Part shown: one piece after another, positions 1-64,000 of the stretch | How positions within the stretch are numbered: the stretch's first letter is position 1 | Layout of the letters: every line of letters starts with the position of its first letter | DNA from: Chromatiales bacterium | GTDB lineage: Bacteria > Pseudomonadota > Gammaproteobacteria > SpSt-1174 | DNA: 64,000 bases | Direction of reading: 5' to 3' | Assembly (NCBI GenBank): GCA_014762505.1 | Contig: JABURS010000037.1 | Span: forward strand, 1 to 64,000 | Translations under genes and position numbers: made by a program | The notes under the pieces: generated by a model | Told to the model about the DNA's origin: nothing | The model's input: only the letters and a program-made list of their open reading frames with translations | Databases searched by the model: none

Positions 1-179
1 TCAAGCAGGCAAGTGATTCTACTTTTGGGTTGTCTACTTGACGGGGAAGCTTACGATAGCACTTAGCACATATATCCAGTAAGGCAGAATGAAGGTCTGG
101 CCCACGTCGTCCGTTGAAACCACATCATTGGCTACATTCGAAATCCTTTATACTTGCGACAATCCTTTCGTGAAACTCG

Positions 180-785
180 TCATTCGAAACTAAACTCGCC
201 GCGGAACACTTCCTTATCATTCAATGAGACGCCGCATACGCGTGACAACTCCACCGGGACTAGATCAGTATTACCGCGTGTGGCAAAGTGGAACTTGTTC
301 AACGCGACATGACACACTGGTGATTCTTCGAATGATTTGACACGCATATCATCATTCGTATCAATTCTGCAGTCTGCGATAACTGACTCAGGCAGGGAGT
401 CGATGATGGCAGGTTTCATTTCCGCCATGTTATAAACCGAGAGCATGGAAACACATGTCCCTTCGGCGACGCCTCCAACGATTTCTTTTGAGAACTCTGG
501 TGAGCCCTTGGAGCTGCCGGCGAAGACGGTCTGACCATTTACTCGCACAAGATATTGCGATGGCTTGAACATTTCCTGCCGGATACAGAACACGGTATCA
601 ATCGTTTTTCCATCGATAACAGTCGATGAGGACTGACACCCTGGCGTGGCCGAGGAAAACAGGGAGAGCGTATCTGTTGCAGAAACTGGTTCGCGTGATT
701 CCGGCGGCAGTGCACATGCTGACAGAAAGAGGAGCGGCGGCAGAACAAAGGCAGGGCGACAATCCATATCCATCTCCATAATCAC
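180..785 (-). CDS. Putative lipoprotein of unknown function next to the TPS locus
   Basis: I do not recognise the family. The N-terminus has a short hydrophobic segment ending in a lipobox (FLSAC), so the protein is probably exported and lipid-anchored. Four in-frame ATG codons lie within the first 20 bases; a GGAG six bases before the fourth favours a start near 767 (about 195 residues). The mature part holds several cysteines (GCQSSS, VFCIRQ, GTCVSM, ADCRID, SPVCHV, RVCGVS), compatible with disulfides in the periplasm. It lies downstream of the immunity-like lipoprotein on the same strand, separated by 218 bases, and shares its low GC. It may be a second immunity gene or leftover cargo. Reality of the gene is likely, function is open. 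Confidence 0.6.
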   Translation of the reverse strand: MIMEMDMDCRPAFVLPPLLFLSACALPPESREPVSATDTLSLFSSATPGCQSSSTVIDGKTIDTVFCIRQEMFKPSQYLVRVNGQTVFAGSSKGSPEFSKEIVGGVAEGTCVSMLSVYNMAEMKPAIIDSLPESVIADCRIDTNDDMRVKSFEESPVCHVALNKFHFATRGNTDLVPVELSRVCGVSLNDKEVFRGEFSFE

Positions 786-1003
786 ATCAATCTGTTAAGA
801 CTCAGGCTCATAGAAAACTGCGGCTAGGCTCGCTAGCGCTCGACCACTGAAACTCTACGTAAACTACCATGTCAACCGAAGGCATCACCTTCGGCTCCAG
901 GCTTTGGCACACCTGATTTCCCGGACTCCTAGACAACGAGTTAATACCCAGAAGTTTGGTTCGAGCAATCATCGGCCTGTGAACCGCAACCAATTCGCGG
1001 CTC
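786..1003. other. AT-rich spacer between the two lipoprotein genes, with a hairpin
   Basis: No convincing gene. It holds a perfect 7-bp stem (CCGAAGG/CCTTCGG, 5-base loop) at 876-894 and most of a REP-like element at 981-1007. On the minus strand TTGACA follows the stem (870-875) and could be the -35 of a promoter for the downstream lipoprotein, but no good -10 follows. Confidence 0.4.
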
Positions 1004-1007
1004 CTAC
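981..1007 (-). repeat. REP-like palindromic element overlapping a stop codon
   Basis: On the minus strand it starts with GTAGGAGC, followed by a CCGC...GCGG stem. The same octamer begins the units of the REP doublet at 23966-24056. The GTAG of the octamer supplies the TAG stop of the upstream lipoprotein gene, so the element abuts the coding sequence exactly. Confidence 0.5.
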
Positions 1008-1885
1008 TGATCAATTCGCTCCAGCGTATTTGGGTCATACCCGCATTCCCGGATAAGTCGCTTGTAGTGGTCATCGATGTTGCGCGTTCCAGACTCCCAT
1101 GCACCTTTTACGAGTCGATTGCAACGCTCCCTTTCACGTTGCCGCGTTTCTGCAAGGCGCTTCTCATATGCCGCAGAACTAAGGTCTTTCAGTTCGATAG
1201 ACTCGAGCACCGGCTTGACTAATACCTGATCGATATCGATATCGTAAAGGGGCTTACCGCCTTGATAAGCGACTCCCGCGCTAAACCCAATGGAAGGATA
1301 TTCCTCATCTCTCATATCCCAACACTCGTACCCTATACTCAAGTAAGACTGCTGGTATTGGCCTCGGAAGTGACCATCTTGATCGATTTTCTCCATGTAA
1401 CTCATCGTTTCAATCCGCCAGCAGTCTAGTTGTCCGTATCGTATGCGCGTCAAATTACGCTCTTTGGGCCTCGAGTTTTCATCATGCAAATCCATTTGCC
1501 AATACTCCTGTCGCTCAATCAACCATTCATCAGGCCTGACGAGCTCCTTCCCGATGAGATGAATATTCGAAGAAATCCCGAAGCCCGCCGCCTTATCTAA
1601 CACTATAACTTTGCCTTCTCCATATATCATCCTGGCATTAACGCCCCAGTCATCGCGATGGGTATTTCGACTGATTTGCATGGCCTGACAAGGTGATAGC
1701 CTCGACCAGAATGAAGGCAGCTTAAAACTAAGACGCTCTAGCTCAATCCGCTGATCGAAATCGAACCCACACGCATCCTGGATGAATACCACATCGTCTC
1801 TAAATGAATTGCTCAAGCCAGTACAGCCAGTGGCTACCGATAACACAATCATTGCTAGCTGTAGAATTACTAATCGTCTATTCAT
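1004..1885 (-). CDS. Putative immunity lipoprotein paired with the TpsA lipase domain
   Basis: A 293-residue protein with a lipoprotein signal peptide; the lipobox VATGC puts the acylated cysteine at residue 21, so the mature protein is periplasmic, anchored in a membrane. I do not recognise the family. Its ATG overlaps the stop codon of the exoprotein gene as ATGA (1882-1885), implying translational coupling. Position directly after the variable 3' end of the exoprotein, low GC and coupling are the usual marks of a toxin's immunity gene. Known immunity proteins to lipase effectors of type VI secretion are often periplasmic lipoproteins, which fits a membrane-attacking partner. The C-terminal half is charged and rich in Arg and Glu. 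Immunity function is inferred from context only. Confidence 0.7.
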   Translation of the reverse strand: MNRRLVILQLAMIVLSVATGCTGLSNSFRDDVVFIQDACGFDFDQRIELERLSFKLPSFWSRLSPCQAMQISRNTHRDDWGVNARMIYGEGKVIVLDKAAGFGISSNIHLIGKELVRPDEWLIERQEYWQMDLHDENSRPKERNLTRIRYGQLDCWRIETMSYMEKIDQDGHFRGQYQQSYLSIGYECWDMRDEEYPSIGFSAGVAYQGGKPLYDIDIDQVLVKPVLESIELKDLSSAAYEKRLAETRQRERERCNRLVKGAWESGTRNIDDHYKRLIRECGYDPNTLERIDQ

Positions 1886-4800
1886 GGGAGATTTCTTCTA
1901 CTCCCATCTGGCTCAATAAAGGTCGGAGGCAAATAGTACTTACTATGTCGGTATATATTCATCGCCGGTTGTTGCCCACCAGCAGCGCATGTTACGTTGT
2001 GACAGTGATAGTTGCTGTGAGGACTTTCATCTCCCAGAAGGTATGGGAGTGAAAGAATACTACCCAAGAATGCTCCAGATGTGTTTCGATCATAGTTATT
2101 ACCTAATAATGGCATTGTTGCTACTGAATCAGTTAATGGGTATCCAAAATATGACGTTCGAGCTGTATTCTCATTTAGCTGAAAAATCACACGATTCTCT
2201 GAATCATCTGATTTCTTAACTACAAAACCAGCTTCATCAGCAACCTTGAAGAATCTACCAGCTTTTACAGGCGCACCAGATAACAACAAGGTTCCAGTTT
2301 TTTTCACCCCATCGTCGTTCGTGAAATCAAGCCCGTCAATCGCACGATAGGTAATCAGCCCACCCTGACTGTGTCCCGCGAGATTGATCGTATGATTTTG
2401 ATCGATGCCTTTTTGCAAGAAACTCTTAAACTGTCGCACATTCCCGGATGAAACAATACTACTCGTTGGTAGCAAATCCCATGTTGTCTCCACGATATCG
2501 CCCGACAGACCATGCTCTGGGTTATACGCAACGATAAACTCCTCTGCCCCGGTCTGTTGTGCGCCATTTCTTATAGCCTCTTCCATGGAGTTCTGTATGC
2601 CATTCGTGAAGACATAGTCGTTATCTTCAGGTCGATCTACTTCGCCCAGCACCTCCAACTTATTAAGATCGATGATCAACTTTCCTGTTTTCTGATCCGT
2701 TGTTAATGGCGCCCGCACACGGTAATAGAACTGATCGCCCACGATCAGCGCCGGGACCTGGCCCATCAATCCACCATGATTTGTAACCCCCGGAAACAGG
2801 CCGGAACTGAAAATGCCAAAACCATCCAGCCAATCCACGGTCTTGTTATAACCCTCTGTGATTCTGCTCATCCCATCGACGAAGGCATTACCACTCTCTA
2901 TCTCACCAAGCGCGTCCAGCATGTGGTAAGCCCGGACCGTGTTACGCCCATATTCGTTGAAGTCGTCTTTCCATCGACCGAAGGTGTTTTCACTGATCCT
3001 GGTATCAGGGTCGTCACTGGCAAACATCCCTCTCAATGTGCTCAGCGAACTGTCACTCACATACACTGTGGTTTCCTGCTCGCGATCACGGGTTATGACC
3101 TGTGCCTGCGCCAGATCACGATTCAGCCCACTGATACTATCCCTACCCGTACCCTGATCCGCACGCACGATCACACTCCCCGCACCGACTGTCGCGCGAT
3201 TTATCTGACGGTAATCGTGATTGTTGTAATAACCGGAAAATGTCCCACCCAACCCTGCTGAACCGTCCTCTTGCCTGCCAGATCGTACCGGCTGATTGGT
3301 TGCCCGATTATTCGATTCCTGCTGAGCATTATCACCGCTAAAGGTCAGGCTCACATTCGCATAATATGACTTCTCTCTATCCCTATCGTATAAGTCACTG
3401 AAACTGAGGGTTTGAGTATCAAACGAGAGATCCCCGTTCTCAGCAGCGATTACTGCGCCGCCCAGATGTGTATGCCCTCCGACCTGGGCGTTTACTGAAT
3501 CGCGCCCGATCAAGCGTGTCTGCTCTTCCACCCAGGCCTTTTCACCACTGGTTTTGCCATAACCCAACGATCCGGAAACCGAGGTACCCATTCCGACCAC
3601 CACGCGCAGGCTTCCATCGATCCGCTCCCCATCGGCTCGACCTGTATCCTGCAACGACGCCACTGTCAGATCATTGCCAATATCCAGTGCGATATGGCTG
3701 CCTTCGACTACTGCACCCATCACCTGGGTGTCGCCACCACTTTTCACGTCGATTCTGCCACCCGCAGCAATTTGGCTATTGTTAAAGCCCTGCTGATCAC
3801 GCTCCAAATCGTTTCGACCAAGATGCACGCTACCGTATATGCCGACTGCAACACCACCCTCACCAGCCGTAGCAGATATACCAACCTCTCCTCCCCCACT
3901 GCGGCCTCGTTCTTCATAGCGGCTATACGATTTCTGCGCATCGATATACCGGTCACGACCGGCAATCATTCGGATATCCTGCTCCGCAGAGACCTCACTC
4001 CCCCGCACCATTAGATCACTCAACGCGCGGATTTCGGCACTTCCTCCAGCATAAAGCATGCTGCTCTGTGCACCGGTAGCCCTGTAGTCCATCTCCTGAT
4101 CGTCGAAACTGCCACCGAACCCGGCACTTGCTGTATTCTTTTGTGCATTGATGATGAGACCATAACGCTCGAACCGCGTATCTATGTCTTGAACGAACTC
4201 ATTAGTCGCCGCCTCGATACCAATATCACGTGCACTCAGACGCAGGTCAGCAACGGACATCATCCGAGAACCTTGCAGGCGGATGTCCTCATCAGCCTTT
4301 ATACTGACATCTCTTCCAGCCCACACCTCTGCACCACGCGCTAGCGTATTTCTCTCCATTGATGTGGTCGTCGTCGTCGTTGTGCCCACAAATCCGTTTG
4401 CCGTTGGACCAGTCAGGAAATTATCGATAGCATCAATGGCTTTCAGATTCCCACTTATCTTGCTCACTGCGTCGTCGCCATCGTCAGACGCACGAATCGC
4501 ATCAACCGTGTCTTCAAAGTTGTGCTGCAGACCAGCGCTTATTCCGCTGCGACTCAAGCTTTCGACATGACGCATTGTTTCCGTGCTTTCTTCGCTAATT
4601 AGCTGTATCGACCCTCCTGTCATAATGTCGATATCTCTCCCTGCGAGAATTTCTCCTGCTCCGTGAAGCACATCGGTCTTGGCTGCAATCCGAATGTCAT
4701 TTCCTGCCTGAATTCGTCCAAGATTGACGTCATCCTTATAATGCTCACTAGTCAATCCACGTGTTTCAATACCCGCGAAGGAATTCATGCCATTGCCGTC

Positions 4801-7800
4801 AAACTTCACCTCAAGCCCAACGCGCTCGACCGTCTGCTCTTCCCTGTCCATTGAATAGCTTCTACCGGCTGCGATCCTTACTTCGTTTGCCGATACATAT
4901 AGGTCTCGACCGGCATTGATCTCCGAACCCATGACATCCACACCGCCGGTTGCGGAAATCTGAATATCCTTCCTGGCTTCGAGAATCGAGCCAACATAGC
5001 TTTCTTCGGTTTTCCAGTGCTTATCATGCCGCTCCTCGGCAATACTCAGAAAGTCATCTTCTAACTTCAGCTTTATCCTGCTTTTGTATTCGTGTTCGAA
5101 CACCGCCAGCGCCTCCTTCTCGCCGACGATGTTGATGTTCGCCTGGCGGTCGTCGCCGGACTGGTAGCCGGCATCGGCCATGATGTTCTCGGCGCGGATG
5201 CGGCCGGCCACGACGTTGATGTCGCCTGCGGCAAGCAGGATGGTGTCGCCGCCGCTGGTGAGCTCGGCATGCCCGAGGCGCTGCGCCTCGGAGCGGTGCA
5301 CGCTGCCGGATTTCGAGAAGCCGCCGAAGCCGCTCTTGTGCCGCTCCTTGCGGTAGGTGCTGTATTCGAAGCCGGACAGCACGTTGAGGCTGTCGCCGGC
5401 ATAGAGCATCAGGTCCTGGCCGGCCGCGATGCGGGTGCCTTCCAGCACCACCCGCCCGCTCTCCTGCGGACCTTGTGCGCCCAGGTTGACGAAGACGTTG
5501 CCGCCGCTGGCGAGCTCCGTTTCCACCAGCTTGACGTCCCGGCTCTCGATGATGGTCGTCTTGCTGCGGCCGAAGCTCTTTTTCTTCTTGCGGTAGTAGT
5601 AGTAATAGTCTTCGTTGTTCACGCCGAGCAGGCGCATGTCGCCGCCGGCATTGAGGGACAGCATGCTGTCTTCACCGTCTCCGGCGCGGATCCGGCTGCC
5701 GTAGGTGATGAGGTCCTGCCCTGCCTGGATGGCCAGATCGCCGCGGCTTGCCAGCGTGACGACGTCGTGGCGCACGGTGCGCCTGATCTCGCGCGCGCCC
5801 TGGATGGTCTCGGTCTGGCGCAGGTTGCGCAGGGCCTCGAGCCGGACGTTCTCCCCGCGGATGCGGATGTCTTCGGCCTGCACCTGGCTGCCGGCGAGTT
5901 TCACGTCCCCGTCGGCGTCGATCACCATCGCGCCGCCGGCCGTGAAACGACCCACGGTATGGTCGATCTCGCGGGTCTTGCTGCCGAAGGTGAACCAGCC
6001 GCGCGAGATGGTCCCGCTGGACCGGTCGATCCGGATCGCCTCCTGGCTTATATCCCCTTCCGCCTGCAGGATGATGTCGCCATCCGCCCGGTAGCGCCCG
6101 GCGGTATCGACGATGTCGCGCTCGGCCGAGAGCAGGATGTCGCCCCCGGCCGCGAGCCGGCCGGTATCGAGGATCACGGCCTCGTTGCCCCGGCCGCTCA
6201 CCAGGCGATCGTTGCGGATGTCGCGTGCCGCGACGACGATGTCGCCGCCGGCGGTCAGGTTGCCGCTGTTGCGGTAGTCGCCGTCTTCCACCCGGGCGAC
6301 GATGTCGCCTCCGGCCTCGAGCGTGCCGATGACGTCGCGCCGCTGGTAGGTGGTGACATCGTGCGGGCCATCGTCCCGTACCTGGCGACGACCGAAGAAA
6401 CTGTCGTCGTCGTCCGGCGTGTACTTCTGCCAGGTCTCGCGCTGGCGGCGATCGCTGGCGCGGGCCAGCAGGGTGGCGTTCTCGATACCGTCACCGGCCT
6501 GCTGCAGGATGTCGCCCCCGGCGGTGACCTCTGCCCCGATGTGCCGGATATGCCCGCCAGCATCCTGGATGATGTCGCCCGCGGCCTGCAGGCTCGCCTG
6601 CTGCACCTGGACGTCGTGCAGGGTGCGTTGTGTGTCGCTGGTGCTGACCAGGCTGTGGTCTTCCCAGGTACTGCGGTGTGTCGTCACCTGTTCGCGGAGA
6701 TAGCGCTGGGCCAGGCTCTCGTTGACGATATCGCCGCCGGCCTGCTGCATGATGTTACCGGCCGAGCCGAGCTCCGTGCCGCGATTCTCGATGTTGTTGC
6801 CGGCCACCTGCACCAGACCGCCCTCGCCCGCCTCGATCTCTGCCACGTCCACCGTCACCTGCTGGGCGCGCACCGTGCTGCGCGTGCGGGTTTCCTCTCC
6901 GTCGCCGTAGAAATAGTGGACGCGGTTGCCCCGGCGGTTCGCCATGTCCCACTGCCGCTCGCGCACCGACATCACGCTCGCCGTGCGGATATCGCCCTCC
7001 GCCTGCATCAGGATGCTCTCGCCCGACAGGTAACCGGCCTGCTGGGTGATGTCGCCGCCGCGGGCGACCAGCACCAGGCTGCCATCGGCCGATGTCGATC
7101 CGGCAGTCATCGAGGCCACCGATGGTGTTGCCGATGCCCGCACGGCACGGATGTCGGCCTGCGTCAGGGTCATGTCGTCCTGCGCGATCAGCAGCACGCT
7201 GCCGCCCTGCACGTTCGCCGTGCCGGCATCGCCTGCCCGGTAGGTCGCGTTGCCGGCCATCGTCACCCGCTTCGGCTCGGCGGTCTGCGCGCGGCGGGCC
7301 TGCAGTTTCATCAGGCCGCTCCAGGGCGCGGCGACGGCGATGTGGCGCAGCGGGCGTTCCTGCGCCAGATGCGCCGGCGGCGTGCGGCGCCGGTCGGCGA
7401 TGTCGATGGACTGCGCCTGCACCAGCACCTGGTTGCCGGCCAGGACCTGGGCGCCATCCTGCACGTAGCGGCCGCTCAGCTGCACCACCACGTCGTTGCC
7501 CGCCGCGATCTGCGCCGTGCGATAACGCACCTGGCCATCGGCGTCGACATACCAGTCGCGCTGCCGGCCGCTGATGTTGAGGTCGACGGCCTCGATCACC
7601 AGGTTGTCGCCGGCCAGCAGATCGGCATCGCGGTTGGTGATGGTCTCGCCCTTGAGGAAGAGGTTCTCCTGGGCCACGATCTGCGCGCTCAGGCGCTCGG
7701 CCCGGTGCTGCAGGCCGCCGCCCGCCTCCGGCAGCAGCAGCCGGGGGACATAGAGGGTGCGGCCATCGGCCTGCGCCTGCGGCGCGAACACCAGCACCGG

Positions 7801-10647
7801 CTCCCGGACCGCGGCACGCTGGCTGCTGTCGGGCAGCTGGCCGAAGGCGAGGCCGGTGGCCTCCATGTAGGCCCGGGTGTTGCCGTACAGCGTGCTCAGC
7901 TGCCCCAGGCCGTTGCGGTCCCCGGTGGCAAAGGACACGCCACCCTGCGCACGCAGCGCGTGCATGAGGAGCTCGGCCAGGTAGACGTCGTCACCCGCCA
8001 GCTGCGCGTTCGGCCCGAGCCGGATGCCGCCGGCATCCAGGAACGCACGGGTGAGCCGGGTGGGGTCGGATACCAGCAGGTCGTTGTCGTACAGTGGCCG
8101 CAGGATGTGCCGGTAGTCACCGCCGGATTGCGCGAACCAGGCCTGGCCACCGAGCGCGTCCAGGTAGCCCGCGGTGTCGATCACGCCGCCGGCCGGGGCC
8201 GCCGGCGTCCAGCCGCCACCGGTGTTGTTGATCACGGGGGCATCGAGGATGACGTTGCCGCCCTCGATCATCCCGCTGTTGTCGAGCCGCTGGCCGAGCG
8301 TGGCCTGCAGCCGCCGCCCGGCGCTGATCACGCCGTAGTAGGGCGCCACGTTGCCGTTGCTGAGCACCTCACCCGTGATGGAGAGGTTCCGCCCGGCCGT
8401 GATCTGGCCGCCCTGGTTGGCCAGGGTGCCGACCTGCAGGTTGACGTCGCTGCCGCTGATGCGGCCCGTGCCGGTCTGGGTCAGGCGCTCGGCCTGGATG
8501 CCGACCACGCCGGTGACGGCCTCGTCCAGGTTCAGCTCGGCGATCAGCCGGGCGTTGGCGTCCTGGATCTCGCGCGTGAGGTCGGCGGCGCTGCGCTGCC
8601 TGCCGTCCAGGATGGCGCGCGTATGCGCCATCACCAGGTCACTGGGGTCGAGGATCATGCCGCTCTGGCCCAGCTGGTTGTTCGTCAGGTCCAGCGCCGT
8701 GATCAGCCCGCTGTTGTGGATCTGCCCCGTCACCTCGCCGGGCAGCCGGTGGCCGATGTCCACGGCGCCCTCCAGCGAGACGATCAGCCCGCTGTTGTCG
8801 AGCCGCTCGTCCACCAGCAGGCGCAGGGCGCCCTGGTTCTCGATCAGCCCCTGGTTGTCGAGCCGGCTTACCCGCAGGGTGCCGTCGGCGAGATCGGCCA
8901 GCACGTCCTGGTTGATCAGTTCGTACAGGTCGATGTGGCGTTGCCCGCCGATCTGCTGGGTGCCCGTGGCATCGTGGCGATAGCTGCCGTCACCCTGCAG
9001 GTAGAGCTCCCCGCCGGCGACCAGGCTGCCATCCAGGATCAGCTGCGCGCCGGCGGCGGTGACCAGCGTCATGTCGCCGGCGGCACGCAGGCTGCCGGTG
9101 CTGCGGATGTCGCCGGCGGCCGCGGCGATGCGCAGGTCCCCGCCGCTGTCGAAACGGCGCCCGCTGTCGAGGTCGGCCTGGATGGTCAGGTCCCGCCCGG
9201 CCGCCGTCTCGATGTCGGCCTGGGTGTTCAGCGTGCCGGCGGCGAGCGTCAGGTCGCGCTGCGAGACCACGCGGCAGGCCCCGTCGCCCGCCGCGCAGTG
9301 GAGGTTGATGGCCCCGCCCGCGCTGAGCTGTCCCGGACCATCGGTGATCTGCGCCGCCTCGCCGCTGATCTGCCAGGTGACATCGCCGGCGGCAACGGTG
9401 CTGCCGGTGGTGCGGATCTCGGCCCGGGCGTCGGTGGTGCCGATCGTGACGTCGCCACCCTGCGCCTCGGCGCTGCCATAGACGAGGTCGTCCTGCGAGG
9501 CCAGGTCGACGGCGCCGCCCGCCGTCACCGCGCCGGCCGTGAGCCGGCCCGACTGGCTGCTGACGTCGACGTCGCCGCCCGCACGCAGCTGCGCCGCCTG
9601 CACATCCCCGTCGGCTACGAGCACGACGTCGCCCGCCGCCTGGGTGAGGCCGTCGCTCACGAGGTCCGCCCCGGCCGCCGTGGTGCCGATGCGCACATCG
9701 CCGGCCTGGCTGCGCGCATCGCGATACACCAGGTCGCCGGCGGCGGTGATCTCGATGTCGCCGCTGGCGAGCAGGTCGGTGGGCAGGCTGACGCCGGTAC
9801 CCGCGTCCGTGGCCCGGATGAAGATCTGACCGGCATGCATGGCACCGGCGGCGGAGGCATCGATGGCCACGCTCACGTCGCGCCCGCCGGCAGACGGGTC
9901 TGGCTGCCAGGTGGTCGCGGCGCCATCGGCCACGGTCATCTCGCCGGCACCGGCGTACAGCTGCAGCTGGCCGCCGAGGGCCTCGACCAGGCCGTCCACG
10001 CTGGCCTGCCGGGTCAGCAGGGTGGTGATGTCGACATTCGAGGCATCCAGCCCGCCCGCGCCGATGATCAGCTGCGCGGTGTTGTTGCGGTCCACCGTCA
10101 GCCGGATGGTGGCGCCATCCAGGGCATCCAGCTCGGGCACGGCGGTGCTCAGCAGCACCTCCTGCAGGCGCGTGCCGGCATCGCCCGCCGCGGTGGGCGT
10201 GCGGATGAAACCGCAGCCGTCGCAGGTGATGCCGTTGGGGTTGGCGAGGATGTAGCGGGCGTTGTCACCGAACAGCTCGGTGGTGCCGTTCAGGTCGCTG
10301 CGGCGGTTGCTGGTGACTTCGTTGAGGATGATGCGGGCCGTGCCGCCGGCCAGGTTCGGGTTGGCGGCCAGGTCACCCGCCAGCGCAGAGGTGCCGTCCA
10401 CCCGGGAGTTGTTGATGACCGCACCCTCGGTGCCGACACTGAAACGGTCGAAGGTGTTGTGCGAGACGCCGCCGGCAGACGGCCGGGCGATGTTGACGAC
10501 CTCGGCCCCGCCGATGCGGTCGACCGTGGTGGCGGTGGCGCCGTCGGCCACGATGTCGGCATGGACCAGTCCGCTGTGCAGCGTGACGGCACTGCAGAAG
10601 GCGGCGGCGAGGGCGAGGGGCGACTTGCGGAGTGCGGCCAGATCCAT
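1882..10647 (-). CDS. TpsA filamentous haemagglutinin-like exoprotein with C-terminal lipase-like domain
   Basis: A 2,921-residue two-partner secretion exoprotein. Signal peptide 1-30 (cut after VHA); TPS secretion domain about 31-280 with the family motifs NPNL (96-99) and NPNGI (136-140), followed by C142 and C145. Residues about 300-2500 form a beta-helix stalk of short repeats built on A-G-G-D-I. Residues about 2560-2921 look like an alpha/beta hydrolase: a GHSQGG elbow puts the candidate nucleophile at S2760, with an HSNYHCH segment near the end that may hold the catalytic histidine. No VENN pre-toxin motif is visible. Codons change from GC-rich to AT-rich near 5090 (residue about 1852), suggesting replacement of the 3' third. 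Probable role: surface or secreted adhesin/toxin delivered to neighbouring cells, the tip attacking lipid. GGGAAG precedes the chosen start. The toxin role is inferred; the TPS assignment is firm. Confidence 0.9.
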   Translation of the reverse strand: MDLAALRKSPLALAAAFCSAVTLHSGLVHADIVADGATATTVDRIGGAEVVNIARPSAGGVSHNTFDRFSVGTEGAVINNSRVDGTSALAGDLAANPNLAGGTARIILNEVTSNRRSDLNGTTELFGDNARYILANPNGITCDGCGFIRTPTAAGDAGTRLQEVLLSTAVPELDALDGATIRLTVDRNNTAQLIIGAGGLDASNVDITTLLTRQASVDGLVEALGGQLQLYAGAGEMTVADGAATTWQPDPSAGGRDVSVAIDASAAGAMHAGQIFIRATDAGTGVSLPTDLLASGDIEITAAGDLVYRDARSQAGDVRIGTTAAGADLVSDGLTQAAGDVVLVADGDVQAAQLRAGGDVDVSSQSGRLTAGAVTAGGAVDLASQDDLVYGSAEAQGGDVTIGTTDARAEIRTTGSTVAAGDVTWQISGEAAQITDGPGQLSAGGAINLHCAAGDGACRVVSQRDLTLAAGTLNTQADIETAAGRDLTIQADLDSGRRFDSGGDLRIAAAAGDIRSTGSLRAAGDMTLVTAAGAQLILDGSLVAGGELYLQGDGSYRHDATGTQQIGGQRHIDLYELINQDVLADLADGTLRVSRLDNQGLIENQGALRLLVDERLDNSGLIVSLEGAVDIGHRLPGEVTGQIHNSGLITALDLTNNQLGQSGMILDPSDLVMAHTRAILDGRQRSAADLTREIQDANARLIAELNLDEAVTGVVGIQAERLTQTGTGRISGSDVNLQVGTLANQGGQITAGRNLSITGEVLSNGNVAPYYGVISAGRRLQATLGQRLDNSGMIEGGNVILDAPVINNTGGGWTPAAPAGGVIDTAGYLDALGGQAWFAQSGGDYRHILRPLYDNDLLVSDPTRLTRAFLDAGGIRLGPNAQLAGDDVYLAELLMHALRAQGGVSFATGDRNGLGQLSTLYGNTRAYMEATGLAFGQLPDSSQRAAVREPVLVFAPQAQADGRTLYVPRLLLPEAGGGLQHRAERLSAQIVAQENLFLKGETITNRDADLLAGDNLVIEAVDLNISGRQRDWYVDADGQVRYRTAQIAAGNDVVVQLSGRYVQDGAQVLAGNQVLVQAQSIDIADRRRTPPAHLAQERPLRHIAVAAPWSGLMKLQARRAQTAEPKRVTMAGNATYRAGDAGTANVQGGSVLLIAQDDMTLTQADIRAVRASATPSVASMTAGSTSADGSLVLVARGGDITQQAGYLSGESILMQAEGDIRTASVMSVRERQWDMANRRGNRVHYFYGDGEETRTRSTVRAQQVTVDVAEIEAGEGGLVQVAGNNIENRGTELGSAGNIMQQAGGDIVNESLAQRYLREQVTTHRSTWEDHSLVSTSDTQRTLHDVQVQQASLQAAGDIIQDAGGHIRHIGAEVTAGGDILQQAGDGIENATLLARASDRRQRETWQKYTPDDDDSFFGRRQVRDDGPHDVTTYQRRDVIGTLEAGGDIVARVEDGDYRNSGNLTAGGDIVVAARDIRNDRLVSGRGNEAVILDTGRLAAGGDILLSAERDIVDTAGRYRADGDIILQAEGDISQEAIRIDRSSGTISRGWFTFGSKTREIDHTVGRFTAGGAMVIDADGDVKLAGSQVQAEDIRIRGENVRLEALRNLRQTETIQGAREIRRTVRHDVVTLASRGDLAIQAGQDLITYGSRIRAGDGEDSMLSLNAGGDMRLLGVNNEDYYYYYRKKKKSFGRSKTTIIESRDVKLVETELASGGNVFVNLGAQGPQESGRVVLEGTRIAAGQDLMLYAGDSLNVLSGFEYSTYRKERHKSGFGGFSKSGSVHRSEAQRLGHAELTSGGDTILLAAGDINVVAGRIRAENIMADAGYQSGDDRQANINIVGEKEALAVFEHEYKSRIKLKLEDDFLSIAEERHDKHWKTEESYVGSILEARKDIQISATGGVDVMGSEINAGRDLYVSANEVRIAAGRSYSMDREEQTVERVGLEVKFDGNGMNSFAGIETRGLTSEHYKDDVNLGRIQAGNDIRIAAKTDVLHGAGEILAGRDIDIMTGGSIQLISEESTETMRHVESLSRSGISAGLQHNFEDTVDAIRASDDGDDAVSKISGNLKAIDAIDNFLTGPTANGFVGTTTTTTTSMERNTLARGAEVWAGRDVSIKADEDIRLQGSRMMSVADLRLSARDIGIEAATNEFVQDIDTRFERYGLIINAQKNTASAGFGGSFDDQEMDYRATGAQSSMLYAGGSAEIRALSDLMVRGSEVSAEQDIRMIAGRDRYIDAQKSYSRYEERGRSGGGEVGISATAGEGGVAVGIYGSVHLGRNDLERDQQGFNNSQIAAGGRIDVKSGGDTQVMGAVVEGSHIALDIGNDLTVASLQDTGRADGERIDGSLRVVVGMGTSVSGSLGYGKTSGEKAWVEEQTRLIGRDSVNAQVGGHTHLGGAVIAAENGDLSFDTQTLSFSDLYDRDREKSYYANVSLTFSGDNAQQESNNRATNQPVRSGRQEDGSAGLGGTFSGYYNNHDYRQINRATVGAGSVIVRADQGTGRDSISGLNRDLAQAQVITRDREQETTVYVSDSSLSTLRGMFASDDPDTRISENTFGRWKDDFNEYGRNTVRAYHMLDALGEIESGNAFVDGMSRITEGYNKTVDWLDGFGIFSSGLFPGVTNHGGLMGQVPALIVGDQFYYRVRAPLTTDQKTGKLIIDLNKLEVLGEVDRPEDNDYVFTNGIQNSMEEAIRNGAQQTGAEEFIVAYNPEHGLSGDIVETTWDLLPTSSIVSSGNVRQFKSFLQKGIDQNHTINLAGHSQGGLITYRAIDGLDFTNDDGVKKTGTLLLSGAPVKAGRFFKVADEAGFVVKKSDDSENRVIFQLNENTARTSYFGYPLTDSVATMPLLGNNYDRNTSGAFLGSILSLPYLLGDESPHSNYHCHNVTCAAGGQQPAMNIYRHSKYYLPPTFIEPDGSRRNLP

Positions 10648-10768
10648 CTGGAGATACTTCCCTGATTGTGTGTCCTGCGACGGGTTTTATGCGCGCTCGA
10701 ACCGAAAAGGATACCAAAAATCGACGCCGGCGCCATAAGGATGTCTTATGCCTTATAAGCCGGCCGGG
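10648..10768 (-). promoter_or_regulatory. tpsB-tpsA spacer with hairpin
   Basis: The 121 bases between the secretion partner and the exoprotein contain CATAAG-N5-CTTATG (10734-10750), inside a larger imperfect inverted repeat bounded by GCCGGC on each side. On the transcript a T5 run follows the GC-rich arm. It could be an attenuator or a processing site that sets the pore-to-cargo ratio. No experimental support; a chance structure is possible. Confidence 0.35.
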
Positions 10769-12523
10769 CTACCACCACTTCCAGTCCACGCTGGCATAGA
10801 AGATGTGGTCGTCGGCCTCGACGATGTCCGGGTGATGCAGCGGATGGCCGTAGGTGGCAGACCAGGTCAGCACCTGCCGCCAGGGCAGTGACACCGACTG
10901 CTGCACGCCCAGGGCGACACCGGCCAGCCAGGCATCGGGCTCGCCCGAATTGGCCAGGTTGTCGTTGATGGCCACGAGATACCCGCCGTCCAGTCCCAGG
11001 GAGAGGCTCATGCCCCGCGTCAGGACGGAATCGCCCGGCAGGTCCCAGATCAGGTCGTTGCGCAGATACGCGCCCGAATCGCCCGCCAGCGGCGAGTTGC
11101 GAAAGCCCCGCACCGTGCCCGAATCCCCCAGCGTGATCTGCTCCGAGCCGAACAGCGGGTCGCGGCTCAGCTGGCCGGACAACAGGCCGCGATAGCTCCA
11201 GCCCTCGCCGAGCACGCCCAGGGTCTGGATGGTGGAGACATCGAGACTGAGTTTTTCGAACTGGGCGCGCGGCACGTCGTCATCGCGCACCGGCCCGTCC
11301 TGCAGGGCATCGAACAGGTCCAGGCCGCGCGCATAGGCCGCGCCGAAGGACCAGATGCCGCTCGGGACACGCCGCACGTGCTGGGCGTCGATGGTGAAGA
11401 TGGTCAGCCTGCGCGAGCTGGTATCCAGGCGCACGTCCTCGAGAAAGCTGTCGTTCGCCTTGTGCGCCAGGTCCATGCCGAAGCTGGTCTTGCTGTGCCG
11501 GTCGCGGTGGACGACCCGCGAGGCCTTCAGCCGGCTGGTGGTCGAGTCGCCGCTCAGCCTGAAGTCGCCGACGTTGTCGCTGATGGTGGTGAGGTAGCGG
11601 GAATAGCTGTGGTTGAGATTGAGCGTCCAGTAGCCATAGGGGATGGACAGGTTGGCGCTGATGCTCTCGCTGTCCTTCTCCTCGTCATCGCCGCCCACGT
11701 ATTGCGAGGCCGTGATCATCCACTGATCGTTCAGCCACAGCAGGTTGTCGACGTCGGCGACCAGCTTGCCCTGGTCCTGCCCGGTGCTCTCTGACCCGAG
11801 GTTGTCGTAGCCCAGGTGATAGCGGAAACGGTCCTCCGGCTGGTTGCTGATCTGCAGCTGGCCGTAGCCGGGCTTCTCCGGCACCGGGACGATATCCATG
11901 GTCGCCCGGTTCGATGTGAGGCGGTTGATCTGTTCCAGACCCTGCTCGATGTCGCGGATGTAGGCGACCTCGTCGACCATGCCGGGAAAGGCGGTGAGCA
12001 CCTGCAGGCGGTCGTGCAGGCGGCCTTCATTCAGCTTGATGCTGTCGAGCCGGCCCTCGAGGACCTGGAAGATCAGCACGCCCTCCTTCAGGTTCTGCTC
12101 CGGCAGCAGATAGGCCCGCGAGAGTATCCAGCCCTTCTCGATGTAGAACCGGTCGATGTCCACGCGCAGGCGATCGATGTCCTCGACCGTGAGGCAGCGA
12201 TTCAGATAGGGCTCGATCAGGGACTGTTTTTCGAAGGCGTAGAGATTGTCCGCACCGCGCAGCTCGATCCGGGTGATCTCGAAGCACACGGGCGGCACCG
12301 CCCGCTCCGGCGCCGGTTCCGGCGTGGGCGGCTCGAGCACGCGCAGCGAGCGTTCCAGCTCCCGCAGGTTGCGCTCGCGTTCGAGCAGCTTGAGCTGCTG
12401 CTGTTGCTCGCGCAGCAATTGTTCGCTTTGCTGTTCGACCACCGCATCGGGTGGCGCGGCAACGAGTACCGGGGAGAGGCCCACCAGCAGGAGGGGGAAA
12501 AACGCGCGGGTCATCCACTTCAT
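10769..12523 (-). CDS. TpsB outer-membrane transporter of the two-partner secretion system
   Basis: A 584-residue member of the ShlB/FhaC/HecB family that exports its TpsA partner through the outer membrane. Signal peptide about 1-23; a Gln/Glu/Arg-rich helix follows (about 28-65), matching the plug helix of FhaC. POTRA domains run from about 79 to 230 and a 16-strand barrel occupies the rest. The lid-loop motif VRGF is present near residue 470, and the chain ends in aromatic residues (DWKWW), the usual BAM signal. It is transcribed before tpsA, as in many TPS operons. Length is normal for the family and no damage is seen. Partner specificity is inferred from adjacency. Confidence 0.93.
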   Translation of the reverse strand: MKWMTRAFFPLLLVGLSPVLVAAPPDAVVEQQSEQLLREQQQQLKLLERERNLRELERSLRVLEPPTPEPAPERAVPPVCFEITRIELRGADNLYAFEKQSLIEPYLNRCLTVEDIDRLRVDIDRFYIEKGWILSRAYLLPEQNLKEGVLIFQVLEGRLDSIKLNEGRLHDRLQVLTAFPGMVDEVAYIRDIEQGLEQINRLTSNRATMDIVPVPEKPGYGQLQISNQPEDRFRYHLGYDNLGSESTGQDQGKLVADVDNLLWLNDQWMITASQYVGGDDEEKDSESISANLSIPYGYWTLNLNHSYSRYLTTISDNVGDFRLSGDSTTSRLKASRVVHRDRHSKTSFGMDLAHKANDSFLEDVRLDTSSRRLTIFTIDAQHVRRVPSGIWSFGAAYARGLDLFDALQDGPVRDDDVPRAQFEKLSLDVSTIQTLGVLGEGWSYRGLLSGQLSRDPLFGSEQITLGDSGTVRGFRNSPLAGDSGAYLRNDLIWDLPGDSVLTRGMSLSLGLDGGYLVAINDNLANSGEPDAWLAGVALGVQQSVSLPWRQVLTWSATYGHPLHHPDIVEADDHIFYASVDWKWW

Positions 12524-12613
12524 GAGCGATCCATGCTGTCCAGCGGCGGGGGGTTTATTGCTATGATTGGCGATTCGCGGCGAATCTTATAACCACCTCA
12601 GGGACGATGGCAA
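12524..12613. promoter_or_regulatory. Divergent promoter region with a 15-bp palindrome
   Basis: The 90 bases between tpsB and the outer-membrane barrel gene hold GATTCGC-G-GCGAATC, a perfect palindrome at 12572-12586. A TTATAA-like -10 (12587-12592) abuts it on the barrel side and TATGAT (12562-12567) lies on the other. The placement suits an operator controlling both directions. No regulator gene is in view, so the binding protein is unknown. Confidence 0.45.
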
Positions 12614-13210
12614 ATGACGCGCTTTTCCAGGTTACATTCCCTCATCGGCTTGTGCTGCCTGCTGCTGGCCAGCGGTTTCAGTCACGCGGGCAGCCAGTTC
12701 TATCTGGGCCTCGACGCCGCCCGGCACACCCTCGACACCGAGACCACCACGACCTATTCCGCCATCGAGCCGACCAGTTTCGGCGAGGCGCGCGACACCT
12801 ATGGCAACTGGGGAATGCGCGCCGGCTACAAGTTCAAGAGCCGCCTGACCGATCGCCACTTCTGGGCGCCGGAACTGGCCGTGATGACCTTCGATGACGA
12901 CGACTATCTCTATGGCACCCACCTGCGCCTCGGCTATGAACTGGCGCCGCTGGAGGTCTACACCAGCCTGGGCGTCAGCCGGATCGAGAAGTTCACCGAC
13001 AATCGCCTGAGCTATGGGCTCGGCCTTGAATACCGGCTGACCAATCATGCATCATTCAGCGCCGAGTGGACGCGCTACGACCCGATCGAGGAGTCCACCC
13101 GGTCGACCGTCTTCATCGGCCTGACCGAGGTCGACATCCAGACCCGGACGGAGCGCTCGCTCGACACCATTCGAATCGGATTCACCTATTACTTTCAGGG
13201 ATCGATATGA
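12614..13210 (+). CDS. Small outer-membrane beta-barrel protein
   Basis: A 198-residue protein with a signal peptide (1 to about 25, cut near SHA-GS), then alternating hydrophobic/polar strands of an eight-strand barrel of the OmpA/OmpX/porin-like type, ending in an aromatic strand (GFTYYF) that suits BAM recognition. I do not recognise a specific function. It is divergent from tpsB and overlaps the next gene by ATGA (13207-13210), so it is translated together with the PpiC protein. Context suggests a role in surface assembly or an adhesin accessory. Start chosen for the signal peptide. Confidence 0.75.
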   Translation: MTRFSRLHSLIGLCCLLLASGFSHAGSQFYLGLDAARHTLDTETTTTYSAIEPTSFGEARDTYGNWGMRAGYKFKSRLTDRHFWAPELAVMTFDDDDYLYGTHLRLGYELAPLEVYTSLGVSRIEKFTDNRLSYGLGLEYRLTNHASFSAEWTRYDPIEESTRSTVFIGLTEVDIQTRTERSLDTIRIGFTYYFQGSI

Positions 13211-14133
13211 AAACCACACGCCTGCTCGTCATCGGCATCTTCGTCCTCGGTGCCGCCGGCCTCGCCTATCAGTTCTATCCGCGACAGACCATCGACGAGG
13301 CGTCTGCGCCCGTCGATGCGGCCAGCACCGGGACACCGGCCAGCAATACCGACGACCCCGTTCTGGCGCGCGTGAACGGCACCCCCGTGCACAAGTCGGA
13401 GCTCATTCCCTACCTGCAGGACCTGGCGAGCAACGAGCAACTGCTGCAGTGGGGCCAGCTCGAATCCATTCCGCCCGAGATCTTCGAGACCGCCCTTCTC
13501 AATCTGACGCAGGACCGGCTGGTGCGACAGCTCGCCGACGAGGCGCAGATCACCCGGCGCCCCGAGGTGCAGGCCCTCATGGACAAATCCAGCAACCGGA
13601 TCGCCAAGCTCGCCTATCTCGACCAGCTGACGCCCGGCCTCGTAGACGAGGCCAGCATCCGGCAGCGCTACGACGAACTGGTCGCCTCCCTGCAGGGCAA
13701 GAAGGAATACCGCGCACGCCACATCCTGCTGAAGGACGAACAGGAGGCCGGCACCATCCTGCAGGCCCTGGAAAACCGCCCCTTCGGCGAACTGGCGAAG
13801 CTCTTCTCCCTGGATGAGAACACCGGCCTGCGTGGCGGCGACCTGGGCTATTTCCTCCTCGGCACGCTGGACGAGGAGTTCGAGTCACAGCTGACCCGTC
13901 TCGAGGTGGGCACCGTCTCGCGGCCATTCCAGACGCGCTTCGGCTGGCATGTCGCCATCCTGGATGACGTGCGCGATGCAAGACCGATGCCCTTCGAGCA
14001 GGCCGCCCCCATCATCCGCCAGCAGCTCGAACGCCAGGCGACACAGGCGTGGCTGGATCAGCTGGTGGCAAAGGCCGACATCGAGCCGGCCACTGCGGAC
14101 GACCTCCAGGGCCGCGCCCCCGACGCGCAATAG
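13207..14133 (+). CDS. PpiC-type periplasmic peptidyl-prolyl isomerase
   Basis: About 308 residues. An N-terminal hydrophobic segment (5-22) anchors or exports it; a SurA-like helical region (about 50-160) carrying the V-N-G-x-P-V-H-K-S-E signature follows, then a parvulin rotamase domain (about 168-265; RARHILL, GGDLGYF and FGWHVA motifs), and a C-terminal helix. It catalyses cis-trans proline isomerisation and acts as a chaperone for exported proteins. The start overlaps the stop of the barrel gene (ATGA); a longer upstream reading frame would run into that gene and is rejected. Bordetella uses a parvulin chaperone, Par27, for its filamentous haemagglutinin, so service to the adjacent TPS system is attractive but unproven. 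Confidence 0.88.
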   Translation: MKTTRLLVIGIFVLGAAGLAYQFYPRQTIDEASAPVDAASTGTPASNTDDPVLARVNGTPVHKSELIPYLQDLASNEQLLQWGQLESIPPEIFETALLNLTQDRLVRQLADEAQITRRPEVQALMDKSSNRIAKLAYLDQLTPGLVDEASIRQRYDELVASLQGKKEYRARHILLKDEQEAGTILQALENRPFGELAKLFSLDENTGLRGGDLGYFLLGTLDEEFESQLTRLEVGTVSRPFQTRFGWHVAILDDVRDARPMPFEQAAPIIRQQLERQATQAWLDQLVAKADIEPATADDLQGRAPDAQ

Positions 14134-14171
14134 CCGTTCACCGGGATGCGCCCTGCCTGACGCCAGGCACA

Positions 14172-14205
14172 AAAAAAGCCGACCGGTCTCCCGGTCGGCT
14201 TTTTT
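14172..14205. terminator. Bidirectional rho-independent terminator
   Basis: A perfect 9-bp stem (GCCGACCGG/CCGGTCGGC, loop TCTC, 14178-14199) with an A run on its left and T6 on its right. It can stop both the plus-strand isomerase transcript and the minus-strand tusA transcript. Confidence 0.9.
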
Positions 14206-14241
14206 CTGAACCGGAGGTCTCCGGTTCGAAGCAGGCGGTGC

Positions 14242-14472
14242 TCAGCCCTTCTTGATGAAGAAGGTGAATTCGCCGCCGGCTTCGCTGTGTTCGACCAGCT
14301 CGTTACCGGTCTGCTTGCAGAAGGCTTCGAAGTCCTTCACGGCACCCGGGTCGGTGGCGACAACCTTCAGCACGTCACCGGAGTTCAGTTCGGCGATGGC
14401 CTTCTTGGTGCGCAGGATCGGCAGCGGGCAGTTCAGGCCGCGAGCGTCGAGTTCGGAAGCGAAGTCAGTCAT
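14242..14472 (-). CDS. tusA: TusA-family sulfurtransferase (sulfur carrier)
   Basis: 76 residues with the family signature CPLPIL, the persulfide-carrying cysteine being C15, and the R-T-K-K-A segment of the same helix. TusA passes sulfane sulfur to acceptors: to the tRNA 2-thiouridine pathway in Escherichia coli, and in sulfur oxidisers to DsrE/Dsr or Hdr-type systems in the cytoplasm. It stands alone here, between a terminator and the divergent dapF, not in an rhd-tusA-dsrE cluster, so either role is open. A strong GGGAGG site lies just before the ATG. Presence of soxYZ in the same window makes a dissimilatory role conceivable. Confidence 0.9.
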   Translation of the reverse strand: MTDFASELDARGLNCPLPILRTKKAIAELNSGDVLKVVATDPGAVKDFEAFCKQTGNELVEHSEAGGEFTFFIKKG

Positions 14473-14614
14473 GGGACCTCCCGTTCGTTATGTAGTCAGC
14501 AGTGATTGACAGGGTCTTTTAATCAAGCTTTTCTCGGTAAAACCGCCCTGCAAGTGCATGCGCGGGCCCGAAGAGGCTGCACCTTACCATAGACCCGGCG
14601 TATTTCACAATTCT

Positions 14615-14651
14615 TTGATATACCCGTCCTAAATAGGGCTATAACTATAAA
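14615..14651 (+). promoter_or_regulatory. Possible dapF promoter
   Basis: TTGATA at 14615-14620 and TATAAC at 14640-14645 (spacer 19) or the overlapping TATAAA at 14646-14651, in an AT-rich patch directly before dapF. The spacer is longer than ideal. The remaining bases of the 14473-14695 gap show nothing else I can support. Confidence 0.3.
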
Positions 14652-14695
14652 AACAGATGGAAAAACGGGCGGTTAGCGGTATCCTGCGCATTCCT

Positions 14696-15526
14696 ATGAA
14701 ACTCCATTTCACCAAGATGCACGGCCTGGGCAACGACTTCGTCGTGATCGACGCCATCAACCAGGCCGTCGACCTGACGCCGGAACGCGTGCGCTTTCTC
14801 GCCAACCGCCGCCTCGGCGTGGGCTGCGACCAGGTCCTGGTGGTGGAGCCCTCGCCGGTGCCCGAAGCCGACTTCCGCTACCGCATCTTCAATGCCGACG
14901 GCAACGAGGTGGAGCAGTGCGGCAACGGGGCGCGCTGCTTCGCGCGCTTCGTGCGCGAGCGCGGCCTGACGGACCGGACCGAGATCCCGGTGCTCACCGG
15001 CGGCGGGCGCATCCTGCTGAAGGTGCAGCCCGACGGCCAGGTGACGGTGGACATGGGCCCGCCGCGGCTGACGCCGGCCGACATCCCCTTCGAGGCCGAG
15101 GCGGCGAACACGGCCTATCTGCTGGAGGTGGACGGCGAGACCGTGGAGATCGGTGCCGTCTCCATGGGCAACCCCCATGCCGTGCTGCGCGTAGATAATG
15201 TGCAGACCGCACCGGTGGCGCGGCTCGGGCCGGCCATCGAGGCGCATCCGCGATTCCCGAATCACGTAAACGTCGGTTTCATGCAGGTGGTGGACCGCAA
15301 CCACATCCGCCTGCGCGTCTACGAACGCGGCGCGGGCGGGACCCTGGCCTGCGGCACCGGCGCCTGCGCGGCGGTGGTGGCCGGGCGCATCCAGGGCCTG
15401 CTCGACGAGCTGGTGGCCGTGGACCTGCCGGGCGGACGTCTTATGATAAGCTGGCCCGGGGACGCCGCGCCGGTGCTCATGACCGGCCCGGCGGAAAGTG
15501 TATTCGAGGGGACCATCGACCTATGA
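14696..15526 (+). CDS. dapF: Diaminopimelate epimerase
   Basis: Converts LL- to meso-diaminopimelate for peptidoglycan and lysine. The start at 14696 gives 276 residues beginning [15 protein letters not shown], matching the family; an upstream in-frame ATG at 14657 would add 13 untypical residues. Both catalytic cysteines are seen, in QCGNGARC and in ACGTGACA, with the conserved GNPH (SMGNPHAV) between them. The stop overlaps the DUF484 start (ATGA, 15523-15526). The order dapF-DUF484-xerC is common in gammaproteobacteria. The lysine partner lysA is about 11 kb away on the other strand. Confidence 0.96.
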
Positions 15527-16221
15527 CCACCCAGACCGAGCGAGACAGCGCGGCACCCGCCCTGACCGACGAGGCCGTGGACGCCTATCTGCGGGCCCAT
15601 CCGGACTTCTTCGAACGCCACACCGAACTGCTGGCGCTGATGCGCCTGCCCCACCACGTGGGCGGCGGCGCGGTGTCGCTGGTGGAGCGCCAGGTGGGCC
15701 TGCTGCGCGACAAGAACCGCCAGCTGGAACGCAAGCTCATGGACCTGGTGCAGGTGGCCCGCGACAACGAGCACCTGAGCAGCCGCCTGCACCGCCTGGC
15801 CCTGGCCCTGATGGAGGCCGACGGCCTGGACGGCGTGCTCGCCACCACCCAGGAACTGCTGCGCAGCGAGTTCAAGGCCGACCACGTGGTGGTGCGCCTG
15901 ATCGGCGAGCCGGGCGCCGCCGACAGCCCGCACCACGTCGACCCCGAGGACGACGGCCTGGCCGCCTTCGACGAGCTGTTCGACACCCGGCGCCCGGCCT
16001 GCGGCCGCCTCAGCCAGCGCCAGCTCGGCTTCCTGTTCGGCGAGCATGCGGGCGAGGTGGCCTCGGCCGTGGCCGTGCCCCTGTTCAATGCCGGCCGCCT
16101 GGGCGTGCTGGGCCTGGGCAGCCGCGAGGACACCCGCTTCCACCCCGGCATGGGCACCCTGTTCCTGGGCTACCTGGGCGAACTGATCGCCGGGGCCGTA
16201 CACGCCAACCGGGGCGCCTGA
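15523..16221 (+). CDS. DUF484 family protein
   Basis: 232 residues. The N-terminal part has the characteristic [14 protein letters not shown] segment, then a coiled-coil stretch ([13 protein letters not shown]), then a GAF-like domain (about 85-225). Family function is not established; genomic coupling to xerC is long known. Translationally coupled to dapF and 10 bases ahead of xerC. No abnormality seen. Confidence 0.9.
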
Positions 16222-16231
16222 CGACCCGGCC

Positions 16232-17143
16232 GTGAGCGCCCCCGATACCGCCCCCCTCGATGCCTTCCTGCGCCACCTGCGGGAAGAAAGACGCTACTCG
16301 CCACACACCCTCACGGGCTATGCCCATGACCTGAACCGCCTGCTCGGCTGGTGCGAACGCGAGGGCGTCGCGTCCTGGACGGCGCTTTCCGGTCACGACG
16401 TGCGCCGCTTCGCGGCCGAGCTGCATCGCCAGGGCCTGGGCGGGCGCAGCCTCAAGCGCCAGCTCTCGGCGATACGCCGCTATTACCACTACCTGATGCG
16501 CGAGGGCCTGGCCGCCGCCAATCCCGCGCTCGACATCCCCGCCCCGAAGTCGCCGCGCCGCCTGCCCAAGGCCCTGGACGTGGACGAAATGAGCCAGCTG
16601 CTCAGGCCGGCGGGCACCGATCCGCTGGCCCTGCGCGACGCCGCCATGCTGGAACTCATGTATTCCTCCGGCCTGCGCCTGGCCGAGCTGGTGGGGCTGA
16701 ACCTGGACGACGTCGACCGTGACGACGCCCTGCTGCGCGTGACCGGCAAGGGCAGCAAACAGCGCGACCTGCCGGTGGGCCGCCAGGCCCTGCGCGCCCT
16801 GGCCGACTGGCTGCGCGCCCGCCCGGGGCTGGCGACCCCGGAGGAACCGGCCCTGTTCGTCAGCCAGCGGGGGCGCCGCCTCTCGCCCCGCGCGGTGCAG
16901 AAGCGCTTTCGCGAGCGCGGCATCACGGCCGGTCTCGCCCGCGGCGTGCACCCGCACATGCTGCGCCACTCCTTCGCCAGCCACCTGCTGGAATCCTCCG
17001 GCGACCTGCGCGCCGTGCAGGAGCTGCTCGGCCACGCCGACATCAGCACCACCCAGATCTACACCCACCTCGACTTCCAGCACCTGGCGAAGGTCTACGA
17101 CGCGGCCCACCCGCGGGCCCGCAAGCGGCGCGGCAGCGAATAA
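16232..17143 (+). CDS. xerC: Tyrosine recombinase XerC
   Basis: 303 residues, GTG start. It resolves chromosome dimers at dif with XerD before cell division. N-terminal SAM-like DNA-binding domain (about 8-95) and C-terminal catalytic domain with the complete active site: R149 (SSGLRLAE), K173 (GKGSKQR), H242 and R245 (HMLRHSF), H268 (LLGHADI) and the nucleophile Y277 (TQIYTHL). Placement after dapF and DUF484 and the length (E. coli XerC is about 298) favour XerC over XerD or a phage integrase; no att-like repeat or phage gene is nearby. Confidence 0.95.
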
Positions 17144-17219
17144 CCCGCCGCCCGTCCGGGGGAAGCCGGCCGGCCCCTGGTGTACAATGTCCGACCCCTG
17201 AATCTTCGGAGACCCCCGC

Positions 17220-17753
17220 GTGGAACAATACCGTGGCACCACCATCCTGTCCGTGCGCCGCAACGGCAAGGTCGTGATCGGCGGCGACGGCCAGGTCTCG
17301 CTGGGTAACACCATCATGAAGGGCAACGCGCGCAAGGTGCGCCGCCTGTACGACAACCGCGTGATCGCGGGCTTCGCCGGCGGCACCGCCGATGCCTTCA
17401 CCCTGTTCGAGCGCTTCGAGGCCAAGCTGCAGGAACACGGCGGCAACCTCACCCGCGCCGCCGTGGAGCTGGCCAAGGACTGGCGCACCGACCGCATGCT
17501 GCGCCGCCTGGAGGCACTGCTGGCCGTGGCCGACGACACCGCCTCGCTCATCATCTCCGGCAACGGCGACGTGATCGAGCCGGAGGAGAGCCTCATCGCC
17601 ATCGGCTCCGGCGGCCCCTACGCCCAGTCCGCCGCCCGCGCGCTGCTGGAGAACACCGAGCTCTCCGCCCGCGAGATCGTGGAGAAGGGCCTGAACATCG
17701 CCGCCGACATCTGCATCTACACGAATCACCACCTGACCATTGAAGAACTCTAG
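17220..17753 (+). CDS. hslV: ATP-dependent protease peptidase subunit HslV
   Basis: 177 residues, GTG start. Forms the double-hexamer peptidase chamber of HslUV, which degrades misfolded and regulatory proteins in the cytoplasm. After removal of a short propeptide the N-terminal threonine nucleophile would be in [10 protein letters not shown]; the conserved GGDGQVS and [10 protein letters not shown] segments follow. A TACAAT hexamer 35 bases upstream could be a -10, but no clear heat-shock (sigma32) promoter is visible. hslU follows after about 60 bases. Confidence 0.96.
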
Positions 17754-17813
17754 GCCCGCCCGCAACTCTCAGGGTTGACCCCTTCTTCACGCGACACAGA
17801 GACCCGCTATCCC

Positions 17814-19145
17814 ATGACCGAGATGACCCCGCGCGAGATCGTCCAGGAACTGGACAAGCACATCGTCGGCCAGCAGGACGCCAAGCGCGCCGTCGCCATC
17901 GCCCTGCGCAACCGCTGGCGCCGGCAGCAGCTGCCCGAGGCGCTGCGCCAGGAAGTCACGCCCAAGAACATCCTCATGATCGGCCCCACCGGGGTGGGCA
18001 AGACCGAGATCGCCCGCCGCCTGGCACGCCTGGCCAACGCCCCCTTCATCAAGGTGGAGGCGACCAAGTTCACGGAAGTGGGCTACGTCGGCCGCGAGGT
18101 CGACTCCATCATCCGCGACCTGGTGGACGTGGCCATCAAGCAGATGCGCGAGCAGGAGGCCGGTCGCCTGCGCCACCGTGCCGAGGACGCCGCCGAGGAA
18201 CGCATCCTCGACGCCCTGCTGCCGCAGCCGCGCAGCCCCGGCTTCCTCAGCGAGCCGGCGCCGGCCGATGACTCGGGCACGCGCCAGAAATTCCGCAAGA
18301 AGCTGCGCGAGGGCGAACTCGACGACCGCGAGATCGAGATCGAGGTGAGCGCCGCGCCGGCGGGCGTGGAGATCATGACCCCGCCCGGCATGGAGGAGAT
18401 GGCCAGCCAGCTGCAGGGCCTGTTCCAGAACCTGGGCGGCGCGCGCCGGCAGACGCGCAAGATGAAGATCAGGGACGCCATGAAGGTCCTCACGGACGAG
18501 GAGGCGTACAAGATGATCAACGAGGAGGAGCTCAAGGCGCGTGCGCTGTCCATGGTCGAGCAGAACGGCATCGTCTTCATCGACGAGATCGACAAGGTGG
18601 CCAAGCGCGGCGAGACCGGCGGGGCGGACGTCTCGCGCGAGGGCGTGCAGCGCGACCTGCTGCCGCTGATCGAGGGCTGCACCATCAACACCAAGTACGG
18701 CATGGTGCGCACCGACCACATCCTGTTCATCGCCTCCGGTGCCTTCCACCTGTCCAAGCCCTCGGACATGATCCCCGAACTGCAGGGCCGCCTGCCCATC
18801 CGCGTGGAGCTCGACGCGCTCTCCGCCGAGGACTTCGTGCGCATCCTCACCGAGCCCAGCGCGAGCCTCACCGAGCAGTACCGCGAGCTGCTGCGCACCG
18901 AGGGCGTGGAGGTGGGCTTCACCGACGACGGCGTAAAGCGCATCGCCGAGGTGGCCTTCGAGGTCAACGCCCGCACCGAGAACATCGGCGCGCGCCGCCT
19001 GCACACCGTGATGGAGCGGCTGCTCGAAACCGTCTCCTTCGAGGCGCCGGACGGGGCGACGTCGGTGACCGTGGATGCGGCCTACGTGGACCGCTACCTC
19101 GGCGAGCTGGTGCAGGACGAGGACCTGAGCCGCTACATACTCTAG
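17814..19145 (+). CDS. hslU: HslU ATPase subunit of HslUV protease
   Basis: 443 residues from the ATG at 17814 ([10 protein letters not shown]), the same length as E. coli HslU; an in-frame start at 17775 would add 13 untypical residues. AAA+ unfoldase: Walker [10 protein letters not shown], the GYVGREVD pore segment, the I domain in the middle (about 110-245), Walker [10 protein letters not shown], and a C-terminal tail ending in SRYIL that docks into HslV. It feeds substrates to the upstream hslV product. Confidence 0.97.
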
Positions 19146-19158
19146 GGACGGGTTGACC

Positions 19159-19773
19159 ATGAGCGACCGCAAGACGCACTGGGAAGACGTATACCGCGGC
19201 AAGGCCGCCCACGAGCTGGCCTGGTTCCAGCCGCGGGCCGGCACCTCGCTGGACCTGATCGCCGCCGCCGGCATCCCCAATGCCGCCGTCATCGACATGG
19301 GCGCCGGCGCCTCCCGCCTGGTGGACGACCTGGTGGCGGCGGGCTTCGTCGACGTCACGGTGGTCGACATCGCCGAGGCCGCCCTGGACCAGGCCCGCGC
19401 GCGGCTGGGCACGCTCGCCCAGCGCGTCGCCTGGATCGCGGCCGACGCCACCGAGGTCGAGCTGCCCCGACAGTACGACATCTGGCACGACCGCGCCGTG
19501 TTCCACTTCCTGACGACGGATGCCGACCGCGCGGCCTACCTCGATCGCCTGGGCCGTTTCCTCAAGGTCGGCGGTCAGGCCATCATCGCCGCCTTCGCGC
19601 CCGACGGGCCGGAGCAGTGCAGCGGCCTGCCCGTGCAGCAGTACGACGAACAGACCCTGGCCGCCACCCTCGGCCCGGACTACACATTGATCGAAAGCCG
19701 GCACGAAATGCACGCGACGCCTGCCGGCAACGAGCAGGCTTTCGTATACTGCCGGTTCGAGAAACGCGCCTGA
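19159..19773 (+). CDS. Class I SAM-dependent methyltransferase
   Basis: About 204 residues from the ATG at 19159 (a TTG six bases earlier is possible). The SAM site reads VIDMGAGASRL, followed by VDIAEAAL (acidic end of beta-2) and the WHDRAVFHFL post-II segment. Members with the opening H-W-E-D-V-Y are widespread small methyltransferases whose substrates are mostly unknown; some resemble thiol- or tellurite-type enzymes. It lies 13 bases after hslU and 19 before the DUF971 gene, probably in one operon. Substrate not assignable. Confidence 0.82.
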   Translation: MSDRKTHWEDVYRGKAAHELAWFQPRAGTSLDLIAAAGIPNAAVIDMGAGASRLVDDLVAAGFVDVTVVDIAEAALDQARARLGTLAQRVAWIAADATEVELPRQYDIWHDRAVFHFLTTDADRAAYLDRLGRFLKVGGQAIIAAFAPDGPEQCSGLPVQQYDEQTLAATLGPDYTLIESRHEMHATPAGNEQAFVYCRFEKRA

Positions 19774-19792
19774 ACGCCCAGCGGAGAGTGAC

Positions 19793-20152
19793 ATGACACG
19801 CCCGACCGAGATCCACCTGCACCAGAAGTCCCGCATCCTGGAACTCGCCTACGAGGACGGCACGCGCTTCAAGCTGCCCTGCGAGTACCTGCGCGTCTAC
19901 TCCCCGTCGGCGGAGGTGCGCGGCCACGGCCCCGGACAGGACGTACTGCAGATCGGCAAGGAGGCAGTGAACATCAACGCCATCGAGCCCATCGGCAACT
20001 ACGCCGTCAAGTTCGTGTTCTCCGACGGCCACGACACCGGCATCTACGACTGGAACTACCTCTACGACCTGGGCCTCAACCACAAGGCCTACTGGCAGCA
20101 GTACCTCGAACGGCTGGAAGAGGCCGGCTACCAGCGCAAGACCGACAACTGA
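19793..20152 (+). CDS. DUF971 (gamma-butyrobetaine hydroxylase N-terminal-like) protein
   Basis: 119 residues, with the domain's typical core: L-C-like P-C-E-Y-L-R, the S-A-E-V-R-G-H segment, and G-N-Y-A-V-K with [10 protein letters not shown]. The same small domain caps eukaryotic butyrobetaine hydroxylase and occurs fused to or next to Fe-S proteins of the Mrp/ApbC type. In gammaproteobacteria it often follows hslVU, as here. A metal-cofactor role is plausible but unproven. Confidence 0.88.
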
Positions 20153-20183
20153 TCCACGCACCGCAACAACAGGGCCCGCGCAG

Positions 20184-20933
20184 ATGAGCGAGAAGAAGAC
20201 GACCCACTTCGGATATCAGGAAGTGCCGATCGAGGAAAAGGCGCGCAAGGTCGCGGGCGTCTTCCATTCCGTCGCCGACAAGTACGACGTGATGAACGAC
20301 CTCATGTCCATGGGCATCCACCGCCTGTGGAAACGCTTCACCATCGAGCAGGCGGCCGTGAAGAAGGGCCAGCGCGTGCTGGACCTGGCCGGCGGCACCG
20401 GCGACCTGGCCCTGCGCTTCTCCCGCCTGGTGGGCCCGGACGGGCAGGTGGTGCTCTCCGACATCAACGCCTCCATGCTCGCGCGCGGCCGTGAGCGCCT
20501 CACCGACGAGGGCGTGGCCGGCAACATCGAGTACGTGCAGGCCAATGCCGAGGCCCTGCCCTTCCCGGACAATCACTTCGACCTCATCACCATCGCCTTC
20601 GGCCTGCGCAACGTCACGGACAAGGACGCCGCGCTGCGCTCCATGTACCGCGTGCTCAAGCCCGGCGGTCGCCTGCTGGTGCTGGAGTTCTCCAGGCCCG
20701 TGGCCCCCGGCCTCTCGCCGGTGTACGACCTCTATTCCTTCCGGCTGCTGCCCTTCATGGGCAAGCTGGTGGCCAACGACGCCGAGAGCTACCGCTACCT
20801 CGCCGAGTCCATCCGCATGCACCCGGACCAGGAGACGCTCAAGGCCATGATGCAGGAAGCCGGCTTCGAGCGCTGCGAGTACTTCAACCTCACCGGCGGC
20901 ATCGTCGCCCTGCACTCGGGCTACAAGCTCTAG
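20184..20933 (+). CDS. ubiE: Ubiquinone/menaquinone C-methyltransferase UbiE
   Basis: 249 residues. Catalyses the C-methylation in ubiquinone (and menaquinone) synthesis. It shows the family signatures: [17 protein letters not shown], the SAM motif [12 protein letters not shown], and [23 protein letters not shown]. It is first of ubiE-ubiJ-ubiB, the classical gammaproteobacterial order, with 2 bases to ubiJ. Confidence 0.97.
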
Positions 20934-20935
20934 TC

Positions 20936-21562
20936 ATGGACGCCCCCGTCCTCCTCACCGCCGCGATCGAGAACGCCCTGAACGGCTACTTCGCGCTCGA
21001 CGACCGGGCCCGTGCGCGGCTCGCCGAGCTCGAGGGCAAGGTCGTCGCACTGGAGATCACCGGGCTGGACCTGACGCTCTACTTCGTGCCGGGCGCGGCC
21101 GGCCTGCAGGTGCTGGGACGCTACGGCGACCGGCCCGACACGGTGATACGCGGCACGCCCATGGCGCTGGCGCGCCTCTCGCTAGCAGACGACCCCAACC
21201 GCGTGGTGCTGTCGGGCGACGTGAGCATCGACGGCAACACCCACGCCGGGCGCGTGTTCCGCGAGGCGCTGGCATCCGTCGAACTCGACTGGGAGGAGCT
21301 GCTGTCGAAGGCCGTGGGCGACATCACCGCGCACCAGATCGGCAATGCCCTGCGCGGGCTGGGCGGCTGGGCCAGGCGCTCGGCCGGTTCGCTGCGCATG
21401 GACGTGACCGAATACCTGCAGGAGGAATCCCGCGACCTGCCCACGCGCTACGAGATCGAGGACTTCGTCAACGGCGTGGACGACCTGCGCGACGGGGTCG
21501 AACGCCTGGCCGCCCGCGTGGCGCGCGCCACCCGCCGCCTCGGCGACCCGGACCAACAGTAA
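20936..21562 (+). CDS. ubiJ: Ubiquinone biosynthesis accessory protein UbiJ (SCP2 domain)
   Basis: 208 residues. N-terminal SCP2 lipid-binding domain (about 15-115; LYFVPGAAGLQVL, DTVIRGTPMALARL) and a C-terminal helical part with a coiled coil ending the chain (LRDGVERLAARVAR). UbiJ binds quinone intermediates and organises the soluble Ubi enzyme complex together with UbiK. Sits tightly between ubiE and ubiB. Confidence 0.93.
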   Translation: MDAPVLLTAAIENALNGYFALDDRARARLAELEGKVVALEITGLDLTLYFVPGAAGLQVLGRYGDRPDTVIRGTPMALARLSLADDPNRVVLSGDVSIDGNTHAGRVFREALASVELDWEELLSKAVGDITAHQIGNALRGLGGWARRSAGSLRMDVTEYLQEESRDLPTRYEIEDFVNGVDDLRDGVERLAARVARATRRLGDPDQQ

Positions 21563-21577
21563 CCCACGGCCCTGCAC

Positions 21578-23269
21578 ATGATCCGACCGGCACAGCTCCT
21601 GCGACTGTTCTACATCAACTTCGTGCTGGTCCGTCACGGCCTCGACGAGGTGGTGTTCGCCATCCACCTGTTCCGGCCGGTGCGCTGGCTGCTGTTCCTG
21701 CTGCCGTGGAACTGGTTCCGCCGCAGGCGCGCCCCGCGCGGCGAGCGCATCCGTCGCGCGCTGGAAGACCTGGGCCCCGTGTTCGTGAAGTTCGGGCAGA
21801 TGCTCTCCACCCGCCGCGACCTGCTGCCGGACGACATCGCCGTAGAGCTCACCCGCCTGCAAGACGCCGTGCCGCCCTTCCCCATCGAGGACGTGCGGGC
21901 GCGCATCGAGGCCGCCTACGGCCGCCCGGCCAGCGAGGTCTTCGCCCATTTCGACGAGACACCGCTGGCCTCCGCCTCCATCGCCCAGGTGCATGCCGCC
22001 ACGCTCAAGGACGGCACCGACGTGGTGGTGAAGGTGGTGCGGCCGAACATCAAGACGGTGATCCGCCGCGACGTGGAGCTGCTGTACATCGGCGCCGAAC
22101 TGGCCGAGCGCTACTGGCCCGAGGGCCGGCGCCTGCGCCCGGTGGAGGTGGTGCGGGAATACGAGAAGACCATCTTCGACGAGCTCGACCTGGTGCGCGA
22201 GGCCGCCAACGCCTCGCAGCTGCGCCGCAACTTCGAGGGCTCGCCCATGCTGTACATCCCCGAGGTGTACTGGGAGTACAGCACGCCGCGGGTGATGGTG
22301 ATGGAGCGCATCCACGGCACGCCCATCAGCGACATCGACAGCCTGGTGGCGCGCGGCGTGAACCTGAAGAAGCTGGCCGAACGCGGCGTGGAGATATTCT
22401 TCACGCAGGTGTTCCGCCACAACTTCTTCCACGCCGACATGCACCCGGGCAACATCTTCGTCGCCCGGGACGACAGCGACAACCCGCGCTACCTGGCGGT
22501 GGACTTCGGCATCGTCGGCACGCTGGCGCCGGAGGACAAGCGCTATCTCGCCGAGAACTTCCACGCCTTCTTCAACCGCGACTACCGTCGCGTGGCCGAG
22601 CTGCACGTCGAGTCCGGCTGGGTGCCGGCCGACACGCGCGTGGATGAATTCGAGAGCGCCATCCGCACCGTCTGCGAACCCATCTTCCAGCGCCCGCTGA
22701 AGGACATCTCCTTCGGCCACCTGCTGCTGCGCCTGTTCCAGACCGCGCGCCGTTTCCACATGGAGGTGCAGCCGCAGCTGGTGCTCCTGCAGAAGACCCT
22801 GCTCAACATCGAGGGCCTCGGCCGCCAGCTCTACCCCGATCTCGACCTGTGGAAGACCGCCAAGCCCTTCCTCGAGCGCTGGATGGACGAACAGGTCGGC
22901 GTGCGTGCGCTCATCGGCGGCGTGAAGAAACACCTGCCGAAGTTCCTCGAACAGCTGCCCTCCATGCCGGACCAGGTGCACGAACTCATCACCCGCACCA
23001 ACAACGGCGAACTGCAGCTGCGCTGGCAGAGCGAGCAGCTCGAACAGCTGCGCGGGGAGATCACCCGCGCCAACCGACGCAGCATCGCCGTCATCGCCGG
23101 CGCCGCCCTGGCGCTCGGCGGCTTCCTCACCCTGGGCCTGCCCGACATGCCCACGCTGGGCGGCGCCCCGGTGTTCTCCTGGGCGCTGGGTGCGGCCGGT
23201 ATCCTCGCCATGCTCATCGCCGCCCTCGATGCGCAACGCGGCGTCAGGACAGTACCCCGTAAACGATGA
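21578..23269 (+). CDS. ubiB: UbiB atypical kinase-like protein of ubiquinone synthesis
   Basis: 563 residues, close to the 546 of E. coli UbiB. It is an ABC1/ADCK-family ATPase at the inner membrane needed for ubiquinone synthesis. Seen: [14 protein letters not shown] (the KxGQ motif), the A-rich nucleotide loop [11 protein letters not shown], the VVVKVVRPN lysine, [11 protein letters not shown] (catalytic loop), VDFGIVG, and two C-terminal membrane helices (about 500-550). The 3' end overlaps the convergent methyltransferase gene by 26 bases. Confidence 0.96.
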
Positions 23270-23906
23270 GATGCCGGTCGCTCACGGCCTCGACCGTGAG
23301 CCCGGCCAGCCCGGCCCCGGCCAGCTGCCCCTGCACCTCCGCCGGCGTGAAGGCCGCGCACAACGAGCAGTAGAAGTCGCGCCGCAACACCTCGGGTTCG
23401 TCCTGCGCATACAACCCCACCAGCCGCACCGCCTCGTCCTCGCTGGCCGGCCGCATCAGGTCCATCACGAAGAGGCGTGCCCCGGGCGCGGCATGCCGCT
23501 TCACCGCCTCCCACATCACCCCCGGCACGTGCAGGTGATGCAGCAGGCTGTTGGAGATGATGGTGGGGTAGGCCTGCTTCGGTGCCGGGTCCTGCGGCAG
23601 GCAGGCCTGCACCAGGTTCAGCCGGTGCGCCACGCCCGAGGCCGCCACCAGTTCGCGCCCGGCCTCCAGCATGGCCGCCGCCCCGTCCACGCCGTCGACG
23701 AAGGTCCCGGGGAAGGCCCGGGCGAAACGCACGGCGATATCGCCCGGCCCGCAGCCGAGGTCCAGCACGTCGCCCGTCACCGGTTCCGGGAAGCGTTCGC
23801 GAAACAGCGCGATGAACTGGTTGTGCGGCGCCTCGAAATCGGCCTGCGCATAGGCGACGGCCTGTTCGGGGTCGAGCATGAGCTCGGGTTCGGGGATGCG
23901 TTGCAT
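23244..23906 (-). CDS. Class I SAM-dependent methyltransferase
   Basis: 220 residues with the SAM motif [14 protein letters not shown], then [10 protein letters not shown], and [12 protein letters not shown]. This layout is found in trans-aconitate/biotin-type and tellurite-type small-molecule methyltransferases; substrate unknown. Its 3' end overlaps ubiB by 26 bases on the opposite strand. An internal ATG (MLDPEQ) nine residues in is an alternative start. Confidence 0.82.
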
Positions 23907-23965
23907 GGGTTCTGTGCAGCCATCTGAAAAACATCAATCTGCCACAGAGGACACAGCGATGCATC

Positions 23966-24056
23966 GTAGGAGCGCCGCGTAGGAGCTGCGCAAGCTGCGA
24001 TGACGGCCATGCTTCTGCGAAATACCGCCCCTGATCGCGCCTTGCAGCGCTCCTAC
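23966..24056. repeat. REP doublet (REPIN-like)
   Basis: GTAGGAGC occurs at 23966-23973 and 23979-23986, and inverted (GCTCCTAC) at 24049-24056. The two outer 23-base units (23979-24001 and, inverted, 24034-24056) share GTAGGAGC, a central GCAAG, and CGAT at their ends. This is the architecture of paired inverted REPs mobilised by RAYT transposases. No RAYT gene is in the window. It lies between two minus-strand genes, downstream of sdaA. Confidence 0.75.
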
Positions 24057-24066
24057 ATGTGATGCC

Positions 24067-25455
24067 TCAGCATTCGGTGATGCTCACCGCCAGCCCGCCC
24101 AGCGAGGTCTCCTTGTACTTCTCCGACATCTCCTGGCCGGTGCGTTTCATGGCGGCGATGCAGTTGTCCAGCGGCATGAAGTGCTGGCCGGTCTCGCGCA
24201 GGGCCAGGGAGGCGGCGGCGTAGGCCTTGATCGCGCCGAAGCCGTTGCGCTCGATGCAGGGCACCTGCACCAGGCCCTTGACCGGGTCGCAGGTCATGCC
24301 GAGGTGATGCTCCAGCGCCATCTCGGCGGCCTTCTCGATCTGCGGCGCGCTGCCGCCACGCGCCGCGCACAGCCCCGCCGCGGCCATGGCGGCGGCGGAA
24401 CCGACCTCGCCCTGACAGCCGACCTCGGCACCGGAGATGGAGCTGTTGTGCTTGATGATGCCGCCGATGGCGGCCGCGGTGAGCAGGAAGTCGCGCACCT
24501 GTTCCGGGCTGCCGCCCTCGTGTCCGACCAGGTGGTAGAGCACGGCGGGGATCACGCCGGCCGCGCCGTTGGTGGGGGCGGTGACCACCAGGTGGCCGGC
24601 CGCGTTCTCCTCGTTCACGGCCATGGCATAGGCGATCAGCCAGTCGTTCACCCCCGCACCCTGCGGGTGGGCGCGCAGGTCCAGGGCCAGGTGCCGCGCG
24701 CGACGGCGGATCTCCAGCCCGCCGGGCAGGATGCCCTCGGCGGCCAGGCCGTTCTCCACGCAGCGGCGCATGGCCGCCCAGATCGCATCGAGCCGGGCAT
24801 CCAGCTGCGCATCCGTGGCCGGCCCCTCGCGGCAGGCCAGCTCGTTCGCGCGCTTCATCGCGGCGATGGACAGGCCGCCGGCCTCGGCCATGGCCAGCAT
24901 CTCGTTGGCCGTGGCAAAGCCGTAGGGACAGCGGTCGCTGGCCGAGGAACGCAGCGGTGCGGCCAGCCGGGCGACCTCCTCGGGCGTGGCGATGAAACCG
25001 CCGCCGATGGAAAACCGCGTCTGCGTGAGGACGATCTCGCCGGCGTTGTTCACCAGCTCGAAGATCATGCCGTTGGGATGCTCGGGCAGGGGCTGGCCGC
25101 GGTCGAAGAGGATGTCACGTTCGGGCAGGAAGCCGACGCGGTGGCTATCGATCTCGATGGCATCCTGCTGCCACAGCTCACCGACCAGGGCGTCCACGTC
25201 CGTCTCGGCCACGCCTTCGGGATCGTGCCCATGCAGGCCGAGGGTGACGGCACGGTCGGTGGCATGCCCCTTGCCGGTATAGGCGAGCGAGCCCTTGAGG
25301 ATGCAGCGCATGGCGAATGTCTGCACCGCTTCCGCCGCGACCAGATGCCCGGCCACGGCCTCGCGGAACGCCCGCGCCGCGACCATCGGGCCCATGGTGT
25401 GCGAGCTGGAGGGGCCGATGCCGATCTTGAAGAGCTCGAGGGTGCTGATGAACAT
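24067..25455 (-). CDS. sdaA: L-serine ammonia-lyase, single-chain Fe-S type
   Basis: 462 residues. Deaminates L-serine to pyruvate and ammonia. The N-terminal SDH-beta domain opens with [12 protein letters not shown]; the catalytic SDH-alpha domain has [11 protein letters not shown], the cluster cysteines in [18 protein letters not shown] and QVPCIERN, and [12 protein letters not shown]. Length matches E. coli SdaA (454). A promoter is not obvious. Confidence 0.95.
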
Positions 25456-25512
25456 GCCGCGCTCCGTGGTGGCCGTACACCCGAGTGTAATGCAGGCGCC
25501 CGTCGCCGGGGT

Positions 25513-25941
25513 TCAGGCCTCGTCCGGCAGCGGGAAGGCCGGGTTCCAGACCACCTCCCAGAGATGCCCGTCGGGGTCCTGGAAGGTGCCGGCGTAACCG
25601 CCCCAGAAGGTCTCGTGCGGGGCCTTCACCAAGCGCGCCCCGGCGGCCTCGGCCTCGGCCATCACCGCATCGACTTCGGCCCGGCTGGCGACATTGTTGG
25701 CCAGCATGCCGTCGGTGGGGGCCGGCGGGGCGAGGGGCAGGCCGTTGTCCTGCGCCAGACTTTCCCGCGGCCAGAGGGCGAGCACGAGCCCGGGCTGCAT
25801 GTCGATGAACACCACCGCGCCGTGTTCGTACTCGTTGCCGACGATGCCCTTGGTGGGCAAGCCCAGGCCGTCGCGGTAGAAGCGCAGGGCGCGCTCCAGG
25901 TCGTCGACGCCCAGGGTGATGAAGCTGATGCGTGGTTTCAT
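25513..25941 (-). CDS. VOC-family (glyoxalase/bleomycin-resistance-like) protein
   Basis: 142 residues. A single vicinal-oxygen-chelate unit pair: the start ITLGVDDLERALRFYRDGLG is typical, with H and E metal-ligand candidates later (EHGAVVF, GHLWEVVW). The family includes glyoxalases, dioxygenases and antibiotic-binding proteins; the substrate cannot be told from sequence. A TATACT at 26051-26056 on this strand may be its -10. Confidence 0.82.
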   Translation of the reverse strand: MKPRISFITLGVDDLERALRFYRDGLGLPTKGIVGNEYEHGAVVFIDMQPGLVLALWPRESLAQDNGLPLAPPAPTDGMLANNVASRAEVDAVMAEAEAAGARLVKAPHETFWGGYAGTFQDPDGHLWEVVWNPAFPLPDEA

Positions 25942-25965
25942 GCGAAAGACACCGGCTGGCTGTCG

Positions 25966-26043
25966 TCAGTCGTCACGCCGCGACCGCCACAGCAGGCCGG
26001 CCAGCAGGGTGAGGAAGACGACGTACCGGGGAGACAGGTGCAT
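25966..26043 (-). CDS. Possible 25-residue membrane miniprotein
   Basis: ATG-initiated frame encoding MHLSPRYVVF, then LTLLAGLLWRSRRDD: one hydrophobic helix with a basic end. It lies in the gap between the DUF1289 and VOC genes. A TATACT -10-like hexamer ends only 8 bases before the ATG, so the message would be nearly leaderless; no ribosome site. It could equally be untranslated leader of the VOC gene. Confidence 0.2.
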   Translation of the reverse strand: MHLSPRYVVFLTLLAGLLWRSRRDD

Positions 26044-26076
26044 GGACAACAGTATAGCCCCTGACCGTGGCCGACC

Positions 26077-26262
26077 TCAGTCGGTGGCGGCGGGCCGTCG
26101 CGGGTAACCCTCGGCCTGCAGGCGCTGCATCACCTGCCGGCGCTCGGCCTCGGTCATGCGCGTCCAGGCGGCGAGCTCGGCCAGGCTGCGGCCGCAGCCG
26201 ATGCAGCGCTCGTCCTCGCCGAGTTCGCAGACCTGGATGCAGGGCGTGCTGACCGCGGCCAT
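26077..26262 (-). CDS. DUF1289 small cysteine-rich protein
   Basis: 61 residues from the ATG at 26262: the four-cysteine pattern PCIQVC...RCIGCGR and the following W-T-R-M-T-E-A-E-R segment define DUF1289, probably an Fe-S or Zn binding fold of unknown role. It starts 5 bases after the lysA stop, so it is the last gene of lptM-lysA-DUF1289. A longer reading frame reaching into lysA is only antisense-free overlap and not the likely protein. Confidence 0.85.
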   Translation of the reverse strand: MAAVSTPCIQVCELGEDERCIGCGRSLAELAAWTRMTEAERRQVMQRLQAEGYPRRPAATD

Positions 26263-26267
26263 GGTGC

Positions 26268-27515
26268 TCAGGGCAGGACGGATTCCCCGGCCAGCAGGGT
26301 GTCCAGGGACTCGCGCTCGCGCACCACGTGCACGGTTGCGCCGTCCACCATCACCTCGGCGGCACGCGGGCGGGTGTTGTAGTTGGAGCTCATGGAGAAG
26401 CCGTAGGCGCCGGAGGAGCGCACGGCCAGCAGGTCGCCCTCCTCGATGGCGAGCTCGCGGTCCTTGCCGAGGAAGTCGCCGGTCTCGCACACGGGACCGA
26501 CCACGTCATACACGCGCGCCTCGCCCCGTCCGCCCTCGACCACCGGCACGATGGCCTGCCAGGCCTGGTAGAGTGCGGGACGCATGAGGTCGTTCATGGC
26601 CGCATCCACCACGGCGAAGCCCTTGTGTTCGGTGGGCTTGATGTATTCCACGCGCGTGACCAGGATGCCGGCGTTGCCCATGATGGCGCGGCCCGGTTCG
26701 AGCAGGATCTCGTAGTCGCAGTCCTTGCAGCGCGCGAACATGGCCTTCACGTAGTCGGCCGGCTCCGGCGGCGTCTCGTCGCGGTAGCGGATGCCGAGCC
26801 CGCCCCCCAGGTCCAGGTGATGGATCGGGATGCCGGCGGCCTTTAGGCGGTCGGCCAGGGCGATGACGCGGTCCAGCGCATCGAGGAAGGGCTCCACCGA
26901 GGTGAGCTGCGAGCCGATGTGACAGTCGATGCCCGTGACCGCGAGATGCGGCAGTGCGGCCGCCTCCCGGTAGACGCGCTCTGCCGCGTCGATGGCGATG
27001 CCGAACTTGTTCTCCTTGAGACCGGTGGAGATGTAGGGATGGGTCTTGGCGTCCACGTCCGGGTTCACGCGGATGGACACCGGCGCGACCCGGCCCATCT
27101 CGCCGGCCACCGCGTTCAGGCGCAACAGCTCGGCCTCCGACTCGACGTTGAAGCAGCGGATGCCGACCTCCAGCGCGCGGCGCATCTCGTCGGCCTTCTT
27201 ACCCACGCCCGAGAACACCACCCGGCCCGGGTCGCCGCCGGCCCTCAGCACCCGCTCGAGCTCGCCCACCGAGACGATGTCGAAACCCGAGCCCATGCGC
27301 GCCATCAGATTCAGCACGGCGAGGTTGGAGTTGGCCTTCACTGCATAGCAGATCAGGTGGGGGTGATCGCCGAAGGCGTCGTTGAAGGCATGCCAGTGGC
27401 GCTCGATGGTGGCGCGCGAGTAGACGTACAGCGGCGTGCCATGCGTCTCGGCGAGCTGCGCGACCGGGACGTCCTCGGCGTGCAGTTCGCCGTTGCGATA
27501 ATTGAAGAAATCCAC
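26268..27515 (-). CDS. lysA: Diaminopimelate decarboxylase
   Basis: 415 residues, GTG start. PLP enzyme of the alanine-racemase fold making L-lysine from meso-DAP. Seen: the PLP lysine in CYAVKANSNL, the glycine loop LDLGGGLGIRY, the EPGRAIMGNAG phosphate site, and the cysteine loop VGPVCETGDF that completes the active site. Preceded by lptM at 2 bases. In many relatives lptM-lysA-dapF are contiguous; here dapF is elsewhere. Confidence 0.97.
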   Translation of the reverse strand: MDFFNYRNGELHAEDVPVAQLAETHGTPLYVYSRATIERHWHAFNDAFGDHPHLICYAVKANSNLAVLNLMARMGSGFDIVSVGELERVLRAGGDPGRVVFSGVGKKADEMRRALEVGIRCFNVESEAELLRLNAVAGEMGRVAPVSIRVNPDVDAKTHPYISTGLKENKFGIAIDAAERVYREAAALPHLAVTGIDCHIGSQLTSVEPFLDALDRVIALADRLKAAGIPIHHLDLGGGLGIRYRDETPPEPADYVKAMFARCKDCDYEILLEPGRAIMGNAGILVTRVEYIKPTEHKGFAVVDAAMNDLMRPALYQAWQAIVPVVEGGRGEARVYDVVGPVCETGDFLGKDRELAIEEGDLLAVRSSGAYGFSMSSNYNTRPRAAEVMVDGATVHVVRERESLDTLLAGESVLP

Positions 27516-27517
27516 CG

Positions 27518-27667
27518 TCAGGCGTCTCCGCGTGGGTTGTCGGGCTGGGCGGGTTCGGGTTCCGGCAGGTACAGGTCGCCGGTCTGGCCGCAGGACTGCA
27601 GCATGCCGAGCGAGCCCAGCAGGATCACGAGCAGGATGAAGGCGAGTTGGGCGCGACAGGGAAACAT
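27518..27667 (-). CDS. lptM: LptM (YifL)-type small lipoprotein
   Basis: 49 residues: a hydrophobic signal with lipobox LQSC, then the signature CGQTGDLYLP and a Pro/Glu-rich tail. LptM (formerly YifL) associates with the LptDE translocon and helps its oxidative maturation in E. coli. Position immediately before lysA is the usual one for this family. It is short and easily missed. Confidence 0.88.
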   Translation of the reverse strand: MFPCRAQLAFILLVILLGSLGMLQSCGQTGDLYLPEPEPAQPDNPRGDA

Positions 27668-27780
27668 GATGTGCGTGCTTTAAGGTGTCGTTGTTGCGCG
27701 CAGTATAGCGGCAAGCCCCGGGCTTGGCGACGCGCGGCCGGCTTGCCTCGTCCGGCGGCGCGGCCCATCATGGACGGCAG

Positions 27781-28428
27781 ATGCACCTGCTGATCCTCAT
27801 CCTCGGCGGGCTCGGCCTGCTGTTCGTCCTGCTGGCCCTGCGCCGCCTGCGTCGTCGCGAGTTCCTGCGGGCCGGCACGCGTGGCGCCGCCGGCGTCCTG
27901 TTTCTCGCCCTGGCCGCCCTGTCGGGGTCGCTGGCGCTCAACCTGCTCACCTACCAGCGTCTGGCCCACGAACAACCCGTGGCCACCCTGTCCTTCAACC
28001 GCATGGGCATGGATCAGTACCAGGTCCTGCTGCGCACGCCGGACGGGCAGGCCCGGCTCTTCACCCTGGCGGGCGACGAGTGGCAGCTGGACGCCCGCGT
28101 GCTCAAGTGGCACGGGCTGGCCAACCTGCTCGGGTTGGACGCGCAGTACCGGCTGGAGCGCATCAGCGGCCGCTACCGTGACGTGGATCAGGCCCGCGCC
28201 GCCGCCCCCAGCCTCTACGGCCTGGCCGAGCCACAGGGCCTGGACGTGTGGACGCTGACCCAGCAGCACCCCCGCTGGCTGCCCTGGGTGGACGCCGTCT
28301 ACGGCAGCGCCACCTACCTGCCCATGGTGCACGGGGCACGCTACGAGGTGCGCCTGACCCAGTCCGGTCTCGTCGCCCGGCCGGCCAACGCGGCCGCCGA
28401 ACAGGCCGTGGGGCAGTGGCGGGACTGA
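27781..28428 (+). CDS. Uncharacterised inner-membrane protein
   Basis: 215 residues from the ATG at 27781 (GGACGG eight bases before); an upstream TTG at 27724 is less likely. Two hydrophobic helices (about 1-20 and 35-60) precede a soluble, probably periplasmic domain (YQVLLRTPDGQARLFTL, DEWQLDARVLKWHG, DAQYRLERISGRY). I do not recognise a domain. It is divergent from lptM and 70 bases before the histidine kinase gene, and might be read with it. Confidence 0.7.
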   Translation: MHLLILILGGLGLLFVLLALRRLRRREFLRAGTRGAAGVLFLALAALSGSLALNLLTYQRLAHEQPVATLSFNRMGMDQYQVLLRTPDGQARLFTLAGDEWQLDARVLKWHGLANLLGLDAQYRLERISGRYRDVDQARAAAPSLYGLAEPQGLDVWTLTQQHPRWLPWVDAVYGSATYLPMVHGARYEVRLTQSGLVARPANAAAEQAVGQWRD

Positions 28429-28498
28429 GCGCGCGACGGCCGTGTACAATCAGCGCATCATCCGCCTCGCAGCAACCCGCCGCTGACCGCGACACGCC

Positions 28499-30437
28499 GT
28501 GCATCTTCGTACCAACATCTTCCTCTGGGTCTCGCTGGCCACGGTCGTGCCGCTCACGGCCATCGTGCTGCTGGTCACGGGCTACAGCGAGCGCCTGCAC
28601 CGCGCCGACGTGGACGAGCGCCTGCAGGCGAACCTGAGTTTCGTCGTGGCCGAGTTCGACCGGCGCCTGAGCTTCGAACGCGAGGTGATCACGGCGCTGG
28701 CCCGCTCCCCCTCGGTGGAGCGCATCCTGCCGGTGCTCGAGACCGTGCGCGAGGGGCGCCGTCACCCGGAGCACCGCGAGCGCACGCAGGACCTGGCGAG
28801 CTTTCTCGGCGAGATCCAGCTCATACTCAAGGATGTCGGCACCATTCGGCTGCTCGAACACCGCGCCAACACCCTGGTGAAGGTGCGCGACGGCGCCGAG
28901 ATCCCGCCCTCGTTCACCGGCCTGGACCCCTTCCCCTTCGCCGAGGAGGAGATGGACGACCCGGAGTTCCTGTACTTCCTGCAGACCATGAACCCGGGCG
29001 AGGTGAACTACCTGCTGCAGCCGCCCTCGCTCACCGACTACGGCACGGCCGGCCGCGTGCCCATGCTGGACGCGGTCGTGCCGCTGGCGGACACCATCGA
29101 ACCGCTGCCCATGGGCTATCTCACCGTGAACTCCACCGGGGTGCAGATCGACCGCATCCTGGAGCTGTCGCCGCGTCTCTATAACGGCCACCTGCTCATC
29201 GCCGAGCTCAATCCGGAAGTGCCGCAGCGCGACGGCATGGTGCTCTACGACGAGGCCGCCGGACGCCTGTTCAGCACGGCCAAGACCGCCGCCGACAACC
29301 TGCACGCGCGCTTCGGCGGCCGGCTCATGTCGGCCGTGCGAAATGCCCCCTATGGTGCCTTCGATGCACCGGACGGCCGTTCGCGCGTGTACTACGCCGA
29401 GTACTACCCCTATCCCAACCAGCTGACTAGCTGGGTGATCGCCACGCGCGTGGACACCGCGGCCATCACCGCGCCCTTCAACCGCATCCGCTCCGGCATC
29501 CTGCTGTTCGCGGTGGTGGCCATACTCGCCAGCCTGTTGCTGGCGCAACTCGGTGCGCGGCGCATCGCCCTGCCGATCACCCAGCTGACGCAGCAGCTGC
29601 GCGATTATGCCGGCGGGCGGCGGCGCCGCTCGGTGCCGATGCGCTCCACGCAGGAGATCAACGAGCTGCTGGATGCCTTCGACTACATGGTCGACACCCT
29701 GGAACAGGCACGCAGCGAACGCGACCAGGCCGAGTCCATGCTGCTGCAGTCCGCCAAGCTCGCCTCCATCGGCGAGATGGCTGCCGGCATCGGCCACGAG
29801 ATCAACAACCCGCTGCACAACATCCTCACCCTTGCCAAGCTCATCGAACGTTCGCTGCCCGCCGGCGACCAGGCCACCCGCGAGGATCTCACGGCCCTGA
29901 CCAACGAGGCCCACCGCGCCTCGCGCATCGTGCGCGGCATCCTCAACTTTGCGCGCCAGGTGCCGCCGCATTACGAACCCACACCCGTGCAGGCACTGGT
30001 GGAACACTCCCTGCAGCTGGTGAGCCAGGCGGCTCGCAACCAGGGTGTGCGACTCTCCACGCAGATCGCGTCCGATCTCGTCATCGAGTGCGATCCGCAT
30101 CAACTGCAGCAGGTGCTCATCAATCTGCTGCTCAACGCCATCCAGGCCAGCAACAGCGGCGACGAGGTGCGCGTCGAGGCCGGGCTGGACGAGGACGGCC
30201 GCGTGCGCATCTGTGTCTGCGACCAGGGCACCGGCGTCAAGCCCGAGATCATGGACAAGCTGTTCGACCCCTTCTTCACCACCAAGCCGGTCGGCAAGGG
30301 CAGCGGTCTCGGCCTGTCGGTCAGCCTCGGCATCATCGAACATCATGGTGGTACCATACGGCTCGCCAACAACGAACAAGGCGGCCTGACCGTATCCATC
30401 GTGTTGCCGCTCACGCCGCACCAGCCCGGAGAGTCGA

Positions 30438-30445
<8 letters not shown>
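28499..30445 (+). CDS. Membrane sensor histidine kinase of an NtrB/DctB-like two-component system
   Basis: 648 residues, GTG start. TM1 about 7-28; periplasmic sensory domain about 29-330 with Cache-like character; TM2 about 333-353 (ILLFAVVAILASLLLAQLG); HAMP; HisKA with the phospho-accepting H433 in GHEINNPLHN; HATPase with N box NLLLNAIQASN, DQGTGV and GKGSGLGLSVS. It phosphorylates the response regulator whose gene overlaps its 3' end by 8 bases. The ligand is unknown; the linkage to soxYZ suggests a sulfur compound or redox signal outside the membrane. Start lies after a TACAAT hexamer near 28443 that may be a -10. Confidence 0.92.
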
Positions 30446-31790
<1,345 letters not shown>

Positions 31791-31855
31791 TAACGGATGC
31801 CGGAACAACCTCCGGGCCTTTCGGCGGCCAGCCTGTGCGGCGCCATGCGCACACC

Positions 31856-31890
31856 TGCAATTTGCAATGTCCGCACGTTGCAGATTGCAA
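31856..31890 (+). promoter_or_regulatory. Paired candidate enhancer sites for the sigma54 activator
   Basis: Two TGCA-N3-TGCA sites at 31856-31866 and 31879-31889; the second is extended to the perfect TTGCA-N3-TGCAA at 31878-31890. Centres are 23 bp apart, about two helical turns, and lie roughly 120 and 97 bp before the expected transcription start, the normal distance for NtrC-type enhancers. Confidence 0.6.
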
Positions 31891-31932
31891 CGATTATGCC
31901 CCTCCTCCCGCAGTCTTCTTGCTCTAACCTGT

Positions 31933-31949
31933 TGATCTAAAATAGATCA
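31933..31949. promoter_or_regulatory. 17-bp palindrome next to the soxYZ promoter
   Basis: TGATCTA-AAA-TAGATCA is a perfect inverted repeat ending 5-6 bp before the -24 element. It may be a second operator, for a repressor or a redox/sulfide sensor. It does not fit the FNR spacing (TTGAT-N4-ATCAA). Confidence 0.45.
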
Positions 31950-31954
31950 CCAAG

Positions 31955-31971
31955 TTGGCACGGTGCTTGTA
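31955..31971 (+). promoter_or_regulatory. Sigma54 (-24/-12) promoter of soxYZ
   Basis: TTGGCACGGTGCTTGTA matches the consensus TGGCACG-N4-TTGC at every defined position except the final C of the -12 element (T here). Transcription would start near 31981, leaving a leader of about 42 bases before soxY. Confidence 0.8.
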
Positions 31972-32022
31972 TACGTTCCTGTCAGCTACACCAAAGTAGC
32001 CCCGTGATCGAGGAGTAATGAC

Positions 32023-32484
32023 ATGAAGCGTAGAACCCTGCTCAAAGGCACCCTGGCCGCCGGTACCGTCGGCATGGCCGTTGCCGCCGGTCTCGTTGCC
32101 CCGCGCGCCGTCCTGGCCGCCTGGCCGAAAGAGGCCTTCGAAGCCGACTCCATGAGCGCCGCCATGAAGGGTATTGCCGGCAGCGATCAGGCCGCCGATG
32201 GCGACATCGATATCAAGGCCCCGGACATCGCCGAAAACGGCGCCGTCGTGCCGGTCACCGTCTCCACCAGCATCTCCGGTGTCGAGTCGATCAGCATCCT
32301 GGCCGCCGAGAACGGCAACCCGCTGACCTCCAGCTACATGCTGGGCGCCAACACCGAAGGCTTCGTCTCTACCCGCATCAAGATGGGCAAGACCTCCGAC
32401 GTGATCGCCCTGGTCAAGGCCGACGGCAAGCTGTACAGCTCGCGTAAGGAAGTCAAGGTCACCATCGGTGGCTGTGGCGGTTAA
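32023..32484 (+). CDS. soxY: Thiosulfate-oxidation carrier protein SoxY
   Basis: 153 residues. Periplasmic carrier on which thiosulfate or sulfide sulfur is bound and oxidised. It has a Tat-type signal (KRRTLLKG, then a hydrophobic run to about residue 32) and the swinging-arm C-terminus GGCGG, whose C151 carries the substrate. SoxZ follows after 28 bases. No soxXA, soxB or soxCD is present in the window, as in many gammaproteobacteria where sox genes are scattered. Ribosome site GAGGAG precedes the ATG. Confidence 0.96.
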   Translation: MKRRTLLKGTLAAGTVGMAVAAGLVAPRAVLAAWPKEAFEADSMSAAMKGIAGSDQAADGDIDIKAPDIAENGAVVPVTVSTSISGVESISILAAENGNPLTSSYMLGANTEGFVSTRIKMGKTSDVIALVKADGKLYSSRKEVKVTIGGCGG

Positions 32485-32512
32485 TCGCTGAGAATTCAGA
32501 GGAGTACCAGAC

Positions 32513-32824
32513 ATGTCTTCGATTAAAGTTCGTGCCCAGGCCGCCGGTGGTTCCACTACCGTGAAGTGCCTGATCAGCCATCCGATGGAAACCGGTCAGC
32601 GCAAAGACAGCAAGACCGGCAAGATGATCCCGGCCCACTTCATCCAGGAAGTGAATGCCGAGCACAACGGCAACAACGTGCTCACCGCCCTGTGGGGTCC
32701 GGCCATCTCCAAGAACCCCTACCTCTCGTTCAAGTTCTCCGGCGGCAACAAGGGTGACACCCTGAAGATCAGCTGGGTGGACAACGAAGGTAAGACCGAT
32801 TCCGTGGAAACCAAGATTTCCTGA
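32513..32824 (+). CDS. soxZ: Sulfur-oxidation protein SoxZ
   Basis: 103 residues, the usual SoxZ size, with the family segments KCLISHPMETGQRKD, IPAHFIQEV and ISWVDNEG. It has no signal peptide and is exported as a complex with SoxY by the Tat route; together they form the SoxYZ carrier. GAGGAG precedes the start. Confidence 0.96.
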   Translation: MSSIKVRAQAAGGSTTVKCLISHPMETGQRKDSKTGKMIPAHFIQEVNAEHNGNNVLTALWGPAISKNPYLSFKFSGGNKGDTLKISWVDNEGKTDSVETKIS

Positions 32825-32833
32825 GGCAAAGAA

Positions 32834-32947
32834 TCCTTTGGCAGTGGCTTGGGGCCAGGGATGCCCCATCTTCTAAAGTCTCGGCTGGAAACATTTCCGA
32901 GTCTGTGGATGCACACCGTTTCAGCGAGTTTCCTTTGGCAGTGACTT
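32834..32947 (+). repeat. 17-base direct repeat in the soxZ 3' region
   Basis: TCCTTTGGCAGTGGCTT at 32834-32850 and TCCTTTGGCAGTGACTT at 32931-32947 differ at one base and are 97 bases apart, between the soxZ stop and the terminator. A GGGGC/GCCCC hairpin (32851-32867) follows the first copy. No gene is visible here. Confidence 0.5.
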
Positions 32948-32948
32948 A

Positions 32949-32976
32949 AAAGCGCATGGACGCGCTTTCCCTTTTT
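32949..32976 (+). terminator. Rho-independent terminator of soxYZ
   Basis: A 7-bp stem AAAGCGC/GCGCTTT with a 6-base loop, followed by CCCTTTTT. Confidence 0.8.
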
Positions 32977-33047
32977 CACCCCCCCTCCTATCATCCCGTT
33001 CCGGGAACGCGGTAAGCTGGATATCCCGTCCGCTCCCAGCTTCCATC

Positions 33048-33719
33048 ATGACCGATACACTCGAATTTCTCACCGTCGATACCGGCCCCGATCCGGATGC
33101 CTGCATCATCTGGCTGCACGGTCTGGGTGCCGACGGCCACGATTTCGAGCCCATCGTCCCCGAGCTCGATCTGCCGGCCGGCAGCACCGTGCGCTTCCTG
33201 TTTCCCCATGCCCCGGTGATGCCCGTGACCATCAACGGAGGTCTGGCCATGCGCGCCTGGTACGACTTCGAAAGCCTGGATTTCGATCAGGGCGAGAACC
33301 GCGCCCAGATCCGCGACTCGGTGGCGCAGGTGACGGCACTCATCGATGCCCAGCGCGCGGCGGGCATACCTGGCGAACACCTCATCCTGGCCGGCTTCTC
33401 GCAGGGCGGCGTCATCGCCCTGCACGCGGGCCTCGGCTATCGCGAACGCCTGGGCGGCGTGATGGCGCTCTCCACCTACCTGCCCATGGCGCAGGAGCTC
33501 GAGGCGCGCCTGCTGCTGGCAAACCGCGGGCTGCCCGTATTCCTGGCCCATGGCCGCCACGACGACATCATCCCGCTGCCGGCGGGACACCGGGCACGCG
33601 ACTGGCTGAAGGAACAGGGCTTTGCCGTGGAGGCCCACGACTATCCGATGGGGCACGGCGTCTGCACGGAGGAGATCGCCGCCATCGCGCACTGGCTGCG
33701 CGCACGCCTGGCGGGCTGA
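33048..33719 (+). CDS. Carboxylesterase/phospholipase, alpha/beta hydrolase
   Basis: 223 residues of the phospholipase/carboxylesterase family (like Pseudomonas EstB and acyl-protein thioesterases). Seen: LHGLGADGHDFEP (oxyanion region), the nucleophile in GFSQGG, D in HGRHDDIIPL and the catalytic histidine in MGHGVC. No signal peptide, so cytoplasmic. It hydrolyses short acyl esters; natural substrate unknown. Independent transcript after the soxYZ terminator. Confidence 0.92.
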   Translation: MTDTLEFLTVDTGPDPDACIIWLHGLGADGHDFEPIVPELDLPAGSTVRFLFPHAPVMPVTINGGLAMRAWYDFESLDFDQGENRAQIRDSVAQVTALIDAQRAAGIPGEHLILAGFSQGGVIALHAGLGYRERLGGVMALSTYLPMAQELEARLLLANRGLPVFLAHGRHDDIIPLPAGHRARDWLKEQGFAVEAHDYPMGHGVCTEEIAAIAHWLRARLAG

Positions 33720-33763
33720 ACACGGCATCTGGAAAATCGCCCGGGGCGGGCTATGCTCGAAAC

Positions 33764-34141
33764 ATGAGCGCCTTACAGAACGAGAATGCCCGGGCCCTGC
33801 GCAACGCCACCGGTTTCGAACCCGGCGAGCCCCTGTGGAAACGCGCCCCCGCACGCGACGAGAGCGGCCGCCCCCTGAGTGACTTCCTGATGATCATCCC
33901 CAAACTCAGCCGCCAGCCGGCCGAGGTGATCAAGCAGAAACTCGGCCACATCCAGCGGGTGCTGGAACGCTACGGCAAGGTGGTGGTGTTCGCCGACATG
34001 AACCTCCGACTCAACACCCTGTGGGTGACGGTACGCCCGGTACCGGGCATCACGCTGGAGCTGCCCGCCGTGATCAAGCTGCACGTCCCGGAGGCGTTGC
34101 TGGTCGGCCCCGACCAGCGGGCCTACATGGGGCGGCGCTAG
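33764..34141 (+). CDS. Conserved protein of unknown function
   Basis: 125 residues, no signal or membrane segment. Segments LSDFLMIIPKL, VLERYGKVVVFADMNLRLNTLWVTV and IKLHVPEALLVG suggest an alpha/beta fold. I recall no functional family. It follows the esterase by 44 bases and is bounded downstream by an inverted-repeat element. Confidence 0.65.
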   Translation: MSALQNENARALRNATGFEPGEPLWKRAPARDESGRPLSDFLMIIPKLSRQPAEVIKQKLGHIQRVLERYGKVVVFADMNLRLNTLWVTVRPVPGITLELPAVIKLHVPEALLVGPDQRAYMGRR

Positions 34142-34150
34142 GCTGGATCT

Positions 34151-34276
34151 GGCCACAGAGGGCAGAGATCACAGAGTCTTTTGCAGCAGCGTCAACCAAT
34201 GGGTGACGGAATTGACGACTGCCGCCGCCCGTCACGACACCGATTTCCCCTCTGTGTACTCTGTGCCCTCTGTGGC
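34151..34276. repeat. Inverted-repeat element (MITE/REP-like)
   Basis: Left arm at 34151-34176 (GGCCACAGAGGGCAGAGATC then ACAGAG) and right arm at 34250-34276 are imperfect inverted copies built on CACAGAGG/CCTCTGTG, enclosing about 73 bases. A related half arm, GCCACAGAGGACACAG, lies at 23941 next to the REP doublet. It sits between two convergent genes and may act as their shared terminator. Confidence 0.6.
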
Positions 34277-34296
34277 AAAAAACCCGTCCTTGCCAC

Positions 34297-35691
34297 TTAC
34301 TCGCCCAGCCGCGCCCGCGCCGATTCAACCTGCCTGCGCACCTGTTCGGGTGCGGTTCCACCGAGGTGGTTGCGTGCGGCCACCGAACCTTCCAGCGTGA
34401 GCACCTCGAACACGTCGTCCTCGATGGCATCCGAGAACTGCCTCAGCTCGTCCAGGGTGAGGTCGGCGAGGTCGCGACCCTGTTCGATGCCGAAACGCAC
34501 GGACTTGCCGACGATCTCGTGGGCGTCGCGGAAGGCCACGCCCTTGCGCACCAGGTAGTCGGCCAGGTCGGTAGCGGTGGAGTAGCCCTGGCGGGCCGCG
34601 GCGCGCATGCGCTCGGCCTTCACCTTGAGGTGCGGCACCATGTCGGCGAAGGCGCGCAGGCTGCCGCGCAGCGTATCGACGGTGTCGAACAGCGGCTCCT
34701 TGTCTTCCTGGTTGTCCTTGTTGTAGGCCAGCGGCTGGCCCTTCATCAGCGTGAGAAGGCTGATGAGGTTGCCGTTGGCGCGCCCGCTCTTGCCGCGCAG
34801 GAGCTCGGGCACGTCCGGGTTCTTCTTCTGCGGCATGATGGACGAACCGGTGCAGAAACGATCCGGCAGGTCGACGAAGTCGAACTGCGCGGAGGCCCAC
34901 AGGACCAGCTCCTCGGCGAAGCGCGACAGGTGCGTCATGATGAGCGCGCCGGCGGCGCAGAACTCGATGGCGAAGTCGCGATCGGAGACGGCGTCCAGGG
35001 AGTTGTTGGCCGGCCGCTCGAAGCCGAGCAGCCCGGCGGTGTACGCGCGATCGATGGGATAGGTGGTGCCGGCCAGCGCGGCGGCGCCCAGCGGCATCAC
35101 GTTCACGCGCCGGCGGCAGTCGGCCAGGCGGTCGTGATCGCGGTCCAGCATCTCGAACCAGGCCAACATGTGGTGACCGAAGGTCACGGGCATGGCCACC
35201 TGCAGGTGGGTGAAGCCCGGCATGATGGTGTCGGCCTCGCGCTCGGCCAGGTCCAGCAGCGCCAGCTGGGCGCGGCGGATCTCGCCCTGCAGGTGATCGA
35301 TCTCGTCACGCAGGTAGAGGCGGATGTCGGTGGCGACCTGGTCGTTGCGCGAACGCCCGGTGTGCAGCTTCTTGCCGGCGATGCCGATGCGGTCGGTGAG
35401 CCGCGCCTCGATGTTCATGTGCACGTCTTCCAGCGAGACGGACCAGGCGAAGTCGCCGCGCTCGATGTCCAGCAACACCGCCTCCAGCCCCTCGAGAATG
35501 GCCGCGCATTCCTCCTCGGTGAGCACGCCGACCTTGGCCAGCATGCGCGCATGCGCCCTGGAACCCTCGATGTCGTGGCGGTAGAGCCGGCGGTCGAAGT
35601 CCACCGAGGCGGTAAAGGCCTCGACGAAGGCATCGGTCGCCTCGGTGAAGCGGCCGCCCCAGGGTTTGTCGTCCTGCTGCTTGTCGGTCAT
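34297..35691 (-). CDS. argH: Argininosuccinate lyase
   Basis: 464 residues from the ATG at 35691 ([12 protein letters not shown]); a frame extending upstream is unlike the family. Last step of arginine synthesis, splitting argininosuccinate to arginine and fumarate. Signatures: [22 protein letters not shown], the catalytic serine loop [12 protein letters not shown], and the [12 protein letters not shown] segment. Divergent from algZ, as in Pseudomonas. Confidence 0.97.
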
Positions 35692-35777
35692 GGCATGTAT
35701 CACATGGCTGGATGAAAGGGCCGCAGTATACCATCGGCCCGCTTGCCTTGAGCGGTCGCACGGGCAACACTTGGCCG

Positions 35778-36836
35778 ATGCGAACCGACAAGCCCGGCCA
35801 GGACGCCGCCATTTCCGCACGCGCCTGCTTTCTGCCCAACTTCTGCACCGCCCGCGCGGTGTTTCTGGTCGTGCTCATCGCCGAGCTGCTGGCCTGCGTG
35901 CTCGCGCTGATCTCCGCCACCCACAGCGGCAACCTGTGGACCGACCTCGGCCTGATCAGCCTGTTCGTGCAGTGGGTGGCGCTGGGCACGGCCGGCACCC
36001 TGTGCCTGGTACGCCGCCGCCTGTCGCTGAGCGACCCGCGCCTGGCCGCGAGCGTGGCCTATGCCATCACCCTGCTCACCACCCTGCTGGTCTCCCTGCT
36101 CACGCTGGCCCTCGGGTATTACGGCAACGCCGCCGGCATGGACTCGGGGCTGCCGCCCGCCCTGTTCGTGCTGCGCAACCTGGCCATCAGCGCGATCGTC
36201 GCCGCCATCGTGTTCCGCTACTTCTATGTACAGCACCAGTGGGTACAGAACGTGGAGGCCGAGGCGCGCGCCCGCGTGCAGGCGCTCACCGCGCGTATCC
36301 GTCCGCACTTCCTGTTCAACAGCATGAACACCATCGCCAGCCTCACGCGCACGCACCCGGAGCAGGCCGAGGAGGCGGTGCACGACCTGGCCGACATGTT
36401 CCGCGCCACGCTCGACAAGCGCGAGCGCATCGGCCTGGACGAGGAGATCGAGATCACCCGCCGCTACCTGGCCATCGAGCAGCTGCGCCTGGGCGAACGC
36501 CTGGCCGTGGACTGGCAGATCGACGCCGACCTGCCGCGCGGCCTCACGGTACCCGCCCTGGTGATCCAGCCGCTGGTGGAGAACGCCATCTACCACGGCA
36601 TCGAGCCGCTGACGCGCGGCGGCACCGTGCGCATCCGCATCCAGGCTGCCGCACCCGGCCTGCGCGTGGAGGTCAGCAACCCGCTCGGGCAGGAGACACG
36701 CAAGAGCAAGGGCAATCACATGGCCCAGGACAACATCCGCCAGCGCCTGGCGCTGGCCTATGGCGAGGACAGCCTGTTGCGTATCGAGCAGAGTGAGGAT
36801 ACGTATACTGTGTGGTTCACCATCCCCGGGGAATGA
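35778..36836 (+). CDS. algZ: AlgZ/LytS-type sensor histidine kinase
   Basis: About 352 residues from the ATG at 35778; an upstream in-frame ATG at 35712 is possible. N-terminal [11 protein letters not shown] motif, four membrane helices (about 25-150), then a His_kinase domain with [17 protein letters not shown] (phospho-histidine candidate) and ATPase segment [15 protein letters not shown]. It lacks a classical HisKA, as expected for LytS/AlgZ. Partner is the next gene. The argH/algZ-algR-hemCD order is that of Pseudomonas, where AlgZR controls surface polysaccharide, pili and virulence traits. Confidence 0.9.
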
Positions 36837-36841
36837 CGACC

Positions 36842-37576
36842 ATGAAGGTCCTGATAGTCGACGACGAGAAACCCGCCCGCGACCGGCTGCGCAGCCTGAT
36901 CGAGGAACTGCCGGAGTACAGTGTCTGCGCCGAGGCCGCCAACGGTGCCGAGGCCCTGCACGAGGCCGACCGCGGCCATCCCGACATCGTGCTCATGGAC
37001 GTGCGTATGCCCGGCATGGACGGCATCGAGGCCGCCCGCCACCTGGCCGGGCTGGAGTCCCCGCCGGCGGTGATCTTCACCACGGCCTTCGAGGAGCACG
37101 CCCTGGAGGCCTTCCGTGCCCACGCCGCCGGCTACCTCGTGAAGCCGATCCGCAAGCAGCACCTGGTCGACGCCCTGGCCGCCGCACGCACCCCCACCCG
37201 CGCCCAGCTCGCCGCCCTGGGGGCAGAGGCCGAGGAGGAGCAGGCCCGCTCCCACATCTGCGCCCGCTTCCGCGGCAACCTCGAGCTGATCCCGGTGGAG
37301 GACATCATCTACTTCCAGGCCGACCAGAAGTACGTCACCGTGCGCCACACCGGCGGCGAGGTGATCATCGAGGAGCCGCTCAAGTCGCTGGAAGACGAAT
37401 TCGGCGAGCGCTTCCTGCGCGTGCACCGCAATGCCCTGGTCCAGCGCCAGTACGCCGGCGGCATGGAAAAGACCGCCGAGGGCCGCTTCATGATCGCCAT
37501 GAAGGGCATCGAAGACCGCCTGGAGATCAGCCGGCGCCACGTGGCCGAGGTGCGGCGCTTCCTCAAGCATCGCTAG
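36842..37576 (+). CDS. algR: AlgR/LytTR-family response regulator
   Basis: 244 residues from the ATG at 36842 ([16 protein letters not shown]). Receiver domain 1-120 with phospho-acceptor D53 ([11 protein letters not shown]), linker, and LytTR DNA-binding domain about 140-240 ([23 protein letters not shown]). Begins 5 bases after algZ. Targets cannot be seen here; the domain usually binds imperfect direct repeats. Confidence 0.92.
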
Positions 37577-37661
37577 GTCCCGGCGCGGGGCCGCAAGTGG
37601 CCATCCAGCGCCATTTCCCGTAAAGTTCGGCCTTCCGCCCCATCACCAGCCCGGGAGCCCC

Positions 37662-38600
37662 ATGACCCAGCAGACCCTTCGCATCGCCACCCGCAACAGC
37701 CCACTCGCCCTCTGGCAGGCCGAGGAGGTCAGGCGCCGGCTGGAGGCCCTGCACGCGGATCTGGCAGTGGAGCTGGTGAGCATGACCACCCGCGGCGACC
37801 AGCTGCTGGACAGCCCGCTGTCCAAGATCGGCGGCAAGGGGCTGTTCGTGAAGGAGCTGGAACAGGGCATGCTCGCGGGCGAGGCGGACATCGCCGTGCA
37901 TTCCATGAAGGACGTGCCCATGGAGCTGCCGGAGGGCTTCGCCCTGCCGGTGATCATGGAACGCGAAGACCCGCACGACGCATTCGTCTCCAACAAGTAC
38001 ACCGGCCCCGACGAACTGCCCGAGGGCGCGGTGGTCGGCACCTCCAGCCTGCGCCGACAGTGCCAGCTGATGGCCCGCTATCCGCACCTCGAGATCCGCT
38101 TCCTGCGCGGCAACGTGAACACCCGCCTGCGCAAGCTGGACGACGGCGAGTACGATGCCATCATCCTCGCCGCCGCCGGTCTCAAGCGCCTGGAATTCCA
38201 CGCGCGCATCACCGCCATCCTCACGCCCGAGCAGAGCCTGCCGGCCGTCGGCCAGGGCGCCATCGGCATCGAGTGCCGCGCCGACGACGCCCGGGTGAAG
38301 GCCCTGCTCGCACCCCTGGCCGACACCGACACCACCGACCGCGTCACCGCCGAGCGCGCCATGAACCACCGCCTCAACGGCGGCTGCCAGGTCCCCATCG
38401 CCGGTTATGCCCTGCTGGAAGGCGACGAACTCTGGCTGCGCGGCCTGGTCGGCTCGCCCGATGGCAGGCAGATCTTCCGCGCCGAGGCGCGCGGGCCACG
38501 GTCCCAGGCCGATGCCATCGGCCGGGGCGTGGCCGAGGACCTGCTCGCCCAGGGTGCCGACGCCGTGCTCAAGGCCCTGGGCCTGGGCCCCGATGCCTGA
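37662..38600 (+). CDS. hemC: Hydroxymethylbilane synthase (porphobilinogen deaminase)
   Basis: 312 residues. Polymerises four porphobilinogens. Seen: [34 protein letters not shown] (catalytic aspartate region follows), SSLRRQ, GNVNTRL and the dipyrromethane-attachment cysteine in LNGGCQVPI. Leads the heme cluster hemC-hemD-hemX-hemY. Confidence 0.97.
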
Positions 38601-38643
38601 CCGCGATCCCGCATTGTCGACGCAGACTCACTAGAATCATCCT

Positions 38644-39456
38644 ATGCAGCCCGAGACCCGCCACACCGACCTGCCGCTGACCGACCTCAAGGTCGTGGTC
38701 ACCCGCCCCGCCCACCAGGCCGATGCGCTCTGCAGCCAGATCGAGGCGGCCGGCGGCCGGGCCGTGCGCTTCCCGGTGCTGGAGATCCTGGAACCCACCG
38801 ACAGCAAGCCGCTGCTGGCATTGATCGACCGCCTGCAGGACTTCGATATCGCCGTGTTCATCAGTCCCAACGCCGTGCGCAAGGCGATGAACCTGATCCG
38901 CTCGCGGCGCGACTTCCCGGAATCGACGAAAATCGCCGCAATTGGGCGCAAATCGGCGCAGGAGCTGAAGAGTTTCGGCCAGATCGCCGACATCTACCCC
39001 AAGAGCCGCTTCGACAGCGAGGCCCTGCTGGAACTGCCGGAGATGCAGGACGTGGCCGGCAAGCGGGTGGTGATCTTCCGCGGCGACGGCGGGCGCGAGA
39101 TGCTGGGCGACACCCTGAAGGCGCGCGGGGCCACGGTGGAATATGCCAATGCCTATCGCCGCGGCCGCCCGGAAACGGACAACGGGGAGATCCTCTACCT
39201 CTGGTCGCGCAACGAGCTCGACGCGATTCTGGTGACCAGTTCCGAGGGCCTGCGCAACCTCTTTGATATGGTGGGCAAGCTGGGCCAGATGTGGCTGCGC
39301 AGCACGCCGCTGATCGTGGGCGGCGAGCGCATGCAGGAGACGGCCCACGAGCTCGGCTTCAAGGTCGAGCCCGTGGTCGCCGCCGACCCCAGCGACGAGG
39401 CGATGATGGAGGCGCTGCTGGACTGGGCGCGCAACCGGAATGCAGACCATGACTAA
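38644..39456 (+). CDS. hemD: Uroporphyrinogen-III synthase
   Basis: 270 residues. Cyclises hydroxymethylbilane with ring-D inversion. The family is divergent in sequence; VVVTRPAHQADALCSQIEAAGG, FISPNAVRKAM, FRGDGGREMLGDTLKARG and VTSSEGLRNLF fit. Overlaps the start of hemX by about 8-17 bases depending on its ATG. Confidence 0.93.
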   Translation: MQPETRHTDLPLTDLKVVVTRPAHQADALCSQIEAAGGRAVRFPVLEILEPTDSKPLLALIDRLQDFDIAVFISPNAVRKAMNLIRSRRDFPESTKIAAIGRKSAQELKSFGQIADIYPKSRFDSEALLELPEMQDVAGKRVVIFRGDGGREMLGDTLKARGATVEYANAYRRGRPETDNGEILYLWSRNELDAILVTSSEGLRNLFDMVGKLGQMWLRSTPLIVGGERMQETAHELGFKVEPVVAADPSDEAMMEALLDWARNRNADHD

Positions 39457-40606
39457 CGACGACAAACACGCCAGCAACGACGCGCAGAACGGTCCGGCCG
39501 AGGAGGTCGAGGTCGAGGAGGTCGTCGCCGAGCCGGTCGACGAACCGGCCGAGCCCGCGGCGCGCGGCCGCGGCGCGATCGCCGGCGCCTGGCTCGTCGC
39601 CCTGCTGGCCCTGGCCGCCGGTGGCGGGGGCATCGGTGCCGGCTGGTGGCTCTGGCAGCAGCAGCAGGCCACCAACGCGGACCACGACGCCGCGCTGGCC
39701 GCGCTTGAGGAGCGCATCGAGCGCATCGACACCACAGACGAGGTGGCGAGCCTGCGCCGCGAGCTGGCCGAGGAGGCACAGGCCCTGCGCGCAACGACCA
39801 CCGCCGCCGACCGCGAGATCGGCAACCTCAAGGACGCGGTGGGCGCCCTGCACGATGTCGCCATGCGCGACCAGCGCGGCTGGATGGTCGCCGAGATCGA
39901 GTACCTGATCGACATCGCCAACCAGCGCCTGCGCCTGGTCCGCGACCTGGACGGCGCCATCGCCGCCCTCCGCGCCGCCGACCAGCGGGTGCGCGAGCTG
40001 GGCGACCCCAAGCTGCTGCCGATACGCGAGCTGCTGGCCGACGAAATCGCCATGCTCGAGGACTTCGAACGTCCCGACCTGGTCGGCATCGCCCTGCGCC
40101 TGGATCGCATGGCCACGCACCTGAAACCCATGCCGCTGCAGCTGCCCGACCAGGAACGCGCCGAGCGCGACCTCAGCGTGGCCGTGGAGGACGGCGAGCA
40201 GAAGACCATGGCCGGCCTCGCCCGCCATGTGTGGAATGCCTTCAGCGAACACATCACCTACCGCGAATACCCGGAGCCGGTGAAGGCCCTGCCGGACACC
40301 GAGACCGAACTGCACCTCAACCAGCTGCTGCGCCTGCGCCTGGAGGCCGCGCGCCTCAGCGTGCTGCGCCAGGACGACGCGGAGTACCACCGCCAGCTGC
40401 TGGCCGCGCGCACCTGGGTGGAGGAGAAGTTCACCGGCGAGCGGGCCGCCGAACTGGCCGCCGAACTGGCCGCACTGGATGCCGTGAACCTGCGCCCCGA
40501 GCTGCCTGAACTGACCGCCTCGCTGGACAAGCTGCACGAACTCGAACGGCGTCCGGCCAGCAGTGGGGCACCGGCGGCGGCCGAACCCGAGGCCGACGCC
40601 CCATGA
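39449..40606 (+). CDS. hemX: HemX family membrane protein
   Basis: About 385 residues from the ATG at 39449 (another at 39440). An acidic N-terminus, one membrane helix (about 33-60, WLVALLALAAGGGGIGAGWW), then a long helical and coiled-coil domain (DAALAALEERIERIDTTDE) facing the periplasm. The family is often labelled uroporphyrin-III C-methyltransferase but lacks that catalytic domain; its exact job is unsettled, perhaps scaffolding of heme synthesis. Confidence 0.9.
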   Translation: MTNDDKHASNDAQNGPAEEVEVEEVVAEPVDEPAEPAARGRGAIAGAWLVALLALAAGGGGIGAGWWLWQQQQATNADHDAALAALEERIERIDTTDEVASLRRELAEEAQALRATTTAADREIGNLKDAVGALHDVAMRDQRGWMVAEIEYLIDIANQRLRLVRDLDGAIAALRAADQRVRELGDPKLLPIRELLADEIAMLEDFERPDLVGIALRLDRMATHLKPMPLQLPDQERAERDLSVAVEDGEQKTMAGLARHVWNAFSEHITYREYPEPVKALPDTETELHLNQLLRLRLEAARLSVLRQDDAEYHRQLLAARTWVEEKFTGERAAELAAELAALDAVNLRPELPELTASLDKLHELERRPASSGAPAAAEPEADAP

Positions 40607-41880
40607 AGGCCCTGTTCGTCGCCCTGCTGCTGGCCCTGGCCACGGCCGTGCTCACCCATGCCTACCTCACCGAGGACGGCTTCGTCCTGTTTGCCTACGG
40701 CAACCGCAGCATCGAGATGTCGATGCAGTATTTCCTGCCGCTGGCCGCGGCCGGGCTCATCGCCCTCTACATGCTGGTGCGCTTCCTGGTGAATCTCTGG
40801 CTGCTGCCGGGCCAGCTGCGCGCCGCGAACCGCCGCCGCCTGGCCGAACGCGACCGCAAGGGCCTGCTGCGCGGCCTGATCGAACTGGCCGAGGGACGCT
40901 TCGCCCGGGCCGAACGGTTGCTGGTACGCAGCGCCCGGCGCAGCGACACCGCGCTGCTCAACTACCTGGCCGCCGCCCGCGCCGCCCAGCTGCAGAACGC
41001 CTATGACCGGCGCGACGACTACCTGAAGACCGCCATCCAGCGCGACCCGAAGGCCGACATCGCCGTCAGTCTCACCCAGGCCGAGCTGCAGCTCGCCCAC
41101 AATCAGCTGGAGGCGGCACACGAGACCCTCGCCCACCTGCACCAGACCGCCCCCCGCCACGGCTACGCCCTGCGCCTGCAGGCCCGGCTCAGCCACAAGC
41201 TGCAGGACTGGCGCGGGCTGATGGAGCTGCTGCCCACCCTGCGCCAGCGCCGCATCCTCGACGCGGCCCAGCTCGAACACTACGAGGCCGCCGCGGTGGA
41301 GGCCGAACTGCTGGCCGCGGCCCATAGCGGCGACCGCACCACCCTGGTGTCGATCTGGAAACAGCTGCCGCGCGGCTCGCGCCAGCGCCCCGACCTGCTG
41401 GCCCTCTACGCCCGCGCCCTCATCGAGCTGGGCGACCACGAGGACGCCGGCCAGGCCCTCAAGGCAGCACTGATGAAGGACTGGAACGCCGAGCTGGTCC
41501 GCCTCTACGGCCAGGTGCAGTTCCCCCGTGCCGACCGCGCCCTGCGCGAGGCCGAGGGCTGGCTGCGCGGGCGCGACGAGGATCCCGACCTGCTGTTGAC
41601 CCTCGGCCGCCTGGCCCTGCAGGCCGAACTCTGGGGCAAGGCCCGCGCCTACCTCGACGCCAGCCTGGGCCTCGCCCCGCAGCCCGAGACCTATTACGAA
41701 CTCGCCCGGCTTTCCACCACCCTCAAGGAAGCGGAGCACGCCGACGCCTACTATCGCGCCGGCCTGGAGCTGGCCGTCACCGGGCATACCCAGGCCCCGC
41801 GCCTGAGCAGCCCGCGACGCGAGCAACTGCCGCGACCCCGCAAGGAAGACGAGGAACTGCCGGACATCCAGCCGCTCTAG
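40603..41880 (+). CDS. hemY: HemY family TPR membrane protein
   Basis: 425 residues; ATGA overlap with hemX (40603-40606). Two N-terminal membrane helices (about 1-20 and 42-65), the LWLLPGQLRAAN linker, and a series of tetratricopeptide-like repeats to the end. Implicated in late heme synthesis in gammaproteobacteria; not the protoporphyrinogen oxidase that carries the same symbol in Bacillus. Confidence 0.92.
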   Translation: MKALFVALLLALATAVLTHAYLTEDGFVLFAYGNRSIEMSMQYFLPLAAAGLIALYMLVRFLVNLWLLPGQLRAANRRRLAERDRKGLLRGLIELAEGRFARAERLLVRSARRSDTALLNYLAAARAAQLQNAYDRRDDYLKTAIQRDPKADIAVSLTQAELQLAHNQLEAAHETLAHLHQTAPRHGYALRLQARLSHKLQDWRGLMELLPTLRQRRILDAAQLEHYEAAAVEAELLAAAHSGDRTTLVSIWKQLPRGSRQRPDLLALYARALIELGDHEDAGQALKAALMKDWNAELVRLYGQVQFPRADRALREAEGWLRGRDEDPDLLLTLGRLALQAELWGKARAYLDASLGLAPQPETYYELARLSTTLKEAEHADAYYRAGLELAVTGHTQAPRLSSPRREQLPRPRKEDEELPDIQPL

Positions 41881-41916
41881 GCACCCGGCGCGGCCGGTTC
41901 ACCACGGCGCCCGTCG

Positions 41917-41938
41917 CGCACCCGGGATCCCGGGTGCG
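41917..41938. terminator. 22-bp palindrome between convergent hemY and nrdB
   Basis: A perfect GC-rich inverted repeat centred on GGGATCCC (arms CGCACCCGG). No T run follows on either strand, so it is a poor intrinsic terminator, but its place between two convergent genes suggests transcript ending or 3'-end protection. Confidence 0.45.
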
Positions 41939-41952
41939 TGCCTGCCCATGCC

Positions 41953-43068
41953 TCAATCCCAGCTGAGTGCGCCACCGGTCTGGTACTCGGTGACCCGCGT
42001 CTCGAAAAAGTTCTTCTCCTTCCTCAGATTCGACTGCTCGTCCAGCCAGGGCAGGACGTTCTCGGCACCCGGGAACGGCTCGTCCAGGCCGAGCTGGCGG
42101 GCACGGCGATTGGCCACGAAACGGAACTGTGCGCTGTGCATGTCGGCGCTGTAGCCGAGGATCGGATCGGGCAGCAGGTAGCGTGCATAGGCCGCCTCCG
42201 CTGCCTCCGCCTCGGCCCACATCTCTTCCATGACGCGCGCCTCGGGCCGGATGTTCTCCTCCAGCATGATCTGCTTCGCCACCCGGATGCCGAAGCTCAC
42301 GTGCATGACCTCATCGCGCATGATGTACTGCAGCTGCTCGGCGCTTCCCTTCATGAGCCCGCGGCGCTGCAGGGCGAAGACGGGGGTGAAGCCGTTGTAG
42401 AACCAGCAACCCTCGAACACGCCGGCAAAGAAGATGTAGGCGAGCAGGAAATCCATCAGGTCGTCGCGCCGGGTGAGATCGATGTCCGCACGCATCACCG
42501 ACTCGAGGCGGCGGTTGGCGATGCGAATCTTGCCATGGATCTCCGGCACCACTCGGTAGCGGTTGTAGATCTCCTGCTGGTCCAGACCGAGGGTCTCGAT
42601 GCAGTGCTGGTAGGTCCAGGTGTGCAGCGATTCCTCGTAGACCTGGCGCGCCTGGTAGATCTGCAGTTCCGGTGCACTCATCTTCTCCATCACCGCGAGG
42701 CCGATGTTGCGCATGGCCAGGATGTCGGAGGTGGTGAGATACGCGAGCACGTTCTCGTAGACGTGCCGTTCCTCCATGGTCAGACGATGGTGGTAATCGT
42801 GCACGTCGGAGGCCATGTTGATGTCGAGCGGCGTCCAGTGATTGCGATTGGCATTGATGAAGTAGTTCCACGCCCAGGGATACTTGAAGGGCGCGAGCTG
42901 GTTGATGTCCGTGAGGCCGTTGACCACGCGCTTGTCGTCGGCATTCACGGGGCGCGGGCGCGCATCGGCCTTCGCATCTCCAGGAGCCGCTTGATCCTCG
43001 GCTGAAACAGGCGGTACCCGCGCCGCGCGGCCGGTAACGGCTGCAATCGGATCGTCCCAGTTCAACAT
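41953..43068 (-). CDS. nrdB: Class Ia ribonucleotide reductase small subunit
   Basis: 371 residues. Houses the di-iron centre and tyrosyl radical. Iron ligands and radical site are visible: E and H of YEESLHTWTYQ with the tyrosine four residues after the histidine as in E. coli Y122, E in GVFEGCWF, and E/H in RDEVMHVSFG. C-terminal acidic/aromatic tail is present for binding NrdA. Second gene after nrdA (28-base gap), under the same cobalamin riboswitch. Confidence 0.96.
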   Translation of the reverse strand: MLNWDDPIAAVTGRAARVPPVSAEDQAAPGDAKADARPRPVNADDKRVVNGLTDINQLAPFKYPWAWNYFINANRNHWTPLDINMASDVHDYHHRLTMEERHVYENVLAYLTTSDILAMRNIGLAVMEKMSAPELQIYQARQVYEESLHTWTYQHCIETLGLDQQEIYNRYRVVPEIHGKIRIANRRLESVMRADIDLTRRDDLMDFLLAYIFFAGVFEGCWFYNGFTPVFALQRRGLMKGSAEQLQYIMRDEVMHVSFGIRVAKQIMLEENIRPEARVMEEMWAEAEAAEAAYARYLLPDPILGYSADMHSAQFRFVANRRARQLGLDEPFPGAENVLPWLDEQSNLRKEKNFFETRVTEYQTGGALSWD

Positions 43069-43096
43069 GTATGTATCTCCGTCTTTGTTTGGGGCA

Positions 43097-45922
43097 TCAC
43101 TGACATGCCTCGCAATCCGGGTCCGTGATCGAACAGGCCTTTGGCGCCTCGCCCTCGGCGGCGGGCCCGGTGGTCTTTTCCACGTGGGTCGCGCCCATGG
43201 ATCGCAGGTAGTAAGTGGTCTTCAGGCCGCGCACCCAGGCGAGCTTGTACAGCGCGTCGAGCTTGCGACCCGAGGGCTCGGCCAGGTAGAGGTTGAGGGA
43301 CTGGGCCTGGTCCAGCCACTTCTGCCGGCGCGCGGCGGCCTCGACCAGCCAGCGTGGATCCAGCTCGAAGGCGGTGGCATACAGCGCGCGCAGCTCTGCG
43401 GGCACGGCGTCGATGGCGGCGACCGATCCGTCGTAGTACTTGAGGTCGTTGATCATGACCTCGTCCCAGCGCCCTAGCGTCTTCAGATCGCGCACCAGGT
43501 ACGGGTTGACCACGGTGAACTCGCCGGAGAGGTTCGATTTCACGAACAGGTTCTGGTAGGTGGGCTCGATGGATGGCGACACGCCGCAGATGTTGGCGAT
43601 GGTGGCGGTGGGCGCGATCGCCATGGTGTTGGAATTGCGCATGCCCTGACTGCGCACGCGTTCACGCAGGGCCTCCCAGTCGAGACGCGTCTCCCGGTCC
43701 ACGTCGAGATAGCCACCACGCTCGGCCGCCAGTCGCGCGATGGAATCGATGGGCAATATGCCCTGACTCCAGAGGGAGCCCTCGAAGCTCGCGTAACGTC
43801 CGCGCTCGACGGCCAGGTCGCTGGAGGCCTCGATCGCGTAGTAACTGATGGCCTCCATGGAGACGTCGGCAAACTGCACGGCCTCCTCGGAGGCATAGGG
43901 CAGGCGGGCGAGATAGAGCGCGTCCTGGAATCCCATCAGTCCCAGGCCGACCGGGCGGTGGCGCAGGTTCGAGCGGCGCGCCTGCGGCACGCTGTAGAAG
44001 TTGTAGTCGATGACGTTGTCGAGCATGCGCATGGCCGTGCGCACGGTGCGCCGCAGCTTGTCCTGATCGAGCGCGCCGTCGACCATGTGCCGCACCAGGT
44101 TGACGCTGCCGAGGTTGCACACGGCGATCTCGTGGTCCGAGGTATTCAGCGTGATCTCGGTACACAGGTTCGACGAGTGCACCACGCCCACATGGCCCTG
44201 CGGCGAACGCAGGTTGCAAGGGTCCTTGAAGGTGATCCAGGGATGCCCGGTCTCGAACAGCATGCCCAGCATCTTGCGCCACAGGTCGACGGCCTTGACC
44301 CGCTTGTGCACCCGCAGTTCGCCGCGGGCGGCCTGCGCCTCGTACTCGCGATAGCGTGCCTCGAATGCCGCGCCGTACAGGTCGTGCAGATCGGGCACCT
44401 CGTCGGGGGAGAACAGGCTCCACTCGCCCTCCTCGGCCACACGTTTCATGAACAGGTCGGGGATCCAGTTGGCGGTGTTCATGTCGTGGGTGCGGCGGCG
44501 GTCGTCGCCGGTGTTCTTGCGCAGCTCGAGAAACTCCTCGATGTCGATATGCCAGGTCTCCAGGTAGGCGCAGACCGCACCCTTGCGCTTGCCGCCCTGG
44601 TTCACGGCCACGGCCGTGTCGCTGGCGACCTTCATGAATGGCACCACACCCTGCGAGCTGCCGTTCGTGCCCTTGATATGGGCCCCCAGCCCGCGCACAC
44701 GCGTCCAGTCGTTGCCCAGCCCGCCTGCGAATTTCGACAGCAGCGCGTTGTCGCGGATGGCATTGTAGATGCCCTCCAGGTCGTCGGGCACGGTGGTGAG
44801 ATAGCAGGACGACAGCTGCGGCCGCAGGGTACCCGAGTTGAACAGCGTCGGCGTCGAGCACATGAAATCGAAGGACGACAGCAGCTCGTAGAACTCGATG
44901 GCTCGTGCCTCGCGGTCGATCTCGTGCATGGCCAGGCCCATGGCCACGCGCATGAAGAAGGCCTGGGGCAGTTCGAAGCGCACACCGTCGCTGTGCAGGA
45001 AATAACGGTCATAGAGCGTCTGCAGACCGAGGTAGGTGAACTGTTCGTCACGCTCGGGGCGCAGGGCCTGTCCCAGGCGGTCGACATCGAAACGGCGCAG
45101 CTCGGGATCGAGCAGCTCGCGCTCGATCCCGCGGGCCAGATAGTCCGCGAAGTACGCCGGATAGACCTCTGTCATGGCCGCGCGCGTGGCGTCGGCAGGG
45201 TGGCCGGAGAGAAACGCCAGCGCCTCGTGGCGCAGCTTGTCCAGCAGCAGGCGGGCCGCCACCTGCGAGTAGTCCGGGTCCTGCTCGATCAGCACCCGTG
45301 CACTCATCACCAGGGCATTGCCCAGGTCGGCCTCGCTCATGCCGTCGAACAGGTTACGGTGGCATTCGCATAGCAGGCGTGCCGGGTCTGCACCATCGAG
45401 TCCGTCGCAGGCCCCGGCCAGCAGGGCCTCGATCCGGGCATGGTCCACGGGGCGCACGCTGCCATCTGCCAGGCGGATGCCCAGCGCCGGTGTCCCGCCA
45501 CTGGGTGGGCCATCGGCGTCCGTGGCCTGACGTTCCCGGGCACGCTGTTCGCGGTACAACACATAGGCCCGCGCCACCTTGTGGTGGCCGTTGCGCATCA
45601 GGGCCAGTTCCACCTGGTCCTGGATGTCCTCGATATGCAGGGTCGCGTTCGCCGGCAACCGCCGCAGCAGGGCATCGGCCACATCGCCCGTCAGGCCCGC
45701 AACGGTCTCGTGGATGCGTCTCGATGCCGCGGCCTGACCACCCTCCACGGCCAGGAAGGCCTTGGTCAGGGCGACACTGATCTTGCCCGCATCGAAGGCC
45801 GTGACACTGCCGTTGCGCCGTATCACCTGGGGATGGGACGAGCCGATCTCGGGTCGGGGAATGGAGTCGAGCGGGGCCGTGACAGCCGTCCGCGGGGTCG
45901 AGTCGATTTGTTCGGTGTGCAT
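43097..45922 (-). CDS. nrdA: Class Ia ribonucleotide reductase large subunit
   Basis: 941 residues. Reduces ribonucleoside diphosphates. One ATP-cone (about 30-130) gives dATP feedback; the barrel has the active-site N-x-C-x-E (SSNLCTEITLN), the redox cysteines in LSSCYLTTVP and AVCNLGSVNL, and two radical-path tyrosines are expected near the YYDGS region. The C-terminus ends with a CEACQ thiol pair. Ribosome site GGGAGG at 45928-45933 can be masked by a hairpin (see 45925-45952). B12 control implies that the cell uses another, B12-dependent reductase (NrdJ) when cobalamin is available. Confidence 0.97.
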   Translation of the reverse strand: MHTEQIDSTPRTAVTAPLDSIPRPEIGSSHPQVIRRNGSVTAFDAGKISVALTKAFLAVEGGQAAASRRIHETVAGLTGDVADALLRRLPANATLHIEDIQDQVELALMRNGHHKVARAYVLYREQRARERQATDADGPPSGGTPALGIRLADGSVRPVDHARIEALLAGACDGLDGADPARLLCECHRNLFDGMSEADLGNALVMSARVLIEQDPDYSQVAARLLLDKLRHEALAFLSGHPADATRAAMTEVYPAYFADYLARGIERELLDPELRRFDVDRLGQALRPERDEQFTYLGLQTLYDRYFLHSDGVRFELPQAFFMRVAMGLAMHEIDREARAIEFYELLSSFDFMCSTPTLFNSGTLRPQLSSCYLTTVPDDLEGIYNAIRDNALLSKFAGGLGNDWTRVRGLGAHIKGTNGSSQGVVPFMKVASDTAVAVNQGGKRKGAVCAYLETWHIDIEEFLELRKNTGDDRRRTHDMNTANWIPDLFMKRVAEEGEWSLFSPDEVPDLHDLYGAAFEARYREYEAQAARGELRVHKRVKAVDLWRKMLGMLFETGHPWITFKDPCNLRSPQGHVGVVHSSNLCTEITLNTSDHEIAVCNLGSVNLVRHMVDGALDQDKLRRTVRTAMRMLDNVIDYNFYSVPQARRSNLRHRPVGLGLMGFQDALYLARLPYASEEAVQFADVSMEAISYYAIEASSDLAVERGRYASFEGSLWSQGILPIDSIARLAAERGGYLDVDRETRLDWEALRERVRSQGMRNSNTMAIAPTATIANICGVSPSIEPTYQNLFVKSNLSGEFTVVNPYLVRDLKTLGRWDEVMINDLKYYDGSVAAIDAVPAELRALYATAFELDPRWLVEAAARRQKWLDQAQSLNLYLAEPSGRKLDALYKLAWVRGLKTTYYLRSMGATHVEKTTGPAAEGEAPKACSITDPDCEACQ

Positions 45923-45924
45923 CT

Positions 45925-45952
45925 GCGCCTCCCAGGGTCCGTTCGGAGTCGC
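45925..45952 (-). promoter_or_regulatory. Hairpin masking the nrdA ribosome site
   Basis: In the transcript GCGACTCC (45945-45952) can pair with GGAGGCGC (45925-45932), seven pairs and one mismatch, covering the Shine-Dalgarno. This is a plausible translational expression platform for the upstream cobalamin riboswitch, since no U-tract terminator is seen in the leader. Confidence 0.5.
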
Positions 45953-46099
45953 CGCATCGCTGCGACGGGTATCGGCGCCTCACACATGACAGCTGCGGGG
46001 GGATTGAAGGATCGGTCGTTTCCGCATTCGAGCCGGGCACGGGCCTCCAACCCCGACGCCTGTTACGCGAAGGCGAGGGTCGGGCGACCAATCGGCCGC

Positions 46100-46300
46100 C
46101 GGGCTCAGGCAGGTCTTCGGACTCGGGGGCATCACCTGGAACCTACGGTCGCGGCTTCCCATCCCGTGTGGACAGTGCCCGGTACGCCCTTGGCGACGTA
46201 CCCTGCGACCTTCGTTCCCCCATACCGCTGCGCGTCAGTCCCGGATTCTCACCGGGTTCCCTGTTGCCTGCACCCCTAGGGATAGGGGTACAACCTGAGC
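46100..46300 (-). ncRNA. Cobalamin (B12) riboswitch upstream of nrdAB
   Basis: Reading the minus strand 5' to 3': AGGTTG (46291-46296), then AGGGAACCCGGTGAGAATCC and CGCGCAGCGGTATG, the conserved core of the aptamer, then later the B12-box segment GTCCGAAGACCTGCCTGAGC (about 46103-46122). Length about 200 bases is usual. It ends some 180 bases before the nrdA start. It should repress class Ia reductase when adenosylcobalamin is present. The 423-base gap 45923-46345 is fully explained by this element, its leader and promoter. Confidence 0.93.
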
Positions 46301-46308
46301 TTGGGCAC

Positions 46309-46337
46309 AAGATATAGGGGTTCTAGCCGATTCGCAA
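46309..46337 (-). promoter_or_regulatory. Probable sigma70 promoter for riboswitch-nrdAB
   Basis: Minus strand TTGCGA (46332-46337), 17-base spacer, TATCTT (46309-46314; TATATC two bases upstream is an alternative). The start would fall near 46302, immediately before the aptamer. Confidence 0.5.
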
Positions 46338-46345
46338 GCTCCCCG

Positions 46346-47290
46346 TCAGTCGCCCTCCTGGACTGGGTGCACATCGGCGAGACGGGCGAGACAGGTCTCC
46401 CGCGCCTGCTCGACAAAGGCCGCCAGGTGCGGCAAGCCGGCCTCGCCGCTGCGCATGGCGGCATGGAGGGTGGCCTGCAGACCCTGCGGTCCGAGCGGCC
46501 GGGCAAGCAGGTAGCCCCGGTCCAGTTCTTCGGCCACCGCCCAGCGTGGCAGTGCGGCCACGCCGCGTCCGCTGGCCACCAGCTGCAGCAGCATGGGGGT
46601 GAGCTCGGTCCGGCGCCATTCGGCCGGCGCAACACCCGCCGGGGTCAGAAAGCGCGACCAGATGTCCAGATACTCGGCCGCGACCGGATACGTCACCAGC
46701 ATCTCGTCGCGCAGGTCCTGCGGACGTACGTGAGCCACCGCGGCGAGTCGGTGACGGGGTGATATCACCAGCACGTTCTCGTAGCGAAACAAGGGGCGGT
46801 AGGTCACATCCCGTCGCAGCTGCGGATCGGCGGTGATGGCCAGATCGATGTCGCCCCGCGCCAGCGCCGACAGGGTGGCATCAGGGAACGACAGGGTAAG
46901 ATCCACCTCGATCTGCGGGTGATCGGCCTGGTAACGGTCGAGCGTGGGCATCAGCCAGTCGAAGCAGGCGTGGCATTCCAGGGCCAGGTAGAGGCGCCCG
47001 GCATTGCCGCTGGCCAGCCGCTCGAGGGCCTGGTGTGCAGCACGCACCCGGGGCAGCAGCTCATCGGCCAGCGTCAGCAGCCGCTGGCCGGCCTCGGTGA
47101 AGACCAGCGGACGGCTGTTGCGCGTGAACAACGGCAGGCCGAGCTGGTGTTCCAGCGCCTTGAGCTGGTGCGAGAGGGCCGATTGGGTGAGGTGCAGCCG
47201 CTCGGCCGCCGCCACGAGGCTGCCGGCCTCGCGCAGCACGACGAGGGTACGCAGGTGCCGCAACTCCACCGGGTTATGAATAGGATTCAT
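46346..47290 (-). CDS. metR: LysR-family regulator MetR
   Basis: 314 residues from the ATG at 47290; the frame stays open far upstream but that part is antisense to metE. N-terminal winged helix (VELRHLRTLVVLREAGSLVAA, then LTQSALSHQLKALE) and a LysR substrate domain with HACFDWLMPTL, typical of MetR. It activates metE with homocysteine as co-effector. Divergent from metE with 87 bases between. Confidence 0.93.
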   Translation of the reverse strand: MNPIHNPVELRHLRTLVVLREAGSLVAAAERLHLTQSALSHQLKALEHQLGLPLFTRNSRPLVFTEAGQRLLTLADELLPRVRAAHQALERLASGNAGRLYLALECHACFDWLMPTLDRYQADHPQIEVDLTLSFPDATLSALARGDIDLAITADPQLRRDVTYRPLFRYENVLVISPRHRLAAVAHVRPQDLRDEMLVTYPVAAEYLDIWSRFLTPAGVAPAEWRRTELTPMLLQLVASGRGVAALPRWAVAEELDRGYLLARPLGPQGLQATLHAAMRSGEAGLPHLAAFVEQARETCLARLADVHPVQEGD

Positions 47291-47306
47291 GAATAACTGA
47301 AAAATA

Positions 47307-47319
47307 TGAAATGGATTCC
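47307..47319. promoter_or_regulatory. MetR box in the metR-metE gap
   Basis: TGAA-ATGGA-TTCC fits the MetR consensus TGAA-N5-TTCA with one mismatch. TTCATGAA (47286-47293) and TTCCATGAA nearby provide further half sites. Confidence 0.6.
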
Positions 47320-47377
47320 ATGAAAGTATCCCGCCAGACTGCCCCCCACGACAAGTCATGCAACCAGGGGATCTGGC

Positions 47378-49699
47378 ATGGACACGAAACGCATCACGAC
47401 ACACAACCTGGGCTATCCGCGCATCGGCGCACGGCGCGAACTCAAGTTCGCGCTCGAGGACTACTGGCGCGGCGAGCTGGACGCGGCCGGACTGGAGGCC
47501 GCGGGGCGCGCGCTGCGCGAACGCCACTGGCGGGAACAGCGTGCGGCGGGCATGGATTGGGTACCGGTGGGCGACTTCTCTCTCTACGACCACGTTGCCG
47601 ACACCACCCTCTTGCTGGGCGCTGCCCCGGCACGCTTCGGTGCGGAGGCGAACCCGCTCGAGGGCTACTTCCGCATGGCCCGCGGCCGCGCCCACGCCGA
47701 TGATCCCGGGACCACGCCTGCCCTGGAGATGACCAAGTGGTTCGACACCAACTACCACTACCTGGTCCCGGAGCTGCACAGCGGGCAGTCGTTCCGCCTG
47801 CACGGCGAGCGCCTGTTCGCCCAGGTGCGCGAGGCACAGGCGCTGGGACTGGGCGCCAAGCCGGTGATCCTGGGGCCGCTCACCTGGCTCTGGCTCGGCA
47901 AGATGGCCGACGACGGCGACCGCCTCGCCCTGCTCGACGCCCTGCTGCCCGTCTACGGCGAGCTGCTGTCCGAACTCGCACGACTGGGATGCAGCTGGGT
48001 GCAGATCGACGAACCCATCCTGGTGCTCGACCTGCCGCCAGCCTGGAAGCAGGCCTTCGAGACCACCTACCACCGGTTGCAGACCCCCGGCCTGAAGTCC
48101 CTGCTCACCACCTATTTCGGCGACCTCGGCGACAACACGGCACTGGCCTGCCGATTGCCCGTGGATGGACTGCACGTCGACCTGGCCCGCGCGCCCGACC
48201 AGCTGACGCGCGTGCTCGACCACCTGCCGGCCTACAGGCAACTGTCGCTCGGGGTGGTCGACGGCCGCAACGTGTGGCGCTGCGACCTGGAGGCTGCCCG
48301 CGCGCGGATCGGCGAGACGCTGGCGCGACGCCCGCAGGGTCTCTGGCTCGCTCCGAGCTGTTCCCTGCTGCACGTCCCGCAGGACCTCGATCAAGAACCG
48401 GAACTGGACGGGGAACTGCGCACCTGGCTCGCCTTTGCGCGCCAGAAGCTCGACGAGGTGGGCCTGCTGGCGCGCCTGGCGAGCACCCCTGAACCCGCGC
48501 CGGCCGATGCCGCTGCCCTGCACCAGGGCACGGCAGCCTTCGCGGCGCGCCTCGCCTCGCCGCGCATCCATCGCCCCGAGGTGACCGAGCGCCTGGCCTC
48601 GCTGCCGGCGGACATCGACCGGCGCAGACACCCCTTCGCCGTTCGCAAGCGCGCACAACAGGCGCGGCTGGGGCTGCCTCTGCTGCCCACCACCACCATC
48701 GGCTCCTTCCCGCAGACGGCCGGGATCCGCCGCACCCGGCAGGCCTTCAAACAGGGACGGATCAGCAAGGCGGACTACGAGACCGCCATGCAGGCGAGCA
48801 TCCGCGAGGCGGTCGAGCGACAGGAGGCGCTGGGCCTGGACGTGCTGGTACACGGGGAGCCCGAACGCAACGACATGGTGGAGTACTTCGGCGAGCAGCT
48901 GGAGGGCTATGCCTTCACGCGCCACGGCTGGGTGCAGTCCTATGGCTCGCGCTGCGTCAAACCACCCATCATCTATGGCGACGTGCTGCGGCCGGCCGCG
49001 ATGACGGTGGCCTGGTCACACTATGCCCACTCGCTCACCGACCACCCCATGAAAGGGATGCTCACGGGACCGGTGACCATGCTGCAATGGTCCTTCGTGC
49101 GCGACGATCAGCCGCGCGCACGCACCTGCGAGCAGATCGCCCTGGCCCTGCGCGACGAGGTATGCGACCTGGAGGCCGCCGGCATCGGCATCATCCAGAT
49201 CGACGAGCCGGCCCTGCGCGAAGGCCTGCCGCTGCGTCGGCAGGACTGGGCATCCTACCTGGACTGGGCGGTGCGCTGCTTTCGCATCACGGCCTCCGGG
49301 GTGGCGGACGACACCCAGATCCACACCCACATGTGCTACGCCGAATTCAACGACATCATCGAGGCCATCGCCGCCCTGGATGCGGACGTGATCACCATCG
49401 AGGCCTCGCGTTCGGACATGGCCCTGCTGGAGGCCTTCGAGGACTTCGCCTACCCCAACGACATCGGGCCCGGCGTCTATGACATCCACACGCCCAACGT
49501 GCCAACCGTGGACGAAATCCGCGTGCGACTGGAAAAGGCCCTGGCCCGGATCCCGGCCGAGCGGCTGTGGGTCAACCCGGACTGCGGGCTCAAGACCCGC
49601 GGCTGGCCCGAGGTGGAGGCGGCGCTGCGCGCCATGGTGACGGCCACCAATGCCCTGCGCGGGGCGCTTGGGGACGCGGGACGCCAGCGTACCGCCTGA
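47378..49699 (+). CDS. metE: Cobalamin-independent methionine synthase
   Basis: 773 residues, full length. Transfers a methyl group from methyltetrahydrofolate-triglutamate to homocysteine without B12. Two-barrel enzyme: N-terminal barrel ([18 protein letters not shown]) and C-terminal catalytic barrel with [24 protein letters not shown], and zinc ligands in HTHMCYAEF and [18 protein letters not shown] lies seven bases before the ATG. Regulated by the divergent metR; I see no riboswitch in its short leader. Confidence 0.97.
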
Positions 49700-49723
49700 T
49701 GCCGGTGCCGGCGCGGCAGGGCG

Positions 49724-50752
49724 TCAGCCGCCCTGCTTCGCGTCGGCGCTGTAGTCGAAGGAGTCGTAGTAGAGCTGTTCATCGGGCAGGCCGCGTTCGC
49801 CGAAGGCGGCGCGGGCGGCCTGGATCATGGGCGGGGGGCCGGCCATGTAGACGTCGAAGCCCGCGAGGTCGGGATGATCGGCGACCACGGCCTCGTGCAC
49901 GAAACCGCTGCGTCCCTCCCAGGCGTCATCGGCCCCGGGTTCGGAGAGCACGGGCACGTAGCTGATGTTTGCATGCGCGTCGGCCCAGTCCTGCGCGAGG
50001 TCGTTGAGGTACAGGTCTTCCCTCGCGCGCGCGCCCCAGTAGAGGATCATGGGCCGGGTGTCGCCGTGGGCGATGGCATGTTCGATGATGCCCTTGATGG
50101 GGGCGAAGCCGGTGCCGCCGGCCACCAGGATCACCGGGCGCTCGGAATCCTCGCGCAGGAAGAAACTGCCCAGCGGGCCCTCGATGCGCAGCAGGGCCTT
50201 TTCCTTCATCTCGTTGAAGACGTGATCGGTGAAGTCGCCGCCCGGCACGTGACGCAGGTGCAGCTCCAGGTACTCGTCCTGGTGCGGGGCGTTGGCCAGC
50301 GAGAAGCTGCGGCGGCGACCGTCCTTGAGCAGGATGTCGATGTACTGGCCGGCGAGGAACTGCAGGCGCTCGGTGGCCGGCAGCTTGAGGCGCATCTCCA
50401 TCACGTCGTGGTTGAGCCGGTTGAGCCCGATCACCCGCACCGGCAGGGTCTTGATCACGATGTCCTTCGCCGCACCGATCTCGCGCACCTCGATCTCGAG
50501 GTCGGAGAGCGGCAGGGCCTGGCAGAACAGCGCCTTGCCCTCGGCGATCTCCTTCTCGTTGATGGCCGGCGGCTTCACCGCACCGTAGTCCACCTCTCCC
50601 TGCAGGAGCCGGCCCAGGCAGGACCCGCAGGCGCCGTTGCGACAGCCGTAGGGCAGCGCATAGCCCTGGCGCAGCGCGGCGTCGAGGACGGTCTCGTCGT
50701 CTTCGCAGGTGAACTGGTGGCCGCTTGGTTGTATGGTGACGATGAAGCTCAT
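49724..50752 (-). CDS. 2Fe-2S ferredoxin-flavin reductase (AscD-like)
   Basis: 342 residues from the ATG at 50752 ([12 protein letters not shown]). N-terminal plant-type ferredoxin domain with cysteines in CRNGACGSC and LFCQAL; FAD domain ([10 protein letters not shown]) and NAD(P)H domain ([23 protein letters not shown]). Often named CDP-6-deoxy-delta-3,4-glucoseen reductase; it passes electrons from NAD(P)H to an oxygenase or reductase partner. Relatives are common near ubiD in pseudomonads; ubiD lies 11 kb away here. Partner unknown. Confidence 0.9.
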
Positions 50753-50819
50753 GCCGGACCCTTGTCGTGAAGAAACGGGGGCCGGGGATTTTCGCCTATT
50801 TCCTGAGGGATAAAAACCC

Positions 50820-51677
50820 GTGCGCACTGTGCTTATCATCGGTTGCGGCGACATCGGCCGCCGCGTGGCCCACAGGCATCTCCGTCACGGGGACTACGTG
50901 ACCGGGTTGGTACGCAGCCAGGCGAGTGCGGAGCGACTCGCAGCCGAGGGCATCCTGCCCCTGGTCATGGACCTCGACAGCGACGAATCCCCCCTGCCCG
51001 AGGCCGAGCTCGTCTATCACTTTGCCCCGCCGCCCGGCAGCGGCGAGCAGGATACCCGCACCCAGCGCCTGCTCACACGGCTGCCGGCGCCCGTGCATCT
51101 CGTCTACATCAGCACCTCGGGGGTGTATGGCGACCACCAGGGCGCCTGGGTGGACGAGAACACGCCACCCAACCCGCAGACCGACCGCGCCCGCCGCCGG
51201 CTGGATGCGGAACGCCGACTGCTGGCCTGGGGCCGGCAGGAGGCCGTGCCGGTGGTGATCCTGCGCGTGGGGGGCATCTACGGCCCCGGCCGGCTGCCCA
51301 TCGACCGGCTCGACCAGGTGACGGTGATCTGCCCCGACGAGGCGCCCTATTCCAACCGCATCCACGCCGACGACCTCGCCGCCGTCTGCGTCGCGGCGGC
51401 CGAGCATGGCGAGCCCGGCGGGATCTACAACGTGGCGGACGACGAGCCGGGCACGATGACCGAGTATTTCTACCAGGTGGCGGATGCCGTGGGCAGGCCG
51501 CGCCCGCCCTGTGTCTCCCTGCAGGAGGCACCGGCACACCTGAGCCCGGGGATGCTGTCCTATGTGCGCGAGTCGCGGCGCATGCGCACCGATAAGATGA
51601 AGACGCTGGGCATCCACCTCCGATACCCCGGCCTGAAGGATGGACTGGCCGCCAGCCTGGACGACCCCGACACCTGA
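50820..51677 (+). CDS. NAD(P)-dependent epimerase/dehydratase-like protein
   Basis: 285 residues, GTG start. Extended short-chain dehydrogenase fold: nucleotide loop IIGCGDIGRRVA, HFAPPPGSGE, STSGVYGDHQGAWVDE, RVGGIYGPGR and the substrate-side SNRIHADDLA. It resembles the YeeZ group. The usual Tyr-x-x-x-Lys is not clearly present (G-V-Y-G instead), so catalysis is doubtful. Divergent from the reductase with 67 bases between. Confidence 0.82.
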   Translation: MRTVLIIGCGDIGRRVAHRHLRHGDYVTGLVRSQASAERLAAEGILPLVMDLDSDESPLPEAELVYHFAPPPGSGEQDTRTQRLLTRLPAPVHLVYISTSGVYGDHQGAWVDENTPPNPQTDRARRRLDAERRLLAWGRQEAVPVVILRVGGIYGPGRLPIDRLDQVTVICPDEAPYSNRIHADDLAAVCVAAAEHGEPGGIYNVADDEPGTMTEYFYQVADAVGRPRPPCVSLQEAPAHLSPGMLSYVRESRRMRTDKMKTLGIHLRYPGLKDGLAASLDDPDT

Positions 51678-51701
51678 GTGCGCGCCAGGCCCGGGGCCGG
51701 T

Positions 51702-54278
51702 TCAGCGCCGAGCGTCGCCCGGCTGCCAGCGCTGCCAGGACAGGCTGATCTCCTCCGCCGGCACGGGCGGACTGTAGAGATACCCCTGGGCGATGTCGCA
51801 GCCTTCGCGCAGGAGGAACTCGCGCTGCGATGCCTCCTCCACCCCCTCGGCCACCGTTTCCAGGTCCAGGCTGCGCGCGAGACTGATGATGGCGCGGCTG
51901 ATGGCCTCGCTGTTGCCGTCGCGGCCGATGTCGCGCACGAAGGACTGGTCGATCTTCATGCGATCCAGCGGCAGGTGCTTGAGGTAACTCAAGCTGGAAT
52001 AGCCCGTGCCGAAGTCGTCGATGGCCAGCTGGATACCCAGGTCACGGAAACCGGACAGCGCCGCCGTCGCCCGTTCCGGCTCGCGCATGATGATGGACTC
52101 GGTGACCTCCAGCTCCAGTGACGAGGGTTCCAGGCCGGTGTCGTCCAGCACGCCGCGCACCAGGGGAATCAGCGTGCGGCGCTCGATCTGCTGCACCGAG
52201 AGGTTCACCGCCACGCGTGGCACCACCACGCCAGCGGCCTGCCAGGCGCGCATCTGCCGACAGGCCTCTTGCAGCACCCAGGCGCCGAGCTCGCCGATGA
52301 TACCGATCTCCTCGGCCAGCGGAATGAAGCGCGCGGGCGACACCAGCCCGAGCTCCGGGTGCTGCCAGCGTACCAGGGCCTCCACCCCGACCAGCCGGTT
52401 GGCGGCCAGGTCGATCTGCGGCTGGTAGTGGAGCAGCAGTTCGTTGCGTGCCACCACCCCGCGCAGGGCGCGTTCCAGGCTGAGACGGTCGGCCAGCCCT
52501 TCGGTAAGCGCCGGCGTGTACAACCGATGGGCATTGCGCCCGGCACTCTTCACCTCGTAGAGCGCGGCCTCGGCATGCTGCAGCAGTTCATCCGGGGCGA
52601 CACCGTCGTCCGGGTAGAGACTGATGCCCATGCTCAACGTGGTGATGAGTTCCTGCTCGCCGATGTGGATCGGCTCGACGAAACGCCGCTGGATGCGGTT
52701 GGCCAGGGTGACGGCACGATGCCGGCTGGCATTGTCCTCCATCAGCAGGACGAAGCTGTCGCCACCGGCACGCGCCAGGGTGTCACCCCGCTGGACCAGT
52801 CGCGAGAGACGATCGGCCACGGCTCGCAGGACGGCGTCGCCGACCGGATGACCGAGACCGTCGTTGATCAGCTTGAAGCGGTCGACGTCGATGAACATCA
52901 CGCCGACCCGGCCGTCCTCGCGTCGCGCACGGCCGACGGCCTGTTCCAGCCGCTCGCGCAGGAGTTCGCGGTTGGGCAGGCGGGTGAGCGGGTCGTAATG
53001 CGTGAGAAAACGCACCTGCTCGGCCTGCTGGTGCTGCTCGGTGAGGTCGTTCCAGGAGCCGACGATCTCGGCCACCGTCGTCCCCTCTCCCGGCAGGAAG
53101 CGCATCTCGTCGCGCACCACGCGGATCTGTCCCTGCGCATCGCGGATGCGGTATTCCTGGGTGAGCTGCCCGCGATCCGGCAGTACCGCGAGGTTGCCCA
53201 GTACGGCCTCGCGGTCCTCGGGATGCAGGCTGCGGGTCCAGTCGTCCTCGGCGACGAAACGTCCCGGTTCGAAGCCGAACACGCGTCGCACGTTGTCACT
53301 CACCCAGCGCGGCCGCACGCGACCATTCGCATACTCGAGCTGGTAGAGCACCACGGGGCTGGCGGTGAGGAGGTGATCGAAGCGCTGGGTGGCGGTACGC
53401 AGATCGCGCGTGCGCACCGCCACCTGCCAGCGCAGCAGCAGGGTGATGGCGACGAACAGCAGCACCAGACCGAGGCCGGCAACCAGGAGTCGCGGCACCC
53501 AGGCCGGCAGCACCGGGGTCTGTGCCGGCACCATCGCCTCCTTGAGGGCGGCGTAGTAGGGAGAGTCCTCGTCCAGGCGCCAGTCGCTCAGGCGGGCATC
53601 GATACGCGCGAGCATCCCGCCGTGTCGGCCGCGGGTGGAGGCGTAGTAGAGGCTGGCCGGATTGAAGACCAGCGGTGTCTCGCGCAGGCCGTATTCGCGT
53701 GCGTGGCGTGCGGCAAAGAAGCTGTTGGTGACCACCGCATCGGCCTCGCCGTCACGCACGGCGGCGAAGGCATCGGCAAAGCGTGGGTAGATGAGCGGTG
53801 TGTAGGCCGTACCGATCGCGTGCATGGCACGCGACAGGCCCTCGTTCTGCACCGCCCCCTCGAGCAGGGCCACGCGCAGGCCATCGAGATCGGCGAAGGC
53901 GGTGAGCGGTGCGTCGGCGTGCGTGAGCACCACCGACCAGCTGTAGGTGACGGGCTGCTGGTGAAAATCGAAGCGTTCGGCACGTTCGGGGGTGATGGCC
54001 ACATCCGGCATCAGGTCCAGCTCGCCCGCGGCCAGCTGTTCCAGGCAGTCGTTCCACTCGCAGCGCCGGTAGCGCAGCTGCCAGCCCTCTTCCCGGGCAA
54101 TGGCGTTCAGCACATCGATGAAGAGGCCATCCGGATTGCCCTGCCCATCGACGTATACCTTGGGTGGGTTGTCGTACACCCCCACGTCGAGAACGGGTGG
54201 CGCCGCCCATGCGGGCGGGCCGAGGGCGAGGGCGGCGCCTAGCAGCAGCGCGCCACCCCGCGAGGTGGTGGTTTTCAT
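51702..54278 (-). CDS. Periplasmic-sensor PAS-GGDEF-EAL c-di-GMP protein
   Basis: 858 residues from the ATG at 54278, preceded by CAGGGA. Signal peptide 1-24; solute-binding family 3 domain about 25-255 (DVGVYDNPPKVYVDGQGNPDG), one membrane helix about 265-287, PAS/PAC about 300-420, GGDEF about 425-590, EAL about 600-850. The GGDEF signature is changed to GGDSF near residue 505, so cyclase activity is doubtful; EAL motifs (EALVRW near 632, DDFGTGYSSL, KIDQSFV) look intact. Likely a ligand-sensing c-di-GMP phosphodiesterase. Confidence 0.92.
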   Translation of the reverse strand: MKTTTSRGGALLLGAALALGPPAWAAPPVLDVGVYDNPPKVYVDGQGNPDGLFIDVLNAIAREEGWQLRYRRCEWNDCLEQLAAGELDLMPDVAITPERAERFDFHQQPVTYSWSVVLTHADAPLTAFADLDGLRVALLEGAVQNEGLSRAMHAIGTAYTPLIYPRFADAFAAVRDGEADAVVTNSFFAARHAREYGLRETPLVFNPASLYYASTRGRHGGMLARIDARLSDWRLDEDSPYYAALKEAMVPAQTPVLPAWVPRLLVAGLGLVLLFVAITLLLRWQVAVRTRDLRTATQRFDHLLTASPVVLYQLEYANGRVRPRWVSDNVRRVFGFEPGRFVAEDDWTRSLHPEDREAVLGNLAVLPDRGQLTQEYRIRDAQGQIRVVRDEMRFLPGEGTTVAEIVGSWNDLTEQHQQAEQVRFLTHYDPLTRLPNRELLRERLEQAVGRARREDGRVGVMFIDVDRFKLINDGLGHPVGDAVLRAVADRLSRLVQRGDTLARAGGDSFVLLMEDNASRHRAVTLANRIQRRFVEPIHIGEQELITTLSMGISLYPDDGVAPDELLQHAEAALYEVKSAGRNAHRLYTPALTEGLADRLSLERALRGVVARNELLLHYQPQIDLAANRLVGVEALVRWQHPELGLVSPARFIPLAEEIGIIGELGAWVLQEACRQMRAWQAAGVVVPRVAVNLSVQQIERRTLIPLVRGVLDDTGLEPSSLELEVTESIIMREPERATAALSGFRDLGIQLAIDDFGTGYSSLSYLKHLPLDRMKIDQSFVRDIGRDGNSEAISRAIISLARSLDLETVAEGVEEASQREFLLREGCDIAQGYLYSPPVPAEEISLSWQRWQPGDARR

Positions 54279-54321
54279 GATCATCCCTGGTCTGGATATA
54301 CCACAATCCCGAGGGGGTTGG

Positions 54322-55128
54322 TCAATTATTCCCCGGACACCAGATACGGGCGGGCGCTACGCCCATGGCCTGCAGCATGGCCTTGCCACGCACGGTGAGG
54401 TCACTGGTGAACAGGAACTGCTGCCGGGCATCCAGCGGATAGGCCTTGAGCCGGTAATGGGTATAACCGGGGCTTTCCTGCACGATGACGATGACCGGTC
54501 GATCGAGTTGCAGATAGGGGCTGCTCAGGGCCACGTCATGCAGGGCATGCCGCACTGCCGCGGCATCGTGGTCGGGCTCCAGATAGAAATCCGCCACGCA
54601 CATCAGCGTGGCACCGCCGTCGTTGGCATTGTGGATCAGGTCGGTCCAGATCTTCTGATGGGGGATGCACACCGTCGTGTCGTCCGGGGTGACGATCTCC
54701 ACGGTGCGCATGCCAACGTGGCGCACCTCGCCATAGGCCCCATCCACCTCGATCCAGTCGCCCTGGCGGTAGGGGAACTCGTGCAGGACCACCACCCCGG
54801 CGATGAGACTGCTGACGTAGTCCTTCAGCGCAAAACCGATGGCCAGCCCGGCCGCGCCCAGCACCGCCACCATGTTCTGCAGCGTCGGCTCGATGATGCG
54901 CGGCACGATCAGGACCAGGGTGACCAGGATGATGACCAGCCGCAGCAGCGGCACGCTGGCCAGCAGGTACAGGCGACGCTTGCCATGCAGCTTGTTGCCC
55001 ACCCATGGCAGCACCCGCCCGAGCACCACGATCAGGAATACGGCCGCGGCGACCAGCAGGGCGATCTCGACCAGGGCCTCGGTGCGGATGGCCTGGAAGA
55101 TCTGGGTGAACTTATCCGTCTCGTTCAT
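54322..55128 (-). CDS. MscS-family mechanosensitive channel
   Basis: 268 residues from the ATG at 55128. Three hydrophobic helices (about 20-40, 55-78, 85-115); the pore helix and beta domain read LGAAGLAIGFALKDYVSSLIAGVVVL, then DWIEVDGAYGEV and TPDDTTVCIPHQKIW. Small MscS type with releasing role in osmotic downshock. It begins 7 bases after the P-loop-like gene, hence one operon with it and the HD-GYP gene. Confidence 0.92.
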   Translation of the reverse strand: MNETDKFTQIFQAIRTEALVEIALLVAAAVFLIVVLGRVLPWVGNKLHGKRRLYLLASVPLLRLVIILVTLVLIVPRIIEPTLQNMVAVLGAAGLAIGFALKDYVSSLIAGVVVLHEFPYRQGDWIEVDGAYGEVRHVGMRTVEIVTPDDTTVCIPHQKIWTDLIHNANDGGATLMCVADFYLEPDHDAAAVRHALHDVALSSPYLQLDRPVIVIVQESPGYTHYRLKAYPLDARQQFLFTSDLTVRGKAMLQAMGVAPARIWCPGNN

Positions 55129-55135
55129 GCGGACC

Positions 55136-56356
55136 TCAGAAGGCATCGACCAGGTAGCCACGCCCGCGCAGGAACTCCCTGGCGGCCGCATAGCCCAGGG
55201 GGGCCACACGATGGCGTCCGCCCGCCTGTTCCACCAGCCCCAGCTGCACGAGGCGGGCGACCACCGCGGCGAGCTGGCCATGGGAGAGCGGCAGCAAACG
55301 CTCGAGGGTGGCCAGATCCAGGCCGTTGTGCAGCAACAGGGCATGCAGCACGAAGGCGAGGTCGTCGCCGGTCTCCACCGGCATCACCGGGGCGCGCCCG
55401 CTGGACCACCAGACGGTGTCCGCCTCGTCCTTCCGGTCCTCGGTCTGCTCCACCGCCCCGGCCTCCTCGGGATCGGGCTCGGTACGCAGGTGTGTGCGCC
55501 AGTAGGTCCAGGCCACGCCCAGATTGCCGCGACAATGTGCGGCCAGGCGCCGCAGCTCGGCGCTCGCGGCCTGTGCCTTCTCGGCCTCCTCGGACGACGC
55601 ATCCGGCCAGGGCAGGATGTCCTCGCCGGTATGGGCGTTGCGCACGCGCAGGTGCCGCCCGCCACGGTGGGCCAGTTGCAGAAAACAGGCCGACAGGCGC
55701 TCGCCATCGAAGGCCTGCAGGGTGTAGACCTCGGGCTGCGGGATGACCCAGACCCGCTGCAGAAAGGCCCAGGCCCAGCTGTCGCAGGCGACGAGGCCAC
55801 GCCCGAGCCGGCCCGCGGTCAGGGCCTCGAGCAGGCGGCGCACCAGGGTGAGACCCTGCGGGTGACGCAGGTAACAGCGCTCCAGCGACGGCAGCAGCCA
55901 GCCCTCGGCATCCCGCGGCCAGTCATCCAGCCAGCTGGTATCTCCGGCCAGGATCTGTTCGGTCGTGGGCGGCTCGATCACCGGCCAGTTGCGGTGCCCG
56001 GCCCAGCGGCCCAGGGCCTCGGCCACCCCGCCGCCCGGCGGCCCCACGAAGAAGCGCACCGGGGGCGTGTCGCCATGCAGCCAGTCCGTCAGGGCCTCGT
56101 CCAGGGCGGCATGTGCACTGCCCCAGTCCACCGGCGGGACCAGGTGCTCCAGGCGCACCTCGGGCAGGGCGCGCAGGTCCTTCTCGGCCCGCGCCGGCGC
56201 CTGGGCGCTGGCATCGTCGCTGCGCAGCAGGCGCCAGAAGTCGCGCAGCTTGCGGCTGGCAACCTGCTGGGCGGGTTCGGCCGGCAGGCGAAATTCGGCC
56301 AGGGGCACGATCTGCCACAGTTGATCGGCGGACGCGTCTGCAGCGGGGGTGCTCAT
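55136..56356 (-). CDS. Uncharacterised protein with degenerate P-loop
   Basis: 406 residues; ATGA overlap with the HD-GYP gene upstream. At residues 102-115 FFVGPPGGGVAEAL looks like a Walker A that has lost its lysine. After a middle part with WLLPSLERCYLRHP and VACDSWAWAFL, the C-terminal third (about 325-406) looks like a winged helix (LHNGLDLATLERLLPLSHGQLAAVVARLVQ). No membrane segment. It may be a NACHT/STAND-like or AAA-like scaffold coupling the HD-GYP protein to the channel. Family not recognised. Confidence 0.65.
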   Translation of the reverse strand: MSTPAADASADQLWQIVPLAEFRLPAEPAQQVASRKLRDFWRLLRSDDASAQAPARAEKDLRALPEVRLEHLVPPVDWGSAHAALDEALTDWLHGDTPPVRFFVGPPGGGVAEALGRWAGHRNWPVIEPPTTEQILAGDTSWLDDWPRDAEGWLLPSLERCYLRHPQGLTLVRRLLEALTAGRLGRGLVACDSWAWAFLQRVWVIPQPEVYTLQAFDGERLSACFLQLAHRGGRHLRVRNAHTGEDILPWPDASSEEAEKAQAASAELRRLAAHCRGNLGVAWTYWRTHLRTEPDPEEAGAVEQTEDRKDEADTVWWSSGRAPVMPVETGDDLAFVLHALLLHNGLDLATLERLLPLSHGQLAAVVARLVQLGLVEQAGGRHRVAPLGYAAAREFLRGRGYLVDAF

Positions 56357-57639
56357 TTCGGCTTATCCAGTCCATCGAGCCAACTGGTCAATACCCGATC
56401 CTCTCCATCGCCGGATGGCGCACAACCCCGGTGACGGCATTCGATGGCCAGTTCGCGCAGGCGATAACGTGTTTCCCTCGCCAGTGCATCCAGTTCGGCA
56501 AGCAGCCCGGGGTCTTCTCTGAGCACCTCGAGCCACTCGACGGCATCGACCAGGCGCAGACCAGCGCGGTCCAGGGTTCTCTGCATCGCAGCGAGGCGCT
56601 CGGCAACACGTTGCTGGGCGGGCGTTTCACGCGTCGCGCTGGCCTCCAGGCCTGACTCAATCGCCGCCAGCAGCTCGCCCAGTTCCTTCACCACGCGCTC
56701 AGGGCCTGTCTGTGCCGTGGCGTCGCGGCTCACCGGGCAATGCCGCAAGGCATCGATCAGCACCTTGACCACGCGCGCATCGTATTTTTCCGGCTGCCCC
56801 TTGAGTATCGCCGCCAGACTTTCCCCGTTGCCGCGATCACAGACCGCCACAGCCATCTCCGCCACCGCGAGAATGCGGCCCGGCAGGTCCAGTTGCTCGG
56901 CACGGCGACCACGAGGGTAACCACTGCCATCGAGCCGCTCATGATGCTCGAGAACGGCGCGGCTCACCACGGGATCGTACTCGGGAAACCCGCTGAGCAG
57001 CATGTGGGCGATTACCGGATGCGCCCTCACCTGTCGCTCCTCGCCAGGTGTCAGGGCACGCTTGAGACTGAAGATGTCCGGATCGATATGCAGCTCCCCG
57101 ATGTCGTGCAACAACCCGGCTGTTGCCAGCTCGATACCCAGGGCCGCAGATTCCGGGCCCGCTGCTTCGGCGAGGGCTGCGGCGCAGAGCGACACACGCA
57201 CGGCATGGCGGTAATGACCCGGCAGACGTTCTCGCATCACCGAGAGCTTGTTGGCCATGGCCGGGATCAATGTCATCCTTCCAAGATGGCGCTCGGGCGC
57301 ACCCGGATCGCGCAGGACGCGGACCAGGGCCGCCACCAGTGCATCTTCACGCAGGAGCTCACGCGCCGTGGCGATGAGATCCCCGGGGTGAAGACAGTTC
57401 TCGATGGCAATGCTGTGATCCAGCGGACGAAGCAGCCTGTGCCGGGTCAGCTGCGCAAACACGCGAGGTTCGATACGGCGATCACGCGCGATCAGCTTGA
57501 GCCCGGATTCGCTCAGGATATCTTCGCGTGCACGTACGTCGTGGGTACGGCCCAACTCCGTGACATGGCGAGCATAGACCTCGTCCGGATCGGGCATGCC
57601 GTGCGGCTCCCGGTCGTCTCTGCACTCACTGGTCAGCAT
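56353..57639 (-). CDS. HD-GYP domain cyclic-di-GMP phosphodiesterase
   Basis: 428 residues (an internal ATG at 57597 is another start). N-terminal region about 1-130 not recognised. HD-GYP domain about 135-300 with HD (178-179, GLLHDIGELH), PGEERQVRAHP, and HHERLDGSGYPRG (232 onward), all metal ligands in place. A C-terminal helical part follows (LDRAGLRLVDAVEWLEVL). Hydrolyses c-di-GMP. Coupled by overlap to the P-loop-like gene. Confidence 0.9.
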   Translation of the reverse strand: MLTSECRDDREPHGMPDPDEVYARHVTELGRTHDVRAREDILSESGLKLIARDRRIEPRVFAQLTRHRLLRPLDHSIAIENCLHPGDLIATARELLREDALVAALVRVLRDPGAPERHLGRMTLIPAMANKLSVMRERLPGHYRHAVRVSLCAAALAEAAGPESAALGIELATAGLLHDIGELHIDPDIFSLKRALTPGEERQVRAHPVIAHMLLSGFPEYDPVVSRAVLEHHERLDGSGYPRGRRAEQLDLPGRILAVAEMAVAVCDRGNGESLAAILKGQPEKYDARVVKVLIDALRHCPVSRDATAQTGPERVVKELGELLAAIESGLEASATRETPAQQRVAERLAAMQRTLDRAGLRLVDAVEWLEVLREDPGLLAELDALARETRYRLRELAIECRHRGCAPSGDGEDRVLTSWLDGLDKPK

Positions 57640-57657
57640 GAGGCAAGATGCTCCGAC

Positions 57658-58029
57658 TCAGTCCTTGGTGTAGTAGACGCCGGGGATCCAGCTCTTCTTG
57701 ATCTTCCGGGTCTTCTCGATGTCGACGAGCTGGTCACCGACGAACTTGAATCCGTGCAGGCCGAAGCGCAGCTGGTCGTCGTGTCTCAGCCGCTGGGTAG
57801 CGACCTTCTCCTCGTTGATGAAGGAGCCGTTGGTACTGTCGAGATCGCGCAGCTGGTAGCCGTCGCTCTCCTCCTCGCCGAGGCGCTCGATCACGGCGTG
57901 TCGCCCGCTCACCAGCGGATCGTCGATGTGGATGTCGTTGTCCGGTGCGCGGCCGATGGTGGTCACCGCCTGGTCGAGCGAGAACCTGTGGGTGGCGACG
58001 CCATCGGTCATGAGGATGAGTAGGGCCAT
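57658..58029 (-). CDS. FHA domain protein
   Basis: 123 residues, almost entirely a forkhead-associated domain: IGR (25-27), SGRH (41-44) and STNGSF (65-70) bind phosphothreonine. A short basic tail follows (KTRKIKKSW). It lies 18 bases ahead of the HD-GYP gene. It suggests Ser/Thr phosphorylation input; no Hanks kinase gene is in the window. Confidence 0.92.
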   Translation of the reverse strand: MALLILMTDGVATHRFSLDQAVTTIGRAPDNDIHIDDPLVSGRHAVIERLGEEESDGYQLRDLDSTNGSFINEEKVATQRLRHDDQLRFGLHGFKFVGDQLVDIEKTRKIKKSWIPGVYYTKD

Positions 58030-58050
58030 GCGGGGTTCCTCGGCTGTCCG

Positions 58051-58485
58051 TTATGCCCAGTGATAGAGCTGGATAAGGGCAAGATAACGCAAGCCCTTGC
58101 CGACCGCCATCGCCAGGGCGGCCAGCAGCGGGTTGATGCGCAGCCAGCCGGCGGCCACGCACAGGGCATCGCCGATCAACGGCGCGAAGGCGAACACGAG
58201 TACCGGCCAGCCCCGGCGCTGCAGCAGGACCAGGGCCTGGCGTCGACGGGGATGACGCAGCACGGCCTCTCGACCGAGCCGGCTGACGGCAAGACCCAGC
58301 AGCCAGGAGCTCATGCCGCCCAGGGTATTTCCCAGCGTGGCGAGCAACAGGATGAGGGCCGGATCGACACCGGTATCCAGCGCCGCCAGCACGGTGACCT
58401 CCGAGGCGCCGGGCAGCAGCGTGGCCGAGAGAAAGGCGCTGACGAAGACCGCCAGCGGCGCGCTGCCGGTGTCGAGTGGATTCAA
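58051..58485 (-). CDS. YqaA-like membrane protein
   Basis: About 144 residues if it starts at the TTG at 58485, overlapping the stop of the CoA-binding gene as TTGA. Three to four hydrophobic segments with VFVSAFLSATLLPGASEVTVLAAL, LGNTLGGMSSWLLG and FAPLIGDALCVAAGWLRI, the pattern of the YqaA/DedA (SNARE-associated) group, probably lipid carriers or transport proteins. Start is inferred from frame and overlap. Confidence 0.78.
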   Translation of the reverse strand: MNPLDTGSAPLAVFVSAFLSATLLPGASEVTVLAALDTGVDPALILLLATLGNTLGGMSSWLLGLAVSRLGREAVLRHPRRRQALVLLQRRGWPVLVFAFAPLIGDALCVAAGWLRINPLLAALAMAVGKGLRYLALIQLYHWA

Positions 58486-58859
58486 TGCGCGGGTTCGAAG
58501 CTGCCGTGCTGCAGCATGACGATGGTGCAGGCCTCCTCGTAGGGGATGTGGGCATCCTCCAGGCGCTTGAGCAGGTTGGCGTCCTCGGTGCCCGGGTTGA
58601 TGATCACCCGTCCGGGCCGCGCCTGGATGATGTCGTCGATCAGCGGCTGCACCCGTGCCGGCCCGATGTAGAGCGTGAGGGTGTCGATGGGCCGGTCGAT
58701 GTCCGCCAGACGATGCGCCACGTCGATGCCCTCGATCTTCTCGGCATGGTGATGCACGGGGATGACGTCGTAGCCCTTCTCGCGCAGCAGGCGCAGGGCC
58801 CGGTTGGAATAGCGGTGTGGCTTGGGGCTCGCGCCCATGACGACAACGGTATGTGCCAT
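58482..58859 (-). CDS. CoA-binding domain protein
   Basis: 125 residues from the ATG at 58859, with a strong GGGAGG. Rossmann-type CoA-binding domain: VVVMGASPKPHRYSNRA, VIPVHHHAEKIEG, VIINPGTED, and the late cysteine EACTIVML. Family members (YccU-like) bind CoA; the biological role is unclear. Confidence 0.88.
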   Translation of the reverse strand: MAHTVVVMGASPKPHRYSNRALRLLREKGYDVIPVHHHAEKIEGIDVAHRLADIDRPIDTLTLYIGPARVQPLIDDIIQARPGRVIINPGTEDANLLKRLEDAHIPYEEACTIVMLQHGSFEPAH

Positions 58860-58882
58860 GACAAACCTCCCTGGTCGTTTGG

Positions 58883-59362
58883 TTAATGTGCCGGAACGGC
58901 GCCGAGCAGGTCTTCGCGTGCCGCCTGCCGCCACGCCGCTGCGGTGACCTGCCAGTCACCGTCGCGCAGCTGCCAGGCGAGGTCAAGCCGGTGTACGTCG
59001 GCCCGCAGCATGAAGGCATTGGCCTCGTTGATCGGCTGGGCGGCCATGGCCACGAACAGGGTGCTGCTCGCCTCGGTCTCCTGCACCCGGATCGCGTCCA
59101 CCCGCACCAGCAGGTGCACCGACTGATAGCGCAGGAACAGTCCACGCAGGTAGTTGCGCAGGTCCTCCGGCCTGTGGCCACGCTCGTCGCGGTAGTCGGG
59201 CGCGACGAAGGCCATCACGTCACCGGTGTCGCGCGCCTCGGCCGCCTGCTCGGCCTCGGCGATCAGGCCGCGGATCACTTCCTCGGGCGTGGGCTCGGCG
59301 CCACAGCCGGCCAGCAGCCCGGCCAGGGACAGCCCCAGCAGGGTCGCGGCCATGCCGCGCAT
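58883..59362 (-). CDS. Putative lipoprotein with NTF2/SnoaL-like fold
   Basis: 159 residues. Lipobox LLAGC near residue 20; mature part resembles nuclear-transport-factor-2-like folds (DVMAFVAPDYRDERGHRPEDLRNYL, WQLRDGDWQVTAAAW). The start ATG overlaps the stop of the helical-repeat gene by one base (TGATG). Probably periplasmic; unknown ligand. Confidence 0.75.
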   Translation of the reverse strand: MRGMAATLLGLSLAGLLAGCGAEPTPEEVIRGLIAEAEQAAEARDTGDVMAFVAPDYRDERGHRPEDLRNYLRGLFLRYQSVHLLVRVDAIRVQETEASSTLFVAMAAQPINEANAFMLRADVHRLDLAWQLRDGDWQVTAAAWRQAAREDLLGAVPAH

Positions 59363-60549
59363 CACTGCCCCCGGGCCCACTCGCGGAAGGCGGCGGAACG
59401 CCCGAAGGCTTGGTAGCCGTCCAGCGAGGCCAGCTGCTCGACGTCGAATTCGTAGGCGAAACGCTGCTCCAGCACCTCGAGGTCGGTCACGGCGGCCTCG
59501 AAGCGTCCCTGGTTGACGTTGGCCTGCAGGCGCGTCCAGTAGGGTTCCTCGTAGTCGGCATCGCCGTCGATGGCGCGCTGCGCCCAGGTGAGCGCCTTGG
59601 CATCGTCCTCGGCCAGCAGATAGATGTTGGCCCGCATGCCATCGATGGCGGCATCGCCACCGGTGTAACGGTTGAGGTTGTCCAGGGCCTCGTGGGCACG
59701 CGCCCACTCGCCGTTGTAGAGGTAGTGGTCGACCAGCAGCAGGGCCATCTCGGGGCGATCGCCGAACTGCTGCGCGGCCGCCGCCAGGGCCTCGCGATAG
59801 GCCTGCTCGTCGCCGCTGCTGTTGGCGTTGAACACGCGCAGCAGGACCATGATGCGCGAGTCGCGCACCTTCGGCGTGAGTTTCTCGTAGCCCGCCAGCC
59901 ATTCGTCGAAGCGACGCTCGCGCTGCAGGCGCGCGAGCTCGAGGAACTGACTCACCGTCTTGTCGTCGGCCTTGTTGATGCCGAAGACGCGCTCCAGGGC
60001 CCCGCGGTCCAGCGGCAACGCCACCAGCAGGGCCTGGCGCACGGCTTCGCTGTAGGTCTGGGCGCTGGCGTGGTCGTACCAGTCGACGATCCGCAGCTCG
60101 CCGCCCTGTTCCAGGGTCTCGAGCTCCATGTAGTTCAGTCCCTCGTCACCCAGGTCGACGCGGTACAGCAGGGCCAGGTTGCCGTTGCGCTCGCGCGCGC
60201 GCAGGTACTTGAAGGCGTAGTCGTCGCTCATGCGCTGCAGCACCGCCTCGCCGACCTGCGACAGGCCCTGGCGCATGCCGTCACGCACCTGCTCGAGCTC
60301 CCGGCTCTCGGGCAGGCCGTTCAAAACGCGCGCCAGGAAGCGCTCCTGGTCGAAGGCCCGGTTGAACAGCGCCGTTTCGCCGGCATTGAGGCCGGCCTCG
60401 AGCTCGCGCGCAAACTGTTCGTGTCCCGCGGTGTCCTGCTGGCCGGCGGCTGCCGGACTGGACAGCACGAGGCCGCTACCGGTATCGGCGTGCAGGGTGG
60501 CCAGCGGCAGGGCCGCAAGCAGCACGGCGGTGAGTACGAGGTGACGCAT
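59362..60549 (-). CDS. Exported helical-repeat (TPR-like) protein
   Basis: 395 residues with a signal peptide (1-21). The N-terminal half has a domain with DDYAFKYLRARE and LNYMELETLEQGGELRIVDWYDHAS; the C-terminal half shows TPR-like repeats (RPEMALLLVDHYLYNGEWARAHEAL, ALTWAQRAIDGDADYEEPYW). Probably periplasmic. Function unknown; coupled to the lipoprotein gene. Confidence 0.75.
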   Translation of the reverse strand: MRHLVLTAVLLAALPLATLHADTGSGLVLSSPAAAGQQDTAGHEQFARELEAGLNAGETALFNRAFDQERFLARVLNGLPESRELEQVRDGMRQGLSQVGEAVLQRMSDDYAFKYLRARERNGNLALLYRVDLGDEGLNYMELETLEQGGELRIVDWYDHASAQTYSEAVRQALLVALPLDRGALERVFGINKADDKTVSQFLELARLQRERRFDEWLAGYEKLTPKVRDSRIMVLLRVFNANSSGDEQAYREALAAAAQQFGDRPEMALLLVDHYLYNGEWARAHEALDNLNRYTGGDAAIDGMRANIYLLAEDDAKALTWAQRAIDGDADYEEPYWTRLQANVNQGRFEAAVTDLEVLEQRFAYEFDVEQLASLDGYQAFGRSAAFREWARGQ

Positions 60550-60588
60550 CGGGTCTCTCCCTGATGAAGTGAAGTCAGGCAGCCCGCC

Positions 60589-61224
60589 TCATGGCTGGCT
60601 GCGTTTGCTGTTGAGCCACTGGATCACGGTCTTCCACTGCTCGCGGTCGACCTGGGTGGCGGCCGGCCCGAGCTCGAAGATGCCGAGCCCGCGTTCCGCG
60701 GCACGGATGTAGTTCATGCTGTCGCGCAGGTGGCCGACCACCGGCACCTTGAGCTTGCCGAGAAAGGCCTCCAGCTCGTGGTAGATGTTGGTGTACTCGC
60801 GCACCCGGTTGGCGACCAGCGCGATCTTCGCCTGTTTCTTCGTGACGCGTGCGCTGCCCTTGATGGTCTCGACGAAGGCCGCGGCCGCGCGCATGTCGAT
60901 GGGCGAGGGCAGCACCGGGATCAGGATGGTCTCGGCCTTGCGCAGCAGGTTGGCGAGGTCGCGCCCGTGCACCGCAGCCGGCGGGTCCATGATGACGATC
61001 TCGGTATCGCGCGTCGGGCGCAACGTGCCCTTCCACGCCGCCATCCCCTGGATGTGTGGCCGGCCCTTGGAACGGGCCTTGAGCCAGTCCAGGCTCGAAC
61101 CCTGCGGGTCGTAATCGGCCAGCATCACCTGCTTGCCCTTGCTCGCGTAGTAGCTGGCGAGGTTGGTGGCGAGCGTGGTCTTGCCGGACCCGCCCTTGGC
61201 GTTCAGGACCATGATATGGCGCAT
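60589..61224 (-). CDS. Orphan ParA/MinD-like ATPase
   Basis: 211 residues with the deviant Walker A KGGSGKTT at 9-17, DYDPQGSSLDWL (Walker A-prime) and VIMDPPAAVHG (Walker B). No ParB, parS or MinC gene is adjacent. Such solitary ParA proteins position large cargo such as chemosensory arrays, carboxysomes or flagella. First of a run with the helical-repeat and lipoprotein genes. GGAGGGAG lies before the ATG. Confidence 0.9.
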   Translation of the reverse strand: MRHIMVLNAKGGSGKTTLATNLASYYASKGKQVMLADYDPQGSSLDWLKARSKGRPHIQGMAAWKGTLRPTRDTEIVIMDPPAAVHGRDLANLLRKAETILIPVLPSPIDMRAAAAFVETIKGSARVTKKQAKIALVANRVREYTNIYHELEAFLGKLKVPVVGHLRDSMNYIRAAERGLGIFELGPAATQVDREQWKTVIQWLNSKRSQP

Positions 61225-61319
61225 GCGACTCCCTCCTTCGTTTCAGGACAACACCATGAGCTTAGCCGCCGACCGGCGACTGCGCGCGAGCTGTCGGGGG
61301 AGCGCTGGCCGGCGACGTG

Positions 61320-62786
61320 TCAGTCGATGCCGAGCGTCTCCCAGATGGCGTCGACGCGGGCCTTCACGTCGGCGTCCATCACGATGGGTCTGCCCCATTC
61401 ACGATCCGTCTCGCCCGGCCACTTGTTGGTGGCGTCCAGCCCCATCTTGGAGCCCAGGCCCGAGACCGGTGAGGCGAAGTCGAGGTAATCGATGGGCGTG
61501 TTCTCCACCAGCACCGTGTCGCGCGCGGGGTCCATGCGCGTGGTGATGGCCCAGATCACGTCCTGCCAGTCGCGCGTGTTGACGTCTTCGTCGACCACGA
61601 TAACGAACTTGGTATACATGAACTGGCGCAGGAAGGACCATACGCCCATCATCACGCGCTTGGCGTGACCGGGGTATTGTTTGCGCATGCTCACCACCGC
61701 GAGCCGATAAGAACAGCCCTCCGGCGGCAGATAGAAATCGGTGATCTCCGGAAACTGCTTCTGCAGGATGGGCACGAACACTTCGTTGAGCGCCACGCCG
61801 AGGATGGCGGGCTCGTCCGGCGGGCGGCCGGTGTAGGTGCTGTGGTAGATCGGCTCCCTGCGCTGGGTGATGCGCTCGATGGTGAACACGGGAAACGCAT
61901 CCACCTCGTTGTAGTAGCCGGTGTGATCGCCGAAGGGCCCCTCGGGGGCCATGTCGTCCGGGTGGATCACGCCCTCCAGTACGATCTCGGCCGAGGCCGG
62001 GACCAGCAGGTCGTTGCCCACGCATTTCACCAGCTCGGTGCGTGAGCCGCGCAACAGGCCGGCGAAGGCATGCTCGGAGAGGCTGTCGGGCACCGGGGTG
62101 ACGGCGCCGAGGATGGTGGCCGGGTCGGCACCCAGCGCTACCGAGATCGGGAATGGCTCTCCCGGGTGTTCCTGCTGCCAGTCGCGAAAGTCCAGCGCGC
62201 CGCCACGATGCGAGAGCCAGCGCATGATCACGCGGTTCTTGCCGATCACCTGCTGGCGGTAGATGCCCATGTTCTGCCGCGACTTCAGCGGCCCCTTCGT
62301 CACCACCAGTCCCCAGGTGATGAGCGGACCGGCATCGCCGGGCCAGCAGGTCTGCACCGGGATGCGGCCGAGGTCCACGTCATCGCCCTCGATCACCACC
62401 TCCTGGCAGGGCGCCTTCTTCACCGTCTTCGGCGCCATGTCCAGCACCTTCTTGAAGATCGGCAGCGTCTTCCAGGCCTCCTTCATGCCCCTGGGCGGAT
62501 CGGGTTCCTTGAGGAAGGCGAGCAGCCTGCCGACCTCGCGCAGGGCCTCCACCGAGTCCTCGCCCATGCCCAGGGCGACACGCCGCGGCGTGCCGAAGAG
62601 GTTGCCGAGCACGGGCATGTCATGGCCCTTGGGGTTCTCGAACAGCAGCGCCGGACCGCCCGCGCGCAGGGTACGGTCGCAGATCTCGGTCATCTCCAGC
62701 CTCGGATCGACCTCGGCGGTGATGCGCTTCAGTTCGCCCTGCTTCTCGAGCAGCTCGATGAAGTCGCGCAGGTCACGGTATTTCAT
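61320..62786 (-). CDS. ubiD: 4-hydroxy-3-polyprenylbenzoate decarboxylase UbiD
   Basis: 488 residues, matching E. coli UbiD (497). Uses prenylated FMN made by UbiX to decarboxylate the ubiquinone precursor. Seen: [16 protein letters not shown], the prFMN-site stretch [19 protein letters not shown], the [15 protein letters not shown] motif with the E/D/E catalytic region, and [12 protein letters not shown]. Starts 9 bases after xthA. Confidence 0.97.
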
Positions 62787-62795
62787 GACATCGCC

Positions 62796-63563
62796 CTAGA
62801 GGTCGAACTCGGCCACGGCCGGGGCGTGGTCGGAGGGGCGTTCGAGGCGGCGGGGCGCAATATCGATGTAACTGCCCGTGCACTTCTCGGCCAGGGGCCT
62901 GCTCGCCAGCACCAGGTCGATACGCAGGCCGGCGTTGCGGCGAAAGCCGGCGGCGCGGTAGTCCCACCAGCTGAAGGTGTTCGCCTCCTGCTCGAAGCGG
63001 CGGAAGGTGTCGACGAAGCCCAGGTCCAGAATCTTCTGCAGCGCCTGGCGTTCCGGTGTGGAACAGAGGATCTTCTCGTGCCAGCGCACGGGATCGTGCA
63101 CGTCCGCATCAGTGGGGGCGATGTTGAAGTCGCCCATCACCACGTAGCGCTCGTGGTGCTGCATGTCCTGCGCGATGTAGTCGGTGACGCGCTGCAGCCA
63201 GTCGAGCTTGTAGGCGAATTTCTCCGACCCCACCTCCTGGCCGTTGACCACGTAGAGGTTGAGCACCCGCACGCCGTCGATCGTCGCCCCGAGGATGCGC
63301 CGCTGCGGATCGTCGAGATGGGGCACGTCGGTGATGACGTCCTCGATCGGCGTGCGGCTCAGTACAGCCACGCCGTTGTAGGTCTTCTGCCCGGCGTAGG
63401 CGACCTCGTAACCGGCCGCGCGGATCTCCTCGACGGGAAAGGCGTCGTCGGTGAGCTTGGTCTCCTGGATGCCCAGCACGTCAGGCCTGGTCTCGGCCAG
63501 CCAGTCCAGCACCTGGGGCAGGCGCACGCGCAGGGAATTGACGTTCCAGCTTGCGATCTTCAT
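62796..63563 (-). CDS. xthA: Exodeoxyribonuclease III (AP endonuclease)
   Basis: 255 residues. Base-excision repair: cleaves at abasic sites and trims 3' ends. EEP fold motifs: ASWNVNSLRVRL, GIQETKLTD, GDFNIAPTDADVHD, and the closing SDHAPAVAEF with catalytic D and H. Upstream of ubiD in one unit. Confidence 0.96.
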   Translation of the reverse strand: MKIASWNVNSLRVRLPQVLDWLAETRPDVLGIQETKLTDDAFPVEEIRAAGYEVAYAGQKTYNGVAVLSRTPIEDVITDVPHLDDPQRRILGATIDGVRVLNLYVVNGQEVGSEKFAYKLDWLQRVTDYIAQDMQHHERYVVMGDFNIAPTDADVHDPVRWHEKILCSTPERQALQKILDLGFVDTFRRFEQEANTFSWWDYRAAGFRRNAGLRIDLVLASRPLAEKCTGSYIDIAPRRLERPSDHAPAVAEFDL

Positions 63564-63626
63564 GACGTTTTTGTGTTCTTGTCGTTTGTTGCTACCCGGT
63601 CGACTGTTGCCCGACCGGCCGGGTCC

Positions 63627-64000
63627 TCACTCGCCCAGGCTCAGGCCGAAGAAGCGCTGGCGCATGCGCCGCTCGTGGCGCCTGCCGCCCAGCCAGATAC
63701 CGAGCAGGAACAGGAGCACCGTGGCTGCGCCGAACAGACCGAGCAGGGCCGGGTCGTTGAGCAGGCGATGGATCACGTTGCGCCTCGCGGCGCGGTAGCC
63801 CGCCAGCTCGGTCTCCAGCGCGTTGATGCTCTGATTGGCGGCCTCCAGGCTCTCCCGCAGGCGAGTGTGCACGGCATCGGTGTCGGCGTACTCGGCACGC
63901 AGCTCCTCGATGCGTGCCTCGGCCGCCAGCCGTGCCGCCTCGGTTTCGGCGACGATGAGTGCGGCCGGCTTGTCCTTGACGAGGAAGGCCGCCTTCACCC
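63627..64000 (-). CDS. 3' part of a coiled-coil membrane-anchored protein (incomplete)
   Basis: The frame is open to the right edge, so the N-terminal part is outside the window. About 124 residues are visible: a coiled coil (AEARIEELRAEYADTD, ESLEAANQSINALETELA) then one membrane helix (LLGLFGAATVLLFLLGIWLGG) and a short basic tail. This tail layout occurs in SH3-domain anchor proteins but cannot be confirmed. Confidence 0.65.
   Translation of the reverse strand, partial: VKAAFLVKDKPAALIVAETEAARLAAEARIEELRAEYADTDAVHTRLRESLEAANQSINALETELAGYRAARRNVIHRLLNDPALLGLFGAATVLLFLLGIWLGGRRHERRMRQRFFGLSLGE

What the first reader, a model, noticed from the sequence alone, without database searches (positions are those of the whole stretch)
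45923..46337. Cobalamin riboswitch on class Ia nrdAB with an apparent translational platform
B12 control of nrdAB is known from Streptomyces but is not the usual gammaproteobacterial arrangement as far as I know. The ribosome-site-masking hairpin about 150 bases after the aptamer suggests that ligand binding blocks translation rather than transcription.
Basis: partly seen in the sequence, partly recalled or inferred. Interest (0 to 1): 0.6.

Follow-up and report, generated by a model that had tools for sequence, protein, structure and literature searches.

The report
B12 riboswitch carrying an NrdR operator
The genes for the vitamin-B12-independent DNA-precursor enzyme start with an RNA switch that should turn them down when vitamin B12 is plentiful, and in this and some 14 other bacterial families one hairpin of that switch is also, at the DNA level, the landing site of the repressor NrdR, so two controls share the same letters.

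Summary
The riboswitch is real: RF00174, minus strand, 46313-46091, 96 bits, 168 nt upstream of nrdA (class I) and nrdB. B12 control of a B12-independent isozyme is a known kind. It is not rare in Gammaproteobacteria: 24 of 369 sampled genomes (17 families), often as metE-metR-riboswitch-nrdA.

The promoter carries a pair of NrdR boxes 32 bp apart (46320-46305 and 46288-46273), the only such pair scoring above 9 in the 64 kb. Box 1 covers the -10 element at the aptamer's 5' edge. Box 2 is the P2 hairpin of the aptamer. In 24 of 26 gammaproteobacterial leaders the best downstream NrdR box lies exactly at +31/+32 and coincides with P2; other B12 riboswitches lack it (p=6.5e-9). P2 pairs outside the operator covary, so DNA and RNA constraints coexist.

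The local RBS-masking hairpin is weak, but no terminator exists and masked Shine-Dalgarno sites are commoner in these leaders than in riboswitch-less nrdA leaders (p=0.003), so translational control is likely, not shown. In this species box 2 is a degenerate NrdR match (10/16). New variant of a known kind.

The parts
46332..46337 (-). -35 element TTGCGA (17 nt before the -10)
   Evidence: Read directly. CTTGC at this spacing recurs in most homologous leaders. The generic sigma-70 scan did not call it.
46309..46314 (-). -10 element TATCTT, inside NrdR box 1; transcription start expected near 46302
   Evidence: Read directly. TATCTTG plus 17 nt from the -35 is conserved in the homologous leaders. 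Start site inferred, not mapped.
46305..46320 (-). NrdR box 1, CCCCTATATCTTGTGC
   Evidence: 13/16 to the NrdR consensus, PWM 17.3.
46273..46288 (-). NrdR box 2, CCCCTATCCCTAGGGG, 32 bp from box 1 (16-bp linker)
   Evidence: 10/16, PWM 4.8 (top 0.07% of window positions). Pair score 22.2 against 8.3 for the next pair in 64 kb. Identical in the congener L027.
46091..46313 (-). Cobalamin (AdoCbl, class I type) riboswitch aptamer
   Evidence: RF00174, 96.1 bits.
46268..46293 (-). P2 hairpin of the aptamer (11-bp stem, loop UCCC), coextensive with NrdR box 2 plus flanks
   Evidence: Rfam alignment; folding; covariation of the stem in 24 homologues.
46050..46084 (-). Hairpin just after the aptamer with a UUCGCGUAACA loop, recurring in homologous leaders
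   Evidence: Seen in L027, L052, L120-L126; GCCT/AGGC alternates with ACCT/AGGT. Role unknown.
45925..45978 (-).
   Evidence: Folding; both arms identical in L027; no covariation available within the genus.
45928..45933 (-). Shine-Dalgarno GGGAGG of nrdA
   Evidence: Read directly.
43097..45922 (-). nrdA, class I ribonucleotide reductase alpha subunit, 941 aa
   Evidence: PRK07207, 1685 bits.
41953..43068 (-). nrdB, beta subunit, 371 aa
   Evidence: PRK07209, 355.8 bits.
46346..47260 (-). metR-like LysR regulator, upstream neighbour on the same strand
   Evidence: Best match PRK15421 MetR, 242 bits (below its cut-off of 382); synteny in homologues.
47378..49699 (+). metE, B12-independent methionine synthase, divergent from metR
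   Evidence: TIGR01371, 1057 bits (cut-off 930).

Best explanation
nrdAB is controlled by two layered, partly superimposed elements. (1) DNA: the repressor NrdR, loaded with ATP and dATP, binds two boxes 32 bp apart. Box 1 covers the -10 region and box 2 lies in the transcribed leader, so binding blocks initiation when deoxynucleotides are plentiful. (2) RNA: once transcribed, the same segment that is box 2 folds into P2 of an adenosylcobalamin riboswitch. With AdoCbl bound, the leader hides the nrdA Shine-Dalgarno site, shutting off the B12-independent class I enzyme because the B12-dependent NrdJ can do the job. Because an NrdR box is a near-palindrome, it can double as a hairpin, so the P2 arm has been kept under both constraints in many gammaproteobacterial families. 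Shown by sequence: riboswitch, gene order, box pair and spacing, P2 coincidence across 24 leaders, P2 covariation, co-occurrence with NrdJ, presence of nrdR. Inferred: NrdR binding, AdoCbl binding, translational output, transcription start. In this species box 2 is a degenerate match, so NrdR's grip here may be weaker than in relatives.
For: Riboswitch. nrdA/nrdB. NrdJ twice, metH present, no NrdD, nrdR present. NrdR pair: only pair above 9 in the 64 kb. 40 nrdA promoters without a detected riboswitch carry the same 31/32-bp pair, matching the 15-16-bp linker reported for E. coli NrdR boxes (PMC12176259). 24 of 26 nrd-type leaders have the best downstream box at +31/+32, coextensive with P2; mean score 13.0 against -3.7 in 27 other B12 riboswitches, p=6.5e-9, 24 of 26 above the control maximum. 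The search pattern did not include P2. P2 covariation 0.508 against 0.166 +/- 0.031 in shuffles, all five pairs outside the operator with double changes. Both isozymes in 23 of 24 riboswitch-nrd genomes against 4 of 24 without, Fisher p=2.3e-8. SD less accessible than in riboswitch-less nrdA leaders (0.28 against 0.42, p=0.003) and no terminator.
Against: In this window box 2 matches the NrdR consensus at only 10/16, with a C-rich centre (TATCCCTA). Two nrdA leaders (L143, L144) have a riboswitch but no box in P2. In most Rhizobiales leaders the NrdR pair sits one register upstream or overlaps P2 only partly. The 3' leader here is no more stable than shuffles, and a loop partner for L5 (kissing loop) was not identified. 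G206 keeps the riboswitch without a detectable NrdJ.
Confidence: 0.78

Rival explanations
1. Only the riboswitch matters in this organism: P2 is an ordinary hairpin, box 2 has decayed, and NrdR acts weakly or through box 1 alone.
For: Box 2 here scores 4.8, with TCCC in the centre, against 13-20 in many homologues. The same centre recurs in L135 and L139.
Against: Spacing of exactly 32 bp, dyad symmetry and the half-site cores are kept; pair score 22 is unique in 64 kb. E. coli nrdAB box 2 is also non-canonical in its centre and binds well (PMC12176259). Box 2 is identical in the congener.
Confidence: 0.3
2. The riboswitch works by premature (Rho-dependent or other) transcription termination rather than by hiding the ribosome site.
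For: In P. acnes much nrdAB transcription stops before the first gene, in line with its cobalamin riboswitch (PMC3848588). The leader is long and the local SD hairpin is weak. Rho dependence cannot be seen with these tools.
Against: No intrinsic terminator. SD masking is stronger than in control leaders, and several homologues have strong SD hairpins (L121, L125, L132).
Confidence: 0.3
3. P2 resembles an NrdR box by RNA-level convergence (a loop motif), not because NrdR binds DNA there.
For: P2 is a variable helix and palindromes are natural there.
Against: The motif is absent from P2 of 27 other B12 riboswitches, is fixed at 31/32 bp from a promoter-overlapping box 1, and equals the pair found in riboswitch-less nrdA promoters.
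Confidence: 0.05
4. The aptamer is a non-functional relic.
For: No biochemical evidence in hand.
Against: 96 bits with all core elements; the leader in the congener (NrdA N-terminus 82% identical) keeps the aptamer core; conserved over 17 families.
Confidence: 0.03

Closest known systems
Cobalamin riboswitch RF00174 controlling B12-independent isozymes (nrdAB, nrdDG, metE)
   Same: Same RNA family, same target logic: the B12-independent isozyme is switched off by B12 (PMC3766115; P. acnes nrdAB/nrdDG, PMC3848588; Streptomyces nrdAB, from memory).
   Different: Here a DNA operator of a repressor is embedded in the aptamer's P2 helix; no such overlap is described in the papers searched.
NrdR regulon operators (paired 16-bp boxes, 15-16-bp linker)
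   Same: Two boxes 32 bp apart over the nrdAB promoter, box 1 over the -10, box 2 downstream, as in E. coli nrdAB (PMC12176259).
   Different: Box 2 doubles as a structural helix of a riboswitch aptamer; in this species it is degenerate.
Cutibacterium (Propionibacterium) acnes nrdAB leader
   Same: Cobalamin riboswitch plus NrdR box at the nrdAB promoter (PMC3848588).
   Different: Only one nrd-box was reported there; whether a second hides in P2 was not tested here. The output seen there was premature termination.
Rhizobiales nrdAB riboswitch leaders (L053-L089)
   Same: B12 riboswitch directly upstream of the same NrdA type; SD masked by GCCCC/GGGG hairpins.
   Different: NrdR pair mostly upstream of the aptamer or only partly in P2; different promoter (TTGACA).

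Membership tests
Cobalamin riboswitch (RF00174) | Covariance-model score above the gathering threshold with all core elements | tested here: met
   96.1 bits against 31.5, model 1-189
Cobalamin riboswitch (RF00174) | Binds adenosylcobalamin and changes gene expression | not testable with these tools
   Needs in-line probing and reporter assays
Cobalamin riboswitch (RF00174) | Expression platform (L5-L13 kissing loop, SD sequestration or terminator) | tested here: inconclusive
   No terminator; weak SD masking here, family-level masking p=0.003; no L5 partner identified by eye
B12-repressed B12-independent isozyme | Genome also encodes the B12-dependent isozyme | tested here: met
   Two NrdJ over cut-off; 23 of 24 homologous cases
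NrdR regulon | nrdR gene present | tested here: met
   TIGR00244, 212 bits against 124.65
NrdR regulon | Two 16-bp boxes with 15-16-bp linker at the promoter | tested here: met
   46320-46305 and 46288-46273, 32 bp apart; unique pair in the window; box 2 weak on its own (10/16)
NrdR regulon | NrdR binds and represses | not testable with these tools
   Needs EMSA or MST and an nrdR deletion
Class I (Ia-type) ribonucleotide reductase | NrdA with ATP-cone plus adjacent NrdB | tested here: met
   PRK07207 and PRK07209 over cut-off; ATP-cone region also hit by NrdD models at residues 31-134

The most novel reading that the evidence does not exclude
In Gammaproteobacteria the second NrdR operator box of nrdAB has been incorporated into the P2 helix of an AdoCbl riboswitch, so one stretch of DNA serves as a repressor operator and encodes an aptamer helix, integrating dNTP and B12 status in superimposed elements. 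A DNA-binding repressor site built into a riboswitch aptamer and conserved over some 15 families would be a new architecture.
Probability: 0.75. Interest if true: 0.68.

Novelty: new variant of a known kind. Interest (0 to 1): 0.58.

Why it matters
It shows how a DNA operator and an RNA aptamer can be written in the same letters, and gives a natural test bed for how two signals (dNTP level through NrdR, coenzyme B12 through the RNA) are combined on an essential gene. It also suggests a route by which riboswitches attach to promoters: the palindromic operator supplies a ready-made hairpin. The prediction is cheap to test with purified NrdR and short leaders.

Tried and rejected
Intrinsic terminator: none. 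Consensus sigma-70 scan missed the promoter, which is recognised only by comparison. Unusual stability of the 3' leader: z between -2.1 and +0.7 in ten leaders, so no general signal. An L5 kissing partner downstream was looked for by eye and not found. One pattern hit, L130 (G246), is a chance match without a riboswitch and was excluded. A regex first classed L066 and L067 as riboswitch-free; Rfam showed riboswitches, so the NrdR matrix was retrained without them with the same result. The idea that the riboswitch serves metR was dropped because metR lies upstream. The idea that the gene came with its riboswitch from Rhizobiales was not supported: the alphaproteobacterial clade nests among gammaproteobacterial riboswitch-bearing lineages, with weak deep support.

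Full report
WHAT IS THERE. Rfam finds one RNA element in the 64 kb: a cobalamin riboswitch, RF00174, minus strand 46313-46091, 96.1 bits. Downstream on the same strand are nrdA (45922-43097, PRK07207) and nrdB (43068-41953, PRK07209), a class I ribonucleotide reductase with N-terminal ATP-cone. Upstream lies a metR-like LysR gene and, divergent from it, metE. The window's genome (2.77 Mb, 43 contigs, 100% complete by the tool's estimate) has two cobalamin riboswitches, this one and one in front of a TonB-dependent receptor related to BtuB. It has two NrdJ genes over the curated cut-off (C31 and C42), metH, nrdR and no NrdD.

HOW UNUSUAL IS THE ARRANGEMENT. Among the 80 loci with the closest NrdA in genome contigs, cobalamin riboswitches sit directly upstream of nrdA in Rhizobiales (13 loci), one Acidobacteria MAG and gammaproteobacterial MAGs (L052, L070) by pattern, plus L066 and L067 by Rfam. 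A pattern made of the -10/NrdR half TATCTTG and the aptamer core GGGAANNCGGTG, with nothing specified between them, hit 25 of 369 gammaproteobacterial genomes; the reversed control pattern hit 5. One hit (L130) is a chance match. Of 20 loci given to Rfam, 19 score as cobalamin riboswitches and L130 does not. The remaining 24 genomes fall in 17 families. nrdA follows in nearly all. Judged from the translated sequence, L120 has a class III nrdD-like gene and L140/L141 an ATP-cone-like remnant; L131 ends at a contig edge. The order metE-metR-riboswitch-nrdA recurs in at least a dozen loci. So the arrangement is a minority but recurrent gammaproteobacterial theme, and a member of a known kind: B12 control of B12-independent isozymes is on record (PMC3766115; P. 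acnes nrdAB and nrdDG, PMC3848588).

WHY IT IS THERE. Searching 24 pattern-positive and 24 pattern-negative genomes for NrdJ, 23 of 24 positives have NrdJ beside the riboswitch-controlled reductase, whereas only 4 of 24 negatives have both isozymes; Fisher p=2.3e-8 (NrdA in the negatives read from sub-threshold hits of the same model).

TATCTTGTG at the 5' edge of the aptamer is half of an NrdR box. NrdR binds paired 16-bp palindromic boxes with a 15-16-bp linker over RNR promoters, and in E. coli nrdAB the functional box 2 lies downstream of the promoter with a non-canonical centre (PMC12176259). A position weight matrix was trained on box pairs of nrdA promoters without riboswitch (40 pairs, spacing 31 or 32). 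With it the window contains one pair of note: 46320-46305 (17.3) and 46288-46273 (4.8), 32 bp apart, sum 22.2; the next best pair in 64 kb scores 8.3. Across 19 riboswitch-nrdA leaders the pair score averages 13.9 against -11.4 for other B12 riboswitches, p=3e-9. Box 2 is the P2 hairpin of the aptamer. In 24 of 26 gammaproteobacterial nrd-type riboswitches the best downstream box lies exactly at +31 or +32 and coincides with P2, with forms such as CACTAGATGTAGTG or CACAACATATGGTG. The mean score in the P2 region is 13.0 against -3.7 (maximum 3.8) in 27 other B12 riboswitches, p=6.5e-9. The search pattern did not constrain P2, so this is not circular. Exceptions are L143 and L144, whose NrdA is of another type (43-44% identity); L144 has its second box upstream (L017).

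BOTH CONSTRAINTS HOLD. On an ungapped alignment of 24 P2 segments the helix shows a covariation score of 0.508 against 0.166 +/- 0.031 in shuffles (0 of 500) and at most 0.213 when slid; all five pairs outside the 16-bp operator have double changes. So P2 is maintained as an RNA helix beyond the operator, while the operator inside it keeps the NrdR sequence.

THE PROMOTER. -35 TTGCGA (46337-46332), 17 nt, -10 TATCTT (46314-46309); the same layout recurs in the homologues. This puts the start near 46302, just before P1. The start is inferred.

EXPRESSION PLATFORM. No intrinsic terminator. In the window the SD GGGAGG (45933-45928) can pair with CUCC (45948-45945) or be caught in GCGCC/GGCGC (45978-45974 with 45929-45925), but the 3' leader is not unusually stable (z +0.74). 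Across 18 riboswitch-nrdA leaders the SD is less accessible than in 53 leaders without a detected riboswitch (0.28 against 0.42, p=0.003; L066/L067 may be among the controls, which would only blunt the contrast), and several have strong SD hairpins (L121, L125, L132). Translational control is thus the better bet; Rho-dependent termination is not excluded.

EVOLUTION. On a tree of 97 NrdA fragments the riboswitch label needs 8 changes against 27.7 for shuffled labels; L066, L067 and several loci truncated upstream were left unlabelled, so the true number is probably lower. Deep branches are weak.

LIMITS. In this species box 2 is a poor NrdR match (10/16, C-rich centre; the same type of centre in L135 and L139), so NrdR control here is less certain than in the family. 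No biochemistry was possible. The literature search covered only the open PMC set; the Streptomyces and the original comparative-genomics papers were not available and are cited from memory or through later papers. No paper found mentions an NrdR site inside a riboswitch.

Noticed in passing
L120 (G267), minus strand, downstream of the riboswitch at 1332-1564: The same NrdR-box-bearing B12 riboswitch stands before a class III (nrdD-like, from the translated sequence) anaerobic reductase instead of nrdA.
   Followed up: partly
L140 and L141 (G237, G123; one genus): Intact riboswitch and NrdR boxes precede only a short ORF resembling the ATP-cone region of NrdA (30% identity); these genomes have two NrdJ and no full NrdA hit. 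It may be a relic or a stand-alone ATP-cone protein.
   Followed up: partly
L126 (G206:C1:11830): G206 has two riboswitch-nrdA loci, one with a broken nrdA, and no detectable NrdJ: the only exception to the isozyme rule.
   Followed up: no
L035:7568-7615 (G000:C41): A second strong NrdR box pair (24.1, 32 bp) in the window's genome, overlapping a likely minus-strand promoter (TTGACG-18-TATAGT) before an 85-aa ORF without Pfam match, in a same-strand row of ORFs that includes a thioredoxin-like gene; about 165 bp from the btuB-type riboswitch.
   Followed up: partly
L036:9444 and 9589: Upstream of the C31 nrdJ two strong single NrdR boxes (21.8 and 15.7) lie 145 bp apart instead of 31/32.
   Followed up: no
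window 46084-46050 and homologous leaders: A hairpin right after the aptamer with a CGCG-containing loop (UUCGCGUAACA type) is shared by most gammaproteobacterial nrdA leaders and seems to covary; role unknown, possibly the regulatory hairpin.
   Followed up: partly
window 545-560: A single strong NrdR-like box (GCACAAGATATTGCGA, 15.8) without a partner.
   Followed up: no
L006 (G030) and L026 (G044): In these genomes a B12 riboswitch lies beside metE; in L026 it sits between metR and metE, the other side of metR from the riboswitch-nrdA arrangement.
   Followed up: no
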